Assembly: GCA_004762155.1 (NCBI GenBank) | Contig: SIHP01000002.1 | Location: forward strand, 62,001-126,000 | DNA: 64,000 nt | Direction: 5' to 3' | From: Flavobacteriaceae bacterium | GTDB lineage: Bacteria > Bacteroidota > Bacteroidia > Flavobacteriales > Flavobacteriaceae | In this document: positions 1-64,000 of the stretch, piece by piece | Position numbering within the stretch: the stretch's first letter is position 1 | Layout: each line of letters opens with the position of its first letter | Made by a program: the position numbers and the translations under genes | The notes under the pieces: generated by a model | Seen by the model: the letters and a program-made list of their open reading frames with translations, nothing else | Databases searched by the model: none | Told to the model about the DNA's origin: nothing

Positions 1-59
1 TTATGGAAGAATTTCAAGCAGAATTAGAAAAACGTGCTGTAGAAGACTTAAACAAATAA
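1..59 (+). CDS. C-terminal end of an unidentified protein (partial)
   Basis: An open frame enters from the left edge (codons in phase with base 3) and ends in TAA at 57-59. Only about 18 residues are visible, a charged helical tail rich in Glu, Lys and Arg ending in Leu-Asn-Lys. A strong hairpin follows immediately, which supports this being a real gene end. The product cannot be identified from this tail. Confidence 0.6.
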   Translation, partial: MEEFQAELEKRAVEDLNK

Positions 60-60
60 A

Positions 61-96
61 AAAATGCTCAATTTAATTATTGAGCATTTTTTTTAT
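61..96. terminator. Bidirectional hairpin terminator between convergent genes
   Basis: Perfect 12-base arms at 61-72 and 79-90 with a 6-base loop, a T run on the plus side and an A run before the first arm. It sits between the convergent ends of the partial plus-strand gene and the minus-strand gene at 105-635, so it probably serves both. Confidence 0.85.
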
Positions 97-104
97 TACT
101 TTAT

Positions 105-635
105 TTATTTCCCAAATAAGCGCTGAAAAAAGTTTTTTGTTTTAACTTTTACTTCTTGTATTTCTTCTGCTGCATCTTCTGCAAAATCAGCCAACTTCTC
201 TCCTGCTTCACCTGCCAATTCTGATGCTTTTTCTGTTACATCTCCTAAAGCCTCTTTTGCATCTCCTACAAATTCAGACGCTTTTGCTTTTGCCTTTTCT
301 ACCTCTTCACTAGCCAATAATTCATTTATTTTTTCTTTTGCTTCTGTGTACGCTTCTTTTGCATCATCTGCAAAATCTGCTAACTTCTCTCCTGCTTCAC
401 CAGCTAATGCTGAAGCTTTTTCTTCTGCAATTTTAGCATATTCTCCTGCTTTTTGAGTTGCATTTCCTAAAACATCTTTTGCTTCATCTGCTATATTCTC
501 AGCAAAATCTTTTGCCTTACTTGTAGTTTCATTTACCGTTTCTGTTGAGTTATCTATAGACTCGGTAACTTCTTCCGAAGTATTTTCTAATGCTTCACTA
601 GCTTTATCTTCTAAGTTTTTATTTTCTTCTGACAT
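105..635 (-). CDS. Ala/Glu/Lys-rich helical repeat protein (LEA/apolipoprotein-like)
   Basis: A 176-residue, highly charged protein with almost no aromatic residues except at its C-terminus, which ends in a basic-aromatic tail (NFFQRLFGK). It has no signal peptide or membrane segment. A block of about 20 residues containing AGEAGEKLADFA occurs twice, around residues 72-91 and 136-155, and shorter EKA/AKE heptad- or 11-mer-like units fill the rest. This composition fits amphipathic helices of LEA, YtxH or apolipoprotein type. Such proteins are often linked to stress or membrane association, but no function is proven here. It ends at the shared terminator at 61-96. Confidence 0.75.
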   Translation of the reverse strand: MSEENKNLEDKASEALENTSEEVTESIDNSTETVNETTSKAKDFAENIADEAKDVLGNATQKAGEYAKIAEEKASALAGEAGEKLADFADDAKEAYTEAKEKINELLASEEVEKAKAKASEFVGDAKEALGDVTEKASELAGEAGEKLADFAEDAAEEIQEVKVKTKNFFQRLFGK

Positions 636-737
636 TTTTTAGGATTTTAATTTAAGCTCCTACTAAAATAACAAAATAAAAGAAACCCAACAACGTTAAT
701 TGTTGGGCTAGATTGATTTAGCGAATCAATCCGATTA

Positions 738-1232
738 TCAAAACATTTCCTTTTCACTATTTGTTTGACTTTTTTCTATATAATTTACATCTCTTGTATT
801 TTTTTGAACTGCAATTGCAGAAAAAATACTTAAAAGAAACGCCATGGAATAAAATCCTTTTTCACTTAATTGTAAATCTGCATTCCATAAACCTATTATT
901 AATAACAGTATAGAAATAATCGTTGTTGTCCAACTTATTCCATAATACATATCTGTAACTTCAACACCTTCTAATCGATCTCTTACTGCCTTTTGAACTG
1001 AGATTACAGAAAATAAAGCAAATAATAATACCGTAAAATAATATCCTTTTTCATTTAATAACATATCTGCATTCCATAAACCAATGCAATACGAAACAAT
1101 TCCTGCTAATAACGAAACCCATGAAGCTCCTATAAAAGCACTTGTTGGTTTTTGATCGAAAACTTTAACTTGCTTCTTTTTAGTTTTCTTTTTTTCGTTT
1201 TCATTTATTGATACTGTTGTTTGATAATCCAT
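738..1232 (-). CDS. YiaA/YiaB-family inner-membrane protein
   Basis: A 164-residue protein with a charged N-terminal tail (about residues 1-30, Lys-rich) and two copies of the two-helix YiaA/B domain. Each copy carries the hallmark GLWNAD, followed by an EKG(Y/F) turn and a second hydrophobic helix ending in VQK. The copies cover about residues 31-87 and 96-145, giving four membrane helices. The family is widespread but its role is unknown. The gene is monocistronic, with a diverging neighbour at 1387. Confidence 0.85.
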   Translation of the reverse strand: MDYQTTVSINENEKKKTKKKQVKVFDQKPTSAFIGASWVSLLAGIVSYCIGLWNADMLLNEKGYYFTVLLFALFSVISVQKAVRDRLEGVEVTDMYYGISWTTTIISILLLIIGLWNADLQLSEKGFYSMAFLLSIFSAIAVQKNTRDVNYIEKSQTNSEKEMF

Positions 1233-1386
1233 AATTTTTAATGTTTTAATAATTACACTACAAAGATGTGACGATTTGAACTCCTATAGAAATCAATAAT
1301 TATTAAAAACTGACGATTAAAACAAACAACATGTATTAATTTTTCTTATTTTTAGTGCTTAATAAAATAAAAACTGACGATTAAAA

Positions 1387-2892
1387 ATGAATTTAGATAT
1401 TGTTATTTCTTCTTTTTCTGTTGATGAGTGCACAAAGTTTATTAGTTTTTTAAATAAAAAAAACAAAAGAACAGATGTAAAAAACATTCAGCTTTTTAAG
1501 CTTTTAAGAACGAATGAATACACTTCTAAAGAAATATGTATTCAACTGTATCCGAATAACAAAAAAGACGCATATCATGCGCTTCGTAAAAGACTCTACG
1601 AATCTATAATAGACTTTTTAGCTACTTTAAATTTAGAAGAAGAGAATTCTGATAAAATTGAAATTATTAAATACATTATTGTTGCTCGTTCATTTTTACA
1701 ACAACAACAATTTAAATTAGCCTTTAAACTATTACAGAAAGCAGAAACAATTGCTAAAGAGTATCAATTGTATTTATATTTAAATGAAATTTATCATTTA
1801 AAAATTCAATTTTCTCACGCGAATACTGCGGACAACTTACCTAAACTTATTACCGATTTTAAAGAAAATCAACAATTATACTTTATTGAAGAAGAACTAA
1901 ACATTGTGTATGCTAAAATAAGACAGGTACTTCAAAAAATAACCTATAAAGGTGAAGTCGTAAATTTCAAAGAGCTTTTTGAAGCTGTTTTATTAGAACA
2001 AAATATTACTATAAATGAAACTTTATCTTTTAAATCTCTATATCAATTATTAACCATAGCCAGTATCTCTGCATTTATTACCAAAGATTATTTACAAATA
2101 GAATCTTTTATGTTGGAAACCTATGAGTTATTAAAAGAACATCCGAATAAAGAAAAAGAACGCTTTTATCATATTCAAGTATTGTATATGATCTCTAACA
2201 CCCTTTTTCGCACAAAACAATTTCAAAAGTCTATTCAATTTTTAAAATTGATGGAAATAGAAATCAACCAAAACAAACGTAAATATCATAAGCTTTTTAC
2301 ACCAAAATATTATTTATTATATGCCTTAAATTTAAATTATACCAACAAACAAAATGAAGCTATTGAATTACTAACACCTACTTTAAAACAAAAAAACAAC
2401 AATATAGAAACTTCTTTAGATGTTTACCTAAGCTTAATAGTTTTTAATTTTCAAAGAGAAGACGTTCAAAAAGCCTATAAATTACTTTACAAATTATATC
2501 ATACAGATACTTGGTACACAGAAAAAGTAGGGAAAGAATGGGTTATTAAAAAGAATTTAATTGAATTATTGTTATTGGTAGAATTAGATTATTTTGACTT
2601 ATTTGAAAATAGATTAGCGCGTTTTAAACGTAATTTTTCGACATATTTAAAAGAAATTCAACAAGAAAGAGTGTTGTTATTTTTAAAACACGTAGCCTTC
2701 TTTTATCAGAATCCTAAAGAATTTGCTACAGCTGCTTACGTTAATGAAATAGAAAATTCTTTTGAATGGATCGATGCAAAAAGAGAAGATATTTTTGTGA
2801 TGAGTTTTTATGCTTGGCTAAAAAGTAAAATTATAAAAAAACCTGTTTACACTGTTACTTTAGATTTAATTGCTCAGGCGCAACAATTATAA
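1387..2892 (+). CDS. Conserved helical-repeat protein of unknown function
   Basis: A 501-residue cytoplasmic protein without a signal peptide. It is almost entirely helical, with repeated Tyr/Leu-rich helix pairs such as LAFKLLQKAETIAKEY, which resembles tetratricopeptide-like solenoids. The N-terminal 100 residues include a compact helical part (RKRLYESIIDFLATL). Proteins of this shape recur in flavobacteria, but I know no assigned role; a scaffold or regulator is only a guess. It starts at an ATG about 60 bases after a stretch carrying a near-repeated AAAACTGACGATTAAAA motif (around 1306-1321 and 1371-1386), which might be regulatory. Confidence 0.7.
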   Translation: MNLDIVISSFSVDECTKFISFLNKKNKRTDVKNIQLFKLLRTNEYTSKEICIQLYPNNKKDAYHALRKRLYESIIDFLATLNLEEENSDKIEIIKYIIVARSFLQQQQFKLAFKLLQKAETIAKEYQLYLYLNEIYHLKIQFSHANTADNLPKLITDFKENQQLYFIEEELNIVYAKIRQVLQKITYKGEVVNFKELFEAVLLEQNITINETLSFKSLYQLLTIASISAFITKDYLQIESFMLETYELLKEHPNKEKERFYHIQVLYMISNTLFRTKQFQKSIQFLKLMEIEINQNKRKYHKLFTPKYYLLYALNLNYTNKQNEAIELLTPTLKQKNNNIETSLDVYLSLIVFNFQREDVQKAYKLLYKLYHTDTWYTEKVGKEWVIKKNLIELLLLVELDYFDLFENRLARFKRNFSTYLKEIQQERVLLFLKHVAFFYQNPKEFATAAYVNEIENSFEWIDAKREDIFVMSFYAWLKSKIIKKPVYTVTLDLIAQAQQL

Positions 2893-2910
2893 AAAAGCTT
2901 CATCTATTGG

Positions 2911-3279
2911 CTACCATAACTCAATTTTATTACCATCTAAATCTATAATCCAACCAAATTTTCCATAATCGTATTCTTCTATTTTATCAATAACTGTAAC
3001 TCCTTTTTCTTTTAACTCTTCCAATAATTCTACTAAATTTTCAACTCTATAATTAAACATAAAGTCTTTATTTGATGGTTTAAAATAATCAGTGCCTTTT
3101 GGAAACGGACTCCATTGGGTTGATGCTTTTTTTCCTTCATTATCTTTCCACCAAAAAGTACATCCCCAATCATCTGTATTAAATCCTAACTTATCTTTAT
3201 ACCAATCTTTAGTCTCAGAAGGTTTTTCAGTTTTAAAAAATACGCCACCAATACCTAATACTTTACCTTTTTTTTTCAT
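2911..3279 (-). CDS. VOC-family (glyoxalase/bleomycin-resistance fold) protein
   Basis: A 122-residue protein with the vicinal oxygen chelate pattern: an N-terminal GIGGVFFKT strand, then WYKDKLGF (the DWY/LGF signature), and a C-terminal WIIDLDGNKIELW, in which the Glu before LW is the typical metal ligand. One module pair is present, so it probably acts as a dimer. The substrate is unknown. It follows the DUF1801 gene at 3281-3739 with one base between them, indicating a two-gene operon. Confidence 0.85.
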   Translation of the reverse strand: MKKKGKVLGIGGVFFKTEKPSETKDWYKDKLGFNTDDWGCTFWWKDNEGKKASTQWSPFPKGTDYFKPSNKDFMFNYRVENLVELLEELKEKGVTVIDKIEEYDYGKFGWIIDLDGNKIELW

Positions 3280-3280
3280 T

Positions 3281-3739
3281 TTACTTTCTTGCTATATTAG
3301 ATTCATACACTTTAATCCAGTCTTCAACAGTTAATTTAGTACATAATTCTGCTATTAAATCATACGGAATATCATTCATTTTCTTAAATCGGACGCAACT
3401 TTTTCCCATATCTAATTTATACTTTGTGTGTTTTGGATATTCAGCTACAAACCATTCTAACAACTCATTTTTCGCATAAATTCCAGAATGATATAATGCT
3501 ACAAAGTTTTTTTGTGAAGCGATATTTATAAAAGGCAATGGTAATTTTGGATCGCAATGATATCCATTTGGATATAAAGAATGTGGAACAAAATAACCAA
3601 TCATATTATAACTTATTCCTTCTTGAAAACCTTTTGGTAAGTTTTCAGAAATAATCTCTCTTAGTTTTTCTAATACAGGTTTTCGGTCTTCTGGTAACTG
3701 TGTAATGTAATCTTCAGGTGAGTTGGCTTGGTATTTCAT
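3281..3739 (-). CDS. DUF1801 (YdhG-like) domain protein
   Basis: A 152-residue soluble protein. The N-terminal SPEDYITQLPEDRKPVLEKLRE matches the start of DUF1801 proteins, and the middle has the typical GISYNMIGYF and FVALYHSGIY strands. The C-terminus carries KSCVRFKKMNDIP. Proteins of this family have a YdhG/iron-chaperone-like fold, but the bacterial function is poorly defined. It is the first gene of a pair with the VOC protein downstream. Confidence 0.85.
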   Translation of the reverse strand: MKYQANSPEDYITQLPEDRKPVLEKLREIISENLPKGFQEGISYNMIGYFVPHSLYPNGYHCDPKLPLPFINIASQKNFVALYHSGIYAKNELLEWFVAEYPKHTKYKLDMGKSCVRFKKMNDIPYDLIAELCTKLTVEDWIKVYESNIARK

Positions 3740-3922
3740 TTGAATAAAACCTTTATTGAAAATATTTTAGATTAATAGTTTTAATACCTAATACCTTATA
3801 TTAAATAAAGAAAAATCTAATCTAAAATTTGATTTGAATCACAATTTAATTAAAAAAACACCTAAAAAAACAATTAATTTACAAAGCTTAAATCACTAAA
3901 AAAACTCGAAAGGCTTATTTTT

Positions 3923-4471
3923 TTAGATCTCTTTACTTCTTTTGAGTATGCCATCCCATTCTATCTGTGTAATTATTTCAAGATTGTTTTCATTTGTTCC
4001 TATCAGAACATTCGTATCATCCCAACTTAAAACATCGTAGTCTTTGTTTAATTTCTTATCTGAAAAACTAGGTAAACTTTGATTAAACTCAAATAATTCA
4101 TCTATTAAATATCTTTTAAGTTCATATAAACCAGATGGCTGTTTTATACACTTAATTTCAACTAATTTTTCAGCAATGTGATCGTTATTATAAATTTCAT
4201 CATCTAAAACCCAATTTTTGTCTGCTAAAAATAAATGATACTTTTCTTCTAACAAAGAAATCTCTATGGTTGATTCACTTTGTCTATAGTTAAGAGGCTC
4301 TCCATACTCTTTTAGCATTACGTCTTTACTCGAACGTAATGTTATTTTTACGTACTTTTTAATTTTTAACCTTTTCGTTTCAAATGCAAATAATTCATTT
4401 AATTTCTCTGAAACAAAAGCTAAATCACTTGAACTCTCGATTAAAAAATGAATTCTCTCTTTTACAGTCAT
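3923..4471 (-). CDS. Hypothetical protein
   Basis: A 182-residue soluble protein with no signal peptide, membrane segment or motif that I recognise. It is rich in Glu, Lys, Leu and Ile, with an N-terminal helical region followed by mixed alpha/beta sequence. It stands alone between convergent or spaced neighbours, and the 27-base gap to the dehydrogenase at 4499-5440 puts it upstream of that gene in the same direction. No function is proposed. Confidence 0.6.
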   Translation of the reverse strand: MTVKERIHFLIESSSDLAFVSEKLNELFAFETKRLKIKKYVKITLRSSKDVMLKEYGEPLNYRQSESTIEISLLEEKYHLFLADKNWVLDDEIYNNDHIAEKLVEIKCIKQPSGLYELKRYLIDELFEFNQSLPSFSDKKLNKDYDVLSWDDTNVLIGTNENNLEIITQIEWDGILKRSKEI

Positions 4472-4498
4472 TTTTAAGAATTTGGCTTAAATTAAATA

Positions 4499-5440
4499 TT
4501 AATCTACAAACCTTGCCTTTACCTTATCAACAATAGTCTGCGCCAATTTCTCTTTACTCTCAACTGTCCAACCAGCAACATGAGGAGATAATAACACTTT
4601 ATCTGAAGTGATTAAATATTGAAAAGCTTCTGGCATCTCATCCTCAGAAAATAAATTTTCAAAAGATTTCTTTTCGTATTCTAATACATCTAAACCAGCT
4701 CCTAAAATTTGTCCTGACTCTAAAGCTGAAACCAAATCTTTTGTAACTACTGACTTTCCTCGTGCTGTATTGATCAACCAAAAAGGCTTAGAAAACTTAT
4801 TCATAAAACTTTCATTTACCATATTTACAGTTAATGAAGTTTGTGGTGTGTGTAAACTTAAAACATCAGCCTTTTCTTGTAATTCTTCTAAAGAAACTTG
4901 AGTGCAATTTTCATCTCCAACATTTGGTTTAATATCGTAACATAAAACTTCAACATCAAAACCACGAAGTTTTTTAGCAAAAGCTTTTCCCATATTTCCA
5001 TAACCAATTAAACCAACAGTTTTTCCGTCTAACTCAATACCACGATTGGCTTCACGTAACCATTTTCCTTCACGAACTTCTGCATCTGCTTTCTTCATTT
5101 TATTGAATAAAGACAATAACATTCCTAAAGAATGTTCTCCAACAGCATTTCTATTTCCTTCGGGAGCTGAAATTAAATATACTCCTTTTTTTTCAGCATA
5201 CTCGCAATCGATATTTTCTAAACCAGCACCAACACGTCCAATAAACTTTAAATTAGTTGCTTTATCTAAAAACTGCTTATCAATAGTAAATCTACTTCTT
5301 ATAACAATCCCATCGTATTGATGAATTTTTGCTTCTATTTCTTTTTTTGATGCTGTAAAATCTTTATCATTAATAAAACCAAATCCTTTTAATTGGTTTA
5401 ATAATAACTCGTGATTCTCATCTAAATGTAAAACTTTCAT
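4499..5440 (-). CDS. D-isomer 2-hydroxyacid dehydrogenase (phosphoglycerate dehydrogenase-like)
   Basis: A 313-residue NAD-dependent dehydrogenase. The Rossmann motif GLIGYGNMG (residues 143-151, GxGxxG at 146-151) is followed by the family's catalytic residues Arg227 (NTARG), Glu254 and His287 (LSPHVAG). It most resembles short SerA-like enzymes lacking the C-terminal ACT domain, so oxidation of 3-phosphoglycerate is plausible but another 2-hydroxyacid could be the substrate. I chose the ATG at 5440 because the nine upstream in-frame residues look unrelated to the family and the dehydrogenase fold begins at MKVLHLDE. Confidence 0.85.
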   Translation of the reverse strand: MKVLHLDENHELLLNQLKGFGFINDKDFTASKKEIEAKIHQYDGIVIRSRFTIDKQFLDKATNLKFIGRVGAGLENIDCEYAEKKGVYLISAPEGNRNAVGEHSLGMLLSLFNKMKKADAEVREGKWLREANRGIELDGKTVGLIGYGNMGKAFAKKLRGFDVEVLCYDIKPNVGDENCTQVSLEELQEKADVLSLHTPQTSLTVNMVNESFMNKFSKPFWLINTARGKSVVTKDLVSALESGQILGAGLDVLEYEKKSFENLFSEDEMPEAFQYLITSDKVLLSPHVAGWTVESKEKLAQTIVDKVKARFVD

Positions 5441-5546
5441 GTAAACTATTAAATTTTCTCGATCCAAGTCTCCGAGATGTTTAAGGAATTTTCTTTTTTA
5501 AATTATAGTACAGGAAATTCAATCTTTGGCTATCATCGCACTGCGA

Positions 5547-6587
5547 TTAATCTGAAAAAACTTGATTGTGTTGTTCTTGTACTCTAATAAATGTAGTTCT
5601 TTTAGTGAGCTCTTTTAATCTTTTTGCACCAACATATGTACAAGCTGACCGTAAACCACCTAAGAGGTCTTTAATAGTTGCTATAACATTTCCTTTATAA
5701 GAAATTTTAACAGTCTTTCCTTCAGAAGCTCTATAATTAGCAACACCTCCAACATGTTTTTGCATTGCTGTTTCTGAACTCATTCCGTAAAAAAGTTTAA
5801 AAGCTTTTCCGTTTTCTTCAATTAACTCGCCTCCACTTTCTTCATGTCCAGCAAACATACCACCAAGCATTACAAAATCTGCTCCACCACCAAAAGCTTT
5901 CGCTACATCTCCTGGTACTGTACAACCTCCATCTGATATAATTTGGCCTCCTAACCCATGAGCTGCATCAGCACACTCTATAATTGAAGATAATTGTGGA
6001 TATCCAACTCCTGTTTTTACTCTAGTTGTACAAACAGATCCTGGTCCAATTCCTACTTTTACAATGTCGGCTCCTGCAAGTAATAGTTCTTCAACCATTT
6101 CTCCAGTAACAACATTACCTGCAATAATTACTTTATCTTTATTCTTTTCTCTTGTTTTTTTAACAAAAGCAACAAAATGTTCAGAATACCCATTAGCAAC
6201 ATCAATACAAATAAATTGTAGCTTTGGATGTTCTTTTAATATTTCTTGAAGTTTATTTGAATCTTCTTCACTAGTTCCAGTACTAACTGCAATATGATTG
6301 AAAATAGTTGGCTTAACACTATTTAAAAACGTTTTCCATTCTAATAATGAATAATGTTTGTGTATAGCTGTAAATAATTTTTGTTCTGCTAAAACCTCTG
6401 CCATTTCAAAGGTTCCAACAGTATCCATATTTGCAGCCATAATAGGGATTCCTTCCCATTCTTTTTGAGTATGCAAAAATGTAAAATTTCTTTTAAGAGA
6501 AACCTCAGATCTAGATTTTAAAGTAGATCGTTTAGGTCTTATCATTACATCTTTAAAACCTAACTTTATGTCATTCTCTATTCTCAT
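5547..6587 (-). CDS. guaC: GMP reductase
   Basis: A 346-residue IMPDH/GMPR-family barrel, close to the roughly 347 residues of E. coli GuaC. It carries the nucleotide loop [11 protein letters not shown] with the catalytic Cys at residue 186 and lacks the CBS domains of IMP dehydrogenase. The [10 protein letters not shown] stretch that follows is typical of GMP reductase. It converts GMP plus NADPH to IMP and ammonia, part of purine salvage. It follows panB with a gap of 17 bases in the same direction, so the two may be co-transcribed. Confidence 0.93.
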
Positions 6588-6604
6588 AAAACAATTATAT
6601 AAAA

Positions 6605-7423
6605 TTAATATTGTTCTTTTTCGTTTGGAAAATCTTTACTTTTTACATCAGTTATATACTGTTCAAAAGCATTAGTCATTTCACTATACAAATCTAAATA
6701 ACGACGTAAGAAACGCGGATTAAATTCATGTGTCATTCCTAACATATCATGTGTTACTAAAACCTGACCATCAACACCGCCACCAGCACCTATACCAATA
6801 ACAGGAATTGTTAACTCTTTCGCTATCTGTTCTGCCAACTTAGCAGGGACTTTTTCTAAAACTAATGCAAAACAACCTAACTCTTCTAATAATTTAGCAT
6901 CATCAATTAACTTTTTTGCTTCTGCTTCTTCTTTCGCTCTAACGGTATAAGTACCAAACTTATAGATAGATTGTGGAGTTAAACCCAAATGCCCCATAAC
7001 AGGAATTCCAGCTGTTAATATTCTAGATATAGATTCTGATATTTCGCTTCCTCCTTCTAACTTTACAGCGTGTCCTCCAGATTCTTTCATTATTCTAATA
7101 GAAGATTCTAAAGCTACTCTAGAATTACCTTGATAAGTACCAAAAGGTAAATCTACAACAACCAAACATCGTTCTATTGCTCTAATAACAGAACTTGCAT
7201 GATATATCATTTGGTCTAAAGTAATAGGCAATGTTGTTTCATGACCTGCCATTACATTAGATGCAGAATCACCAACTAAAATAATATCTATACCTGCTCT
7301 ATCAACAATTTTGGCCATTGTATAATCATAAGCTGTTAGCATTGATATTTTTTCTTCATTAGCTTTCATCTCTACTAATGACTTTACAGTAATTCTTTTA
7401 TATTGTTTTTTTGCTACTGACAT
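6605..7423 (-). CDS. panB: 3-methyl-2-oxobutanoate hydroxymethyltransferase
   Basis: A 272-residue PanB. Family landmarks are [19 protein letters not shown] near the N-terminus, [19 protein letters not shown] (metal and substrate site), [16 protein letters not shown] and IGIGAG. It transfers a hydroxymethyl group from methylene-tetrahydrofolate to ketoisovalerate in pantothenate and CoA synthesis. The length fits the family. No other pan gene is adjacent; guaC lies directly downstream. Confidence 0.95.
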
Positions 7424-7648
7424 TTTAAATCTGATTAATTATTGTAAAAGTAGCTATTTTGAATTAATTTTTATTGATAATATAATACTAGGTTGATTTT
7501 TTGTGTATTTTTTTATAAAGTAGTTTTATTACTAATAAAATGATATTTGTAGTTAAGCAGTTTTTTTTAAATAATTATCAGAAAAACATATGATTTTTTT
7601 TCATTAAAAATTATCATTCAAATAGGTAGAAGTTAAATGTAAATAAAT

Positions 7649-8233
7649 GTGTACTTTTATCCCGTGAGTGAAACAAAAACAAATACTTTAAATCCCAATA
7701 AATGGATAGATAGTTATGCTGATTATTTGTATAATTATACTATAGCTCGTGTTAATGATAGTGATATCGCTAAAGATTTAGTACAAGAAACTTTTTTTTC
7801 AGGTTTAAGATCTGCTAAAAACTTCGAAGGTAAATCTACTGAAAGAACATGGTTAATATCTATTTTGAAAAGAAAGATTATAGATTATTATCGTAAAATA
7901 AACTCAAAGAAAGGACAAGCAGAAGTGAGAATGAGTTTTTATGATAATGGTGATAACGAAGGAAACTGGATAGAAGAGCGTGTACCTCAATCTTGGGATA
8001 AATCTGCTGAACAGAATATTGAAAACGATGAATTAAAATCTCAAATTGAAATTTGCATTAGTAAACTTCCTCAAAAATATGCAATGGTTTTTAGAATGAA
8101 AACTATTCAAGAATTTGAAACTGATGAAATTTGTAAGGAGTTAGATATCACATCGTCTAACCTATGGGTTATGATACACAGAGCTCGAACACAGTTACGT
8201 GAATGCATGGAAATAAATTGGTTTAAAAAATAA
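7649..8233 (+). CDS. ECF-type RNA polymerase sigma factor
   Basis: About 194 residues. Region 2 carries DLVQETFFSGLR and TWLISILKRKIIDYYRK; region 4 carries MVFRMKTIQEFETDEIC and WVMIHRARTQLREC. Only GTG codons can start the frame: one at 7649 and one at 7664. A TACTTTTA stretch at 7652-7659 resembles a Bacteroidota -7 box, and if it is real the start would be the nearly leaderless GTG at 7664. The gene is followed after 5 bases by a zinc-finger partner, a common sigma/anti-sigma arrangement. Confidence 0.88.
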   Translation: MYFYPVSETKTNTLNPNKWIDSYADYLYNYTIARVNDSDIAKDLVQETFFSGLRSAKNFEGKSTERTWLISILKRKIIDYYRKINSKKGQAEVRMSFYDNGDNEGNWIEERVPQSWDKSAEQNIENDELKSQIEICISKLPQKYAMVFRMKTIQEFETDEICKELDITSSNLWVMIHRARTQLRECMEINWFKK

Positions 8234-8238
8234 TAAAG

Positions 8239-8505
8239 ATGTTTAGTTTTTTTAATATAAAATGTGATAAAGCACATGAGATTTGTAATAAATCTCAATA
8301 TAATGAAGCTACTTTTTCAGAAAAACTGAAATTGAATTGGCATTTATTAACTTGCAAAATATGTAGATTATATACAAAGCAAAATTCAACGATTACTTCT
8401 ATTTGTAAGGAGAAAGCAGAAGATGTTAAAATGCAAGAAAATAATTTATCTGATTTAGATAAAGAACAATTAAAAGAAAAAATGGAAAAACTATTACAAC
8501 AATAG
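8239..8505 (+). CDS. Small putative zinc-finger anti-sigma factor
   Basis: An 88-residue protein with Cys9, His13, Cys16, and then His35, Cys39 and Cys42. The HLLTCKICRLY segment has the HxxxCxxC pattern of ZAS/zf-HC2 anti-sigma domains, which hold cytoplasmic sigma factors. There is no membrane helix, and the C-terminal 30 residues form a charged helix. Its place five bases after the sigma factor at 7649-8233 supports a cognate pair. The regulation target is unknown. The lack of a transmembrane sensor suggests a soluble, possibly redox-responsive regulator, which is inference. Confidence 0.75.
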   Translation: MFSFFNIKCDKAHEICNKSQYNEATFSEKLKLNWHLLTCKICRLYTKQNSTITSICKEKAEDVKMQENNLSDLDKEQLKEKMEKLLQQ

Positions 8506-8576
8506 TTTTTCCATTTTTAAACAACAATACATACTTCATTTTAGAACTTAATTAAAAAATCCAATAGCATTAGACT

Positions 8577-9218
8577 ATGCATTTCTTACCTGAAAATATT
8601 GATAATTATGTTGTAAATCATTCTCAACAAGAGCCTTCTATTCTTAAAGAGTTAAGTAAAGAAACTTGGCAAAAAGTGTTAAACCCTAGAATGATTAGCG
8701 GTGCTTTTCAAGGAAGAGTTTTATCTATGATATCTAAACTCATTAATCCAAAAAACATTCTAGAAATAGGTACTTACACTGGTTATTCTGCACTTTGTTT
8801 AGCTGAAGGGATGAAAAAAAATGGAGTACTTCATACGATTGATAAAAATGAAGAGCTAGAAGAATTACAATCTAATTTTTTTCAGAAATCAGCTTACAAA
8901 AACAACATTAAACAACATGTTGGAAAAGCTTTAGAAATTATACCTAAAATTGAAGAAAAATTTGACTTAGTATTTATTGATGCTGACAAATCAAATTACA
9001 TCAATTATTTTAATCTTATTATTGATAAAATGAACAGTGGTGGTATTATTTTATCAGACAATGTATTGTGGAGTGGTAAAGTTGTAGAAAAATTGAATCC
9101 TAAAGATATTGACACGAAAACATTACTAGCTTACAATCAACTTTTAAATAATGATTCCAGAATAGAAACTGTTTTATTACCTATTAGAGATGGATTAACA
9201 ATTAGTAGAGTAATTTAA
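8577..9218 (+). CDS. SAM-dependent O-methyltransferase (family 3)
   Basis: A 213-residue class I methyltransferase. SAM motif I is ILEIGTYTGYSALCLAEG, followed by TIDKNEEL (acidic residue for the ribose). The metal-binding core is LVFIDADKSNYINYF, and SDNVLWSGKV is the hallmark of catechol O-methyltransferase-like bacterial enzymes (COG4122). The substrate is unknown. It converges with tatA, whose stop lies 9 bases away. Confidence 0.88.
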   Translation: MHFLPENIDNYVVNHSQQEPSILKELSKETWQKVLNPRMISGAFQGRVLSMISKLINPKNILEIGTYTGYSALCLAEGMKKNGVLHTIDKNEELEELQSNFFQKSAYKNNIKQHVGKALEIIPKIEEKFDLVFIDADKSNYINYFNLIIDKMNSGGIILSDNVLWSGKVVEKLNPKDIDTKTLLAYNQLLNNDSRIETVLLPIRDGLTISRVI

Positions 9219-9226
9219 TAACCTTT

Positions 9227-9508
9227 TTATTTATTTCTTTTTATTGGACCTGTTAAATCATCAATATTTTCTTTAACCTCTTTTACTTGATTGTTTATAT
9301 CAGTAACAATATCTGTATCTAAACCTTGTTTTTGAGCAGTTTCATTAATCTCTCTTTTTATATCATTAGTAGCATCTTTAACTTGACGCATTCCTTTACC
9401 TAAACCTCTTGCTATCTCAGGGATTTTATCTGCACCAAAAAGCATAACAACTATCAATACAATAATAAATATTTCAGGACCACCAATAAATAAAAAAGTT
9501 AAACTCAT
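9227..9508 (-). CDS. tatA: Twin-arginine translocase TatA/TatE-family subunit
   Basis: A 93-residue protein starting at the ATG at 9508. It has one N-terminal membrane helix (IFIIVLIVVMLFGADKIPEI), the FGxxKIPE hinge and an amphipathic helix (ARGLGKGMRQVKDATNDIKREI), then a charged tail. In the Tat pathway it forms the pore-like oligomer that carries folded proteins over the inner membrane. A longer in-frame ORF exists upstream, but the promoter at 9516-9523 lies inside it, which rules out earlier starts. Confidence 0.9.
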   Translation of the reverse strand: MSLTFLFIGGPEIFIIVLIVVMLFGADKIPEIARGLGKGMRQVKDATNDIKREINETAQKQGLDTDIVTDINNQVKEVKENIDDLTGPIKRNK

Positions 9509-9515
9509 AATAATA

Positions 9516-9523
9516 CAAAGGTA
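9516..9523 (-). promoter_or_regulatory. Promoter -7 element of tatA
   Basis: On the minus strand this reads TACCTTTG, an exact TAnnTTTG box. It lies only about eight bases before the start codon at 9508, implying a leader of a few bases or none. Confidence 0.6.
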
Positions 9524-9549
9524 CATAATTTGGGGAATAGTTTTATAAA

Positions 9550-9583
9550 AAAAACAAAAAGCCAAACTATTTAAGTTTGGCCT
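9550..9583 (-). terminator. Terminator of the atpD-atpC operon
   Basis: Arms GCCAAAC at 9561-9567 and GTTTGGC at 9575-9581, followed on the minus strand by a T-rich run. It separates atpC from tatA, which has its own promoter. Confidence 0.8.
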
Positions 9584-9607
9584 TTATTATATAAATTAAT
9601 AAAACAA

Positions 9608-9889
9608 TTAATCTGCTAAGACAATCACTTTATTATCTTTCATTTCTATAACTCCTGACTTGATTACAAAAGCTAATCTACCGTCTTCAGTACTAGTAAA
9701 CTTATCTTCAAACTTCTCATCTATTGATACATTTGACGTTTGAATTTTTATCGTTCCTGCAACTAATAAAGACACTATTGGAGCATGATTATTCAACATT
9801 TGAAATTCACCATTAACACCTGGTAATGCAACAGAAGTTACTTCTGATGAAAATAAAATTGCTTCTGGACTTACTATTTCTAAAAACAT
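9608..9889 (-). CDS. atpC: F1 ATP synthase epsilon subunit (short form)
   Basis: A 93-residue protein consisting of the N-terminal beta-sandwich only: MFLEIVSPEAILFSSEVTSVALPGVNGEFQMLNNHAPIV is spread over the first 40 residues in the usual order. The C-terminal helical hairpin that inhibits ATP hydrolysis in other bacteria (total about 135 residues) is absent, as is common in Bacteroidota. It forms part of the central stalk of F1. It follows atpD after 64 bases in the same direction and ends at the terminator at 9550-9583. Confidence 0.92.
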   Translation of the reverse strand: MFLEIVSPEAILFSSEVTSVALPGVNGEFQMLNNHAPIVSLLVAGTIKIQTSNVSIDEKFEDKFTSTEDGRLAFVIKSGVIEMKDNKVIVLAD

Positions 9890-9953
9890 AGTTTCTTAAT
9901 TTTTAGTTTTGGTTTATCATTTAATTTATTAAATCGATAAATTTAAACTTATT

Positions 9954-11477
<1,524 letters not shown>

Positions 11478-11525
11478 TTAAGTTATTTAATTTATAGAGT
11501 GATATTTATCTCTCTTTTCAGAGCG

Positions 11526-11533
11526 CAAAGGTA
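11526..11533 (-). promoter_or_regulatory. Promoter -7 element of atpD
   Basis: TACCTTTG on the minus strand, about 60 bases before the atpD start at 11465. No matching TTTG at the ideal 19-base distance was seen. Confidence 0.5.
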
Positions 11534-11580
11534 ATTTTTTTAAACCAAAATAAAAAACCTTTCTAAGTATTTTTAAGCAA

Positions 11581-11610
11581 TAAAAAAGCCTCGCAAAATG
11601 CGAGGCTTTC
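11581..11610 (-). terminator. Terminator of the OmpA/TSP3 gene
   Basis: Ten-base arms at 11587-11596 and 11599-11608 (AAGCCTCGCA / TGCGAGGCTT) with a T run on the minus side, 27 bases after the stop codon of the gene at 11635-13026. Confidence 0.85.
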
Positions 11611-11634
11611 TATTATTTAAAGAATTAAATAAGA

Positions 11635-13026
11635 TTACTTTCTTAATTTAATCTCTACTCTTCTGTTTTGAGCTCTACCTGATCTTGTGCTGTTATCAGC
11701 GATTGGGTAGTCTTCTCCATATCCTACTGAAGATACTCTTGAAGCACTAATACCATGAGAAGTTAAATAATCTAACACCGCTTTAGATCTTCTTTCAGAT
11801 AACTTTAAGTTACTTGAAGCTTTACCAGCACTATCAGTATGACCTTCGATGTTAAAGTTAGCATCTTTGTACTCAGCCATAATTCCAGCAATTAAATCTA
11901 ATTTACCTTTAACTCCTGGTCTAAATGAAGTTCTTCCAGAATTAAAGTAAATAGCTCTTGCGAACTCGTCTAATCTCTTCTTAGCCTCCTCAGTGATTAC
12001 TGGCTTTGGCTCTGGACAACCTTGTCTTGAAGCAACACCAGCAATTTCTGGACACTTATCAACGTTATCTAAAACACCATCTTTATCTTTATCTCCCCAA
12101 GGACATCCGTTGTTATCCGCTGGACCCGCTTCTTTAGGACATTTATCTTTAGCATCAGTAATCCCATCACCATCAGTATCAGGACAACCATTCATTGCTT
12201 TAGTTCCTGCAACTGTAGGACAAGCATCATCTTTATCAGCAATTCCATCACCATCAGTATCAGGACATCCGTTTAATGTAGCTAAACCAGCTTCATTAGG
12301 ACAAGCATCATCAGAATCTTTAATTTTATCACCGTCTGCATCAGGACATCCGTTGAATTCTTTTAAACCAGCTTCTTCTGGACAAGCATCATCTTTATCA
12401 TATACTCCATCTCCATCAGTATCTTTTCCACCAAAACGGAAAACAATACCAAATGTATGTTGGAAATGATCTTGGATATTATCAGCAAATTCTTTTTTAC
12501 CTCCTGACTGGAAGTTTAAACCGATATTTTCATTGATCCAAGTATTAAAACCTAAACCTGCGTTTAAAGTTCCTTCCCCTCCTTCAACGAAGTCTCCATC
12601 AACCATTTTACCAAAATCAGTGTAACCACCACCTAAATAAACATAAGGATCAAACCAACCAGTTTCTCCAAACAAACCATTTAAGTCATACTTTACATTT
12701 AAATCAACAGCCCAGTACAATTCATCTACATCATCTGCAGAAGCAAATGTTTTAACTTTGTTTAAAGACCCAGCAAATTGCAAAGTAAATCCATCGTTTA
12801 AATATCTATCAACAGAAATTCTTGAAATTGAAGGCAATGTATTATCAGCCCATTCACTAGTTCCAATGTAATCTTTTGCGTAATCACCAAATTCTCCAGC
12901 AACTCTTACGTCGATTGTGTTGATCCCAAATCCTACAACCCAAGGATTGTTTTCATCTTGTGCGCTAACATTACTAAATGTTAATAACGCAAGCATAGCT
13001 AATGCAGCTAATCTTAAATGTTTCAT
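11635..13026 (-). CDS. OmpA-family outer-membrane protein with thrombospondin type 3 repeats
   Basis: A 463-residue protein. A signal peptide (about residues 1-22, ending SAQ) leads to an eight-stranded-barrel-like N-terminal domain of about 190 residues. Five calcium-binding TSP3 repeats of the DxDGDGxxDxxDxCP type follow, each ending in NGCP or similar. The C-terminal OmpA peptidoglycan-binding domain carries NIEGHTDSAGKASSNLKLSERR and NRRVEIKL. It should anchor the outer membrane to peptidoglycan. The ATG at 13026 is preferred over an upstream TTG. A good promoter (13066-13096) and a terminator flank it, so it is a single-gene unit and probably abundant. Confidence 0.93.
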   Translation of the reverse strand: MKHLRLAALAMLALLTFSNVSAQDENNPWVVGFGINTIDVRVAGEFGDYAKDYIGTSEWADNTLPSISRISVDRYLNDGFTLQFAGSLNKVKTFASADDVDELYWAVDLNVKYDLNGLFGETGWFDPYVYLGGGYTDFGKMVDGDFVEGGEGTLNAGLGFNTWINENIGLNFQSGGKKEFADNIQDHFQHTFGIVFRFGGKDTDGDGVYDKDDACPEEAGLKEFNGCPDADGDKIKDSDDACPNEAGLATLNGCPDTDGDGIADKDDACPTVAGTKAMNGCPDTDGDGITDAKDKCPKEAGPADNNGCPWGDKDKDGVLDNVDKCPEIAGVASRQGCPEPKPVITEEAKKRLDEFARAIYFNSGRTSFRPGVKGKLDLIAGIMAEYKDANFNIEGHTDSAGKASSNLKLSERRSKAVLDYLTSHGISASRVSSVGYGEDYPIADNSTRSGRAQNRRVEIKLRK

Positions 13027-13065
13027 TATCAAATTTTTAAATTAAAAGTTCTTTTATATACATCG

Positions 13066-13096
13066 CAAATGTAAGTTGTATAAACTTATTTACAAA
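13066..13096 (-). promoter_or_regulatory. Promoter of the OmpA/TSP3 gene
   Basis: On the minus strand TTTG (13093-13096) is followed after 19 bases by TACATTTG (13066-13073). This is the best full match to the Bacteroidota -33/-7 consensus in the window, and it gives a leader of about 35 bases. Confidence 0.7.
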
Positions 13097-13186
13097 AGCA
13101 AATCTACAAAAACTTATAAAAAAAACAAGTTTTTATGGCTCTTTTTCACTTGCAGCTAGAAATAACAAGTATATAAAAAGTTATTT

Positions 13187-16100
13187 TTAATCTATTACTT
13201 CCACCAATAGCTTGCTATTAGTGTAGACTAATATTTTTTTTTCGATTTCAAGCCCCATTGATTTAATAATACTTTCATAATTTGACAATTGTTGTTTATG
13301 CTTTTTATCTTGAATTCCAGTCTTATAATCTATAATTATTATTTTCTCATCCTTAAAAACCAATCTATCAGGTATGATTATTTGATTATCTAGGGAAACT
13401 ATCTCCCTCTCATTAAAAACTTCTACTTCATTTGAAAAACAATCACTTAACATTGGGTGGTCTACAATTTTATAAATTACTTCACTAATCTCTTCTTTTA
13501 CCTTACTAGTTAACTCTCCCTGATATTGTGCTAGATTAACAACATCATCTATATCGTCTCTTGTTTTTATCCTTGACATAATCTGATGAACAAAATTTCC
13601 ATATTCTATAGCTTTCCCTTGCTCTGTATCCCACAATTTTGAAGAGCTAGCTAACATAACTACATTATGATTTCGTAATGATGTAGATATAAAATTTTCT
13701 TGAATTGTAACCGAAGATGTTTCTTGCTTTTTTTCACTATCACGAACTTTATTACCAAATGAATATTCTAATTTACCATCTTCCCAAACTTGTTGGACTT
13801 TCAAGTAATTAATAAAAATTCCAGAATAATAACTTGTGTTTTCTCCAGTTCTTCCTATTTTCTTTTCTGTGATAACATATAATTGCTCAACAGCCCGTGT
13901 TAGTGCTACATATAATAAATTAAAATTATCTAACTCTAACTCTTCACGTTGTTCTTCATAAATCTGAAGTCCTTTTTTATTTATGTAACTTAAACTTTTC
14001 CCATAATCAATTAACAACTCATTAAAACCTTCAAAGTTTTCTGGCAACTCATTAAACCACGTTTTGGGCTGTATTTGATTATAAATATCTAAATCATAAG
14101 GAAAGATAACGACTGGAAACTCTAAACCTTTCGATTTATGTATAGTCATTACATTTACAGAATCTACACTTTCTGAAGAAACAATACTTAAAGACTTCTT
14201 TTTGTCATTCCAAAAATCTAAAAATTCTTGAATACTTGTTCCTTTTCGTTGACGATCTAAAACTACATCTAAAAAAAACTGTACATAAGCGTCAGAAGTT
14301 GTTATCAATTTAAAACTTCTAATAATTTCTTCTATTTTTTCATAAAAAGGGAGTTGATGAAAATTCTCTAAATCGAAATAAACTTCATATTCTTTTAATT
14401 TCTCAAAAATATCAGCCAATTTTATTTTAACTAACTGATTTAAAAAAGAGTGTTTTTTATCATTAAACCCTAAATGATTAAATAAAAAATAGAGTGTTTC
14501 AAAACGGGTCTCTTCATCGTTTGGATGCTGAATCATTTGCAACAGACTTATAATGAAGTTTACTTTTGGACTGTTTTTTAATAATAATGTTTCAGAAGAA
14601 ACAATATTAATTCCATTTTCTGATAAATAATTTGCTATCGCAACACCATCTTTCTTTTTACGAACTAGCACACAAATTTCACTCAACAAAAACTCTTTTC
14701 GTAACTCTTGAATCTTCTCTAATACCTTTTTTGGATATTTTACAACTTCTTCCTCTTTTTCGTCTTCTTTATCCAAAAAAGACAACGATACATACCCTCC
14801 TTTTTTTGAATTCTCTAATTGCTTGTTTCCTTCTAAAAAAAGTTTTTTATAGCTAGCGTTCTGTAAAAACTCTGAGGTGTGTTGGAAAAACTGATTATTA
14901 AAATTAATAACCTCAGAATAGCTTCGGAAATTAGTTGTTAAATCTTTTATTTCTTTGGGAATATAAAATGGATTTTCAGCATTTTCTTCCTCTGAACCTA
15001 AATTAATAAATTGTTCTGCTTTTCCTCCTCTCCAACGATAAATAGCTTGTTTTCCATCTCCTACCAACAATAAATTACTGTTTTCTTGTGCTAACGCATT
15101 ATCTATTAACGGAACTAAATTCTGCCACTGTAACACAGAAGTATCTTGCATTTCGTCAATAAAATAATGCATAAATTTCTGACCAATACGCTCATAAATA
15201 AAAGGCGCTGGCTGATCTTTTATATTATCTGATATTAATTGATTAAACTCAGCATTTAATCGAATATTATTATCTTCTTTTATTGTATTTAATTCCGAAT
15301 TTATTTTATTTAAAACTGCTAATGGAATGATACTTTTTAACGCCAAGCTATTTAACACATATAAAGGATGTGTTTTTTCAAACAACATTTTCGATTCTAA
15401 ATACAATGTTTTTAATGCATCGTAAATTCCATCTATAGCTACTTTTACATCAGCATTTGCTTTTGCTGCATATAGTTTTTTGTCTTCATTAAAATTTTTA
15501 TCAATCCTTCCTTCAAACTTTAAGTCATCAACTTTTAAATCTTTAAATTTTAATAACTTCTGAAAGTGTTTTGGGCATTCTCCCGAATAGGAAAAATCAC
15601 CGATTGAAATCTGATTGTTTTCTATTATAGCTAATGCTTTCTCACCAACTTTTTTAAAACTTTGTTCTATTTTACTATTGCTTTTTTGCAATTTCTCTTT
15701 GAGTTTAAAAAAATCATCAATTGTTTTTTCACTTAAGGTTCTAAAATGTTGTACATCATCTTCATTTAATAAAATCCTTGAAAAATCATTTAATTCACGA
15801 GAAATATCCCATGATTTATCATTATCTATTTTAGTCAACGAAAAGTCAATTAGTAGTTTCGTTAACTCTTTATCCGTTCCTATTTTGGATATAAGTAAAT
15901 CAACAGCTTCACTTAATAAAGAAACCGCATCCATTTCTACTTCAAAATTTAAAGTTAGACCTAAATCATGCGCGAAATTTTTAATGATTTTATGCGTAAA
16001 ACTATCAATAGTTGTAATTGAAAAAGCTGAGTAATTATTTAAAATAGCTTCCAATATTTTTTTACTTCTTCCTTGAATTAAACTCGGGTCTAGCGAAGTT

Positions 16101-16342
16101 TCTACTAAAATCATTGGAGACATATCTGTTTCTTCTCCCTCTGAAAAAGCATGTAAATTTTTCATTACACGTTCTTTCATTTCACCTGCAGCTTTATTGG
16201 TAAAAGTAATTGCTAAAATTTTTTGGAAACGGAAAATATCAGTTGACTGTAAAAGAATCTTTAAATATTCTTTCACTAACGTAAATGTTTTCCCGCTACC
16301 TGCGGATGCATTATAAACCTGAAATTTAGATTGGTTTTGCAC
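13187..16342 (-). CDS. RecB/AddA-like UvrD helicase with C-terminal PD-(D/E)XK nuclease
   Basis: A 1051-residue superfamily 1 helicase starting at a GTG. Motif I is ASAGSGKT (residues 12-19), motif Ia FTNKAAGEMKERV, motif II FIDEMQDTS, motif III LLVGDGKQAIYRWRGG, motif V MTIHKSKGLEFPVVIF and motif VI LLYVALTRAVEQLYV. The C-terminus has the RecB nuclease signature IIIIDYKTG. It most likely processes double-strand breaks as an exonuclease subunit (AddA-like). The AddB-like partner is not adjacent: the upstream neighbour is a divergent nitrilase and the downstream one is the OmpA gene. Confidence 0.9.
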   Translation of the reverse strand: MQNQSKFQVYNASAGSGKTFTLVKEYLKILLQSTDIFRFQKILAITFTNKAAGEMKERVMKNLHAFSEGEETDMSPMILVETSLDPSLIQGRSKKILEAILNNYSAFSITTIDSFTHKIIKNFAHDLGLTLNFEVEMDAVSLLSEAVDLLISKIGTDKELTKLLIDFSLTKIDNDKSWDISRELNDFSRILLNEDDVQHFRTLSEKTIDDFFKLKEKLQKSNSKIEQSFKKVGEKALAIIENNQISIGDFSYSGECPKHFQKLLKFKDLKVDDLKFEGRIDKNFNEDKKLYAAKANADVKVAIDGIYDALKTLYLESKMLFEKTHPLYVLNSLALKSIIPLAVLNKINSELNTIKEDNNIRLNAEFNQLISDNIKDQPAPFIYERIGQKFMHYFIDEMQDTSVLQWQNLVPLIDNALAQENSNLLLVGDGKQAIYRWRGGKAEQFINLGSEEENAENPFYIPKEIKDLTTNFRSYSEVINFNNQFFQHTSEFLQNASYKKLFLEGNKQLENSKKGGYVSLSFLDKEDEKEEEVVKYPKKVLEKIQELRKEFLLSEICVLVRKKKDGVAIANYLSENGINIVSSETLLLKNSPKVNFIISLLQMIQHPNDEETRFETLYFLFNHLGFNDKKHSFLNQLVKIKLADIFEKLKEYEVYFDLENFHQLPFYEKIEEIIRSFKLITTSDAYVQFFLDVVLDRQRKGTSIQEFLDFWNDKKKSLSIVSSESVDSVNVMTIHKSKGLEFPVVIFPYDLDIYNQIQPKTWFNELPENFEGFNELLIDYGKSLSYINKKGLQIYEEQREELELDNFNLLYVALTRAVEQLYVITEKKIGRTGENTSYYSGIFINYLKVQQVWEDGKLEYSFGNKVRDSEKKQETSSVTIQENFISTSLRNHNVVMLASSSKLWDTEQGKAIEYGNFVHQIMSRIKTRDDIDDVVNLAQYQGELTSKVKEEISEVIYKIVDHPMLSDCFSNEVEVFNEREIVSLDNQIIIPDRLVFKDEKIIIIDYKTGIQDKKHKQQLSNYESIIKSMGLEIEKKILVYTNSKLLVEVID

Positions 16343-16555
16343 TTAATTTTTTTATGCAAAGTAATCCTTTTTAAACAAAAAACTAAAGTTCATTTCTTTA
16401 AAGTTATTAGACCATCTTTGGGATAATATAACTCAAAAATTAAAACCATAGAGTATCAGGTGTTTTTAACACTTCTAAATAAATTAACAAACACTGTTTA
16501 TTCATTTTATATATCTTCGTTAAGTTAAAGAGATAACTAATAAAAACAATTTAAG

Positions 16556-17518
16556 ATGGAAAACCTTTTAAAAATAGGAATGGCTCAAATTTCTCCAGTT
16601 TGGCTAAACAAAGAACTCACTATTGAAAAAACAAAATCTTACATTATAAAAGCAGCCAAAGAAAATTGTGAGTTAGTTGTTTTTGGCGAAAGCTTTTTAC
16701 CTGGTTATCCTTTTTGGTTATCTATTACTAATAGTTCAGAGTTTGAATCTCAAGTACAAAAAGAAATTCATGCGCATTACATTAAAAATGCTATTCAAAT
16801 TGAAGCTGGCGAACTAGATGAAATCTGTGCTTTAGCAAAAACACATAGAATTTCTGTTTACTTAGGTATTATAGAAAGAGCTAAAAATCGTGGAGGACAT
16901 AGTTTATACTGTTCCTTAGTTTACATTAATGCAAACGGAGACATAAAATCTGTTCACAGAAAACTACAACCTACTTATGAAGAACGTTTAAGTTGGTCTC
17001 CTGGTGATGGTAATGGTTTAGAAGTTCATTCTTTAAAACAATTTACGGTTGGGGGTTTAAATTGTTGGGAGAATTGGATGCCTTTACCTAGAACTGCTTT
17101 GTACGCACAAGGTGAAAACCTACATATTGCGGTATGGCCTGGAGCTGAAAGAAACACTATTGATATTACTAAATTTATAGCAAAAGAAGCAAGATCTTTT
17201 GTGGTTTCCGTAAGTGGTTATATGACTATTGATGATTTTCCTAAAGACACTCCTAATTATGAAGAGATTATTAAAAATGCTCCTCAAGTATTAGCAAATG
17301 GAGGTTCTTGTATTTCTGATCCTGATGGTGAATGGATTGTTCCTCCCGTTACAGGTAAAGAAGATTTAATTACAGCAACTATTGATTTTCAAAAAATTTT
17401 AGAAAGTCGTCATAATTTCGATTCTTCTGGTCATTACTCTAGACCCGACGTAACAAAACTTACCCTTAACAAAGAACGACAATCAGTTATTAACATAATA
17501 AATGATACCTCTCAATAA
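16556..17518 (+). CDS. Nitrilase-type carbon-nitrogen hydrolase
   Basis: A 320-residue member of the nitrilase superfamily with the catalytic triad Glu45 (VVFGESFLPGYPFW), Lys136 (HRKLQPTYEERLSW) and Cys170 (GGLNCWENWMPL). The CWEN-MPL-RTALYA environment is that of branch 1 true nitrilases, which turn nitriles into carboxylic acids and ammonia; the natural substrate is unknown. It is a single gene. Its upstream region holds TATCTTCG, one mismatch from the -7 consensus. Its 3' end meets the convergent metal permease gene 8 bases away. Confidence 0.88.
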   Translation: MENLLKIGMAQISPVWLNKELTIEKTKSYIIKAAKENCELVVFGESFLPGYPFWLSITNSSEFESQVQKEIHAHYIKNAIQIEAGELDEICALAKTHRISVYLGIIERAKNRGGHSLYCSLVYINANGDIKSVHRKLQPTYEERLSWSPGDGNGLEVHSLKQFTVGGLNCWENWMPLPRTALYAQGENLHIAVWPGAERNTIDITKFIAKEARSFVVSVSGYMTIDDFPKDTPNYEEIIKNAPQVLANGGSCISDPDGEWIVPPVTGKEDLITATIDFQKILESRHNFDSSGHYSRPDVTKLTLNKERQSVINIINDTSQ

Positions 17519-17526
17519 AAACATTA

Positions 17527-18687
17527 CTATCCTCTAAATAAAAAGAAATCTTCTTTTATAGATTCTATTTTAGAATCGTCATTAGTTATGATATAATCGA
17601 TGGCTTTATCTGTAAAGTTTTTACCTTTTTCAGTTAAAGAAATAATACTATCATCAATAGTTATCATATTATTTTTCAACGCTAAATCCACTACTGATTT
17701 TGATTGTACTCGTCGCCAATTGATATGTTCATGTAAGTGATTTATATGACGTTCGTTTACTTCTTTATGATTATTTAAATGCAATAAAAAAGTTAATAAA
17801 GACACTTCTACTTGTTGTTGTTTGTTTCTATATAGAACAGAAATCAATCCTCTTTTTGGTGCAAACAGATACACAAATAGAAAGATAATTCCTAAAACTG
17901 TTGTCATTGATCCAGAAATTGAAGCGTCTAACCAATGTGCAAACCAATACCCTGCAATTGCTGCAAAAACCCCAAAAAACACCGATAAAACAAGCATCCT
18001 CTTTAAATTATCAGTCAATAAATAAGCAGTAGCAGCTGGTGCAATCATTAAAGCAACTACTAAAATTGCTCCAACAGCATCAAAAGCACCAACGATAGTT
18101 ACCGATGCAACACTCATTAAACCATAATGAATAATTACCGGTGAAAAACCTAAAGCTGTTGCCAAACCAACATCAAACGTACTAATTTTTAATTCTTTAA
18201 AAAAAGCAATTAATAAAGTAATGCTTATTAACAAAATAGTTCCGATAATCCATAAAGATTTTGGTCCTAAATCGAATCCGTTTATTAAAAAACGATCAAA
18301 AGGTGCAAAAGCTAATTCACCTAATAAAACTACATCCGTATCTAAATGAACATCATTGGCATTTTTTGCAATAAGAATAACACCAATACTAAATAGCGCT
18401 GGAAAAACTAATCCAATTGCTGTATCTTCTTTTACCAATCTTGTCTTTTGGATAAACTCGACTAAAACAACAGTTACAACACCAGAGATCGCAGCCATAA
18501 CAATTAATAATGGCGAACCTAAATCATGAGTAATAAAAAAACCCAATACCAAACCTGGTAAAATAGAATGACTAATTGCATCGCTAATTAATGCCATCTT
18601 TCTCAACACCAAAAATGTACCTGGAATTGCACAGGCAATTGCTACCAAACTAGCAATCAATTGTATTTCTATTTGAGCACTACTCAT
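17527..18687 (-). CDS. Metal ABC transporter permease with winged-helix-like C-terminal tail
   Basis: A 386-residue ABC-3 family permease (ZnuB/TroC/MntB type) with about eight membrane helices in residues 1-280, including LRKMALISDAISHSILPGL, the coupling region typical of the family. Beyond the membrane part a soluble tail of about 90 residues ends in LTEKGKNFTDKAIDY and resembles a DtxR-type winged helix. I start it at the ATG at 18687, eight bases inside the end of the preceding permease gene, which indicates translational coupling. It is the last gene of the metal-uptake operon. Confidence 0.88.
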   Translation of the reverse strand: MSSAQIEIQLIASLVAIACAIPGTFLVLRKMALISDAISHSILPGLVLGFFITHDLGSPLLIVMAAISGVVTVVLVEFIQKTRLVKEDTAIGLVFPALFSIGVILIAKNANDVHLDTDVVLLGELAFAPFDRFLINGFDLGPKSLWIIGTILLISITLLIAFFKELKISTFDVGLATALGFSPVIIHYGLMSVASVTIVGAFDAVGAILVVALMIAPAATAYLLTDNLKRMLVLSVFFGVFAAIAGYWFAHWLDASISGSMTTVLGIIFLFVYLFAPKRGLISVLYRNKQQQVEVSLLTFLLHLNNHKEVNERHINHLHEHINWRRVQSKSVVDLALKNNMITIDDSIISLTEKGKNFTDKAIDYIITNDDSKIESIKEDFFLFRG

Positions 18688-19762
18688 CTTCGTTAGTTTG
18701 TTGGTTATATAAATTTGCTGCAAAATGATATCCTTTTGGAGTCATAGACCACATTTGTCCTTTTACACTTATATACTCTTTAGCTTCTAACTTCCCTAAA
18801 GTTTTTCTGGTAAACCCATGGAAATTATTTAAAATTTTCACTGCATGCGGATGTGAAATATTTTCATGATCCTGTGCTATTTCAAACATAAATGCCAATG
18901 TTTTATGCAATTCTAAATCTTTTCTATTTTGAATAAATCGAATTTGACGAAATAACAATCCTCTTGAAGGAGAAAATATGAAGGAGAAAATAACAAAAAC
19001 TGCAGCAACCAAAACAATTACAGGCCCAGTTGATAAATTATTTTGACTAGCGCTAATTGCGGTTCCTAAAACTCCTGATGTTGCTCCGAATATTGCTGCT
19101 AACACTACCATAACTCCCAAACTATTTGTCCATTGCCTCGCAGCTGCTGCTGGTGCCAATAACATAGCACTCATTAATACAACTCCAACTGTTTGTAAAC
19201 CCAAAACAATTGCCAATACTATAAATGAGGTAATTAAAATATCAATAAATTTTGTATTAAAACCTAGAGTTTTTGCATAGTCTGCATCAAATAACAAGAT
19301 TTTAAATTCTTTCCAAAACAATAACAAAACACATAAACAAACAAACGTTACAGATGCCATAAACCAAACATCTCTTGACAATAAGGTTGCTGCTTGTCCG
19401 AATAAAAACTTGTCTAATCCAGATTGATTTGCATTTGGTTGTTTTTGAATATAAGTCAATAATAGCATTCCAAACCCGAAGAAAATAGATAATATTAATC
19501 CTAATGCAGTATCTGACTTTAAATGTGTTCTTTTAGTAATTCCACGAATCCAAAAAGCACCTAACAAACCACTTATTAATGCGCCAATTAATAATACATT
19601 AGTCTCTTTTGTTCCAGTTATTAAAAAAGCAATAGCAATCCCTGGCAAAGCTGCGTGAGAAATTGCGTCTCCTAACAAACTTTGTTTTCTTAAAACAGCA
19701 AAACTACCTAGCATACCACAAATTGAACCCAATATTGCAGTACCTAACGTAATCGTTCGCAA
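18680..19762 (-). CDS. Metal ABC transporter permease with winged-helix-like tail; start codon uncertain
   Basis: At least 360 residues of an ABC-3 family permease: RKQSLLGDAISHAALPGIA is the coupling loop, and about eight membrane helices follow. The last 80 residues are soluble and end in a wing-like MTPKGYHFAANLY. The start given is a TTG at 19762. The frame stays open to 19846, and the translated extension (around NKIDFTEYIHLVFTDYTL) reads like the normal N-terminus of the family, yet it contains no ATG, GTG or TTG. The true start may be a rare codon (ATA at 19814-19816 or CTG at 19838-19840). It pairs with the permease at 17527-18687. Confidence 0.85.
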   Translation of the reverse strand: MRTITLGTAILGSICGMLGSFAVLRKQSLLGDAISHAALPGIAIAFLITGTKETNVLLIGALISGLLGAFWIRGITKRTHLKSDTALGLILSIFFGFGMLLLTYIQKQPNANQSGLDKFLFGQAATLLSRDVWFMASVTFVCLCVLLLFWKEFKILLFDADYAKTLGFNTKFIDILITSFIVLAIVLGLQTVGVVLMSAMLLAPAAAARQWTNSLGVMVVLAAIFGATSGVLGTAISASQNNLSTGPVIVLVAAVFVIFSFIFSPSRGLLFRQIRFIQNRKDLELHKTLAFMFEIAQDHENISHPHAVKILNNFHGFTRKTLGKLEAKEYISVKGQMWSMTPKGYHFAANLYNQQTNEDE

Positions 19763-19920
19763 GGTATAATCTGTAAAAACTAGATGTATGTATTCTGTAA
19801 AGTCGATTTTATTTATTTTTTTGGCTTCAACTGTGCTCAGCCATCGTTATTATTTAAAGGAAACCCTTAACCTTTGATACTTTTTTTATTTTATACTTTT
19901 ACGTCTTGAAACTCAAAAAA

Positions 19921-20661
19921 CTATTGCTGAATACTTACTTTATAATTAATTCCGTAAGTTTTGGTTAAATTATCATCATTAAAAATTTCTTTTACAGGAC
20001 CTGTAGCTATTTTTTTTACATTTAAAAACGTAACCCAATCGAAATATTCTGGAACCGTTTGTAAATCATGATGCACAACTACTACTGTTTTTCCTGCTTT
20101 TCGTAACTCTTTTAAAATATTAATAATTGCAATTTCTGTAGTCGCATCTACACCTTGAAAAGGTTCATCCATAAAATAAATAGCTGCATCTTGTGCCAAA
20201 GCTCTTGCTAAAAAAACACGTTGTTGTTGTCCACCAGAAAGCTGACTTATTTGTCGGTCTTTAAAAGCAAGCATTCCTACTTTTTCTAGAGATTCTAACG
20301 CCGTTTTACGTTCTTTTTTTCCAGGCCTTTTTATCCAACCTAAACTCCCATAAGTTCCCATCATTACTACATCTAAAGCAGTTGTAGGAAAATCCCAATC
20401 TACACTTCCTTTTTGCGGAACATAACCTACTAATTTTCGTTGTTTATCATATGGTTTTCCATAAATAGCAACACTTCCAGCAATCGGGTCTATAATTCCT
20501 AAAATAGATTTTATTAATGTTGATTTTCCTGCACCATTTGGGCCAACAATTGCCATTAAGACGCCTTCAGGAATTGCTAAATCTATATCCCACAATACTG
20601 GCTTATAGTTATATGCAACCGTTAAATCATCTACAGCAATGGCTATTTTTTGTGGTTTCAT
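19921..20661 (-). CDS. Metal ABC transporter ATP-binding protein
   Basis: A 246-residue ABC ATPase. Walker A is GPNGAGKST, the signature is [15 protein letters not shown], Walker B is IYFMDEPF, and the switch His is in VVVVHHDL. It powers the two permeases downstream for Mn, Zn or Fe uptake (TroB/ZnuC/MntA family). The start ATG lies 5 bases after the stop of the substrate-binding lipoprotein. A gap of about 100-160 bases separates it from the next permease. Confidence 0.93.
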
Positions 20662-20666
20662 AGGTT

Positions 20667-21575
20667 CTACTTTAAAGAATCAACAATCGTTTTTACATTA
20701 TGTGTATACATCCCTATATAAGTACCTTCTTCTGTACCAGCACTTCCTAAAGCATCTGAATATAATGTTCCACCAATAACTACTTCTTTATCCTTTGCCT
20801 TTACTGCTTCTTGTAAAGCTTCTACTGTTCTTTTTGGAACAGAACTTTCTACAAAAATAGCTTTCACTTCATGTTCTTCTATAAACTTTGCCATTTTCTG
20901 AACATCTTTTACTCCAGCTTCTGTTGCTGTAGACAAACCTTGTAAACCCACTACATTAAATTGAAATGCTTTTCCAAAATAGTTAAAAGCATCGTGAGCT
21001 GTTACTAAAATTCTTTTTTCAACTGGTAATGAATTTATTTGTTCTGCTATTGTAATTTTTAGAGAAGCTAAACTAGCTAAATATTTCACTCCATTTTCTT
21101 TATATGATATTGCATTTTTAGCATCTAACTCAGATAATTGCGCTACAACATATTTTGTTATAATTTCCCAATTGGTAATATCAAACCAAATATGTGGATC
21201 GTAATTAGACGCAAAATATTCTGAACCAATTAATGTGGATTTATCAATAGCATCTGAAACGGCAATTGTTTTTTTATTTTGATGACGCATTTTTTCAAAA
21301 ACATCTTCTAATTTCCCTTCTAAATGTAATCCATTATACACAATTACATCTGCATTAAACAATTTACTTACATCTCCCTCACTTGCTTTATACAAATGCG
21401 GATCAACACCTGCGCCCATTAATCCTTGTACATCCATTTTAGTACCCACAATGTTTTTTACCAAATCTGTAATCATCGTTGTTGTGGTAACTACTTGTAA
21501 TTTTCCATTCTTTTTCACTTCTTGTTTACAACCAATAAAGATTGCTAACACAAGTACTATTATGTATTTTTTCAT
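20667..21575 (-). CDS. Metal-binding ABC transporter lipoprotein (TroA/ZnuA/MntC family)
   Basis: A 302-residue cluster A-1 solute-binding protein. The signal peptide ends in a lipobox with Cys16 (FIGC), so it is a lipoprotein. The expected metal ligands are present at His60 (VDPHLY), His128 (YDPHIWFD), His194 ([11 protein letters not shown]) and Asp274, with spacing very close to TroA. This ligand set is used for Mn(II), Zn(II) or Fe(II), so the metal cannot be fixed from sequence; there is no His-rich loop of the ZnuA kind. It lies six bases after the DtxR-family regulator gene. Confidence 0.92.
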
Positions 21576-21581
21576 TTTTAT

Positions 21582-22235
21582 TTATTTCTGAATGTATAAA
21601 TTAGTTGCTATTTTATTAGAAACTGATAATTCTTTTTCATCTATTTTTATTAAAAAAGAGCCATCAAAAGGTTCTTTTTCTAAAACTTCTATATGTTTTC
21701 CTAAAGCAATTTCTTGTTTATCTAAAAAACGTAAAAATTCTGAGGAACTATCATCAACACCAACACAAATTCCTTTTTCTCCTTTATCTAAAGTTGCTAA
21801 TAAATTCTTTTCTATAACTTGAAGATTTCCGTCTTTATCTGGAATAGGATCTCCATGCGGATCTCTTTTAGGATGTCCTAAAAAAGCATCTAATTCGTCT
21901 ATAAGTTTAGGAGATTTTATGTGCTCTAATTGTTCGGCAACGTCATGCACTTCATCCCAAGAAAAATTTAATTTATTCACTAAAAAAACTTCCCACAAAC
22001 GATGCTTTCGGATAATTCCTGTAGCTGTCTTCTTTCCGAACTCAGTTAATGTTACTCCTTGGTATTTTTTATAAACCACCAATTTTTTTTCTGATAGTTT
22101 TCTAACCATATCGGTAACCGACGAAGCTTTGGTATTTAATTTCTTAGCAATAGCATTTGTACTTATTCCTTTTTCGGAAAACTCACCCAAATGATAAATT
22201 GCTTTAATATAATTTTCTTCAGATTGACTAAACAT
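21582..22235 (-). CDS. DtxR/MntR-family metal-dependent repressor
   Basis: A 217-residue regulator. The N-terminal winged helix (about 1-70, with IAKKLNTKASSVTDMVRKLS as recognition region) is followed by a dimerisation domain (about 75-140) with typical metal-site residues in EVHDVAEQLEHIKSP and HPKRDPHGDPIP. A C-terminal SH3/FeoA-like domain ends the protein. It should bind DNA when loaded with Mn(II) or Fe(II). It is the first gene of the uptake operon, and the palindrome at 22273-22292 just upstream makes autoregulation very likely. Confidence 0.93.
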   Translation of the reverse strand: MFSQSEENYIKAIYHLGEFSEKGISTNAIAKKLNTKASSVTDMVRKLSEKKLVVYKKYQGVTLTEFGKKTATGIIRKHRLWEVFLVNKLNFSWDEVHDVAEQLEHIKSPKLIDELDAFLGHPKRDPHGDPIPDKDGNLQVIEKNLLATLDKGEKGICVGVDDSSSEFLRFLDKQEIALGKHIEVLEKEPFDGSFLIKIDEKELSVSNKIATNLYIQK

Positions 22236-22240
22236 AGTTA

Positions 22241-22248
22241 CAAATATA
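22241..22248 (-). promoter_or_regulatory. Promoter -7 element of the metal-uptake operon
   Basis: TATATTTG on the minus strand, six bases from the dtxR-like start codon at 22235, so the transcript should be almost leaderless. Confidence 0.6.
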
Positions 22249-22272
22249 CACTTTTTGTTTTATTTAAAGATA

Positions 22273-22292
22273 TTTTTAGGTTAGTCTAAAAA
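22273..22292. promoter_or_regulatory. DtxR-type operator palindrome
   Basis: Perfect seven-base arms TTTTTAG (22273-22279) and CTAAAAA (22286-22292) around GTTAGT. The core TTTAGGTTAGTCTAAA resembles known DtxR/MntR operators. It lies between the divergent -7 boxes at 22241-22248 and 22299-22306, covering the -33 region of the receptor promoter. Confidence 0.75.
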
Positions 22293-22298
22293 TTATTT

Positions 22299-22306
22299 TA
22301 CCTTTG
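22299..22306 (+). promoter_or_regulatory. Promoter -7 element of the TonB-dependent receptor gene
   Basis: TACCTTTG, an exact TAnnTTTG box, 21 bases before the start codon at 22328 and six bases after the operator palindrome. Confidence 0.65.
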
Positions 22307-22327
22307 TATTGAAATTATGTTTTAAAA

Positions 22328-24559
22328 ATGAAAAAATATTTTACACTTATTTTAACCTGTTTATTTTCAATATGCTATTCTCAGAACAGCATTACTGGAA
22401 AAGTTACACTAGATGGAAAACCTTTTGAAATGGTAAATATTTACATAAAAAACACCACGAAAGGTACTACTACAGACGCCAAAGGAAACTATACAATTCG
22501 TAATATCTCAAAAGGAAAAAAGACAATTGTAATTTCTTCTGTAGGTTTTACAACACAACAAAAACGTGTGAATTTCTCTAAAAACAACAATATCATCTTA
22601 AACTTTAAACTTCAAGAAGACAATACTAATCTTGATGAAATAGTAGTTTCTGGAACTATGAAGCCTGTTAAAAAACTAGATAGTCCAGTTGCTGTAGAAG
22701 TATATTCTCCTACTTTTTTTATGAAAAACCCAGCACCTTCTGTATTTGAATCCATGCAAAATGTAAATGGTGTTCGCCCGCAAGTAAATTGTAGCGTTTG
22801 TAACACTGGTGACATTCACATTAACGGATTAGAAGGTCCGTATACTTTTGTTTTAATTGATGGAATGCCAATTGTAAGTGGCTTATCAACTGTTTATGGA
22901 TTAACAGGAATTCCACAAGCTTTAATTGAACGAGTAGAAATTGTAAAAGGACCTGCATCTACTTTGTATGGCTCAGAAGCTGTTGGTGGAATTATTAACA
23001 TCATCACTAAAAAACCTTCTTCTGCTCCTTTATTATCTATAGAAAGCTATGCAAGTTCTTGGGCAGAAATAAATACCGATATCGGTTTTAAATATAAATT
23101 TGGAAAAACTGATGGATTATTAGGTATTAATTATTTCAACTACAAAAACCCTATTGATAATAATAATGATGGTTTTACAGATTTAACTGTTCAAGATAGA
23201 ATTTCATTCTTTAATAAATTGAATTTCAAAAGAAAAAACAACCGAACATTCATTGTTGCTGGACGTTATGTTTATGAAGATAGATGGGGAGGTGACATGA
23301 ATTGGCAACCTAAATTCAGAGGAGGAACAGATGTGTATGGTGAAAGCATCTACACAAGTAGATGGGAAACTTTTGGAACCTATCAATTACCAACAGACGA
23401 AAAAATAAATTTACAATTTAGTGCAAACGGACACAATCAGAATTCTTATTATGGAGATACTTTCTACAAAGCTGATCAATACATTGGTTTTGGTCAATTA
23501 ACCTATGATACTACTTTTGGAAAAAATCACGATATTTTAATGGGAGCTGCTTACCGCTATACTTATTATGATGACAACACAACGGCTACAGGAAGTGAGA
23601 CAAATAACGAGCCTTCTATTACACATCTACCAGGTATTTTTATTCAAGATGAAATTACTTTAGCTCCAAAAAATAAATTATTACTTGGCGCTAGATATGA
23701 TCACAACAATGTACATGGAGGTGTATTTTCCCCAAGAATAAACTACAAATGGAACTCTGACAACAACGAAGATGTACTTAGAATAAGTATTGGAAATGGC
23801 TTTAGAGTTGCAAATGTTTTTACAGAAGATCATGCCGCACTTACAGGAAACAGAGAAGTTATTTTTGAAGATGAATTATTGCCAGAAACCTCTTGGAATA
23901 CAAACATTAATTATGTTAAAAAAATAATTACAAAAAACAACACTATTATTAATTTAGATGCAAGTGCCTTTTATACCTATTTCGACAATAAAATAATCCC
24001 TGATTACGAAACTGATCCAACAAAAATTATTTATGCCAACTTAAATGGAAATTCGGTTTCTAAAGGGATTTCTTTAAATACTGATATTACTTTCTCTAAT
24101 AGCCTTTCAATTATAGCTGGTGCAACTTTAATGGATGTTTCCGTTACTGAAGAAGGAATTACTGAGCGACAATTATTAACTGAAAGTTTAAGCGGAACCT
24201 GGAGTGTTTCTTATAAAATTCCGTCAATTGATTTAAAATTAGATTATACAGGAAATATATATGCTCCAATGGATTTACCTTTATTAGGAGATAATGATCC
24301 AAGATCTCCAAGATCTCCTTGGTACAGCATTCAAAACATACAGGCTACTAAAAGATTTAGTCCTACTTTTGAAATATTCGGAGGTATAAAAAACATATTA
24401 AACTTTACACCAGCAAGCAATAGTATTTTAAGAACTTTTGATCCGTTTGACGAGAATTTAGATCCTGAAAATCCGAATTTAACTTTTGATCCTGCATATG
24501 TATATGCATCTAATCAAGGTATTCGTATGTTTTTAGGAATTCGTTATAAATTACTGTAA
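22328..24559 (+). CDS. TonB-dependent receptor, probably for a metal complex
   Basis: A 743-residue outer-membrane receptor: signal peptide (about 1-18), carboxypeptidase-like regulatory domain (about 20-95, SITGKVTLDGKPF to FKLQED), plug domain (about 115-220, with VLIDGMPIVSG and VEIVKGPASTLYGSEAVGGIINIIT) and a 22-stranded barrel ending in the aromatic-rich FLGIRYKLL. A Cys pair (SVCNTGDI region) sits in the plug. It is divergent from the dtxR-like gene and shares its operator, so import of a scarce metal or its chelate is likely. The exact ligand is unknown. Confidence 0.9.
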   Translation: MKKYFTLILTCLFSICYSQNSITGKVTLDGKPFEMVNIYIKNTTKGTTTDAKGNYTIRNISKGKKTIVISSVGFTTQQKRVNFSKNNNIILNFKLQEDNTNLDEIVVSGTMKPVKKLDSPVAVEVYSPTFFMKNPAPSVFESMQNVNGVRPQVNCSVCNTGDIHINGLEGPYTFVLIDGMPIVSGLSTVYGLTGIPQALIERVEIVKGPASTLYGSEAVGGIINIITKKPSSAPLLSIESYASSWAEINTDIGFKYKFGKTDGLLGINYFNYKNPIDNNNDGFTDLTVQDRISFFNKLNFKRKNNRTFIVAGRYVYEDRWGGDMNWQPKFRGGTDVYGESIYTSRWETFGTYQLPTDEKINLQFSANGHNQNSYYGDTFYKADQYIGFGQLTYDTTFGKNHDILMGAAYRYTYYDDNTTATGSETNNEPSITHLPGIFIQDEITLAPKNKLLLGARYDHNNVHGGVFSPRINYKWNSDNNEDVLRISIGNGFRVANVFTEDHAALTGNREVIFEDELLPETSWNTNINYVKKIITKNNTIINLDASAFYTYFDNKIIPDYETDPTKIIYANLNGNSVSKGISLNTDITFSNSLSIIAGATLMDVSVTEEGITERQLLTESLSGTWSVSYKIPSIDLKLDYTGNIYAPMDLPLLGDNDPRSPRSPWYSIQNIQATKRFSPTFEIFGGIKNILNFTPASNSILRTFDPFDENLDPENPNLTFDPAYVYASNQGIRMFLGIRYKLL

Positions 24560-24585
24560 ATTGATGGTATGAAAAAAAGAAGAAA

Positions 24586-25068
24586 ATGATTGATGAAGAT
24601 TCATGGAACAATATGATAATCCCTAATTGTGGAGATATAGAATTTGACTGGTTTGGAATAGATCAAAGAGGATACTTAGGTGTGTTTTCAACTTTTAATA
24701 GTGGATATATACCTGACACAATTAAGAAATCCCGAACAAGATACCTTGAAATATTCACAGAAATTAAAAATTTACCATTTAGATTTAAACCAAAATTAGT
24801 CACCAAAGAAGAAGGTGAATTTGATGATTGGCTAGAATATTCTAAACAAGGACTTATTAGTTTTGATTATTTGGACATACACAGAACTTTTAAACGAGGA
24901 ATCTTCGATTTAATATCAAAACCTGAAAAATTAATAACTATTTACGAGTTAGGGATCAAGGAGGATTTAATTAAAAAAATCCCAAAATTCAACCTAAACT
25001 TCGATAAAGATGAAGGAATAAACGAAGAAGAATTAAAAAACAAAATGATTCTAGATTTTCTTAGTTAG
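24586..25068 (+). CDS. Hypothetical protein
   Basis: A 160-residue acidic, soluble protein with no recognised domain. The N-terminal half is rich in aromatic residues (FDWFGIDQRGYLGVF), reminiscent of small immunity or SMI1-like proteins, but I cannot assign it. It begins 26 bases after the receptor gene, with an ATG at 24586. It may be a separate small insertion between the receptor and the thioredoxin-like gene, or be co-transcribed by read-through. Confidence 0.55.
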   Translation: MIDEDSWNNMIIPNCGDIEFDWFGIDQRGYLGVFSTFNSGYIPDTIKKSRTRYLEIFTEIKNLPFRFKPKLVTKEEGEFDDWLEYSKQGLISFDYLDIHRTFKRGIFDLISKPEKLITIYELGIKEDLIKKIPKFNLNFDKDEGINEEELKNKMILDFLS

Positions 25069-25123
25069 TAAAACAACATAAATTGAAGATTGTTTGTAAA
25101 AAAATCAAACACTAAATTGAAGT

Positions 25124-25603
25124 ATGAAACAAAAATGCACTTTACTATTATTGCTTTTTAACTTTCTTTTGTTTTCTCAACAAAAAGATCGCTCTTTTCC
25201 TGACACTATTGATGTAGAAAAAGCTTTTATACTTCAAAAAGAAACCAAAAAACCTATTGTATTTTTCTTTTATACAAATTGGTGTAAGTATTGTTTCGCA
25301 ATGAAGAAAAACACATTTACAAATGAGAAGGTAATTAATTTATTGAATGATAATTTCCATTTCGTATTGTTTAATGCAGAAAGTAAGACTCCTGTAAAGG
25401 TGAAAAGAAAAATATTTAAGAACACTTCCGGAGTTCATGAGTTAGCAGAACGACTCGCCGGTAAAAACGGATACATAAGTTATCCTTCTTTTGTTATTTT
25501 AAATCATAAAAGTAGAATTGATGAACAAGTAGATACATTTTTATCTGCTGAAGACACTGAAAAACTCTTAAAACTGTATTTAAAAAAGAAAAAACTAATA
25601 TAG
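25124..25603 (+). CDS. Periplasmic thioredoxin-fold protein
   Basis: A 159-residue protein with an N-terminal signal peptide (about 1-19, ending in FSQQ). The thioredoxin core has FFFYTNWCKYCFAMKKNTF with the active CxxC at Cys54 and Cys57, and a cis-Pro region at GYISYPSFVIL. It most resembles the DUF255/DsbD-C-terminal-like thioredoxins that reduce periplasmic disulfides. Its 3' end overlaps the convergent acetyltransferase gene by nine bases. Confidence 0.85.
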   Translation: MKQKCTLLLLLFNFLLFSQQKDRSFPDTIDVEKAFILQKETKKPIVFFFYTNWCKYCFAMKKNTFTNEKVINLLNDNFHFVLFNAESKTPVKVKRKIFKNTSGVHELAERLAGKNGYISYPSFVILNHKSRIDEQVDTFLSAEDTEKLLKLYLKKKKLI

Positions 25604-26047
25604 TTTTAACTCCATAATTGGTAAAAACCTGTTTTTTATACTACTTTCTAACTGACCAATCACTTCAAATCCATTCTTCTTATAAAATTCCTCCGCATTA
25701 GGATCTGCATCTAAAACAACTGCCTTATAATGCAATTTCTTTACTCGTTTAATAAAATCAGAAAGCATTTTCTTTCCACAACCAAGACCTATAAAAGCTG
25801 GTTCAACAAAAAAGAAATCTAATTTCACACTCTCTTTACCCTCAGAAGAAAAAGAATAGAATCCTATTATTTTCTTAGCTAAAACTAACTTATAAACATT
25901 ATTAATACTTATATATTGAGCACTAATTTTTAAATCTTCCCTCCAACTTTCAATTTGTTCTTTTGTGTAATTCCAATATGATTTTGAACGAATTGTCAAT
26001 TCAGTTAAACAACTTGCATCTTTTAATAGTGCTTTTTCTACTTTCAT
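25595..26047 (-). CDS. GNAT-family N-acetyltransferase
   Basis: About 150 residues from the ATG at 26047; the longer frame adds residues unrelated to the family. The acetyl-CoA site is FFVEPAFIGLGCGKKMLSDFIKR (motif A, a variant of Q/RxxGxG/A), and the C-terminus has the typical AEEFYKKNGFEVIGQ strand-helix. The acceptor substrate is unknown. It converges with the thioredoxin-like gene. Confidence 0.85.
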   Translation of the reverse strand: MKVEKALLKDASCLTELTIRSKSYWNYTKEQIESWREDLKISAQYISINNVYKLVLAKKIIGFYSFSSEGKESVKLDFFFVEPAFIGLGCGKKMLSDFIKRVKKLHYKAVVLDADPNAEEFYKKNGFEVIGQLESSIKNRFLPIMELKLY

Positions 26048-26152
26048 TTTAAAAATTTTTAAACAAAACAAAGGTGATAATTCAAAAGAACTATCACCTT
26101 TATTAAATTTCCACATAAGAAACTACTATTTTACAAATCTAAAAACTACGAC

Positions 26153-28405
26153 TTATAAATTGTTTTTTGTAGTTAAGTAAAACTCTTCATACGTTTGTAA
26201 TAAATTCATCAATCCTTCTAACAAATCTTTTGTTTCTAATAAAATACTAAAGTACAATGTTGTGTTTTTAGGACTTGTTTCGTCTGTTCTAATTCTTGCT
26301 ACTTGCTTTTCTATTGAATTAGATACATCTTTTAATAACGAATGTTTATCTACTAAAATACCATCTAATTTATCAAAAGAACGTGTTGCAAAAACATCAC
26401 TTACTTTAATCAATAACTCAGATAATTTATTATCTATATATTTTAAATCTTTAAGCTGGCCTTTCTTTAAATTCTTATGATTATTGTTTACATGCTTGTA
26501 ACTTGCTCTTGAAATATAACTAATAGACTGCGCTACATCTTGCAAATACCCAAGAACCATAATATAAAACCTACTTGCTTCTACTGAAGTATCATCTAAC
26601 GATTTAATGAAATAAAACACTCCATCTTTTAAGTTGTCTATCTCTTCATTTAATCGCCCAACATGCTTGTCTGTTTTGCGTAACTTATTTAAATCGTGAT
26701 TTGCTAAATCATTAACAACATTCGTATATAATTTATCTACTCTTTGTGCAACTCCAGCAATATGATCTGAACTTTCTTCAATTACTCCATTTATAGTAAT
26801 TAATTCCGCTCTTTCTATATGCATTTGTTTTTGAACTTCTTTTGATTTTTTTCTGTGCTTTAAGGTATTTCTAACAATTAAAAAACCAACAAGAAGCAGC
26901 AATACAGGAATCATTGCCATATCCCAACTAATTAAAAAAGCTACAATAGCGGCAGCTACAAAAGCTGTAAGCGCAGTTAAAAACCAACCACCAACAACAT
27001 TTATTACACCAGCAACTCTATACACAGCACTTTCTCTTCCCCAAGCTCTATCCGCTAAAGAAGTTCCCATTGCCACCATAAAAGTTACATAAGTTGTAGA
27101 TAATGGTAACTTCATAGAAGTAGCAATAGATATTAAAATACCTGCTACAACTAAATTAATAGATGCTCTTACCAAATCAAAAGCTGGTAATTCATATGTT
27201 TTATCCTTTGGTAATTCAATTACAGGTTTTTGAAACTTAGAATCTATATAAGCGAGTGTTTGCTTAGGAACAACAAGACTTATAAACTTATTTATAGTCA
27301 TTGCACTTCTTACAACAACTCTAGAAACCGGATTTGGTTGAAATTTTTCATGACCATCTCCTTGCCTTGATAAATCAATACCTGTTTTAATTACTTTTTG
27401 CGCTTTACTAGAAGTCCATAAAGTAATAACCATAATTGCTCCAGCAACCAATAACAACCAAACATTTGAAGGAACTTTTTTAGCTAAAATCCCCATTGAA
27501 AATGCATTAGCACCAAGACCAGAAGCTTCCCATGCCTCATAAGAATTCCATGCAGCAATTGGCACACCAACAAAATTTACTAAATCGTTACCAGAAAAAG
27601 CCATTGCCAAAGAAAATGTACCTACTCCAATAATAAACTTTAATACATTTACTTTAAATAACTTTATCAATAAGTAAGACATCAAACTCCAAAAAACAAA
27701 ACCTACAGCTATAATTACAATTGTATCACCTTCAATTAAAAATTTCATATCCTTATACCAAGGTGTTCCTTTCATCCCTTTTATAATAATGAAATATGTA
27801 ATTGCTGTAATTGCAAAACCACCAAACAATGCATTTACATACGCTGCTCTTTTTTCAAAATTAAACGAATAAACTAATCTGGAAACAAACTGAACAATTG
27901 CTCCTACAGAAAAGGCAACTACAACAGAAAGTAGAATTCCTTTTATAATTTCAATTGCTTTTTTATGATTTATATAGTCCCAAATATCTGCTATAGACTG
28001 AGAATCATTAGCACCTATTTTTATTAAAGAAACACAAACCGCTGCACCTAATAACTCAAAAACAATAGATACTGTTGTTGATGTTGGCATTCCTAATGAA
28101 TTAAAAATATCTAGCAATAAAATATCTGTTATCATTACCGCCATAAAAATGAACATGATATCCTGAAAAACAAACATATCAGGATTAAAGATACCTTTAC
28201 GAGCAACCTCCATCATTCCACTAGAAGTAACAGCTCCAAAAAAGACTCCAACACTAGCAATAATCATTATATTCCTAACAGAAATAGCTTTTGAACCTAT
28301 TGCTGAATTTAAAAAATTCACTGCGTCATTACTAACACCAACTACTAAATCTACAATAGCTAATACAGCTAAAGCAACTAGCATTAAAATATATGGATCT
28401 CCCAT
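26153..28405 (-). CDS. PiT-family inorganic phosphate transporter with PhoU-like tail
   Basis: A 750-residue protein. The two PD001131-type signatures of the PiT family are visible: GVSNDAVNFLNSAIGSKA near residue 23, and FSGNDLVNFVGVPIAAWNSY around residue 270, with roughly twelve membrane helices up to about residue 525. The last 200 residues are soluble and helical and resemble PhoU-type domains. It imports phosphate with cations. The C-terminal extension is common in Bacteroidota PiT proteins. Single gene, followed upstream by the tRNA locus. Confidence 0.9.
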   Translation of the reverse strand: MGDPYILMLVALAVLAIVDLVVGVSNDAVNFLNSAIGSKAISVRNIMIIASVGVFFGAVTSSGMMEVARKGIFNPDMFVFQDIMFIFMAVMITDILLLDIFNSLGMPTSTTVSIVFELLGAAVCVSLIKIGANDSQSIADIWDYINHKKAIEIIKGILLSVVVAFSVGAIVQFVSRLVYSFNFEKRAAYVNALFGGFAITAITYFIIIKGMKGTPWYKDMKFLIEGDTIVIIAVGFVFWSLMSYLLIKLFKVNVLKFIIGVGTFSLAMAFSGNDLVNFVGVPIAAWNSYEAWEASGLGANAFSMGILAKKVPSNVWLLLVAGAIMVITLWTSSKAQKVIKTGIDLSRQGDGHEKFQPNPVSRVVVRSAMTINKFISLVVPKQTLAYIDSKFQKPVIELPKDKTYELPAFDLVRASINLVVAGILISIATSMKLPLSTTYVTFMVAMGTSLADRAWGRESAVYRVAGVINVVGGWFLTALTAFVAAAIVAFLISWDMAMIPVLLLLVGFLIVRNTLKHRKKSKEVQKQMHIERAELITINGVIEESSDHIAGVAQRVDKLYTNVVNDLANHDLNKLRKTDKHVGRLNEEIDNLKDGVFYFIKSLDDTSVEASRFYIMVLGYLQDVAQSISYISRASYKHVNNNHKNLKKGQLKDLKYIDNKLSELLIKVSDVFATRSFDKLDGILVDKHSLLKDVSNSIEKQVARIRTDETSPKNTTLYFSILLETKDLLEGLMNLLQTYEEFYLTTKNNL

Positions 28406-28538
28406 TTTTAGTCTTTATTTAAGATCTGCAAATTTACAGACGAATAACATCGCCTATGTTATGATTGTGTTATTATTTGACTTATTTTTTATCTTATATA
28501 TAAAAAATCACAATATCACAATCAATATTAAACACAAA

Positions 28539-28568
28539 AAAAAAGCCGAAACAAATTGTTTCGGCTTT
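28539..28568 (-). terminator. Terminator of tRNA cassette copy 1
   Basis: Hairpin AAGCCGAAAC / GTTTCGGCTT with a short loop and a T run on the minus strand, directly after the tRNA-Leu gene. Confidence 0.85.
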
Positions 28569-28570
28569 AG

Positions 28571-28656
28571 TACTGAAGACGGGACTTGAACCCGTACGAG
28601 CATTACTACTCATTGGATTTTAAGTCCAACGTGTCTACCAATTCCACCACTTCAGC
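28571..28656 (-). tRNA. tRNA-Leu(TAA)
   Basis: An 86-base gene with seven-base acceptor arms, a TTGGA/TCCAA anticodon stem and loop CTTAAAA giving anticodon TAA, the long variable arm of class II tRNAs, and a TTCAAGT T-loop. CCA is not encoded. It is transcribed after tRNA-Gly. An identical copy lies at 42703-42788. Confidence 0.95.
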
Positions 28657-28706
28657 ATGATTGATTGTACTAAACACAATCATTGGTATATTATATATAG
28701 GTTTCG

Positions 28707-28778
28707 AGCGAAAGACGGGATTTGAACCCGCGACCCCCACCTTGGCAAGGTGATGCTCTACCCCTGAGCTACTTTCGC
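28707..28778 (-). tRNA. tRNA-Gly(GCC)
   Basis: A 72-base gene with acceptor GCGAAAG/CTTTCGC, anticodon loop TTGCCAA (anticodon GCC) and T-loop TTCAAAT. First gene of the minus-strand cassette; an identical copy lies at 42581-42652. Confidence 0.95.
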
Positions 28779-28820
28779 GTAGTCTTTATGTCTATGAACG
28801 TACATTTTTAAATGCGGGTG

Positions 28821-28828
28821 CAAATATA
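28821..28828 (-). promoter_or_regulatory. Promoter -7 element of tRNA cassette copy 1
   Basis: TATATTTG on the minus strand, about 42 bases before tRNA-Gly. The surrounding TATATTTGCAC-CGCAT pattern recurs before copy 2 at 42530. Confidence 0.65.
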
Positions 28829-28918
28829 TAATCTTTTTTTAATTAGAAAAATATTTTTTGTTCTTTTTTAAAAAAATCAATAAATGTGAAAATATATGGT
28901 CATTCAATTATTATCGAA

Positions 28919-28926
28919 TATCTTTG
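28919..28926 (+). promoter_or_regulatory. Promoter -7 element of the cyoE/cox operon
   Basis: TATCTTTG matches TAnnTTTG and lies about 20 bases before the GTG chosen as the cyoE start, inside the longer open frame that begins at 28896. Confidence 0.55.
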
Positions 28927-28946
28927 CAAAAACTTATAAAGTTAAC

Positions 28947-29849
28947 GTGAGCTTCATTTTAACCATAGAAAATAAAAGAGTGTTAAAAGACATTTTTATT
29001 GATTTTAAACAATTAACAAAAGTAGGACTATCTGTAAGCGTAGTTTTCACTTCTATAACAGGTTATTTATTAGCCACAGATGTTGTTAATTATACTACAA
29101 TCTTATTACTAGCTATCGGTGGTTACTTAATGGTTGGTGCTTCAAACGCATTCAATCAAGTAATAGAAAAAGACATAGATGCATTAATGCAACGAACTAA
29201 AGATCGTCCTTTACCATCTGGAAGAATGAAATCTTCAACAGCTTTAATTATTGCAACACTTTTCACTATTTCTGGCATTGCTATTTTGTATGCTATAAAT
29301 CCAAAGTGTGCGTTATTTGGTGCTATTTCTATTTTTTTATACACTAGTGCTTATACACCTTTAAAAGCTATTACACCTTTAGCTGTTTTTGTTGGTGCAA
29401 TTCCTGGAGCAATTCCTTTTATGTTAGGCTGGGTTGCTGCAAGCGGTGAATTTGGCATAGAAGCTGGTTTTTTATTTATGATTCAATTCTTCTGGCAGTT
29501 TCCCCACTTTTGGGCTATTGGCTGGTTACAATTCGAAGAATACAATAAGGCAGGATTACACATGCTTCCTATGGACAAGAAAGATAAAGGAGCTATTGTA
29601 CAGATGATTTTTTATACTTGTGTTATGATACTTGTCTCTGTTGCCCCTGTTTTAAAAATATCTAATAAATTATACATATATCCTATAACTGCTCTAATAA
29701 TCGGAGCACTTGGAGGTTTAATGTTATTTTTCGCCATAAAACTATACAAAACACACCAAAATACTGACGCTCGCAAATTAATGTTAGCTAGCGTTTTTTA
29801 TATTACAATAGTGCCAATTATATATGTAATTGATAAATTTTTACACTAA
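28947..29849 (+). CDS. cyoE: Protoheme IX farnesyltransferase (heme O synthase)
   Basis: About 300 residues, with the UbiA-type motif GASNAFNQVIEKDIDALMQRTKDRPLPSG and the second acidic region around FWQFPHFWAIGWLQFEEYNKAG, plus seven to nine membrane helices. It attaches a farnesyl group to heme b for terminal oxidases. I prefer the GTG at 28947 to the ATG at 28896 because a promoter -7 box (28919-28926) lies between them and because homologues begin shortly before FKQLTKVGL. It is the first gene of an oxidase assembly operon; the next gene starts one base after its stop. Confidence 0.92.
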   Translation: MSFILTIENKRVLKDIFIDFKQLTKVGLSVSVVFTSITGYLLATDVVNYTTILLLAIGGYLMVGASNAFNQVIEKDIDALMQRTKDRPLPSGRMKSSTALIIATLFTISGIAILYAINPKCALFGAISIFLYTSAYTPLKAITPLAVFVGAIPGAIPFMLGWVAASGEFGIEAGFLFMIQFFWQFPHFWAIGWLQFEEYNKAGLHMLPMDKKDKGAIVQMIFYTCVMILVSVAPVLKISNKLYIYPITALIIGALGGLMLFFAIKLYKTHQNTDARKLMLASVFYITIVPIIYVIDKFLH

Positions 29850-30434
29850 ATGAAGAGACTGACAGTTGACGAAGAGTTACTAATTGCAAAGAGGAAATCT
29901 GCAAAACCTATGTTATGGGTTGCTATGATTAGTATGGTAATGTTTTTTGCAGGATTAACAAGTGCCTATGTAGTGAGTATGAGTAGAGAAGATTGGGTAA
30001 GTTTTGACTTACCAACATCTTTATATATTAGTACATTATTAATAATACTAAGCAGTATTACTTTGTTCTTTTCTCAAAAACTACTGAAGCAAAACAAATT
30101 ATCACCTTCATTTATATTATTAATCATTACATTTATACTAGGCTTAGGATTTATTTGGTGCCAATATGATGGTTTTTTAGAATTAAAAAGTAAAGGTTTA
30201 TATTTTACAGGAAAACAAAGTACAGTATCAACATCATTTATTATTGGAATAACTTTTATGCACATAATACACCTTATTGCTGGTGTTATTGTATTATTAG
30301 TCGTTATTTATAATCATTATAAAAAGAAGTATTCATCTGCGGATACACTTGGTTTTGAACTCGGTGCAATCTTTTGGCATTTTGTAGATGTTTTATGGAT
30401 TTACCTATTTTTATTTTTCTACTTTATTAAGTGA
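29850..30434 (+). CDS. Heme-copper oxidase subunit III-family protein (short)
   Basis: A 194-residue membrane protein with five helices and the subunit III features GLTSAYVVSM near the N-terminus, GITFMHIIHLIAGVIVLL in the middle and a C-terminal GAIFWHFVDVLWIYLFLFFYF. It is immediately followed by a second, longer subunit III, an arrangement common in flavobacteria. It is thought to belong to the caa3/aa3-type cytochrome c oxidase, but the subunit I and II genes are not in this window. Confidence 0.88.
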   Translation: MKRLTVDEELLIAKRKSAKPMLWVAMISMVMFFAGLTSAYVVSMSREDWVSFDLPTSLYISTLLIILSSITLFFSQKLLKQNKLSPSFILLIITFILGLGFIWCQYDGFLELKSKGLYFTGKQSTVSTSFIIGITFMHIIHLIAGVIVLLVVIYNHYKKKYSSADTLGFELGAIFWHFVDVLWIYLFLFFYFIK

Positions 30435-30489
30435 TGAAAAATGCGTAATTTTGACAAAATTTTTAACAAAAATTAACTTATAGATATTT

Positions 30490-31488
30490 ATGGAAGCAAA
30501 TATTGCTGTAAATTCTGACAACAAAGAGACTTGGGGCGGAGGAAACGCAAAACCATTCGGAGCAAGTTATGGTAAAATGATGATGTGGTTTTTCATATTA
30601 TCAGATGCATTAACTTTCTCAGGATTCTTAGCCGCTTACGGCTTAACTCGTTTTAAGTTTATAGACTCATGGCCTATTGCAGATGAAGTGTTTACTCACT
30701 TCCCTGGTTTACATGGTGTACACGCACCAATGTATTATGTAGCGTTAATGACCTTTATACTTATTGTATCTTCAGTAACTATGGTATTAGCCGTAGATGC
30801 TGGTCATCAAATGAAACAAAAGAAAGTAGCTTGGTATATGTTCGCTACAATTATATTTGGTATCATTTTCGTGGGATCTCAGGCATGGGAATGGAAAAAC
30901 TTTATAAACGGTTCTTATGGAGCTGTTAAAACTACCGAAAACAAAATATTACAATTTGTAAAAGCTGACGAGCATGGTAAATATCACCAGATTGCTTTAG
31001 CAGATTTTGTTCATACTCAAAGAACGGATGGTAGAGAACAACATATTCCTGAAAATGGATTATGGTTTGAAAAAGAAGCTACAATTTCTCAATATTCTGT
31101 TGCACAAGTTCAAGAAGCTTTTAAAAATGATCCTAGTTTACTAATTAGAACTGAAAAAGTTATTCCAGAAACGAAGCAAAAGGATGTATTAAACAGAGAA
31201 GATAGTTTAACAAAATTAGCAATGGCTAATCAAGTTGTAGAAGGAGCTAATCTTCATGTAAATGAATATGGGAATCCAATATTTGCAGATTTCTTCTTTT
31301 TCATTACTGGTTTTCATGGATTCCACGTATTCTCTGGAATTATTATAAACATCATCATTTTCTTTAATGTTATTCTAGGTACTTATGAACGTAGGGGGCA
31401 TTATGAAATGGTTGAAAAAGTAGGATTATATTGGCACTTTGTAGATTTAGTTTGGGTATTTGTATTTACTTTCTTCTACTTAGTTTAA
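30490..31488 (+). CDS. Cytochrome c oxidase subunit III
   Basis: A 332-residue membrane protein. Helix 1 follows GKMMMWFFILSDALTFSGFLAAY, and the C-terminal ends in the family pattern VGLYWHFVDLVWVFVFTFFYLV. A soluble insertion of about 100 residues (roughly 145-250) separates helices and distinguishes it from the usual 195-260-residue subunit III. FFITGFHGFHVFSGI carries the conserved His pairs. It belongs to the proton-pumping terminal oxidase and follows the shorter subunit III gene. Confidence 0.92.
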   Translation: MEANIAVNSDNKETWGGGNAKPFGASYGKMMMWFFILSDALTFSGFLAAYGLTRFKFIDSWPIADEVFTHFPGLHGVHAPMYYVALMTFILIVSSVTMVLAVDAGHQMKQKKVAWYMFATIIFGIIFVGSQAWEWKNFINGSYGAVKTTENKILQFVKADEHGKYHQIALADFVHTQRTDGREQHIPENGLWFEKEATISQYSVAQVQEAFKNDPSLLIRTEKVIPETKQKDVLNREDSLTKLAMANQVVEGANLHVNEYGNPIFADFFFFITGFHGFHVFSGIIINIIIFFNVILGTYERRGHYEMVEKVGLYWHFVDLVWVFVFTFFYLV

Positions 31489-31506
31489 AAATAAAATAGT
31501 ATTAAA

Positions 31507-31845
31507 ATGGCACATTCACACGAATCGAATACAAAAAGAATTTGGATAGTATTAATCTATTTAACAATTCTTACAACGGTAGAGGTTGCATTAGGTATTG
31601 TAAAACCAGACTGGCTACACTTACATGGTTTAGGTACAAGTTGGTTAAATTGGATATTTATTATCTTAACCTTAGTAAAAGCTTATTTTATTGCCTGGGC
31701 ATTTATGCACTTAGAAGGTGAAAAGAAATGGTTTAGAAGATCTGTAGTTTGGACTGCAGTATTTTTAATTTCTTATCTATTATTTATTGTATTAATAGAA
31801 GGAGGTTATTTACATGACACATTAAAACCATTAGTAAAATGGTAA
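31507..31845 (+). CDS. Cytochrome c oxidase subunit IV-type protein
   Basis: A 112-residue protein with three membrane helices and the subunit IV/CyoD pattern VKAYFIAWAFMHLEGEKKWFRRSVVWTAVF read in sequence over residues 57-86. It stabilises the oxidase complex. It lies 18 bases after subunit III and is followed by a hairpin terminator at 31858-31887, so the next genes depend on read-through or a weak separate promoter. Confidence 0.88.
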   Translation: MAHSHESNTKRIWIVLIYLTILTTVEVALGIVKPDWLHLHGLGTSWLNWIFIILTLVKAYFIAWAFMHLEGEKKWFRRSVVWTAVFLISYLLFIVLIEGGYLHDTLKPLVKW

Positions 31846-31857
31846 TCAGATAAAATT

Positions 31858-31887
31858 AAGGTGGTATTTAAAACCACCTTTTTTTTG
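31858..31887 (+). terminator. Hairpin terminator inside the oxidase cluster
   Basis: Arms AAGGTGGT (31858-31865) and ACCACCTT (31873-31880) followed by six T. It sits between the structural subunit genes and the assembly genes and could set their relative expression. Confidence 0.8.
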
Positions 31888-31907
31888 CATAAAACATTAT
31901 TTTATTC

Positions 31908-32588
31908 ATGAATAAAACTCAAAAAAACGTAGTGCTATTTGCGCTATTTGTCGTCCCTTTATTATTTTATATATTCCTTCAATTAGGAACTCATAATTTT
32001 GGTAAACTAGATATCGTTAACAAGAATGTCATAGATGTTTCTCATGTTAATAAAAAATACACTTTTAAAAATAAAGTTTCTGTTGTTACTTTTTTAGGTA
32101 ATGACCTTAGTAAATCTGAAGCTGGAATATTTAATTTAAATGAAAAAGTGTACAAAAAATTTTATGGTTATACTGATTTTCAAGCAATCGCATTTGTTGC
32201 AAAAGGTAAAGAACAAGAAATAGAGAAACTAAAGAAAAGATTAAGCCTAAATACAAATATGATAAAATGGAATTTTGTCTTTGCTTCTAGTGAAGAAATG
32301 AAAGCCATTCATGAAACTTTCAAACCATTGGACGCTTTAGACACCAACTTCCATACATCAAAAGCATATATCATAGACAAAGAGAACAATCTTAGAAGAG
32401 GTAAATCAACTATAAAATCTTTAGAAGATAAAAACCTTATTGGATATAATATGACATCTGTAGCAGAACTTAAAAACGATATGCATGATGATATAAAAGT
32501 TCTTTTAGCAGAATATAGTTTTGCTTTAAAAAAATATAATGATAGTGATGATAGACGAAAAAACAGTATTTTAAATGAAAAAAACTAG
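31908..32588 (+). CDS. Membrane-anchored thioredoxin-fold-like protein, SCO-related but Cys-free
   Basis: A 226-residue protein with one N-terminal membrane anchor (VVLFALFVVPLLFYIFLQL). The rest has a thioredoxin-like order of strands (VSVVTFLGND, FQAIAFVAKG, KAYIIDKENNLRRG), and the final strand resembles the one in SCO proteins. No Cys is present, so it cannot bind copper or exchange disulfides in the SCO manner. It overlaps the true SCO gene by 14 bases. A structural or assembly role at the oxidase is inferred from position only. Confidence 0.75.
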   Translation: MNKTQKNVVLFALFVVPLLFYIFLQLGTHNFGKLDIVNKNVIDVSHVNKKYTFKNKVSVVTFLGNDLSKSEAGIFNLNEKVYKKFYGYTDFQAIAFVAKGKEQEIEKLKKRLSLNTNMIKWNFVFASSEEMKAIHETFKPLDALDTNFHTSKAYIIDKENNLRRGKSTIKSLEDKNLIGYNMTSVAELKNDMHDDIKVLLAEYSFALKKYNDSDDRRKNSILNEKN

Positions 32589-33222
32589 CTATTCTTACGT
32601 AGGCATTTCTTTTATTATTTTACTCTTTGGTATTTATTCTGTACCAAAGATTGTTAAAAATTTTCAAAGATCAGGTTTATATTCTTTTTCTAAAGTTCCT
32701 GATTTTGAATTCACTAATCAAAACGGTAAAACTATTACCAATAAAGATTATGAGGGTAAAGTTTATGTTGTAGAGTTTTTCTTTTCTACATGTCCAACTA
32801 TATGCCCTATTATGAATTCTAAAATGGTAACTATTCAAGACAAGTTTTATGGAAATCCTAATTTTGGAATTGCTTCGTTTTCCATAACACCAGATATAGA
32901 TACTCCTCAAATCTTAAATGAGTATGCAAACAGATATAAGATAACACACAAGAACTGGCATTTATTAACAGGTAAATCAGAAAAGACTGTTTACGACTTA
33001 TCAAATAAAGGATTTAAGCTGTATGCAGGTAAAGGAGACGAAGATCACTCTGGTTTTGAACATTCTGGTTTATTTGCTTTAGTAGATAAAAAAGGATACA
33101 TACGATCTCGTTATGATGAGCACGGTAATCCTATTGGTTATTACAGAGCTATAGAAGAACAAGGCTTTGCTGATCAAATTAAAGAATTAAAGCAAGACAT
33201 TAAATTATTATTAGATGAGTAA
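32575..33222 (+). CDS. SCO1/SenC-family copper chaperone
   Basis: A 215-residue protein with an N-terminal membrane anchor and a thioredoxin fold. The copper ligands Cys73 and Cys77 (FSTCPTICPIM) and His163 (FEHSGLFALVD) are present. It delivers copper to the CuA site of cytochrome c oxidase subunit II. It overlaps both neighbours (14 and 8 bases), so it is translated as part of the assembly operon. Confidence 0.93.
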   Translation: MKKTSYSYVGISFIILLFGIYSVPKIVKNFQRSGLYSFSKVPDFEFTNQNGKTITNKDYEGKVYVVEFFFSTCPTICPIMNSKMVTIQDKFYGNPNFGIASFSITPDIDTPQILNEYANRYKITHKNWHLLTGKSEKTVYDLSNKGFKLYAGKGDEDHSGFEHSGLFALVDKKGYIRSRYDEHGNPIGYYRAIEEQGFADQIKELKQDIKLLLDE

Positions 33223-33748
33223 TATTTCCCTAGAAGAAAAAAAATACAAGAAATTTATAACAATTGTTTCCATTGTAATTCCTATTGCTGTAGCTGCTTT
33301 ATTTGGAATTAAAATACCTAATGTAGCACCTTTATCATTTTTACCACCTATATATGCTACTGTAAATGGATTAACAGCTATTTTATTAATAGCTAGTGTA
33401 CTTGCTATAAAAAAAGGAAACAAAAAACTACACGAACAACTAAATACCACAGCAATTATTTGTTCTGCTCTATTTTTAGTAATGTACGTTGCTTATCACA
33501 TGACATCAGATTCTACAAAATTTGGAGGGGAAGGTCTTATTAAATTTGTGTACTTATTTATTCTAATAACTCATATAATTTTATCAATAATTATTATTCC
33601 TTTTGTTCTAATCACATTTATGAGAGCTCGCTTAGGTAATTTTCCTGAACATAAAAAAATAGCAAAAATCACATTTCCATTATGGCTATATGTAGCTGTA
33701 ACTGGTGTAGTTGTATACTTAATGATAGCCCCTTATTATGTACACTAA
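33215..33748 (+). CDS. DUF420 (CtaM-like) membrane protein
   Basis: A 177-residue protein with five membrane helices, and conserved His residues in MYVAYHMTSD and LFILITHIILSIIIIPFVL. DUF420 proteins such as CtaM are required for heme-copper oxidase maturation in some bacteria. Overlaps with the SCO gene (8 bases) and with the next small gene (11 bases) support a role in oxidase assembly here. Confidence 0.88.
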   Translation: MSNISLEEKKYKKFITIVSIVIPIAVAALFGIKIPNVAPLSFLPPIYATVNGLTAILLIASVLAIKKGNKKLHEQLNTTAIICSALFLVMYVAYHMTSDSTKFGGEGLIKFVYLFILITHIILSIIIIPFVLITFMRARLGNFPEHKKIAKITFPLWLYVAVTGVVVYLMIAPYYVH

Positions 33749-33959
33749 AAAAACAATTTTATTTTTTATTCTATTAATTTTTTTTACAAGAAATACAGTA
33801 GCACAATGTGCAATGTGTAAAGCTGTTGTAGAAGGTGGTGAACAAAATATGGCAGAAGGTGTTAATAGTGGAATTACATATCTAATGATTTTCCCATATA
33901 TTTTAGTTGGTATTTTAGCATACTTTTTATTTAATAATAGGAAGAAGCAAAAAATTTAA
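33738..33959 (+). CDS. Small secreted or membrane protein with CxxC motif
   Basis: A 73-residue protein: hydrophobic N-terminus (signal peptide or helix, about 3-21), then AQCAMCKAVVEGG with a CxxC pair right after the cleavage region, and a second membrane helix (about 45-63) with a Lys/Arg-rich cytoplasmic end. It is the last gene of the oxidase assembly cluster. The exposed cysteines could take part in copper or disulfide handling, which is inference. Confidence 0.7.
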   Translation: MYTKKTILFFILLIFFTRNTVAQCAMCKAVVEGGEQNMAEGVNSGITYLMIFPYILVGILAYFLFNNRKKQKI

Positions 33960-34177
33960 CACTTCAATAAGACAAAAACTTTGTAACATATTTTAATTTT
34001 AGTCGTCAAATAGTAGAATTAAGATTTTATTGCACGAAAACGCACAGCAAACTGTTCGTTTTTAAGAATTTAAAAAACACACAAAACACATAAACAATTG
34101 ACTTATAGTTTTTTATGGTTTTTGTTTTTTTGGATTATAAATTGAACCATACTAATTGAACTAAAAAAATATACGCG

Positions 34178-35503
34178 TTGAAAACTAAAACAATATTACT
34201 AGCTACATTATTATTAGCTACGTCTGGAGTTTTTTCTCAAAAAAAATGGACATTAAAAGAATGTGTTAGCCATGCATTGGAAAACAACATTACCATAAAA
34301 CAAAATAAACTTAATATAGCTTCAGCAGAAACAGACGTTAAAAGTGCAAGAGGAAATTTTTTACCATCTTTTTCAGGAGGTACTTCGGGTAATTTAAACT
34401 TTGGTTCTTACATAGATCCAGTAACGAGTAATCGAATATCCACAAATACATTCACAGGATCTGTAGGTTTAAGTGGAAGTGTTAATATCTTCAATGGTTT
34501 TAGCAATATAAATTCAAAAAAACAAGCACTTTTAGAAACCGAAGGAAGTAAACTAGACTTAATTCAAATAGAAAATGATGTTTCTTTAAATGTTGTAAAC
34601 ACATACTTAAACGTCTTATTTGCAAAAGAAAACTTATTAGTTGCTACAACTCAGGCTGAAATAAGTAAAAAACAAATTGATAGAGCTAAAGCACAATTTG
34701 AAGCAGGCGCAATACCTAAAGGAGATTTATTAAATATAGAATCCACCTCAGCTAATGATTTACAAAATGTAGTTATACAAGAAAACAGCTTAAACTTAGC
34801 TTTACTACAACTTTCTCAACTATTACAAGTATCATCATCTAATTTTGATGTCATGCCTATTGATGTAAGTACACCATCAAGTGCTCTCTTATATGAGAAT
34901 GCTTCTATTGTTTATGAAAAAGCAGTAACAAATAGACCCGAAATAGAAAGAGCTAAATTAAATGTTGAAAGTTCAGATTTAAGTATCGCTATTGCTAAAA
35001 GTGCATACTTACCATCTGTTTCAGGTTCTTTGAGCGCTAGTTCAAATTACGGATATGATTTAAACTCTTCGTTTAATTCAGATCTTATAGAACAGTTAAA
35101 TGATAATTTTGGATATGGTGTAGGTTTTAGTGTAAGTATACCTATTTTCAACGGATTTAAAACTGATGCAAATGTTGAAAAATCTAAAATTAACAAAGAG
35201 ATCTCTCAAATTTCTTTAGAAAATCAAAAATTACAATTAAAGCAAACGATAGAACAAGCATTTTTAGACTCCAAGGCAGCTGCTAAAACTTTTGAAGTAG
35301 CTCAAATATCTTTAAATGCACAAAATGAAGCATTTAAAAACGCACAAGTAAGTTATGATTATGGCTCTATGACTCAGTTTGATTTTGACCAAGTAAGAAA
35401 TAGATTGGTTAATGCTGAAGGCGCTTTAATTAGAGCTAAATACGATTATGTTTTTAAAACTAAGGTATTAAAGTTTTATTTTGGTGAAAGTATTTTAGAC
35501 TAA
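34178..35503 (+). CDS. TolC-family outer-membrane efflux protein
   Basis: A 441-residue protein with a signal peptide (about 1-20, ending FSQ) and two repeated coiled-coil halves typical of TolC: ALENNITIKQNKLNIASAE near the N-terminus and RPEIERAKLNVESSDLSIAIAKSAYLPS in the second half. GYGVGFSVSIPIFNGFKT marks a barrel strand. The only usable start is the TTG at 34178. No periplasmic adaptor or pump gene is adjacent. The 218-base gap before it holds no promoter that I can recognise. It ends at a strong terminator. Confidence 0.9.
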   Translation: MKTKTILLATLLLATSGVFSQKKWTLKECVSHALENNITIKQNKLNIASAETDVKSARGNFLPSFSGGTSGNLNFGSYIDPVTSNRISTNTFTGSVGLSGSVNIFNGFSNINSKKQALLETEGSKLDLIQIENDVSLNVVNTYLNVLFAKENLLVATTQAEISKKQIDRAKAQFEAGAIPKGDLLNIESTSANDLQNVVIQENSLNLALLQLSQLLQVSSSNFDVMPIDVSTPSSALLYENASIVYEKAVTNRPEIERAKLNVESSDLSIAIAKSAYLPSVSGSLSASSNYGYDLNSSFNSDLIEQLNDNFGYGVGFSVSIPIFNGFKTDANVEKSKINKEISQISLENQKLQLKQTIEQAFLDSKAAAKTFEVAQISLNAQNEAFKNAQVSYDYGSMTQFDFDQVRNRLVNAEGALIRAKYDYVFKTKVLKFYFGESILD

Positions 35504-35545
35504 TTCTAATTTTATTCTAAATAAACAACTAAAATCACAATTTAT

Positions 35546-35584
35546 AAAACCATCAAAAATTAATTTTTGATGGTTTTCTTTTTT
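35546..35584 (+). terminator. Terminator of the TolC-family gene
   Basis: A 16-base perfect inverted repeat (35546-35561 with 35562-35577) followed by a T-rich run, 40 bases after the stop codon. Confidence 0.85.
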
Positions 35585-35592
35585 ACAATAAT

Positions 35593-35600
35593 TATCTTTG
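35593..35600 (+). promoter_or_regulatory. Promoter -7 element of tsaB
   Basis: TATCTTTG, an exact TAnnTTTG box 16 bases before the start codon. A TTTG at 35566-35569 lies a little farther upstream than ideal (23-base spacer), inside the preceding terminator. Confidence 0.6.
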
Positions 35601-35616
35601 TCGAAATTTTTTTAAA

Positions 35617-36291
35617 ATGGGATTAATTTTAAATATTGAAACAGCCACCAAGAATTGCTCTGTAAGCTTAGCTAAAAATGGTGATATATTAGTATTAAAA
35701 GAACTTAATAACGGAAATTATTCTCATGCTGAGAAATTACATCCTATTATTCAGGAAATCTTAGAGGAAGCTAATATAACTGCAAATCAACTTGATGCTG
35801 TTGCTGTAAGTAAAGGACCTGGGTCTTATACTGGTTTACGTATTGGTGTTTCAGCTGCAAAAGGGTTATGTTTTAGTATTGACAAACCTTTAATCTCAAT
35901 TAAAACATTAGAATCTCTCGCAAATAGTATCACTATAGATAAAGGTATAATTGTGCCAATGTTAGATGCTAGAAGGATGGAAGTTTATGCTTCTGTATTC
36001 AATCAAGATCAAAAACAAGTAAGAGAAATTAAAGCTGAAATAATAGACGAGAATTCTTTCAAAGAATTTTTAAAAGAAAACACAGTTTACTTCTTAGGAG
36101 ATGGCGCAGAAAAATGTAAAGAAGTAATTAAAAGCGAAAATGCTATTTTTATTGACGACAAATTTCCTTCTGCAAGAGAAATGGCCAAATTAAGTTATAA
36201 TAAGTTCAAAAAAAACGACATCGAAGATGTCGCTTATTTTGAACCTTTTTATTTAAAAGATTTTTTAGTAACACAACAAAAGAAGCGTTAA
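35617..36291 (+). CDS. tsaB: tRNA threonylcarbamoyladenosine synthesis protein TsaB
   Basis: A 224-residue ASKHA-fold protein. LNIETATKNCSVSLAKNG opens the N-terminal domain; the family motif SKGPGSYTGLRIGVSAAKGLCF follows, then VPMLDARRMEVYASVF. TsaB is the partner of TsaD in making t6A37 on tRNAs that read ANN codons. It has its own promoter and converges with the mscS-like gene two bases away. Confidence 0.95.
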   Translation: MGLILNIETATKNCSVSLAKNGDILVLKELNNGNYSHAEKLHPIIQEILEEANITANQLDAVAVSKGPGSYTGLRIGVSAAKGLCFSIDKPLISIKTLESLANSITIDKGIIVPMLDARRMEVYASVFNQDQKQVREIKAEIIDENSFKEFLKENTVYFLGDGAEKCKEVIKSENAIFIDDKFPSAREMAKLSYNKFKKNDIEDVAYFEPFYLKDFLVTQQKKR

Positions 36292-36293
36292 AA

Positions 36294-37100
36294 TTATCCT
36301 TCTTTTTGTATTTCAACTGCATGTGGATAAGGTATTTCAATACCTGCTTTATCTAATGCTATTTTAGTATTTTCTATAATATGAAAATGTGCATCCCAAT
36401 AATCTGCTGATTTCACCCAAGTTCTTGTTATAAAGTTCACAGAACTATCCGCTAGTTCTCCAACATATACAACTGGTGCAGGATCTTTTAACGTATAAGG
36501 TGTATTATTAATTACACTTGACAACACATCTCTTGTTTCTTTAATATCTGCATCATAAGATACTCCAAATGTTAAATCAACTCTTCTTGTATCTTCTGAA
36601 GAATAGTTTGTAATATTTCCGTTTGACAATGCTCCATTTGGTAATATTATCTCTTTATTATCTACAGTATTAATTTTAGTTGTAAAAATCTCAATATTTT
36701 TCACAACACCTTGTACTCCTTGAGCCTCAATATAATCACCTAATTTAAAAGGTCTAAATATCATAATCAATGCTCCACCAGCAAAATTAGATAACGAACC
36801 TTGTAAAGCCATACCAATAGCTAAACCTGCTGCTGCAATAACAGCTGCAAATGATGTTGTTTCAACACCTAACTGGCCAATTACAGTTATAAATAAAAAG
36901 ATTTTTAGAGCCCAACCAACTAAGTTAGATAGAAAACCACGAAGAGAAGCATCTAAATTACGCTTTTCCATTATTTTACTTACAGCCCTAGTTAATACAC
37001 TAATGATCCATAAACCGACTATTAGAATAACCAATGCTGAAACTACTTTTGGTCCGTATGTTAACAAGAAATTTTTTACTAATACAATTTTATCTTCCAT
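36294..37100 (-). CDS. Small-conductance mechanosensitive channel (MscS family)
   Basis: About 268 residues from the ATG at 37100. Three membrane helices lead to the pore-lining GLAIGMALQGSLSNFAGGALIMIFRPFKLGDYIEAQG, the hallmark of MscS, followed by the beta domain and a C-terminal alpha/beta vestibule. It relieves osmotic downshock. The shorter start is preferred because the extra 28 upstream residues would place an unusual helix before the family start. Confidence 0.92.
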   Translation of the reverse strand: MEDKIVLVKNFLLTYGPKVVSALVILIVGLWIISVLTRAVSKIMEKRNLDASLRGFLSNLVGWALKIFLFITVIGQLGVETTSFAAVIAAAGLAIGMALQGSLSNFAGGALIMIFRPFKLGDYIEAQGVQGVVKNIEIFTTKINTVDNKEIILPNGALSNGNITNYSSEDTRRVDLTFGVSYDADIKETRDVLSSVINNTPYTLKDPAPVVYVGELADSSVNFITRTWVKSADYWDAHFHIIENTKIALDKAGIEIPYPHAVEIQKEG

Positions 37101-37190
37101 AATTATTGTTTTTTTGATTGGAACAAACTTAACAATTAAAGAATAAGTGAAGAAATAAAACCAAACAAAACAGTTTTTAAACAATATTAA

Positions 37191-37228
37191 AATGCTATAA
37201 TTTTTGAATCATCAAAAATTATAGCATT
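37191..37228 (-). terminator. Hairpin after the dodecin gene
   Basis: A perfect 17-base inverted repeat at 37191-37207 and 37212-37228 with a four-base loop, between the dodecin stop and the mscS-like gene. The following T stretch on the minus strand is weak, so termination may be partial. Confidence 0.65.
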
Positions 37229-37238
37229 AAATTGAATA

Positions 37239-37439
37239 TTATTTAACTTCAAAAGTGAGCTTTAAATTCACTCTAAATTCAGTAACATCTTCGTTATTAA
37301 CTACAGCGCTTTGAGACTGCACAAACACTGATTTAATGTTCTTTACGGATTTTGACGCTTGTTTTACTGCCTTTCTTGTAGCATCTTCCCAACTTTTTTC
37401 TGAATTAGCCAACACTTCAATTACTTTCATTACTGCCAT
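37239..37439 (-). CDS. Dodecin-family protein
   Basis: A 66-residue protein from the ATG at 37439. The sequence runs MKVIEVLANSEKSWEDATRKA, a long helix, then FVQSQSAVV and a final strand (TEFRVNLKLTFEVK), which is the beta-alpha-beta-beta fold of dodecins. These assemble into hollow dodecamers that bind flavins or other small ligands. The Gln in the FVQSQ strand sits where the flavin-contacting residue is expected, but the aromatic partner is less clear, so the ligand is uncertain. Confidence 0.88.
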   Translation of the reverse strand: MAVMKVIEVLANSEKSWEDATRKAVKQASKSVKNIKSVFVQSQSAVVNNEDVTEFRVNLKLTFEVK

Positions 37440-37583
37440 AATAATTTTTTTTAATGTTAAAATAATATTAAATATATAAAATTTTAACAATTATATCGGA
37501 GTTTTTTTCAAGTAAAATACCATACAAAAATTCCAATGTTAACTTAATGTTACCAAAAAGTTTTTTTAACGTAAAAAAAGCGC

Positions 37584-37591
37584 TATATTTG
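37584..37591 (+). promoter_or_regulatory. Promoter -7 element of the MORN-like gene
   Basis: TATATTTG, an exact TAnnTTTG box, 33 bases before the start codon at 37625. Confidence 0.6.
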
Positions 37592-37624
37592 TAATGTAAT
37601 TGTTAATTAATAAAAATTATAACC

Positions 37625-37975
37625 ATGAAAAAATTATTAATTATTGCTTGTCTTTTTCTAATAGGATCAATACAAGCTCAGGATTCAAACCCTTTATATG
37701 AAAAAGCTGGTGATTTAGTTAAAGTTACTCACTTTTATGAAGATGGAACAGTTAAAGAACAAGGTTTTTTTAAAAGCAAAGTATTAACAGGTACTTGGAC
37801 CACTTTTGATAAAAATGGTAACAAGACTGCTATCGCCAAATATAATAAAGGTAAAAAAGTAGGGAAATGGTTTATTTGGTCTAATGACGGACTTTTAAAA
37901 GAGATCAACTATAAAAACAACACAATAGCTAGTGTACAATCTTGGAAAGAAGATAGTAAAATAGCCGTTAAATAA
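37625..37975 (+). CDS. Secreted MORN/YwqK-repeat protein
   Basis: A 116-residue protein with a signal peptide (about 1-18, ending QAQ) and three repeats of the YwqK/MORN-variant type: FYEDGTVKEQGFFK, TWTTFDKNGNKTAIAKY and KWFIWSNDGLLKEINYK. Although some database entries call this family antitoxin, no toxin is adjacent, so I would not use that name. Likely periplasmic or surface role. It has its own promoter and terminator. Confidence 0.8.
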   Translation: MKKLLIIACLFLIGSIQAQDSNPLYEKAGDLVKVTHFYEDGTVKEQGFFKSKVLTGTWTTFDKNGNKTAIAKYNKGKKVGKWFIWSNDGLLKEINYKNNTIASVQSWKEDSKIAVK

Positions 37976-38004
37976 GTTTTATATAGATAATCCCCTACAA
38001 TACG

Positions 38005-38039
38005 AAAAAAGCCCAAGTTAATAACTTGGGCTTTTTTTT
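38005..38039. terminator. Bidirectional terminator
   Basis: GCCCAAGTTA (38011-38020) pairs with TAACTTGGGC (38022-38031), flanked by A and T runs. It serves the plus-strand MORN-like gene and possibly the minus-strand lipoprotein gene that converges on it. Confidence 0.85.
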
Positions 38040-38073
38040 ATAATTTGTTATTTAAAAACTGTACTTACTAAGC

Positions 38074-39297
38074 TTAATTAGTCCATCCTGAACCCCAAGT
38101 ACTGTAATCAGTTCCAGTTGCAGCTCCTTCTGTATAAAAATCTGCATCTGTAAGTGCTACCTCAGTATCATTTTTAAAATTAGTTATCACATCAGTAAAC
38201 ATCACATTAGTTACTTGTAACAAATCGTTTACAATTGCTTCTCCTGTAGGATCTGTTGTTAAGTTCCCATCAACATCAAATGCCTCAACATAACCACTAA
38301 TCATAATATTATCAAAAATAGCTTCTGTTCCTCTTCTTAATCTAATCGCTTCATAAGAACTAGTTGCACTTCCGTCTTGAAAAGTATTCGTTGAACCAAC
38401 ACCAATAATAGTAACATTACTTACCATAGGGCTAGAGAAAAAATCAGAATTATTTCCAAAATCATCATTATAACCATCACATTCAAAAGCTTTATCCGAA
38501 TTATAAGTTTCCGTAGGGCTTTGTATTGGTTGGATATATATTTCCGATAAAGTACCAGAGTATCCTTCAGTCCAGTCAATAGAATCATCTTCTAAATCTA
38601 CCACAGAAATATAACTAGCGTTAACTGTACCTCCAAAGAATTCAACTCCGTCATCTTTTCCTTTGTAAACTTGAATATAACTAACTTGAGTTCCATTACC
38701 AACTCCGTATAATGATAACCCATTGTTTTCTGATTGACCATCAGCAGAACCTCCAGAATACTCAATTCTTACATACGTTAATGAACCAGAATCATCATTT
38801 GAAATAGATCCACCATAAGGCAAACCAGCAATCTCAGAAGTTGATGTTGCATCACCAGAAACAGAATTGATAGGTGCTTTACCTAATAAAATTAACCCTC
38901 CCCAATCTCCAGCTTGTGGGCTGCTTGCATTAGAAGTAAATACAATTGGATTACTAGCGTTACCGTCAGCTACTATTTTAGCTCCTTGCGATATTGCTAT
39001 ATAAACATCTGAACCAGCTGCTAAAGCTTCAATTGTAGTTCCTGCAGGAATAGTCAATGTTGTTCCATCTGTCATTACTAAAGAACCATTTAACACATAA
39101 GACGTATCTGCATCTAAAGTTAAATCACTCGTATAAGTACCTGAAAGAAATACATCTTCATCAATTCCTGTTCCAGTATCAGTACCGGTAGTTGTTGTAT
39201 TAGTGATATTAAAAACAATATCTGAAGTTCCATCTTCTGTACATGAAGTAAAAATCATACTAGCTAAAGCTAATCCTAATAAAAATCTATTTTTCAT
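38074..39297 (-). CDS. Lipoprotein with beta-helix-like repeats, partner of a TonB-dependent receptor
   Basis: A 407-residue lipoprotein: lipobox IFTSC at about residues 15-19, then a Thr/Asp-rich linker and a right-handed beta-helix-like body with repeats such as LTIPAGTTIEALAAGSDVYIAISQGAKIVADG, DWGGLILLGKAPI and GVEFFGGTVNASYISVVD. It belongs to a family often annotated loosely as multidrug transporter, but it has no membrane helices and cannot be one. It follows the receptor gene at 39332-42142 by 34 bases, so the pair probably forms an outer-membrane uptake unit of unknown ligand. Confidence 0.8.
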   Translation of the reverse strand: MKNRFLLGLALASMIFTSCTEDGTSDIVFNITNTTTTGTDTGTGIDEDVFLSGTYTSDLTLDADTSYVLNGSLVMTDGTTLTIPAGTTIEALAAGSDVYIAISQGAKIVADGNASNPIVFTSNASSPQAGDWGGLILLGKAPINSVSGDATSTSEIAGLPYGGSISNDDSGSLTYVRIEYSGGSADGQSENNGLSLYGVGNGTQVSYIQVYKGKDDGVEFFGGTVNASYISVVDLEDDSIDWTEGYSGTLSEIYIQPIQSPTETYNSDKAFECDGYNDDFGNNSDFFSSPMVSNVTIIGVGSTNTFQDGSATSSYEAIRLRRGTEAIFDNIMISGYVEAFDVDGNLTTDPTGEAIVNDLLQVTNVMFTDVITNFKNDTEVALTDADFYTEGAATGTDYSTWGSGWTN

Positions 39298-39331
39298 CTT
39301 TTAAAATTTATTTTTTGTTGTGTTAAGTTTA

Positions 39332-42142
39332 TTATAATTTATATTTTAATGATAATCCAAATGTTCTTCCTCTTTTGAAGTCTAATAATGTTACATCTCC
39401 GTCTAATGTGTTTTCTCTAACCATAGAAAAAGAAGGATCTAATAAGTTTTTAGCACTTAGTTTAATTTCTATATGATCTCCAATATTATTTTTAAGTACA
39501 AAATCTAAACCGTGAACTCCTTTTTCAATTACATTTCCTACATCTCCAGATCCTAATGAAAATATTCTATCAGAAGAATAGCTATATACTAAATTAGCTA
39601 CTGGTTTAAATTTTTCAGAAATTGTTGGAGTAAAACTTATATTCGCATTAAAAATAAGGTCTGAAGCTCCTTCTAAACCATCATTATTTCTATTAAATTG
39701 TGTTGTAATTTGTGAGTTCTCACCAGTAATGCTAGAATATAAATCTTGTTCAGCATCCATATAAGAAATATTAAGACCTGCAGACAATTGAGTCTCTTCA
39801 TCTTCATTTAATACTAAATCTTTTCTAACCTCTAATTCAGCACCTAAAACTTGTGCTTTTTCACCAGTTCTAAAATATCTTTGTGTTCCTGTAGCATCAG
39901 CAGCTAGAACAAGGTTAATTGGATCATTAATTTGCTTAAAGAATACACCAAAAGAAATTAATTCATTTCTTGACATAAACCATTCATATTTTAAATCAAG
40001 GTTGTAAATTTTAGAAAATGATTCACCACTAACTCCACCACCTAATAAATCTGGATTACCACCAATTCTACTATTTACTCCTTCATAGACAAAATTAGCG
40101 ATCTCCTTAAACTCTGGCATTGACATTGTTTTACTGAAAGCTAAACGTAAGTTTTGATCTTCTTTTAAACTATACTTAACATTTAAACTTGGTAAAATAA
40201 ATGTTGAACTAGCTTCTGCAAAACCAGGATCACTAGGTCTAAGGTTAATTGCATTATAATTAATTGATTGAGTAATGTTTTCTAATCTTACTCCTGGTTT
40301 GATAAGTAACTTATCTCCTATATTAAAAGATCCTGCTACATAACCTGCAAAAATCTTCAATTCACCTTTATAATCATTCTCTACTAATCCAGGAAAGTTT
40401 GTTGAAGTAATACCATTTTCAATACTAATAGCATTAAAAACATGTGTTTCATATACCCCATTAATAAAGTTTTCTGTATTGAAAATACTGTTTAAATTAC
40501 TAACGTCATTTAAAGGAAAATCAGTTGTAGAAATATTCTTGTAACCGTATCTTATATTATCAAAGTTTCTTGTTCTATATTTTCCACTATAACCAATATC
40601 AAAACTTGTGTTTTCAGATGTTTTAAAAGTAAAATTCATTCTACTATTCATTTCTTCATCACTAATATTTTGAAAATATCTTTGGTTATTGAAGTTATTG
40701 TTTTGATAAAAACTAGCATTAGTAGTAGGATCATTATCTAATAAATTATCATAATTATTTAAGATAATTCTTTTTCTATCTGGCTCATGAGAGTTCGTTC
40801 TATTATAACCAATACCCCAATTAAATTCCTGCTTACCTTCTTCAAATTTATGATCACCAGTTATTTGATTTACAAAAATTAAATCTTGATTGAATTGGTA
40901 ATTCGCTACAAAGTATCCGTCATCTTCTGTTGTATCTTGATTAAAACCTAAACCATTAACCCCATAATACCCAATTTCTTCTTTTGAATTATTTAAGAAT
41001 AAAGAAGTATATTTTAATTTATGATTAGGATTAATTCTATAAAGAGCAGTACCCATTAAAGTAGAAGTTGTACCATATGTATATTCCTCTGCACTTGGAA
41101 ATATTTTATTTAAAGCAGCTGTGTAATCTACTGCTGGACCTTCAACATAACCAAAATCATTATCAAAACCAGCTGTTAAAAACAAACTTAATCTTGAATC
41201 ATCTTTAAAAGTATAAGATTTACCTCCTGAAATATTAACACTTAAATTAATAGGAGCTCCCATATCTATAGGATCAACTCCATGAGATAATACAACTGCA
41301 AAAGGATTATGATCATATCTACTGTAAAAACCAAAATAACCAGCTCCTTTATTTCTTGTGAAATCTTTCCCTAAAGCATTGGTATTAACTCCAGAACCAA
41401 CAGATACATCAAAAAAACCATTACCTCTATATTCTTTTGAGGTGATATCTACATTACCTGCAGCGAAATCTCCATAAAACTTTTCAGAATACGCTTTACT
41501 TATACTTACACTTTGAATTACATCTGAAGGAAAAAGATTTAAATCAATATTCTTTTTATTAATATCATTGGAAGGTAATGATAAACCGTTCATTGTAGTA
41601 TTTAAATACCTATCTCCTAAACCACGAACATATACATTACTAGAACCTTCTTGTTTTGAAACACCAGATATTTTAGCAACCGCTCCTGCAGCATCACTAA
41701 CTCCTTTTTTTGAAAGCTCATCAGCTCCAATACTCTCTTTTATAGCTACTGCTTTCTTTTGTTCTAATAAAAGCGCGGAAGAAGACTCTTTACTTGTTGT
41801 TGCTTTTATTTCAATTTCATCTAAAGCAACTCCTTCGCTTGCTCCCATTTCTTGGTTGATTGTAATTGTTTTATTTGCAATAATGGTAACAGCTTTTTCT
41901 ATAGTAGAATACCCTACAAAACTATACACGATTGTTTGTTGACCTATTGGTACTAATATGGTATAGTTACCATCCATATCTGAAGTGGTACCTATTGAAG
42001 TTCCTTTCACAAATATGTTTGCAAAAGGTAATGCTTCTCCGCCCATTTCAATATCTGTTAGTTTTCCATTTACAGTACCTTTATCTTGTGCTAGAATTAC
42101 TTGACAAAAACTTAGAAAAATGATGAATATTATTTTTTTCAT
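39332..42142 (-). CDS. TonB-dependent receptor
   Basis: About 936 residues from the ATG at 42142. Signal peptide (about 1-19), carboxypeptidase-like regulatory domain (KGTVNGKLTDIEMGGEALPF to about residue 110), plug (GADELSKKGVSDAAGAVAKISGVSKQEG, VYVRGLGDRYLNTTMNGL) and a 22-stranded barrel ending in a typical aromatic C-terminus (FGLSLKYKL). It is co-oriented with the beta-helix lipoprotein downstream. No SusD-like gene is present, so a non-glycan ligand is likely. The ligand is unknown. Confidence 0.9.
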   Translation of the reverse strand: MKKIIFIIFLSFCQVILAQDKGTVNGKLTDIEMGGEALPFANIFVKGTSIGTTSDMDGNYTILVPIGQQTIVYSFVGYSTIEKAVTIIANKTITINQEMGASEGVALDEIEIKATTSKESSSALLLEQKKAVAIKESIGADELSKKGVSDAAGAVAKISGVSKQEGSSNVYVRGLGDRYLNTTMNGLSLPSNDINKKNIDLNLFPSDVIQSVSISKAYSEKFYGDFAAGNVDITSKEYRGNGFFDVSVGSGVNTNALGKDFTRNKGAGYFGFYSRYDHNPFAVVLSHGVDPIDMGAPINLSVNISGGKSYTFKDDSRLSLFLTAGFDNDFGYVEGPAVDYTAALNKIFPSAEEYTYGTTSTLMGTALYRINPNHKLKYTSLFLNNSKEEIGYYGVNGLGFNQDTTEDDGYFVANYQFNQDLIFVNQITGDHKFEEGKQEFNWGIGYNRTNSHEPDRKRIILNNYDNLLDNDPTTNASFYQNNNFNNQRYFQNISDEEMNSRMNFTFKTSENTSFDIGYSGKYRTRNFDNIRYGYKNISTTDFPLNDVSNLNSIFNTENFINGVYETHVFNAISIENGITSTNFPGLVENDYKGELKIFAGYVAGSFNIGDKLLIKPGVRLENITQSINYNAINLRPSDPGFAEASSTFILPSLNVKYSLKEDQNLRLAFSKTMSMPEFKEIANFVYEGVNSRIGGNPDLLGGGVSGESFSKIYNLDLKYEWFMSRNELISFGVFFKQINDPINLVLAADATGTQRYFRTGEKAQVLGAELEVRKDLVLNEDEETQLSAGLNISYMDAEQDLYSSITGENSQITTQFNRNNDGLEGASDLIFNANISFTPTISEKFKPVANLVYSYSSDRIFSLGSGDVGNVIEKGVHGLDFVLKNNIGDHIEIKLSAKNLLDPSFSMVRENTLDGDVTLLDFKRGRTFGLSLKYKL

Positions 42143-42529
42143 TGTGGTTGATTGTTGTTTTGTTTTAACAATGCAAATCTTAGACAACTTTGTAAACTTT
42201 GTGTTACTTGAAAATTATCCTTGCGTCATGTAAACATTACCTAAATGTTAACAAAAAACAATCGTTAATATTTATTTAACAAGTAAATGCACTGCTTTTA
42301 TTGAAGTTTAAATTAACAACAGTATTACCATAGAATACTTAAAAAGAAAACCTTTTCTATGTTAAAAAAATGACTATTTACTATTAAAGAATATATATGG
42401 AGTATTTGTTACTTAACATTAAAAAACGTAAAAAACTCATTTTAAAGAAAGTAAATAAACGAAATACAAAAAAACTCATTTTACATGAATAAAACCTTAA
42501 AATAATTTTCCATAATTAAAAATAGATTG
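42143..42529. other. A+T-rich intergenic region before the tRNA cassette
   Basis: No open frame, RNA gene or strong hairpin is visible. On the minus side TAAGATTTG (around 42177-42185) resembles a spaced -7 box for the receptor gene but has one extra base. The rest I cannot interpret. Confidence 0.4.
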
Positions 42530-42537
42530 TATATTTG
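42530..42537 (+). promoter_or_regulatory. Promoter -7 element of tRNA cassette copy 2
   Basis: TATATTTG followed by CACTCGCAT, nearly the same as before copy 1. TTTC at 42507-42510 lies 19 bases upstream, one base from the TTTG consensus. Confidence 0.65.
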
Positions 42538-42580
42538 CACTCGCATATTAACAATGCAAACGTTCTTAAACAAAGACTAC

Positions 42581-42652
42581 GCGAAAGTAGCTCAGGGGTA
42601 GAGCATCACCTTGCCAAGGTGGGGGTCGCGGGTTCAAATCCCGTCTTTCGCT
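42581..42652 (+). tRNA. tRNA-Gly(GCC)
   Basis: A 72-base tRNA with acceptor GCGAAAG/CTTTCGC and anticodon GCC in loop TTGCCAA. It is the second copy of the gene at 28707-28778. Confidence 0.95.
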
Positions 42653-42702
42653 CGAAACCTATATATAATATACCAATGATTGTGTTTAGTACAATCAATC
42701 AT

Positions 42703-42788
42703 GCTGAAGTGGTGGAATTGGTAGACACGTTGGACTTAAAATCCAATGAGTAGTAATGCTCGTACGGGTTCAAGTCCCGTCTTCAGTA
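42703..42788 (+). tRNA. tRNA-Leu(TAA)
   Basis: An 86-base class II tRNA with anticodon TAA in loop CTTAAAA and a long variable arm. It is the second copy of the gene at 28571-28656. It starts 50 bases after tRNA-Gly, so one transcript probably carries both. Confidence 0.95.
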
Positions 42789-42790
42789 CT

Positions 42791-42820
42791 AAAGCCGAAA
42801 CAAATTGTTTCGGCTTTTTT
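42791..42820 (+). terminator. Terminator of tRNA cassette copy 2
   Basis: Hairpin AAGCCGAAAC / GTTTCGGCTT followed by six T, two bases after the tRNA-Leu gene. Confidence 0.88.
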
Positions 42821-42953
42821 ATTTTATAAACTTTTCCTTTAATCCCTTGTTCTATTCCATACCTATAGGGTATATTAAAAAAACTAATGAAATTAATTCC
42901 CTAGTTTTAATTATTAACCTACCCTTTTAAGACAGACATCATTTTTTCAACCT

Positions 42954-43553
42954 TCACCCTTTTATTATTCCTTTTTTTAGAAAAAAAACAACTCCCATTG
43001 TAAATAAGACAATAAAAACAGCACCTAAAAAATAATAAACTATGTTATTGTTATTTTTTTTTAACACTATAAAAAACATAGAATTTTCTTTATTTGTGAC
43101 TATCTCTTTTTCTTCTCCAAGATAATTTGTGAACCAATGATAGTTTTCTTGATTTTTATAATACTCTAACATTAAATTATTTTCAATTCTGCCCTCATTT
43201 AAACTCCCATCATAGGTTATAAGATATTTTATTGTATGAGTATGAGAATCTTCATTTAAATCAACAACGGATACATTTAAAAGCTCTAATAACGCTCCTT
43301 TTGTATTAAATAATTTTAAATTTTCTTTGGCATACTTAAAGAAGATAGCTCTTGTCTCTTCTTTAGATTTAGACCTAAGATAATTTGAATCATAAGCTAT
43401 TAAAACGTTCCTAATAGACCATGGTAATTCAGCTTCAATTAATGTTTTATTATCTTTTATGTAAATATTAAAGAAGGCTTTATCAGCATCATGTGCATAG
43501 CCAAAGAATATGCACATCATACTAAATAAAAAAAACAGTTTTATTTTAACCAT
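42954..43553 (-). CDS. Hypothetical secreted protein with C-terminal membrane helix
   Basis: About 199 residues from the ATG at 43553. Signal peptide (about 1-20, ending GYAH), an extracytoplasmic domain of about 140 residues beginning DADKAFFNIYIKD, then one C-terminal membrane helix (YYFLGAVFIVLFTMGVVFFL) with a short Lys-rich cytoplasmic end. It begins 10 bases after the YHYH lipoprotein gene, so the two are an operon. No family assigned. Confidence 0.7.
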   Translation of the reverse strand: MVKIKLFFLFSMMCIFFGYAHDADKAFFNIYIKDNKTLIEAELPWSIRNVLIAYDSNYLRSKSKEETRAIFFKYAKENLKLFNTKGALLELLNVSVVDLNEDSHTHTIKYLITYDGSLNEGRIENNLMLEYYKNQENYHWFTNYLGEEKEIVTNKENSMFFIVLKKNNNNIVYYFLGAVFIVLFTMGVVFFLKKGIIKG

Positions 43554-43563
43554 CTTTATATGA

Positions 43564-44559
43564 TTATCTTCCTCCACCTTGAAGAAAATCACTTGAAGGA
43601 GTTCCTACAAAAGATCTTGGTATACTAGGAAATTCATCCCCATCTGTTAATACATAATAATAAGTTCCTTCAGGAAACTCTGGAGTAACTCCTGTTCTTC
43701 CGTTAGTTTCATCAAGTGTTCCTAACCCATCTACATATTCATAATCTGCTGAATAGGCTCCATTATACTCAGAACAAGGAGCTGTTACTCCGTCTCCAGG
43801 TCTATTCCCTGTTAATAATTCATAACTAGAAGTCATTGCAATAACTGCTGAAGTAGCATCATCTGCATCCGTATACGCATATTTATAATAGATAGGAAAA
43901 CCATCCGCTGCCCATCCAACTTGGACCATTTCTGTTCCTGTTGCATTAACAATTAAATTATTTAAGGCAGGCGCACCATGGTGGTGATATTTACCTGTAG
44001 GTTGTACATGAGAATAATTACAATCCAAACCAATAGGAACATTTAATGCTTCTAAATTCCAATCCCAATTTACATCCGGATCATCAATTCCGTTATGTGG
44101 CCAAGGTTCAGCCGCAATAGGATCTAATTCAATTCCATTTAATAAAATCCCGAATTGATATTCAGGTCCATTATCTCCTTGAAGAGAGACTAAAGACCCT
44201 GTAATTTCTGGCTCTGTAGTTACTGTATATGTTTCATTTTGTTCAGTCACATCTCCATTCATGAAAGTCCCTATCTGATGATCTGGTATACTATTAGTCT
44301 CAATAGTTCTTGTAGCTGCAGTTTCATCAACTGTAATCACAACCGATGGTGTAAGATCTAAATCCGTATCACAAACACCAGAACCATCTACAACATCTTG
44401 TTGCTCACAATCTGAAGTATCTGTACCATCATCAACCACAACAATATCATCATCCGTATCATCAGAGTTGTCATCATTACTACATGATTGGATTATCATT
44501 ACTGATAAAATAGCTATCAAAAAAAGCTTATTCAATTTAAAACATTCCATACCTAACAT
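43564..44559 (-). CDS. YHYH-domain lipoprotein
   Basis: A 331-residue lipoprotein: lipobox IIQSC near residue 25, then an Asp-rich segment (about 27-70). The body contains the His cluster GKYHHHGAP and HVQPTG, which fits the YHYH domain, plus GWAADGFPIYYKYAY and FPEGTYYYVLTDGDEFPSIPR, also typical of that family. The ending LQGGGR is conserved in related proteins. YHYH proteins are of unknown function; the His cluster suggests metal binding (inference). A start three codons later (44550) is equally possible. Confidence 0.85.
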   Translation of the reverse strand: MLGMECFKLNKLFLIAILSVMIIQSCSNDDNSDDTDDDIVVVDDGTDTSDCEQQDVVDGSGVCDTDLDLTPSVVITVDETAATRTIETNSIPDHQIGTFMNGDVTEQNETYTVTTEPEITGSLVSLQGDNGPEYQFGILLNGIELDPIAAEPWPHNGIDDPDVNWDWNLEALNVPIGLDCNYSHVQPTGKYHHHGAPALNNLIVNATGTEMVQVGWAADGFPIYYKYAYTDADDATSAVIAMTSSYELLTGNRPGDGVTAPCSEYNGAYSADYEYVDGLGTLDETNGRTGVTPEFPEGTYYYVLTDGDEFPSIPRSFVGTPSSDFLQGGGR

Positions 44560-44688
44560 ATTTATATTAATTCTAATATTTATTATTACTAAGTTAGATG
44601 TTCTTTTTTTAAATAACTTGCACTTTTCAATATTTTTTGTAAAGATTTTATAAATTATACGTCAAATTAAAAAAAATAAAAACTTATC

Positions 44689-45399
44689 ATGAGAAACATA
44701 TCCGTTATTTTATTAGTATTTTTCTTTATTGCAACACAAGCACAAACTTCTGTTTTTAACAGTTTGCTCCAAAAAAATGTTGACAGTAAAGGGAATGTAA
44801 ATTATAAAAATCTTAAAAAAGAAGAAAACAAATTAGATTTATATTTAAGCTACCTAAATAAAACTTCCCCATCTAAATCTTGGTCGAAAAACAAACAAAA
44901 AGCATTTTGGATTAATGCTTATAATGCATATACTATTAAAATAATTTTAGACAACTACCCAACAAAGAGTATTACTAAAATTAAAAACAAAGGAAAAACC
45001 GCTTGGAAAACCCCTTTTGCTAAAGTTGGAGGTAAAACGTATACATTAGATCATATAGAACATAAAATTTTACGTGAAAAATTATTTGATCCAAGAATTC
45101 ATGTTGGTGTAAATTGTGCTTCGGGCTCATGCCCAAAACTACATAATGTTGCTTTTACAGAAAGCAATGTAAATACGGAATTAGAAAAATTAATGAAGTC
45201 TTTCATTAATGACCCTAAGCGTAATAAAACTAGCAAGAAAGATATGATTCATATTTCTGAAATATTTAATTGGTTTAAAGTAGATTTCACTAAAAAAGGA
45301 TCTATTATTGATTATATCAACAAATATGCGAGCCAAAAAATAAGCAGTGATGCAAAAATTCATTACCTGCCTTACGATTGGAATTTAAATGGAAAATAG
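44689..45399 (+). CDS. DUF547 protein, first gene of the arsenosugar-type cluster
   Basis: A 236-residue protein with a signal peptide (about 1-18, ending TQAQ). DUF547 hallmarks are KQKAFWINAYNAYTIKIIL, TLDHIEHKILR, DPRIHVGVNCASGSCPKL and the C-terminal DYINKYAS. The fold resembles transglutaminase-like or papain-like enzymes, with Cys and His residues in the right region, but activity is unknown. It overlaps no gene; the next ORF (CMD-like) begins 31 bases after its stop. It commonly accompanies arsenosugar genes. Confidence 0.85.
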   Translation: MRNISVILLVFFFIATQAQTSVFNSLLQKNVDSKGNVNYKNLKKEENKLDLYLSYLNKTSPSKSWSKNKQKAFWINAYNAYTIKIILDNYPTKSITKIKNKGKTAWKTPFAKVGGKTYTLDHIEHKILREKLFDPRIHVGVNCASGSCPKLHNVAFTESNVNTELEKLMKSFINDPKRNKTSKKDMIHISEIFNWFKVDFTKKGSIIDYINKYASQKISSDAKIHYLPYDWNLNGK

Positions 45400-45430
45400 T
45401 ATCTTTATTTTCTATCAAAAAAACAAACGA

Positions 45431-45766
45431 ATGTCTAAAACATATTATGATCCTGCTGATTTAAGAAAGTTTGGTAAGATTACAGAATGGAACGAAGAAC
45501 TTGGAAACAAGTTCTTTGATTATTATGGAAAAGTATTTGAAGAAGGTGCATTAACAGCTCGTGAAAAAAGCTTAATTGCCTTAGCAGTTGCACATACTGA
45601 ACAATGCCCATATTGTATTGATGCCTATACCAAAGACGGATTACAACGCGGAATTACCAAAGAACAAATGATGGAAGCAATTCATGTTGGCGCAGCAATA
45701 AAAAGTGGAGCAACTTTAGTTCATGGAGTTCAAATGATGAATAAAGTGAATAAATTAGAAATGTAA
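45431..45766 (+). CDS. AhpD/CMD-like protein associated with arsenosugar synthesis
   Basis: About 111 residues from the ATG at 45431. The carboxymuconolactone decarboxylase-like core has LIALAVAHTEQCPYCIDAYTK with Glu57, Cys59 and Cys62, the AhpD-type active site, and MMEAIHVGAAIKSGATLVHG. It matches the peroxidase-like family described beside arsS genes. A thiol-based redox or arsenical-reducing role is inferred. It is followed by an imperfect palindrome before arsS. Confidence 0.85.
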   Translation: MSKTYYDPADLRKFGKITEWNEELGNKFFDYYGKVFEEGALTAREKSLIALAVAHTEQCPYCIDAYTKDGLQRGITKEQMMEAIHVGAAIKSGATLVHGVQMMNKVNKLEM

Positions 45767-45786
45767 GTTTGTAAATTATAGATAAA

Positions 45787-45843
45787 TGTCTGGTCGAACG
45801 CAGTCGAGACCTAATTAACTTCTCGACTGCGCTCGACCAGACA
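45787..45843. repeat. Imperfect 23-base palindrome (REP-like) between the CMD-like gene and arsS
   Basis: Arms at 45787-45809 and 45821-45843 around an 11-base loop with one mismatch (45798 against 45832). The CTCGACTGCGCTCGACC core is far richer in G+C than its surroundings and resembles palindromes repeated in other flavobacterial genomes. No T run follows. Confidence 0.7.
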
Positions 45844-45856
45844 AACTGAATACTAA

Positions 45857-46909
45857 ATGAAAAAATCCCTTTTAGCAAGAAATAACGATTTAGCAAATAC
45901 ACAACGTCAATTAGAAATTTTATCAAACGGAATTTTTGCTGATGGAGAATTACTAACTTTTGCTAATAAAATAAAAGAAACAAATCAGTTTCCGTTACGT
46001 CCTAAAAAATTAGAAATTTTACAAATAAACTTGGGTTATATGTGTAACCAAGTTTGTGCACATTGTCATGTAGATGCTGGTCCGGATAGAAAAGAGATAA
46101 TGACTACTGAAACCATGCAACAATGCTTGGATGTAATAAAAAAAACAGGTGCGCATACCTTAGATTTAACTGGTGGAGCTCCAGAAATGAATCCTAATTT
46201 TCGATGGTTTGTTGAAGAAGCAGCTAAAGCAGGAATTAAAGATTTTATTGTTCGCTCTAATTTAACGATTATTAGAGCTAATAAAAAATATTACGATTTA
46301 CCTAAGTTCTTTAAAAAACATAATGTTCATGTAGTTTCTTCAATGCCACATTGGACACGTGGAAAAACAGACAAACAACGTGGTAGTGGAGTTTTTGATA
46401 AATCCATTAAAGCATTACAAATGTTAAACGAAGTTGGTTACGGAATGGAAGGATCTAATTTAAAATTAGATTTAGTGTATAATCCATCTGGAGCATTTTT
46501 ACCAGGAGATCAAATGGCTTTAGAAAATGATTTTAAAAAAGCTTTGAAAGACGATTTCAATATCAGTTTTAATTATTTATTTGCTATTACAAACCTACCT
46601 ATCAGTAGGTTTTTAGATTATTTAATTGCTTCTGAAAATTATGAAGACTATATGTTTGCATTAGTTGAAGCTTATAATCCAGCTGCGGTAGAAAATGTAA
46701 TGTGTACAAATACTCTTTCTGTAAGTTGGGATGGTTATTTATATGATTGTGATTTTAATCAGATGTTAAATCTAAAAATAAATAGTAAAGTAAAACATAT
46801 TGCAGACTATAACGAAGAGTTATTGCAAGACAGAAATATTATTATCAATCAATACTGTTATGGCTGTACAGCTGGTGCAGGAAGCAGTTGCCAAGGTGTT
46901 GTTGCGTAA
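45857..46909 (+). CDS. arsS: Radical SAM protein ArsS (arsenosugar synthesis)
   Basis: A 350-residue radical SAM enzyme with the CxxxCxxC cluster at Cys63, Cys67 and Cys70 (GYMCNQVCAHCHVDAGP). The C-terminal third contains MCTNTLSVSWDGYLYDCDFNQML and YCYGCTAGAGSSCQG, matching the family (TIGR04167/DUF3641 type). ArsS is reported to add the 5'-deoxyadenosyl group to dimethylarsinous acid, making the arsenosugar precursor. In some organisms the family is a selenoprotein; here Cys codons are used at the positions that I can see and no in-frame TGA is present. Confidence 0.92.
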   Translation: MKKSLLARNNDLANTQRQLEILSNGIFADGELLTFANKIKETNQFPLRPKKLEILQINLGYMCNQVCAHCHVDAGPDRKEIMTTETMQQCLDVIKKTGAHTLDLTGGAPEMNPNFRWFVEEAAKAGIKDFIVRSNLTIIRANKKYYDLPKFFKKHNVHVVSSMPHWTRGKTDKQRGSGVFDKSIKALQMLNEVGYGMEGSNLKLDLVYNPSGAFLPGDQMALENDFKKALKDDFNISFNYLFAITNLPISRFLDYLIASENYEDYMFALVEAYNPAAVENVMCTNTLSVSWDGYLYDCDFNQMLNLKINSKVKHIADYNEELLQDRNIIINQYCYGCTAGAGSSCQGVVA

Positions 46910-46926
46910 GTACATTATAATAAAGG

Positions 46927-47385
46927 ATGGAAATTAAACAGCTAATATTAATTTTTGTAAAAATCACATGTGTAATCATTGTATTATTTATAGGGATGAT
47001 GGCTTTTTACTGGAGAAGTGATGTTTCAAATCAAGAATCATATAAGCAGTTTCTTAACACCCCTTTAATTATACAACAACCTTCTGCAATAACAGAAAGA
47101 CCAACAGGATATCGGTTTAAAAAACACAATGTATCTGATTTTTATCCTGAACAATACGAAGCAGAATTGACTAAAAAAATTTACACTATTGGTGATAAAA
47201 TTCAATTTCATGCTGCTAAATCTTATTATAGCCTGCATGTAAGTACCACTTACTATTTAATAGGAAGAGATACTTTAAAATCTGGAGAAGTTGTTGAGTT
47301 TGAATATTATCTTAGTAATGGCTTACCAAGAGCATGGGAAACAATGGATGATTACTTAAAACGAAAAAAAGTACAAGAGTATTAA
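46927..47385 (+). CDS. Small membrane-anchored protein of the arsenosugar cluster
   Basis: A 152-residue protein with one N-terminal membrane helix (LILIFVKITCVIIVLFIGMMAF) and an extracytoplasmic domain rich in Tyr, Thr and Lys. No motif is recognised. It starts 17 bases after arsS and 21 bases before the rhodanese gene in a tight same-strand run, so it should belong to the same transcript. Confidence 0.7.
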   Translation: MEIKQLILIFVKITCVIIVLFIGMMAFYWRSDVSNQESYKQFLNTPLIIQQPSAITERPTGYRFKKHNVSDFYPEQYEAELTKKIYTIGDKIQFHAAKSYYSLHVSTTYYLIGRDTLKSGEVVEFEYYLSNGLPRAWETMDDYLKRKKVQEY

Positions 47386-47406
47386 TTCTAAAATAAAACA
47401 TCAGAA

Positions 47407-47898
47407 ATGAAAAAAGCTATTCTCTTATTAATATTTATATCATGTAATCTATTTTCTCAATCTGATTTAAATCAATTGCTGAAAAAACACAATCAAGAAA
47501 CGATTCCATATATATCTGTAGATAGTTTACAAAAAATATCTAACGACGTTATTTTATTAGATGCAAGAGAAGAAAAAGAATTTCAAACAAGTCATTTAAA
47601 GAATGCTTTGTATGTTGGTTATGAAAAATTTAAACTAAAAAAAACAATTAAAAACCTACCTAATAAAGATGCTAAAATTGTAGTGTATTGCTCGTTAGGT
47701 GTACGATCTGAAGATGTTGCAGAAAAGCTTAAAAAAGCTGGTTATACAAACGTTTTGAATTTATATGGTGGTATTTTCGAATGGAAAAACAACAACAATA
47801 AAGTTTTTAATTCTTACGAGAAAGAAACCGAAAAAGTACATACTTGCACACAAGAATGGAGCAAATGGTTAGTTAAAGGAGAAAAAATATATGAGTAA
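47407..47898 (+). CDS. Secreted rhodanese-like protein
   Basis: A 163-residue protein with a signal peptide (about 1-18). The rhodanese fold has ILLDAREEKEFQTSHLKNALYVGY and the active loop VVYCSLGVRSED with Cys95. Rhodanese domains carry sulfane sulfur, and related ones act as arsenate reductases; a sulfur-transfer or thioarsenical role is inferred from the context. It overlaps the glycosyltransferase gene by eight bases. Confidence 0.85.
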   Translation: MKKAILLLIFISCNLFSQSDLNQLLKKHNQETIPYISVDSLQKISNDVILLDAREEKEFQTSHLKNALYVGYEKFKLKKTIKNLPNKDAKIVVYCSLGVRSEDVAEKLKKAGYTNVLNLYGGIFEWKNNNNKVFNSYEKETEKVHTCTQEWSKWLVKGEKIYE

Positions 47899-48490
47899 AA
47901 ACTTAGTATTAATTTTTACTAGAAATCCTGAATTAGGAAAAGTAAAAACAAGATTAGCAAAAACTATAGGAGATCAAAAAGCACTTGAAATCTATACCTT
48001 ATTACTTCAAAAAACAAAAGATACTACTCAAAATTTAACTTGTGATAAAGCTGTTTATTATTCTGTAAAAATTAGAGAAAACGATATTTGGAACGAAAAC
48101 ACTTATCAAAAACACCAGCAAAATGGCGAAGATTTAGGTATTCGAATGGAAAATGCTTTTATAAATGCATTTAACACTGGTTATGAAAAAGTGATTATTA
48201 TTGGAAGTGATTTATTTGACTTAACACCTAAACATATTAATGATGCTTTTGAAAAGCTAAACACAAATGATGTTGTAATTGGTCCAGCTGAAGATGGTGG
48301 TTATTATTTATTAGGAATGAAAAAAATTCATCCTTCAATATTTAAAAACAAAAAATGGGGAACTTCAACTGTAAGAAAAGATACCTTAAACGACCTAAAA
48401 AACAATAAAATTACTCTTTTAGAAGAATTAAATGACATAGATGTGTATGATGATCTAAAAAAACACGACTCATTGTTAAAAATCATTTAA
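47891..48490 (+). CDS. TIGR04282-type arsenosugar-associated glycosyltransferase
   Basis: A 199-residue nucleotide-diphospho-sugar transferase-like protein. LVLIFTRNPELGKVKTRLAKTIGDQKALEIY is the start typical of the family, IIIGSDLFDLTPKHINDAF holds the likely DxD-like site, and VIGPAEDGGYYLLGMKK is its other hallmark. It overlaps the rhodanese gene and is two bases from the next gene. It probably attaches a sugar or aglycone to the arsenical; the acceptor is not established. Confidence 0.88.
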   Translation: MSKNLVLIFTRNPELGKVKTRLAKTIGDQKALEIYTLLLQKTKDTTQNLTCDKAVYYSVKIRENDIWNENTYQKHQQNGEDLGIRMENAFINAFNTGYEKVIIIGSDLFDLTPKHINDAFEKLNTNDVVIGPAEDGGYYLLGMKKIHPSIFKNKKWGTSTVRKDTLNDLKNNKITLLEELNDIDVYDDLKKHDSLLKII

Positions 48491-48492
48491 TC

Positions 48493-49239
48493 ATGTACAA
48501 AAACTACACTACTAAAAAAGCAACATTCTTTACTGCTTTCATTATTTTAATTTCGTTAAACACGTATAGTCAATGCACCGAAAACGGTACTAATTTTGGA
48601 AACAACACCGCAACACCTAGTTATAATATCTCAGGTGATGTTTCCGTAACTTTAAATACAAACAATACTGTTACATTAAATTTAGCTAGTAATTTTAGTA
48701 CTGCTTCTGGCCCAGATGTAAGAGTATACTTAATCGATTCAAATGGAATGTCTGATGCAGAAGTTAATGCTGAAGTACATAACAATTCTGTCAACGGAAT
48801 AAGTGCTTTTAATAATATTCCTTTAGGTGAAGTAAGTGCTAATGGTATGCAATCTTTTACTGTTGCTATTCCAGAAAACACAGATATTTCTTCTTATGAC
48901 AAAATATTGTTTTATTGTTTACAATTCAATCAATTTTGGGATGTAGGCTCTTTCTCTTCTTTTACATCAAGCTCTTGTAGTGTTTTAAGTATTGAAGAAA
49001 ACACACTTAGTAGAGTTGGTGTATTTCCAAATCCTGCGACAACTAGTATTCAATTAGCAAACATTGATTCTGCCAATACAGAAATTCGTATTTTTGATTT
49101 CTCTGGAAAAAAAGTATTTCAACAATTAAAAGGAAATACTCAAAACACCATTGATATTTCTAATTTTAAAAAAGGATTTTATGTAGTATCAATTACAGAA
49201 AACAACAAAAAGCTTTCTAAAAAATTGGTCATACAGTAA
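48493..49239 (+). CDS. DM13-domain protein with T9SS type A sorting domain
   Basis: A 248-residue protein. Signal peptide (about 1-27), a DM13-like beta domain (about 30-160) with GDVSVTLNTNNTVTLNLASNF, GPDVRVYLID and YDKILFYCLQFNQFWDVG, then a C-terminal sorting domain from about residue 175: RVGVFPNPATTSIQL and KKGFYVVSITENNKKLSKKLVI. It should cross the outer membrane through T9SS and be attached to the surface. DM13 domains are suspected redox modules. Its presence inside the arsenosugar operon is notable. Confidence 0.85.
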   Translation: MYKNYTTKKATFFTAFIILISLNTYSQCTENGTNFGNNTATPSYNISGDVSVTLNTNNTVTLNLASNFSTASGPDVRVYLIDSNGMSDAEVNAEVHNNSVNGISAFNNIPLGEVSANGMQSFTVAIPENTDISSYDKILFYCLQFNQFWDVGSFSSFTSSSCSVLSIEENTLSRVGVFPNPATTSIQLANIDSANTEIRIFDFSGKKVFQQLKGNTQNTIDISNFKKGFYVVSITENNKKLSKKLVIQ

Positions 49240-49247
49240 GTAACAAT

Positions 49248-50063
49248 ATGAAAAAACGAACATTACAAGAAACTATAGACTTTTTAAAGTTAAACGGAAT
49301 TACAAATCCATCAATAGGAATTGTTTTAGGTACAGGTTTAGGTAAACTGGTAAATGAAATAACTATTGAAAAAGAAATTCCATATGCAGATATTCCTAAT
49401 TTTCCGCAAGCAACTGTAGAGTTTCATTCTGGTAAATTAATTTACGGAGAATTATCTGGTAAAAAAGTACTTGTAATGTCTGGGCGTTTTCATTTATACG
49501 AAGGTTACACTCCTTGGGAAGTTACATACGGAATTAGAACCATGCATGGTTTAGGTATTCAAAATTTATTAATTTCAAATGCCTCAGGTGCTATTAACCT
49601 AAACTATAAAAAAGGAGAATTAATGTTAATTGACGATCATATTAACTTACAAGGAAGTTCTCCCCTAGCCTTTAATGGCTGTAAAGATTTTGGAAATATT
49701 TTTGCAGATATGCTTGAGCCTTATTCTAAAAAATTAAATAATTTACTGAAAAATATTGCTCAAAAAAACAACATAACGCTACACGAAGGTGTTTATGCAA
49801 GTGTTTTAGGACCACAATTAGAAACCAGAGCAGAATATAGAATGTTACAAATTTTAGAAACTGACGCTGTTGGTATGAGTACTGTACCCGAAGTTATTGT
49901 TGCTAAACAGTTAAACATTCCTTGTTGTGCAATTTCTGTGTTAACAGACGAATGCGACCCTAAAAACTTGCAACCTGTAGATATTACTGATATTATTGCT
50001 GTTGCTGGTAAAGCTGAACCAAAATTAGTAACACTTTTTAACGAATTAATAGCAGAACTATAA
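49248..50063 (+). CDS. Purine nucleoside phosphorylase I
   Basis: A 271-residue trimeric-type PNP. VLGTGLGKL holds the phosphate-binding loop, FPQATVEFHSGKLIYGEL and VMSGRFHLYEGYTPWEVTYGIR follow, then NASGAIN and MSTVPEVIVAKQL near the base site. It splits purine nucleosides with phosphate. In this context it may remove adenine from the deoxyadenosyl-arsenical made by ArsS, a role proposed for the cluster that is only inferred here. It overlaps the DoxX gene by one base (TAATG). Confidence 0.92.
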   Translation: MKKRTLQETIDFLKLNGITNPSIGIVLGTGLGKLVNEITIEKEIPYADIPNFPQATVEFHSGKLIYGELSGKKVLVMSGRFHLYEGYTPWEVTYGIRTMHGLGIQNLLISNASGAINLNYKKGELMLIDDHINLQGSSPLAFNGCKDFGNIFADMLEPYSKKLNNLLKNIAQKNNITLHEGVYASVLGPQLETRAEYRMLQILETDAVGMSTVPEVIVAKQLNIPCCAISVLTDECDPKNLQPVDITDIIAVAGKAEPKLVTLFNELIAEL

Positions 50064-50476
50064 TGCAAAACAAACAAATAGCAATTTTAACCATGAGATT
50101 AATCCTTGGTTTTATTTTCTTTTTCCAAGGTTTTGGAAAGATTTTTAAATTTGGACTAAATGCCGTTTACAATAACTTTTTTTTAAAAAACTATAGTGAA
50201 TTACTTCCTGATTTTTTACTGTTATTTTCTGCTTACTACACTTCTATTATAGAATTGGTCGGTGGGCTTTTATTAATCATTGGCTTTAAAAGAGACTATG
50301 CCTTATACGCATTAGCATCTGTATTGATTATTGTAACTTTTGGTCATGGTTTAAAAGATCCTATTTGGGATTTATCCGATGTGATGTACAGAGCAATACT
50401 TTTAGTTGGCTTATTATTACTACCTAAAGAACTTGATAAATATTCTATAGATTTTTTAATAAAGAAAAACAAATAA
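50063..50476 (+). CDS. DoxX-family membrane protein
   Basis: A 137-residue protein with four membrane helices: LRLILGFIFFFQGFGKIFKFG is read as MRLILGFIFFFQGFGKI at the start, then SIIELVGGLLLIIGFKRDYALY and VMYRAILLVGLLLLPKE. This is the DoxX pattern (often MauE/SURF4-like). It may take part in membrane redox or quinone-linked steps. It begins within the PNP stop codon and ends six bases before arsM. Confidence 0.85.
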   Translation: MQNKQIAILTMRLILGFIFFFQGFGKIFKFGLNAVYNNFFLKNYSELLPDFLLLFSAYYTSIIELVGGLLLIIGFKRDYALYALASVLIIVTFGHGLKDPIWDLSDVMYRAILLVGLLLLPKELDKYSIDFLIKKNK

Positions 50477-50481
50477 TTAGA

Positions 50482-51450
50482 ATGAGTTATTTAGATACTA
50501 CCCACAATGTATATAAAGAAGCTGCATTAACGCCAGATATTGGTTTATGTTGTACAACAAATCCTATTTGGGAATTACCTGGATTAAAAATTCCAAAAAT
50601 AATGCAAGAAATGAACTACGGTTGTGGTTCTACAGTTCACGCACGTGATTTAACCAATAATCCTAAAATGTTATACGTTGGTGTTGGTGGCGGAATGGAA
50701 CTATTACAATTTGCTTACTTTAATAGAAATAAAGGTGGTGTAATTGGTTTAGATGTTGTTGATGAAATGTTAGAAGCATCAGCTAAAAACTTTAAAGTTG
50801 CCGAAGAACAAAACGAGTGGTTTAAAAGTGATTTTGTTGATTTACGTAAAGGTGATGCTATGGACTTACCAGTAGAAAGTAATTCTATTGATGTTGCTGC
50901 TCAAAACTGTTTATTCAATATTTTTAAATCGGATGATTTAAAGAAAGCTATTGCAGAAATGTATCGTGTTTTAAAACCTCACGGCCGTTTGGTAATGAGT
51001 GATCCTACGTGTGAACAAGAAATGAACGACGAATTACGTAACGACGATCGTTTACGTGCTTTATGTTTAAGCGGAAGTTTAACAATTGCTGATTATGTAA
51101 AAGCGTTAACTGATGCAGGTTTTGGAACTATAGAAATTAGAGCTAGAAAACCTTATCGTATTTTAGACCCTAAAAATTATCCTACTGACGAGTTGATTTA
51201 TATAGAATCTATTGAAGTTGCTGCAATTAAAGATCCAATGCCAGCAGATGGACCTTGTATTTTTACAGGAAAAGCTGCCATTTATTACGGTGATGAAGAT
51301 TATTTTGATGACGGCTTAGGACATACTTTATTAAAAAATCAACCTTTAGCTATTTGCGATAAAACAGCCGCAGCTTTACAAGCTTTAGGAAGAGATGATA
51401 TTTTCTTTTCAGAATCTACTTTCCATTACGATGGTGGTGGATGCTGTTAA
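50482..51450 (+). CDS. arsM: Arsenite methyltransferase ArsM of the arsenosugar type
   Basis: A 322-residue SAM-dependent methyltransferase. The SAM site is LYVGVGGGMELLQF, followed by IGLDVVDEMLEAS and GDAMDLPVESNSIDVAAQN. Candidate arsenic thiols are Cys23-Cys24 (IGLCCTTN), the Cys in MNYGCGST, Cys in SDPTCEQE and the final GGGCC. It methylates arsenite to methyl- and dimethylarsenicals, the substrates for ArsS. The last gene of the cluster; a hairpin follows. A decayed copy of its 3' end lies at 55141-55302. Confidence 0.92.
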   Translation: MSYLDTTHNVYKEAALTPDIGLCCTTNPIWELPGLKIPKIMQEMNYGCGSTVHARDLTNNPKMLYVGVGGGMELLQFAYFNRNKGGVIGLDVVDEMLEASAKNFKVAEEQNEWFKSDFVDLRKGDAMDLPVESNSIDVAAQNCLFNIFKSDDLKKAIAEMYRVLKPHGRLVMSDPTCEQEMNDELRNDDRLRALCLSGSLTIADYVKALTDAGFGTIEIRARKPYRILDPKNYPTDELIYIESIEVAAIKDPMPADGPCIFTGKAAIYYGDEDYFDDGLGHTLLKNQPLAICDKTAAALQALGRDDIFFSESTFHYDGGGCC

Positions 51451-51492
51451 TTTTTGATTTAGCAAAAAACAACTTATTGAAATCAAATAGAT

Positions 51493-51530
51493 ATCGAGAT
51501 ACATTTTATTAATGTATCTCGATGTTTTAC
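51493..51530 (+). terminator. Terminator of the arsenosugar operon
   Basis: Thirteen-base arms ATCGAGATACATT (51493-51505) and AATGTATCTCGAT (51511-51523), then a T-rich tail. The rest of the 370-base gap to 51821 holds no gene. Confidence 0.85.
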
Positions 51531-51748
51531 TTTTAAACATAGGCTACTAGGAATCAAACTATTGATTATCTATCACTAAACATCAATATAATCTACTATA
51601 AAATCCGAAGTTAATTTATTCTTAAAATAATATTAATTATAATTAAAATACTCGGTATAATATTCAAAAAAACAAACAGGAAAGAGTTTCACATTAAGAC
51701 TACAACCAAAAAGAAATCTTAAGCTTAACCTAGTAAAAAACACCATTT

Positions 51749-51756
51749 TATTTTTG
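51749..51756 (+). promoter_or_regulatory. Promoter -7 element of the sortilin/BNR gene
   Basis: TATTTTTG fits TAnnTTTG and lies 65 bases before the start codon at 51821. No TTTG is present at the usual distance upstream. Confidence 0.5.
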
Positions 51757-51820
51757 TAGGTTTAATCAATCTAATTTATTTAATAGAAACTTAACTTATT
51801 AACTAACACAAATCTCTAAA

Positions 51821-54800
51821 ATGAAAACCTTTATCAAGCTTAACTTAGCTTTATTTTGTTATTCAATATTTTTTATAACTTTTAATTTAAGCGCACAAAA
51901 AAAAAATAAAAATCCTTTAAACGGATTAAAATTTAGAAATATTGGCCCTGCTATGACTTCTGGTAGAATTGCTGATATAGCTATTCATCCAAAAAACGAA
52001 AATATTTGGTACGTTGCTGTCGGTTCTGGCGGTATTTGGAAAACCACAAACTCTGGTACTACATGGAAAGCAATCTTTGAAAAACAAAAAGTATACTCAA
52101 TGGGTTGTATAACTATTGATCCTAATAATCCGCATACTATTTGGGCTGGAACTGGTGAAAATGTTGGTGGAAGACACGCTGGTTTTGGAGATGGTGTTTA
52201 TGCTAGTTATGATGATGGTAAAACATGGAAAAACATGGGACTGGAAAGTTCTGAGCATATATCAAAAATTATTGTACACCCAACAGATTCTAATATAATC
52301 TGGGTGGCTTCTCAAGGACCACTTTGGAGTAAAGGAGGAGAACGTGGTGTTTACAAAACGATTGATGGTGGAAAAACATGGAAACGTACATTAGGTGATG
52401 CAGAATGGATAGGAGCTACAGATTTATTAATAAATCCTGAAAACCCAGACACTTTATATGCAGCAACCTGGCAAAGACATAGAACCGTTGCTGGTTATTT
52501 GGGTGGAGGTCCTGGTTCAGGACTTCATAAAAGTATTGATGGTGGTGAAACTTGGAAACCTCTAAAAAATGGAATTCCTAAATCAAACCTTGGTAAAATT
52601 GGTTTAGCAATGTCACCTTTTAATCCTGATATTGTTTATGCAGCAATTGAATTAGACTTAAGAAAAGGTGGTTTTTACATGACTACCAATGCTGGTGAAT
52701 CTTGGAGCAAACAATCAGATGCTATTTCTGGCGGTACTGGACCTCATTATTATCAAGAAATAATAGCTTCACCTCATCAAGAAGGAACTATTTATTTTAT
52801 GAATAATAGCGCCTTAGTTTCTAAAGATCATGGGAAAAAATTTACAAGAATGAGTAGATCTAATCAACATAGTGATAGTCATGCTTTGGTTTTTAAAAAA
52901 TCTGATCCTAATTACTTATTAATTGGTACAGATGGTGGTTTATATGAAAGTTTTGATAATACCCAAAGTTGGAAGTATGTAAGAAATCTTCCTATTACCC
53001 AATATTTTAAAATTGCAGTAGACGATGCTTTACCTTTTTATAATGTTTACGGTGGAACACAAGATAACGGATCGCATGGTGGTCCTTCAAGAACAATTAG
53101 TTCTGATGGAATTGCAAGTGCAGATTGGTGGAAAACTTTAGGTGCCGACGGTGCACAAACTGCTACAGAACCTGGGAACCCAGATATTACTTATGGTGAA
53201 TTTCAACAAGGTGCTTTATGGAGAATTGATAGTAAAACCAAAGAAAGTGTATTTATACAACCCCAAGCTAGAGAAGGCGACCCGCATGAGCGTTTTAATT
53301 GGGATGCTCCTATTTTGGTAAGTTCTCATAATCCGAAAAGATTATATTTTGCTTCTCAACGTGTATGGAAATCTGAAAACAGAGGAGATTCTTGGGAACC
53401 AATTTCTAGTGATTTAACCTTAAATCAAAACAGAATGTCTTTTCCTTATTATGGCGCATCGCAAAGTTGGGATAATGCATGGGATGTTTATGCGATGTCT
53501 AACTACAACACTATTACCTCATTATCAGAATCACCAAAACAAGAAGGTTTAATTTATGCAGGAACTGATGATGGTCTTATCCAAGTAACAGAAAATGGAG
53601 GAACTACTTGGGAAAAATTCACATTAAATAATATTAAAGGAGTGCCAGAAACACCTTTTGTTAATGATGTTCGTGCAGATCTTTATGATGCAAATACAGT
53701 TTATGCTGCTTTAGATAATCATAAATATGGTGATTATAAACCTTATATTATTAAGAGTACAAACAAAGGGAAATCTTGGTCTTTAATTAATGGAAATTTA
53801 CCTGAAAAATTATTAATTTGGAGGTTAGTACAAGATCATATAAAAAAGGATTTACTTTTCGCTGCTACTGAATTTGGAGTATACGTTACTGTAAATGGAG
53901 GTGATAACTGGATGAAATTAAAAGCAGGTATGCCAACAATTCCTATTCGAGATATTACCATACAAAGAAGAGAAAATGATTTAGTAGCTGGTTCGTTTGC
54001 AAGAGGTATCTTTATTTTAGATGATATTTCTCCTTTACGAGAATATAGCTCAATTGCAAATTCTAAAGAAACGAAACTATTTCCAATACAACCAGTAGCT
54101 TGGTATAGACAATCAAGCAGAGTTGGTAGCCAAGGTGATGCAGAATGGATAGGTAAAAACCCTGATTTTGGTGCTAATTTCACCTATTTTATGCCAGAAA
54201 AAATTAAATCTAAAAAAGATATTAGAAAAGAAAGTGAAAAGAAAGGGACAGTAAAATTTCCTGCTTGGAATACTTTAGAAGAAGAAATTAGACAAGATAC
54301 TCCATCTATAATGTTAGTTATTAAAAATTCGAATGGAGAAATAGTTAACACTGTAAAAGGAACTAACAAAAAAGGCTTTAATCGTGTTAATTGGAACCTG
54401 AGTTATCCTAATAAAAGAGGAGAACGTTTAGAAGCTCCTAGAAGACGAAGAGGAGCAGGAAGAGTTGGTGTAATGGTTACTCCTGGAGACTACACAGCAA
54501 CTTTAGTAAAACGTATTGATGGCGAAAATATTATTTTACAAGAACCAATGCCTTTTAAAGTATTTCCTTTATTTGAAGGAGCTTTACCTAGAAAATCATC
54601 TGAAGAAGTAAATTCTTTTAGAAAAGCTGTCTTTACTTTTCAACAAGACCTAACAGCAACTAATATTGAATTATCAACAAGCAAAAAAACAGTGGATGCT
54701 ATGTTAAGATCTTTAGATAAAGCAACGATTCCTTCTAATGATTTATATAAGCGTTTAAACACTCTTAAAAACACCTTATTAGATATTGATAAAGAACTTA

Positions 54801-55063
54801 GTGGTGATAAAATTAAAGACATCATCGGAGAACGTTCGAATCCTACAGCTAGCGATGGTAATTCTTTAGTATGGAGAACTTTAGGAAACACCTATGGTCC
54901 TACGGAAGAACATCAAAATTTCTTAAAACGTGTAAAAAGTCAACTTTATAAAGTAAAAGTGCAATTAATTCCAATTATTAACACAACGCTTCCTAAACTA
55001 GAAAGTGATTTGAAAGCAATTGGTGCTCCTTGGGTAGAAGGACGAGGATTAATTAAAAATTAA
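51821..55063 (+). CDS. Large sortilin/VPS10-like protein with BNR/Asp-box repeats
   Basis: A 1080-residue secreted protein with a signal peptide (about 1-25). At least nine Asp-box motifs of the SxDxGxTW type are seen, for example TTNSGTTWK, SYDDGKTWK, TIDGGKTWK, SIDGGETWK, TENGGTTWEK, TVNGGDNWMK. They form a 10-bladed or double propeller as in sortilin N-terminal domains and some glycosidases. The C-terminal 250 residues are a different, partly helical domain with no T9SS signal. Function unknown; annotated in many flavobacteria only as a glycosyl hydrolase. It lies between arsM and its decayed copy. Confidence 0.85.
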   Translation: MKTFIKLNLALFCYSIFFITFNLSAQKKNKNPLNGLKFRNIGPAMTSGRIADIAIHPKNENIWYVAVGSGGIWKTTNSGTTWKAIFEKQKVYSMGCITIDPNNPHTIWAGTGENVGGRHAGFGDGVYASYDDGKTWKNMGLESSEHISKIIVHPTDSNIIWVASQGPLWSKGGERGVYKTIDGGKTWKRTLGDAEWIGATDLLINPENPDTLYAATWQRHRTVAGYLGGGPGSGLHKSIDGGETWKPLKNGIPKSNLGKIGLAMSPFNPDIVYAAIELDLRKGGFYMTTNAGESWSKQSDAISGGTGPHYYQEIIASPHQEGTIYFMNNSALVSKDHGKKFTRMSRSNQHSDSHALVFKKSDPNYLLIGTDGGLYESFDNTQSWKYVRNLPITQYFKIAVDDALPFYNVYGGTQDNGSHGGPSRTISSDGIASADWWKTLGADGAQTATEPGNPDITYGEFQQGALWRIDSKTKESVFIQPQAREGDPHERFNWDAPILVSSHNPKRLYFASQRVWKSENRGDSWEPISSDLTLNQNRMSFPYYGASQSWDNAWDVYAMSNYNTITSLSESPKQEGLIYAGTDDGLIQVTENGGTTWEKFTLNNIKGVPETPFVNDVRADLYDANTVYAALDNHKYGDYKPYIIKSTNKGKSWSLINGNLPEKLLIWRLVQDHIKKDLLFAATEFGVYVTVNGGDNWMKLKAGMPTIPIRDITIQRRENDLVAGSFARGIFILDDISPLREYSSIANSKETKLFPIQPVAWYRQSSRVGSQGDAEWIGKNPDFGANFTYFMPEKIKSKKDIRKESEKKGTVKFPAWNTLEEEIRQDTPSIMLVIKNSNGEIVNTVKGTNKKGFNRVNWNLSYPNKRGERLEAPRRRRGAGRVGVMVTPGDYTATLVKRIDGENIILQEPMPFKVFPLFEGALPRKSSEEVNSFRKAVFTFQQDLTATNIELSTSKKTVDAMLRSLDKATIPSNDLYKRLNTLKNTLLDIDKELSGDKIKDIIGERSNPTASDGNSLVWRTLGNTYGPTEEHQNFLKRVKSQLYKVKVQLIPIINTTLPKLESDLKAIGAPWVEGRGLIKN

Positions 55064-55086
55064 AACAATTATCACATTATTTTACC

Positions 55087-55120
55087 AAAGCCCAAACATA
55101 AAAGTTTGGGCTTTTTCTTT
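55087..55120 (+). terminator. Terminator of the sortilin/BNR gene
   Basis: Arms AAAGCCCAAAC (55087-55097) and GTTTGGGCTTT (55104-55114) followed by T-rich sequence, 24 bases after the stop. Confidence 0.85.
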
Positions 55121-55140
55121 TTTAAAACCTTACAGACGCA

Positions 55141-55302
55141 TAGTAATAAAGATTATTTTGATAACAGTTTAGGACATACTTTATTAAAAACAGGTCTTTG
55201 GCTATTTCCTATAAAACTGCCGCAGCTTTACAAGCTTTAGGAAGAGATGATATTTTCTTTTCTGGATCTGCTTTTCATTACCATGGTTGTAGCTGTTGCT
55301 AA
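55141..55302 (+). pseudogene. Decayed duplicate of the 3' end of arsM
   Basis: This stretch aligns with the last 160 or so bases of arsM: GATTATTTTGAT is shared, the 44 bases at 55219-55262 are identical to arsM 51367-51410, and the end encodes His-Gly-Cys-Ser-Cys-Cys-stop against the Gly-Gly-Gly-Cys-Cys-stop of arsM. A one-base deletion near 55190 breaks the frame, and there is no start. The terminator-like hairpin at about 55327-55363 also resembles the one after arsM, so the copied block is about 230 bases. The remainder of the gap up to 55587 holds no gene. Confidence 0.85.
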
Positions 55303-55587
55303 TTGATATTTAGTGAAATTATTAAAAAAATCGAAACCTACTTTAATAGTATTTCTCGATTTTCTTTGGTCTTAATCTAAAAAACCATACAACTTTTTCT
55401 CTTTTTACTCACAAACAACACGCTGAAAAACAAATATTTAAAATAAAAATAAGTTTCTATTACGGGTTTCCGTACTGTTTATGTATTGGGTTTGTGTAGC
55501 TTTAAGGCTTTAAAATTTATAACGACAATTTGGTTATATAGGTATATAGCGAAAATTAAAAAACTTCTACTAACAGAATAAACTAAT

Positions 55588-57591
55588 ATGAATATAACTA
55601 AAATAGAAGTTAAGAATTTCAGACTATTACAACACTCTATACTTGATTTAGAAGACCAAGAAGAAAAAGACCTTTCAATCCTAATAGGAAGAAATAACAG
55701 TGGAAAAACTTCCTTCATAATGCTTTTTGACAGGTTTCTGAAAAATTCATCAAGCTTTAATTTTGATGATTTCCCTGTATCAATTAGAAAGAGCCTTTTT
55801 GAGATAAATGAGGGTACAGATATTAATACTATTTCTATTCAGCTCATAATCGAAATCACTTATTCTGAAAAAGATAATTTAGAAAATCTTTCTGAATTCA
55901 TACTAGACCTTGACCCAACCGAAAACAAAGTTCATATCCTTTTTGAATGTTTCATTGATAAAAAAAGATTACTAAATGAACTAGTAAATGTTAAACCCGA
56001 AAACAAAAACAGATTTATAAAAAAACACCTAAATGAATACTTGATTAATAAAATTTACACATTTGACAATTATGATAATTTAGAGACAAAAAATAGAGGT
56101 AAACTAATTGAAAAAGACAAAAAATCAATTGAAAGACTTATAAATTATCAAGTTATTCATGCTAAAAGAAGTGTAACAAGTTCAGAGTCTGGAGAAAATT
56201 CAAAAAAGGCACTTTCTACATTAACTACATCATATTTTAATAAAAAAGCAGAAAATCAATTATCTACAGATGATTTAGACAATATAAATGCTTCATTGTT
56301 AAAAATGGATGAAACACTTGAGGTAAAATATGAAAAGTTTTTTGATGGTTTTTTAAATAAATCAAAAAAATTCTTAGATATGGACGAAATTAGAGTTGTT
56401 TCTAATCTAGAATCTAAAGAAATAATTTCTAACTATTCTAAAATAGTATACGGTTCAGAAGATAGTTCACTACCTGAACATTTAAATGGTCTTGGGTATA
56501 TGAATATTCTTTATTTATTATTACAATTAGAAATAAAGAAAGAATTTTTAATTGAAGGTAAACGAGATATAAATCTATTATTTGTAGAAGAGCCGGAAGC
56601 ACATACACATCCGCAAATGCAATCTATATTTATTGAAAAAGTTAGAGCGCTTTTATTAAACATACCACACCTTCAAACATTCATTACGACTCATTCTTCT
56701 CATATTGTTAAGAATAGCAATTTTAAAGACATTAGATATTTTCATCATGACACAAAAAACAGAAATGTTATTGTGAAAAATTTTTACACAGAATTGCAAC
56801 ATAAATACAAAGACGAAGAAGACGAGTTCAAATTCTTAAATCAATATTTATCTATTGCTTCAGCAGAATTATTTTTTGCAGAGAAAATAATATTTATTGA
56901 AGGTTTAACAGAAAAATTATTACTACCATACTTCATAAAAGAATTTGATAAAGTAGAGATAAATGAAATAAAATTATCTTCTCAAAATATTTCAATCATT
57001 GAAATTGGAGCAAACGCTAAAGCATTCAGTCATTTTATTGAGTTTTTAGGAATTAAAGCTCTAATTATAACTGATATTGACACAACTTTAAAAACTACTA
57101 CAAAAAGAAAAAAGAAAGGCAGTAAAGATGAAATTGATACAGTCAGTTACCCTTCTAATCCTGTTAACAATGCAACACACATAAGTAATGCTACTATTTG
57201 TCATTTTTATAAATCACCTAAATTTACAAAAGAAAAAGAATGGATTTCTTGGTTTGAAAAATTAAAAATTGATGGACACCATCAAGAAGAATCTAACATT
57301 AAAATAGCATTTCAATTAAAAGAAAATAATTATCATGGGAGAAGTTTTGAGCAATCATTTATTAGTGTTAATGTGGACAATCTGAAAAATAATATATCCG
57401 AAATTAACGGAATAAGTTCTAATGCAGAAAATGAACTAAGTACATTTAAAGACTTTGATATACTAACAGATAGTATTCTAAAAAAGAAATCTGAATTTGC
57501 ATCATCATTACTTTGGTTAGCTTTGACTAAAGAAATTTCATGGAATATGCCATCATATATTAATAAAGGATTGATATGGATAGCAAAATAA
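55588..57591 (+). CDS. gajA: Gabija-type protein GajA: OLD-family ATPase with TOPRIM nuclease
   Basis: A 667-residue protein. N-terminal ABC-type ATPase: KIEVKNFRLLQHS, Walker A GRNNSGKT (34-41), Walker B LLFVEEPEAHTHP (about 328-340) and TTHSSHIV. C-terminal TOPRIM domain: IFIEGLTEKLLLPYF (catalytic Glu, about 435) and ALIITDIDTT (DxD, about 491-500). This is the arrangement of GajA, which nicks DNA when nucleotide pools fall during phage infection. It is longer than the Bacillus cereus protein (about 580). Its end overlaps gajB by 16 bases. Confidence 0.87.
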   Translation: MNITKIEVKNFRLLQHSILDLEDQEEKDLSILIGRNNSGKTSFIMLFDRFLKNSSSFNFDDFPVSIRKSLFEINEGTDINTISIQLIIEITYSEKDNLENLSEFILDLDPTENKVHILFECFIDKKRLLNELVNVKPENKNRFIKKHLNEYLINKIYTFDNYDNLETKNRGKLIEKDKKSIERLINYQVIHAKRSVTSSESGENSKKALSTLTTSYFNKKAENQLSTDDLDNINASLLKMDETLEVKYEKFFDGFLNKSKKFLDMDEIRVVSNLESKEIISNYSKIVYGSEDSSLPEHLNGLGYMNILYLLLQLEIKKEFLIEGKRDINLLFVEEPEAHTHPQMQSIFIEKVRALLLNIPHLQTFITTHSSHIVKNSNFKDIRYFHHDTKNRNVIVKNFYTELQHKYKDEEDEFKFLNQYLSIASAELFFAEKIIFIEGLTEKLLLPYFIKEFDKVEINEIKLSSQNISIIEIGANAKAFSHFIEFLGIKALIITDIDTTLKTTTKRKKKGSKDEIDTVSYPSNPVNNATHISNATICHFYKSPKFTKEKEWISWFEKLKIDGHHQEESNIKIAFQLKENNYHGRSFEQSFISVNVDNLKNNISEINGISSNAENELSTFKDFDILTDSILKKKSEFASSLLWLALTKEISWNMPSYINKGLIWIAK

Positions 57592-59543
57592 AATCACTAC
57601 AACAAGTTTTCACTTGTATAGAAGATAATCATAATTTCGTTTTACAAGGAGGAGCTGGTAGTGGAAAAACTGAATCTCTTAAAAGAGTGCTTGAGTATAT
57701 TTCGTATAAATATCCCGAAAAAAAAATAGCATGTATAACACATACTAACCTAGCCGTTGAAGAGATAAAATCGAGAGTTGAATCTGATTATACAATTTGT
57801 ACAATACATTCTTTTTTAAACGACATAATTAAAAACTATAAGAAAAATATTCATCAAGTTATTGGTGAAATTTTCAAATTAAAAAAAATAGAAGGAACCG
57901 AACATAAGGAATATAAAAAAAGCTACACAAAATACGCCTCTTCCTTATACACTATTAAAGAAAAATCTATAGAAAAAGTTATAGGTAAAAAAGCTTATGA
58001 ATCAGATTCAATTAACTTAAATAAAGAACTTAATCAAAAAATAGACGAATTAAACAATGAAATAGATACTATAATAAAAGCCAAAGACTTCAACAAGATT
58101 AAATATAATGAGACTCGATTTGACAGTTTTAAAGATTTAACTTTTAGTCATGATAGTTTATTAAAAATTGTGGCTATTCTATTTCAAAAATTCCCTTTAT
58201 TATCTAAAATATTACAAGATAAGTTTGATTTTGTATTCATAGACGAATATCAAGATACACATAAAAACATAATAGATGTTTTTATAAATAAATCAACCAA
58301 TGATAGTAAAACTACTATAGGTCTTTTTGGTGACTCTATGCAAGGAATTTACGATGATGGCATTGGAGATGTTAATGAATACATCAAAAATGGGTTGCTT
58401 AAAAAAATAGAAAAAGAGGATAATTACAGGTGTTCAAAACAAGTTGTTGACTTTATTAACAAACTACGAAATGATGGTTTAAAACAAGAAGTCGCTTTTA
58501 AAACTAATGATGGTATTGAAGAGTTACTTAATGATAGACAAGGAATTGTCAAATTATATTATTCAATATACAAAGGAGAAAGAACAGCTGGTGGAACACC
58601 TAAAAACAAAGAAGAATATTTAACTAAACTAAACCTTTTAATAAAAGAAGTAGAAAGTAAAAACACTGAATACAAAAAACTCATGTTAACTAATAAATCG
58701 ATTTCTGAAAAAGTTGGTTTTGAAAATTTGTATGACATTTTCAATGATAGATATACAGATGTAAAAGAGGAAATTGAAAAAGATTTAAATAGACTTCAAT
58801 TATTAGATTTAGCAGAACTCTCCAAAGCTTTTAACAGCAAGGATTACAACTTTGTAATTAAAGAATTAAAAAAAGCTAATTTTAAAATAACTACAGTAAA
58901 AGATAAAAATAAAGTCAGTAAAATTCTAGACAAAATAACCAATTCTAAACAAGGTGCAATAGAAGTTCTTAAACTAGCATTGGAATCTAAATTAATACAG
59001 AAATCTGAATCATATAGTTCTTATATAAATCGAAAAGATGTCTTTCTAAAGGAAATTAAAGAAGATAAATTTTATAATGCTTTTAAAGCACATTTTGAAT
59101 CTGACAAAAAAACTTTTGTCAAAATGCAAAAGGAAATAGCAGAATTAACAGAAGAGTTATTTAAAGAGAACTTAAGATTATATAAAAAAGAGAAATTTTA
59201 TATTGATTTATTTTCAAATAAAATAAAGTTTCAAGAAATTTTAAATTATTATGCTTATTTAAATGAAGAAACAGATTATATAACAATGCATAAAACTAAA
59301 GGTACTGGAATAAATAATGTGATGGTTATTTTAGAAGAGTATTTCTGGTACAAATATAAGTTTAAAACAATTTTTGATTCTAAAGAATCAGATTTAGTGA
59401 AAAAGACATTCAATCAAAAACTTTTTTATGTAGCAAGCTCAAGAACTGTTAATAATTTAATTTGCATTAGAATGATTGAAGAATCTGATGAATTTGAGTT
59501 ACTTAGTTTTTTTGACGATACAGAGAAGGTCATTATAGAATAA
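57576..59543 (+). CDS. gajB: Gabija-type protein GajB: UvrD-like helicase
   Basis: A 655-residue superfamily 1 helicase. Motif I GGAGSGKT (25-32), Ia THTNLAVEEIKSRV, II FVFIDEYQDTH (about 218-228), III LFGDSMQGIYDDG, V DYITMHKTKGTGINNV (about 567-582), VI KLFYVASSRTVNNLI. A long coiled-coil-like insertion (about 95-200) and a second Lys/Glu-rich helical block (about 380-550) make it larger than the usual 500 or so residues. With gajA it should form the Gabija complex, in which GajB senses DNA ends. Translation is coupled to gajA. Confidence 0.85.
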   Translation: MDSKIKSLQQVFTCIEDNHNFVLQGGAGSGKTESLKRVLEYISYKYPEKKIACITHTNLAVEEIKSRVESDYTICTIHSFLNDIIKNYKKNIHQVIGEIFKLKKIEGTEHKEYKKSYTKYASSLYTIKEKSIEKVIGKKAYESDSINLNKELNQKIDELNNEIDTIIKAKDFNKIKYNETRFDSFKDLTFSHDSLLKIVAILFQKFPLLSKILQDKFDFVFIDEYQDTHKNIIDVFINKSTNDSKTTIGLFGDSMQGIYDDGIGDVNEYIKNGLLKKIEKEDNYRCSKQVVDFINKLRNDGLKQEVAFKTNDGIEELLNDRQGIVKLYYSIYKGERTAGGTPKNKEEYLTKLNLLIKEVESKNTEYKKLMLTNKSISEKVGFENLYDIFNDRYTDVKEEIEKDLNRLQLLDLAELSKAFNSKDYNFVIKELKKANFKITTVKDKNKVSKILDKITNSKQGAIEVLKLALESKLIQKSESYSSYINRKDVFLKEIKEDKFYNAFKAHFESDKKTFVKMQKEIAELTEELFKENLRLYKKEKFYIDLFSNKIKFQEILNYYAYLNEETDYITMHKTKGTGINNVMVILEEYFWYKYKFKTIFDSKESDLVKKTFNQKLFYVASSRTVNNLICIRMIEESDEFELLSFFDDTEKVIIE

Positions 59544-59695
59544 ATTTCTAGCTAGCAATTTATGAGAAACCATAAAGTAGCTTAAGCTTAAAATAATCGT
59601 TAATTCCCTTACCAAACTTAGCTAAACCATTGTCTTTAAAACCCAATCAAATAAATAAAACACTTTTTGTATGTTTGTGTTATTAATTAAAAATT

Positions 59696-59884
59696 ATGGA
59701 TATTCAATCAACGAAAATAGAATTAGTAAAGACTATTTTAGCTATAGAAAATAAAGATTTTATTCAAAAAGTTGCTGAATTCATTAAAAATGAAAAAGCT
59801 GACAGAAAAAATCACATAAATTTCTCTACAACCTTTAGCAATTGTTGCTTTTATTTTTGGTTTCTAAATTCTTTTTTTGGTTAA
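59696..59884 (+). pseudogene. Truncated antitoxin-like gene
   Basis: The first 35 or so residues (MDIQSTKIELVKTIL, then FIQKVAEFIKNEKAD) match the usual N-terminus of short Bacteroidota antitoxin-like proteins, which normally run to about 70-80 residues and are followed by a toxin gene. Here the rest is unrelated, hydrophobic sequence lying inside the opposite-strand gene at 59835-60488, and no toxin follows. It looks like a remnant cut by a rearrangement. Confidence 0.55.
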
Positions 59885-60488
59885 AACCTTTAAAAAGCCT
59901 TCCTATTCCAAAAATTATTATTGCAATTGACAAATAATAAAACCGACGTACATAAATACCTCCAAAAAAATACACAAATCCACCAATTATTGACAAAATA
60001 CCTACAATAATATTGTTCCTAGATTTTATTTTTATTCTAGATTCAAGAGATTTTACAGCTGTTTCATCCAAATTATATTTATCATACATTTCCTGTTTTA
60101 CTTCAGTATTTGTATAACCAGAAGACCTCATATTAAATATTTCTTCGGTAACATTTTCTTTTTGCAAAGAACTCTCTAATGCTAAGGATAATAAATCTAC
60201 TCCTTTATCCTTTAAATCATCAACAATACTCTCCATTGCCTCTCCTCTATCCAATCGTTCTTTTACATGTTGATCAATATCTACTTTGTCTTCAAATTTT
60301 ACTGTATTTTCTTTTTTCTCTTCAAATTCATTTATCTGAAGCACTAATAAATCCTCATTTCTTTTTTCTAATTCAGCTTTTAAAAGAGGAATTACTTCTT
60401 TTCTTAAACCTTCTATTTCATTTACTAATTTTTCCAGGCTATACGTTTCCATTCTAGCATAATTCAATTTAATTTGCTTAAGATCCAT
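59835..60488 (-). CDS. Hypothetical protein with two C-terminal membrane helices
   Basis: About 217 residues from the ATG at 60488. The first 150 residues are charged and helical (LEKLVNEIEGLRKEVIPLLKAELEKR; HVKERLDRGEAMESIVDDLKD). Two membrane helices (about 158-175 and 182-200) follow, then a basic tail. The soluble part has coiled-coil character. No family recognised. A longer start at 60548 is possible but adds a hydrophobic N-terminus with no family support. Confidence 0.65.
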   Translation of the reverse strand: MDLKQIKLNYARMETYSLEKLVNEIEGLRKEVIPLLKAELEKRNEDLLVLQINEFEEKKENTVKFEDKVDIDQHVKERLDRGEAMESIVDDLKDKGVDLLSLALESSLQKENVTEEIFNMRSSGYTNTEVKQEMYDKYNLDETAVKSLESRIKIKSRNNIIVGILSIIGGFVYFFGGIYVRRFYYLSIAIIIFGIGRLFKGFNQKKNLETKNKSNNC

Positions 60489-60579
60489 TGCTTTTAGTTT
60501 TTTGTAATACTTCAAATAAAGTTTACAAAATAACAAAACCAAATCCAAAATCTCATCACCCTTTAAAAATTATTTTAGA

Positions 60580-60604
60580 GGGTTTTTTATTTTTCATTCG
60601 TTTA
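60580..60604 (+). promoter_or_regulatory. ECF-type promoter motif, copy A (before the lipoprotein gene)
   Basis: GGGTTT (60580-60585), 13 bases, CGTTTA (60599-60604). The same arrangement occurs at 62535-62559 and 63180-63204; copies A and B are identical over about 30 bases. Confidence 0.7.
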
Positions 60605-60652
60605 TCAATTGTAATAAATACAATACCACACATAAATTTAAAAATAAATAAA

Positions 60653-61576
60653 ATGAAAAAATTTTCACTTATAATAACTACTATATTGTTCTTATGCATT
60701 TGCCTTAACTGTAACGACAACGATACATCAATTGATAACGGAGAAACTTCACAAGAAATAGTAATTGAAGACATAAACATCAGTGCGAATAATTATGAAT
60801 ATCTTTCTGAAATATCGGATTTTGATATTGAAGGAAAATACCTTTACTTCGATTATCATACCAGTATTTATAGAGTAGACTTAAGTGTACAAAATCCAAT
60901 ACCAGAACTTGTTATAGAGGATGCTCAAGAACCAAATATTTCATCTTTAACAGTTATCAATAACACTTTATATTATCAGAGTTTTTGGGTAAGTTCTTCA
61001 AACATAAAAAAGGTTGATTTAAATAATATTTCAGCTGGAACGATAAACTTAGAAATTCCAGAAACTCCTAGAGGTCAACTTATTAAAAATATGGATGATT
61101 TAATTTATTTGGCAACAACTAACGTTTTTTCAGCAACTACTAATTTTTATCAGTTAAATGATTCAGGTATAGATGAAAAAATTATTTCTGACCAAGCGGA
61201 ATATCCTTATTACGACAATCTTAAATTTGTAGATGACTACCTATACTTTACTGCTGAAAATGAAGTCCGTAGAATAGATTTAAATAACCCTACACAAGAA
61301 GCTTCTATCATTTTTACTGCTTCAGGCTTAGCAGATGATGCAAACGGAGAAATCATCGGTTTTGATATTCAGGATGACATGATTTACTTCAGTAGAAATT
61401 CAACAAATCAATTATTTAGTGCCAATTTAAATACGCCTAATGAAGCTCCAGAAGTTATAAGTACCAACACTAACCTACTAACCAGCGAAGCAGGTTATAC
61501 AGAACTGATTATTAATAATGGTTATTTATATGCTAAAAAAACAGCTGAGGATACAATCGCTGTTATTAAAATATAA
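60653..61576 (+). CDS. Lipoprotein with propeller-like repeats
   Basis: About 307 residues from the ATG at 60653. The signal peptide ends in a lipobox (CLNC). The body has repeated strands in the style of a beta-propeller: GKYLYFDYHTSIYRVDL, NNTLYYQSFW, DDYLYFTAENEVRRIDLNN, DDMIYFSRNS, NGYLYAKKTAEDTI, similar to DUF5050-type repeats. It is preceded by the ECF motif at 60580-60604 and followed after 28 bases by a T9SS cargo gene, so it is probably controlled by the ECF factor at 62641. Function unknown. Confidence 0.78.
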   Translation: MKKFSLIITTILFLCICLNCNDNDTSIDNGETSQEIVIEDINISANNYEYLSEISDFDIEGKYLYFDYHTSIYRVDLSVQNPIPELVIEDAQEPNISSLTVINNTLYYQSFWVSSSNIKKVDLNNISAGTINLEIPETPRGQLIKNMDDLIYLATTNVFSATTNFYQLNDSGIDEKIISDQAEYPYYDNLKFVDDYLYFTAENEVRRIDLNNPTQEASIIFTASGLADDANGEIIGFDIQDDMIYFSRNSTNQLFSANLNTPNEAPEVISTNTNLLTSEAGYTELIINNGYLYAKKTAEDTIAVIKI

Positions 61577-61604
61577 TTTATCTACTACATAAAACCATAC
61601 GAAC

Positions 61605-62522
61605 ATGAATTTAAAATTAACACTACTAAGTTTCTCTTTTATTATCATAAATATCTTTACTAGTCAAGGGCAATCTACAATCCCTAATGGAGGATTTGAT
61701 GATTGGACAACCATAACTTATGGCACTCAAACATATGAATATCCAGAAGGAGATTGGAACGAAAATTTATTAAACATAGGAACTAGGTTTGGTACTGGAA
61801 TTGGTTTTTTTGAAAAATACGCTGAATCCGATGCTAACGGAAATGCTGTGTTAGTTAGAAGAAATCCTGGAAATTTAAATGATGGTTTTATAAGGTTTGA
61901 ATGTGATAGTGTTCCATTAAAACTTAAAGGAAGGTATAAGTTTTCTCAATCTGATTATATTACTGATACGGATACCTTAAGAGTTCGAGTGCACTTTTCA
62001 AAGGTGTCAGATACCATTAGCAAAATAGGCCTCTTTAATCCCTTTACTATTCATCCTAACACAAGAGAGTTTGAAACCACCATTAAGAAGTCTGATTTCA
62101 CAGATTTTGAAATTGACTTAGAAGACATCGCTACCAATGGAGAACATTATGATTATGCTGTTATACGACTAATGATTAAAGGAGGAAGTCAAAGTTTCTA
62201 TACAGCATCTACTGCGGTATTTGACGATTTGGAGTTTGAATATAGTGATACTGTATTAAGTACAGATGAAACATTGGCTTTTAATAAAAAAATTGAAGTG
62301 TATCCGAACCCAGTAACGGAAACTGTTAATATTCAGTTTTCAGAAAAACAATCAGAGGTTACTATTCTTTTATACAATAACATCGGTCAATTATTACTTC
62401 ATAAAAAGAGTACTACAATTCAAGAGTATTCAATTAACATGAATGATTTTCCTAAAGGAGTGTATTACATCAAAATAAATAGTAGAGATAAAACAGGTGT
62501 GAAAAAAATTATTAAAAAATAA
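61605..62522 (+). CDS. Secreted protein with T9SS type A sorting domain
   Basis: A 305-residue protein with a signal peptide (about 1-22, ending SQGQ). An N-terminal beta-sandwich-like part begins STIPNGGFDDWTTI, a start seen in carbohydrate-binding or PCMD-like surface proteins. The C-terminal T9SS domain (about 228-305) has KIEVYPNPVTETVNIQF and FPKGVYYIKINSRDKTGVKKII. It lies downstream of the propeller lipoprotein and is probably part of the same ECF-controlled unit. Confidence 0.8.
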   Translation: MNLKLTLLSFSFIIINIFTSQGQSTIPNGGFDDWTTITYGTQTYEYPEGDWNENLLNIGTRFGTGIGFFEKYAESDANGNAVLVRRNPGNLNDGFIRFECDSVPLKLKGRYKFSQSDYITDTDTLRVRVHFSKVSDTISKIGLFNPFTIHPNTREFETTIKKSDFTDFEIDLEDIATNGEHYDYAVIRLMIKGGSQSFYTASTAVFDDLEFEYSDTVLSTDETLAFNKKIEVYPNPVTETVNIQFSEKQSEVTILLYNNIGQLLLHKKSTTIQEYSINMNDFPKGVYYIKINSRDKTGVKKIIKK

Positions 62523-62534
62523 TTTTTTTTTAGA

Positions 62535-62559
62535 GGGTTTTTTATTTTTCATTCGTTTA
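62535..62559 (+). promoter_or_regulatory. ECF-type promoter motif, copy B (before the sigma gene)
   Basis: GGGTTT (62535-62540), 13 bases, CGTTTA (62554-62559). It is the same as copy A at 60580, about 80 bases before the ECF sigma start, suggesting autoregulation. Confidence 0.7.
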
Positions 62560-62640
62560 TATAAATAGTACTTGCTTTTTAACAAAGAGTATTGTATTAT
62601 AAAAACAGCTAACAGTATATTTGTTTCAACTAAAAAATAA

Positions 62641-63174
62641 ATGAGTTTACATTCCCCAACTACTAATTCTGTTTGTGAAGAACATAATTACAACACTATA
62701 TTTAAAAACCACTCTAAAGATGTTTTTAACTTTTTAATGTTTAAATACGGACACAAACAATTTGCAGAAGATGCTGTACAAGAGTCTTTTATAACTTTAT
62801 GGAAGAAATGTAGTGAAGTATCTTTAGAAAAAGCAAAATCGTATATATATACGGTTGCAAGAAATAAAATTATAGATTTGTTTAGAGGCGATAATACCGC
62901 AAAAAAACATGCTAATGAACAGGTAACTACTATAGAAAAACAAACACCTGCTTTTATTTTAGAAGAAAAAGAATTTCATACAGCATTGAACAATGTACTG
63001 GCAAAAATGCCTGAAAAATATAGAATCCCTTTTTTATTGAATAGAATAGAAAAGAAAAAGTATAAAGAAATTGCTGAGATGTTAGACACCACAGTAAAAG
63101 CTATAGAAAAAAGGATTTATAATGCTTTAGAATTTTTACAAGAGGAATTACAAATACATAAAAAACGATTTTAA
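62641..63174 (+). CDS. ECF/FecI-type RNA polymerase sigma factor
   Basis: A 177-residue sigma factor. Region 2: FNFLMFKYGHKQFAEDAVQ and SFITLWKKC; region 4: MPEKYRIPFLLNRIEKKKYKEIAEML and VKAIEKRIYNALEFLQEEL. The next gene is a FecR-type anti-sigma factor, as in cell-surface signalling systems. A GGGTTT-N13-CGTTTA motif precedes this gene, the fecR gene and the lipoprotein gene at 60653, which suggests that it controls them. Confidence 0.92.
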   Translation: MSLHSPTTNSVCEEHNYNTIFKNHSKDVFNFLMFKYGHKQFAEDAVQESFITLWKKCSEVSLEKAKSYIYTVARNKIIDLFRGDNTAKKHANEQVTTIEKQTPAFILEEKEFHTALNNVLAKMPEKYRIPFLLNRIEKKKYKEIAEMLDTTVKAIEKRIYNALEFLQEELQIHKKRF

Positions 63175-63179
63175 TTAGC

Positions 63180-63204
63180 GGGTTTTTAACATTTCAATCG
63201 TTTA
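63180..63204 (+). promoter_or_regulatory. ECF-type promoter motif, copy C (before the fecR-like gene)
   Basis: GGGTTT (63180-63185), 13 bases, CGTTTA (63199-63204), followed by TATAATATAG. The 13-base spacer differs in sequence from copies A and B but the boxes and spacing are the same. It is 18 bases before the start at 63223. Confidence 0.68.
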
Positions 63205-63222
63205 TATAATATAGACAGTAGC

Positions 63223-64000
63223 ATGGCAGATAAAAAAAATACAGATATTCATCAATATTTAAACTTTGAATTTTCTTCGGATGAAGAAACAGCGTTTAAA
63301 AATTCTGATGCTTATCAAAAACACAAAGACGTTTTAGAGTTATTAGAAAACACCAACGCCATTACCTTTGATGAAACGGCTATGTTGGCAAACATAAACA
63401 CTAAAAAAACAAGTAAACCAAAAGTAATTCCGTTGTATAAAAAATGGTGGCCAACTTCCGTTGCTGCTTCTATTTTAATATGCTGCGCTGCCTTTTTTGT
63501 TTACGCATTAAAACCCGTTTCTTATACGACAACTGTTGGTGAATCTCTAGAGTTTTCTTTGCCAGACAAGTCTTCTGTTTGGTTAAATGCAAAATCAGAA
63601 ATTAGTTATAACAAAGATTGGGAAAACTCAAGAGATATTGAGTTAAACGGGGAGGCTTATTTTGAAGTTGCTAAAGGAAAAAAATTTACGGTAAAAACAC
63701 CACAAGGTAGCGTAAGTGTTTTGGGTACAAAATTTAACGTAAAACAACGCGATGCTTTTTTTGAAGTACATTGTTTTGAAGGTGCTGTGGCTGTGGAATA
63801 TAACAACAGCAAAACAATTTTAAAAGCCAACGATGTTTTTTATTCTAAAGCTGCAAAAAAACAGCAGAACGAACTTAACAAACCGCATTGGATTGCAAAG
63901 AAATCGGTATTTAAAAACACGTATTTAAATGATGTTCTTACAGATATTAGCTTGCATTATGCTATTGACTTTAAAAACACTGAAAACATAAAAAATTTAG
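63223..64000 (+). CDS. FecR-type anti-sigma factor (partial, runs off the window)
   Basis: An ATG at 63223 opens a frame that stays open to the end, 259 residues visible. The cytoplasmic N-terminus (about 1-76), one membrane helix (about 78-97, SVAASILICCAAFFVYAL) and a periplasmic FecR domain follow: FSLPDKSSVWLNAKSEISY, ELNGEAYFEVAKGKKFTVKT and VSVLGTKFNVKQ. It should hold the upstream ECF factor and pass on a signal from a TonB-dependent receptor or other surface protein, whose gene would lie beyond the window. The C-terminal part (STN-like region starting around TYLNDVLTDIS) is cut. Confidence 0.9.
   Translation, partial: MADKKNTDIHQYLNFEFSSDEETAFKNSDAYQKHKDVLELLENTNAITFDETAMLANINTKKTSKPKVIPLYKKWWPTSVAASILICCAAFFVYALKPVSYTTTVGESLEFSLPDKSSVWLNAKSEISYNKDWENSRDIELNGEAYFEVAKGKKFTVKTPQGSVSVLGTKFNVKQRDAFFEVHCFEGAVAVEYNNSKTILKANDVFYSKAAKKQQNELNKPHWIAKKSVFKNTYLNDVLTDISLHYAIDFKNTENIKNL

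Follow-up and report, generated by a model that had tools for sequence, protein, structure and literature searches.

The window, a stretch of 64,000 nucleotides from the genome of a Tenacibaculum-like, marine flavobacterium, hosts at positions 44689-51450 a single compact run of ten ORFs, likely forming one arsenosugar operon. On balance, we favour the view that in the run an arsenic module, made up of AhpD, ArsS and ArsM, is combined with a sugar module comprising rhodanese, TIGR04282, PNP and DUF547, the two together making up the predicted pathway set out below. Arsenosugars are a main organic form of arsenic in seaweeds and seafood. The ArsM-ArsS pathway leading to them was reportedly described in Xue 2017, Xue 2019 and Cheng 2021. 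To our knowledge, the steps past ArsS have not been assigned to enzymes. The cluster provides candidates for these steps, namely PNP, a nucleotidyltransferase and then, in many relatives, a GT2 enzyme, and the candidate genes occur also without arsS in this bacterial family.

All ten ORFs are found on the + strand within the span given by the earlier note, and NCBIfam and Pfam profile searches support the naming of nine of the ten proteins. Rhodanese and TIGR04282 genes overlap by 8 bases, PNP and DoxX genes by 1 base. Gaps of 17 and 21 bases flank the small membrane protein gene on the arsS and rhodanese sides, respectively; TIGR04282 and DM13 are 2 bases apart, DM13 and PNP 8, DoxX and ArsM 5, AhpD and ArsS 90. 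The close packing described earlier holds for most adjacent pairs, which overlap or are less than 25 bases apart, and has to be amended for the DUF547/AhpD pair. The ORF list starts AhpD at 45389; the relatives printed begin a few residues ahead of YYDP, which corresponds here to the ATG at 45431. The latter is probably the true start, as judged by this comparison, and since the starts of the relatives match it, the listed 11-base overlap is probably unreal. AhpD started at 45431 leaves a 31-base gap after DUF547. A divergent gene starts upstream of the run, at 44559. A terminator-like hairpin (51489-51527, + strand), with a 17-pair stem and a T-rich tail, is located 3' of the run, and was called by a consensus scan only.

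The ArsM/ArsS core expected of an arsenosugar cluster is supported, as each protein exceeds the curated cut-off of its own family. ArsS, the radical SAM enzyme of arsenosugar synthesis (45857..46909, + strand), scores 439.6 bits against TIGR04167 (cut-off 300), and ArsM, of the arsenosugar type (50482..51450, + strand), 570.2 bits against NF038099 (cut-off 400). ArsM features a CCTTNP motif and a GGGCC end, both kept in 67/67 relatives. The AhpD/CMD-fold protein (45431..45766, + strand; TIGR04169, 196 bits, cut-off 120) carries a CxxC pair present in 98/98 relatives. The N- and C-terminal parts of the ArsM-AhpD fusion family NF041537 are matched, below cut-off, by ArsM (E 6.6e-21) and AhpD (E 4.2e-5), respectively. 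A passage of one review reports radical SAM adenosylation of arsenic for an ArsS-type enzyme.

ArsS exceeds its cut-off in 215 of 299 sampled genomes of this bacterial family. From these, 100 arsS loci, one per genome, were drawn non-randomly among the listed better-scoring ArsS matches; some of the places listed were skipped, several of them close to the end of a contig, and L107 and L128 are truncated where their contigs end. Genes on the same strand as arsS encode AhpD in 98 of the 100 loci, a TIGR04282-type protein in 96 (with a score of at least 200 bits in 80 of them), PNP in 73, ArsM in 67, rhodanese in 65, DUF547 in 60 and a TIGR04283-type GT2 enzyme in 52. The ArsM figure counts cis genes only, 33 arsS genomes being without ArsM in cis. 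TIGR04282 is found in all 100 genomes, in cis in 80 and in trans in the other 20 (20/20). Sixty-two loci are full, that is, they host AhpD, ArsS, a TIGR04282-type gene, PNP and ArsM. The order AhpD-ArsS-Rhod-TIGR04282-PNP-ArsM is not due to chance, because it is found again in 49 of them. Conservation of the accessory genes beside arsS, as foreseen in the earlier note, is thus seen for AhpD, rhodanese, TIGR04282, PNP and DUF547. It does not extend to DoxX (1/100 loci), DM13-T9SS (5/100) and the small membrane protein (0/100), which are no general part of the system; they are local extras.

ArsS falls below the cut-off in 84 of the 299 genomes, and 43 of these were chosen for completeness (96% or more). 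AhpD and the arsenosugar-type ArsM exceed their cut-offs in none of the 43, whereas full-length TIGR04282 is retained in 14, rhodanese NF045521 in 13 and TIGR04283 in 13. The persistence of the latter three in arsS-negative genomes indicates that the cluster is an arsenic module joined to a separable module. Eleven arsS-free module loci from the 14 TIGR04282-positive genomes were read, nine fetched stretches plus L163 and L168. Outside the 11 are G184, G236 and L169, the last a TIGR04282-PNP pair with no adjoining rhodanese or TIGR04283, which was read as well and is included in the PNP tree described below. TIGR04282 and PNP adjoin in 11/11 loci, rhodanese and TIGR04283 are found in 10 each, DUF547 in 6; the rhodanese of G242 (L163) and the TIGR04283 of G289 (L282) are encoded elsewhere in the genome. 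Because several genes form a unit that part of these bacteria retain without the arsenic genes of the run, the later steps likely belong to a general sugar-activating route, into which the arsenic chemistry would feed. TIGR04282 copies in these loci keep ten out of ten invariant residues in 11/11 cases and have a median pN/pS of 0.33, the medians over five module genes ranging from 0.21 to 0.44. By these measures, the arsS-free module sequences look to be under selection.

A wider proposal, which we put forward tentatively and hold to fall short of an even chance, is that in Flavobacteriaceae an arsenic add-on (AhpD-ArsS-ArsM) feeds an arsenic-independent nucleoside-to-NDP-sugar pathway, and that module-only bacteria make an arsenic-free pentosyl conjugate. 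A pentose 1-phosphate would be formed from a 5'-modified adenosine by PNP and turned into an NDP pentose by TIGR04282; TIGR04283 would transfer the pentose, and the exported rhodanese and the DUF547 protein would complete the product in the envelope. If true, arsS-free marine bacteria would contain an unrecognised sugar conjugate. It seems rather unlikely that the whole run is dedicated to arsenic, module-only genomes being either recent arsS losers with decaying remnants or fed by another methyltransferase/radical SAM pair. Such an origin by loss would fit the PNP tree, where module-only rows are nested among arsS-bearing rows at several places (7 changes, 2 of them forced by starred branches, by a quick method), and the 29 of 43 arsS-negative genomes that lack TIGR04282 too. 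A surrogate pair would fit L168, where the module is adjoined by another methyltransferase and a radical SAM protein. Against both stand the 10/11 arsS-free loci in which no ArsS or ArsM gene, searched with in-house profiles only, was recognised beside the module, the full-length TIGR04282 and the rhodanese retained where AhpD and the arsenosugar-type ArsM are below cut-off, the intact residues and the median pN/pS values of the five genes.

The separable module includes a purine nucleoside phosphorylase of the trimeric type (49248..50063, + strand), which at 321.8 bits exceeds the curated cut-off (218) of NF006054 and has relatives in the PDB down to E 2.3e-86. A query with PNP finds one match in the whole genome at E<=1e-10. 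PNP is present in 265/299 genomes, with or without arsS, nearly always in single copy, and the residues at seven compared motifs are identical in genomes without arsS; therefore, it is not an arsenic-only enzyme. As regards acceptance of 6-aminopurine nucleosides, all rows compared have Asp at position 234, a residue that may bear on adenine binding. An ordinary salvage enzyme, riding in the operon with no role in arsenosugar synthesis, would display the same distribution and motifs, and PNP does stand alone in 5/8 arsS-negative genomes first read. We consider this improbable, as the gene is found within the arsS locus in 73/100 genomes and adjoins TIGR04282 in every arsS-free module locus, and the pairing of a radical SAM enzyme with a putative phosphorylase has a precedent in HpnH/HpnG. 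The placing of PNP after ArsS, already proposed, is supported.

The TIGR04282 protein (47891..48490, + strand; 223.6 bits, cut-off 134) is likely a CofC-type nucleotidyltransferase rather than a glycosyltransferase, as judged from its fold. Nucleotidyltransferases predominate among the proteins closest to it in structure: the best folds after 3cgx are MM2497 (probable nucleotidyltransferase), 3-phosphoglycerate guanylyltransferase and Rv2983, followed by IspD, KdsB and sugar 1-phosphate nucleotidyltransferases. We take MM2497 and Rv2983 to be CofC and FbiD, respectively. The fold is that of the CofC type, and the protein has a GKxKTRL loop and conserved acidic residues presumably resembling those of the CofC/MobA group; the score against the CofC equivalog TIGR03552 is 36.1 bits (cut-off 105). 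The glycosylation attributed to it by the earlier note is doubtful because of these neighbours. The GT2 enzyme TIGR04283 is below cut-off across the whole genome (best 66.1 bits, cut-off 182), which makes the genome a variant of the common flavobacterial cluster form. That TIGR04282 lives up to its NCBI name, as a true glycosyltransferase that itself transfers the arsenosugar, is disfavoured by the folds following 3cgx, by the loop and acidic residues, and by the separate TIGR04283-type GT2 in 52/100 related loci. Should TIGR04282 indeed be a nucleotidyltransferase, 'arsenosugar biosynthesis glycosyltransferase' is misleading as its curated name.

Several products are predicted in the envelope. 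The rhodanese (47407..47898, + strand; NF045521, 198.9 bits, cut-off 145) and the DUF547 protein (44689..45399, + strand; PF04784, 97.9 bits) are predicted to be exported, and their N-termini are export-like, by a simple hydrophobicity rule distinct from a signal-peptide predictor and applied to mechanically called ORFs, in 62/65 and 54/60 strong relatives. The rule is also passed by 14/104 TIGR04282-type, 3/73 PNP and 1/98 AhpD ORFs, and by 0/100 ArsS and 0/67 ArsM ORFs. Since the rhodanese N-terminus is export-like, the protein is unlikely to pass sulfur directly to arsenic in the cytosol. AhpD and rhodanese had been regarded as undescribed, but NCBI families named for this neighbourhood already exist. 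The DUF547 gene is 5' of arsS here; among 60 loci it is upstream in 7 and downstream in 53. No PDB fold matched its AlphaFold model (pLDDT 93.7) at E<=0.001. The predicted surface protein (48493..49239, + strand) combines a DM13 domain (PF10517, 41.9 bits, cut-off 25) with a T9SS type A sorting tail (TIGR04183, 59.7 bits, cut-off 23; PF18962, 62.1 bits). The DoxX membrane protein (50063..50476, + strand; PF07681, 41.2 bits, cut-off 23.6) occupies the same PNP/ArsM slot at loci L181, L182 and L194. The small orphan protein (46927..47385, + strand) has a hydrophobic N-terminus and is likely membrane-anchored; it falls in no NCBIfam or Pfam family, is unmatched in the 100 related loci searched, and has just four other relatives (E<=0.001) among 5.8 billion proteins.

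In the favoured two-module pathway, arsenite would be methylated by ArsM to a dimethyl form, likely held reduced for ArsS by the CxxC pair of AhpD. ArsS would add to arsenic the 5'-deoxyadenosyl group of SAM, and PNP would likely remove adenine with phosphate, yielding 5-deoxy-5-dimethylarsinoyl ribose 1-phosphate. TIGR04282, as a predicted CofC-type nucleotidyltransferase, would convert the sugar 1-phosphate to an NDP sugar, which a glycosyltransferase would finally set onto an acceptor. Many relatives likely use TIGR04283; this being missing from the genome, either some other transferase would have to act here or the end product would have to differ. Rhodanese, DUF547, DM13 and DoxX products may serve export, attachment or thiol/oxidant upkeep, all of these being guesses.

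Parts of the run resemble known systems. CofC/FbiD guanylyltransferases share with TIGR04282 the fold and, presumably, the basic loop and acidic residues, and differ in that TIGR04282 is under the CofC cut-off. As in mycobacterial DoxX-SseA-SodA, where SseA is presumably rhodanese-like, a DoxX membrane protein is accompanied here by a rhodanese-type protein. The mycobacterial proteins are described (PMC6930017) as a membrane oxidoreductase complex; in contrast, no superoxide dismutase family is represented among the ten proteins of the run, and DoxX is found in 1/100 related loci. In bacteriohopanepolyol synthesis (PMC12583986), the radical SAM enzyme HpnH adds a 5'-deoxyadenosyl group and HpnG, a putative phosphorylase, then removes adenine. 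The acceptor is a hopanoid carbon there, and arsenic here; ArsS scores 31.3 bits against the HpnH family TIGR03470 (cut-off 225.05). The run also resembles the ArsM-ArsS pathway: its ArsM and ArsS belong to the families named for arsenosugars, and deoxyadenosylation of arsenic is the central step of both. The run differs from it because TIGR04283 is missing and candidates for the later steps are found in the same run, together with AhpD, DUF547, DoxX, DM13-T9SS and a rhodanese that is predicted to be exported.

Ten ORFs lie on the + strand at 44689-51450 according to the ORF listing of the window, and bear out the ten same-strand genes described in an earlier note. Profile families support the names given there for nine of them (DUF547, AhpD, ArsS, rhodanese, TIGR04282, DM13-T9SS, PNP, DoxX, ArsM); the tenth, the small membrane protein, matches no family. 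Taking ATG 45431 as the AhpD start, because it agrees with AhpD relatives, seven of the nine junctions overlap or are shorter than 25 bases, in line with the tight spacing noticed earlier. A terminator-like hairpin (51489-51527) is found 3' of the run. Judged by gene content, the run is probably an arsenosugar-type operon. The closest named relatives of the genome are Tenacibaculum and Polaribacter; ArsS identity is 89-93% in the first three of the matches listed, and the top named TIGR04282 matches are from Tenacibaculum. Upstream, a divergent gene (43564-44559, starting at 44559) encodes a lipoprotein-like product with a YHHHGAP stretch (YHYH-type), and has another small gene behind. Genes for tRNA Gly(gcc) and Leu(taa) are located at 42581-42789; ORF 42535-42753, overlying both, is likely no protein gene.

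ArsS exceeds the cut-off in 215 of 299 sampled genomes of the same family. In 100 of the 215, about 20 kb around arsS were compared, counting genes on the same strand as arsS. AhpD was found in 98 loci, TIGR04282-type proteins in 96 (at least 200 bits in 80), PNP in 73, ArsM in 67, rhodanese in 65, DUF547 in 60, TIGR04283-type proteins in 52, a fatty-acid-hydroxylase type protein in 37, an FAD oxidoreductase in 29, SusC in 11, DM13 in 5, DoxX in 1 and the small membrane protein in none. A second set of 80 named loci, fetched separately, some ending at contig ends and possibly overlapping the first in species, is similar (AhpD 79, PNP 58, rhodanese 54, ArsM 48, DUF547 39, TIGR04283-type 30, DM13 12, DoxX 2). 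The core is therefore a widespread flavobacterial cluster, in the most frequent order AhpD-ArsS-rhodanese-TIGR04282-PNP-ArsM, with DUF547 and TIGR04283 mostly further downstream. The idea that accessory genes are kept beside arsS holds for AhpD, TIGR04282, PNP, rhodanese and DUF547, and fails for DM13, DoxX and the small membrane protein. The last is an orphan, other relatives numbering four. DoxX is a sporadic guest, found in loci L181, L182 and L194, near the window genome, and in the more distant L156 and L200.

The family-wide comparison separates the arsenic module (AhpD, ArsS, ArsM) from the sugar module (rhodanese, TIGR04282, PNP, DUF547). Among 43 well-assembled family genomes with ArsS under the cut-off, neither AhpD (TIGR04169) nor ArsM (NF038099) exceeds its cut-off in any, and TIGR04282 is found in 14, rhodanese (NF045521) in 13 and TIGR04283 in 13. 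In this sample, therefore, the sugar module occurs without ArsS, AhpD and arsenosugar-type ArsM. In the 11 arsS-free module loci read, TIGR04282 always adjoins PNP and has all ten invariant residues tested intact; rhodanese precedes it in 10, and TIGR04283 (10) and DUF547 (6) lie downstream. Median uncorrected pN/pS values, with synonymous sites near saturation, are 0.33 for TIGR04282, 0.21 for PNP, 0.37 for rhodanese, 0.35 for TIGR04283 and 0.44 for DUF547. All 100 arsS genomes have TIGR04282, 80 within the arsS locus and the remaining 20 elsewhere, so the arsenic module was never seen without it in this sample; in three genomes (G108, G135, G229) the copy away from arsS adjoins PNP. The comparison points to a nucleotidyltransferase step. 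In a PNP tree built by a quick method, 52 of whose 96 inner forks are open, sugar-module-only genomes are nested inside arsS-bearing ones. This agrees with loss of the arsenic genes; the tree is silent on which module is older.

One of the 11 arsS-free loci, L168:1849-12132, calls for caution. Immediately ahead of its rhodanese-TIGR04282-PNP-DUF547-TIGR04283 run stand an ABC importer, a different ArsM-like (arsenite-methyltransferase-like) protein and a different radical SAM protein; perhaps a different chemistry supplies the same sugar module. At L274:731-1111, roughly 3 kb away from a sugar module lacking arsS, a weak relative of TIGR04169 scores 76 bits, under the cut-off of 120. Divergent TIGR04282 paralogues lie near ArsS at L095:10454-11137, L142:8786-9472 and L072:8058-8825. 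The basic-loop pattern is found in none of 23 TIGR04282 copies below 200 bits, as against 79 of 81 stronger ones. SusC, SusD, a sodium/solute symporter and a phosphoesterase are interposed between ArsS and rhodanese in L095:10454-18537, L142:1408-9472, L145, L179 and L188; this insertion suggests that an organic compound of some kind is taken up to enter the pathway. The window's organism may make an end product differing from that of its relatives, because DUF547 is upstream (an arrangement shared by 7 of the 60 loci that carry DUF547 on the arsS strand), TIGR04283 is missing (top score in the whole genome 66.1 bits, cut-off 182) and three local genes, for the small membrane protein, DM13-T9SS and DoxX, are added.

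Hydrophobic N-termini mark 62 of 65 strong rhodanese relatives and 54 of 60 DUF547 proteins, and are found in 0 of 100 ArsS, 0 of 67 ArsM and 1 of 98 AhpD proteins, suggesting that rhodanese and DUF547 are exported and the other three are not. The DUF547 model (44689-45399) is confident (pLDDT 93.7), yet its fold matches nothing in the PDB at E<=0.001. Given these N-termini, the T9SS tail of the DM13 protein and the membrane protein DoxX, the cluster likely spans cytosol and envelope. In mycobacteria, a DoxX protein forms a membrane oxidoreductase complex with SseA and SodA (PMC6930017); the likeness is limited to the pairing.
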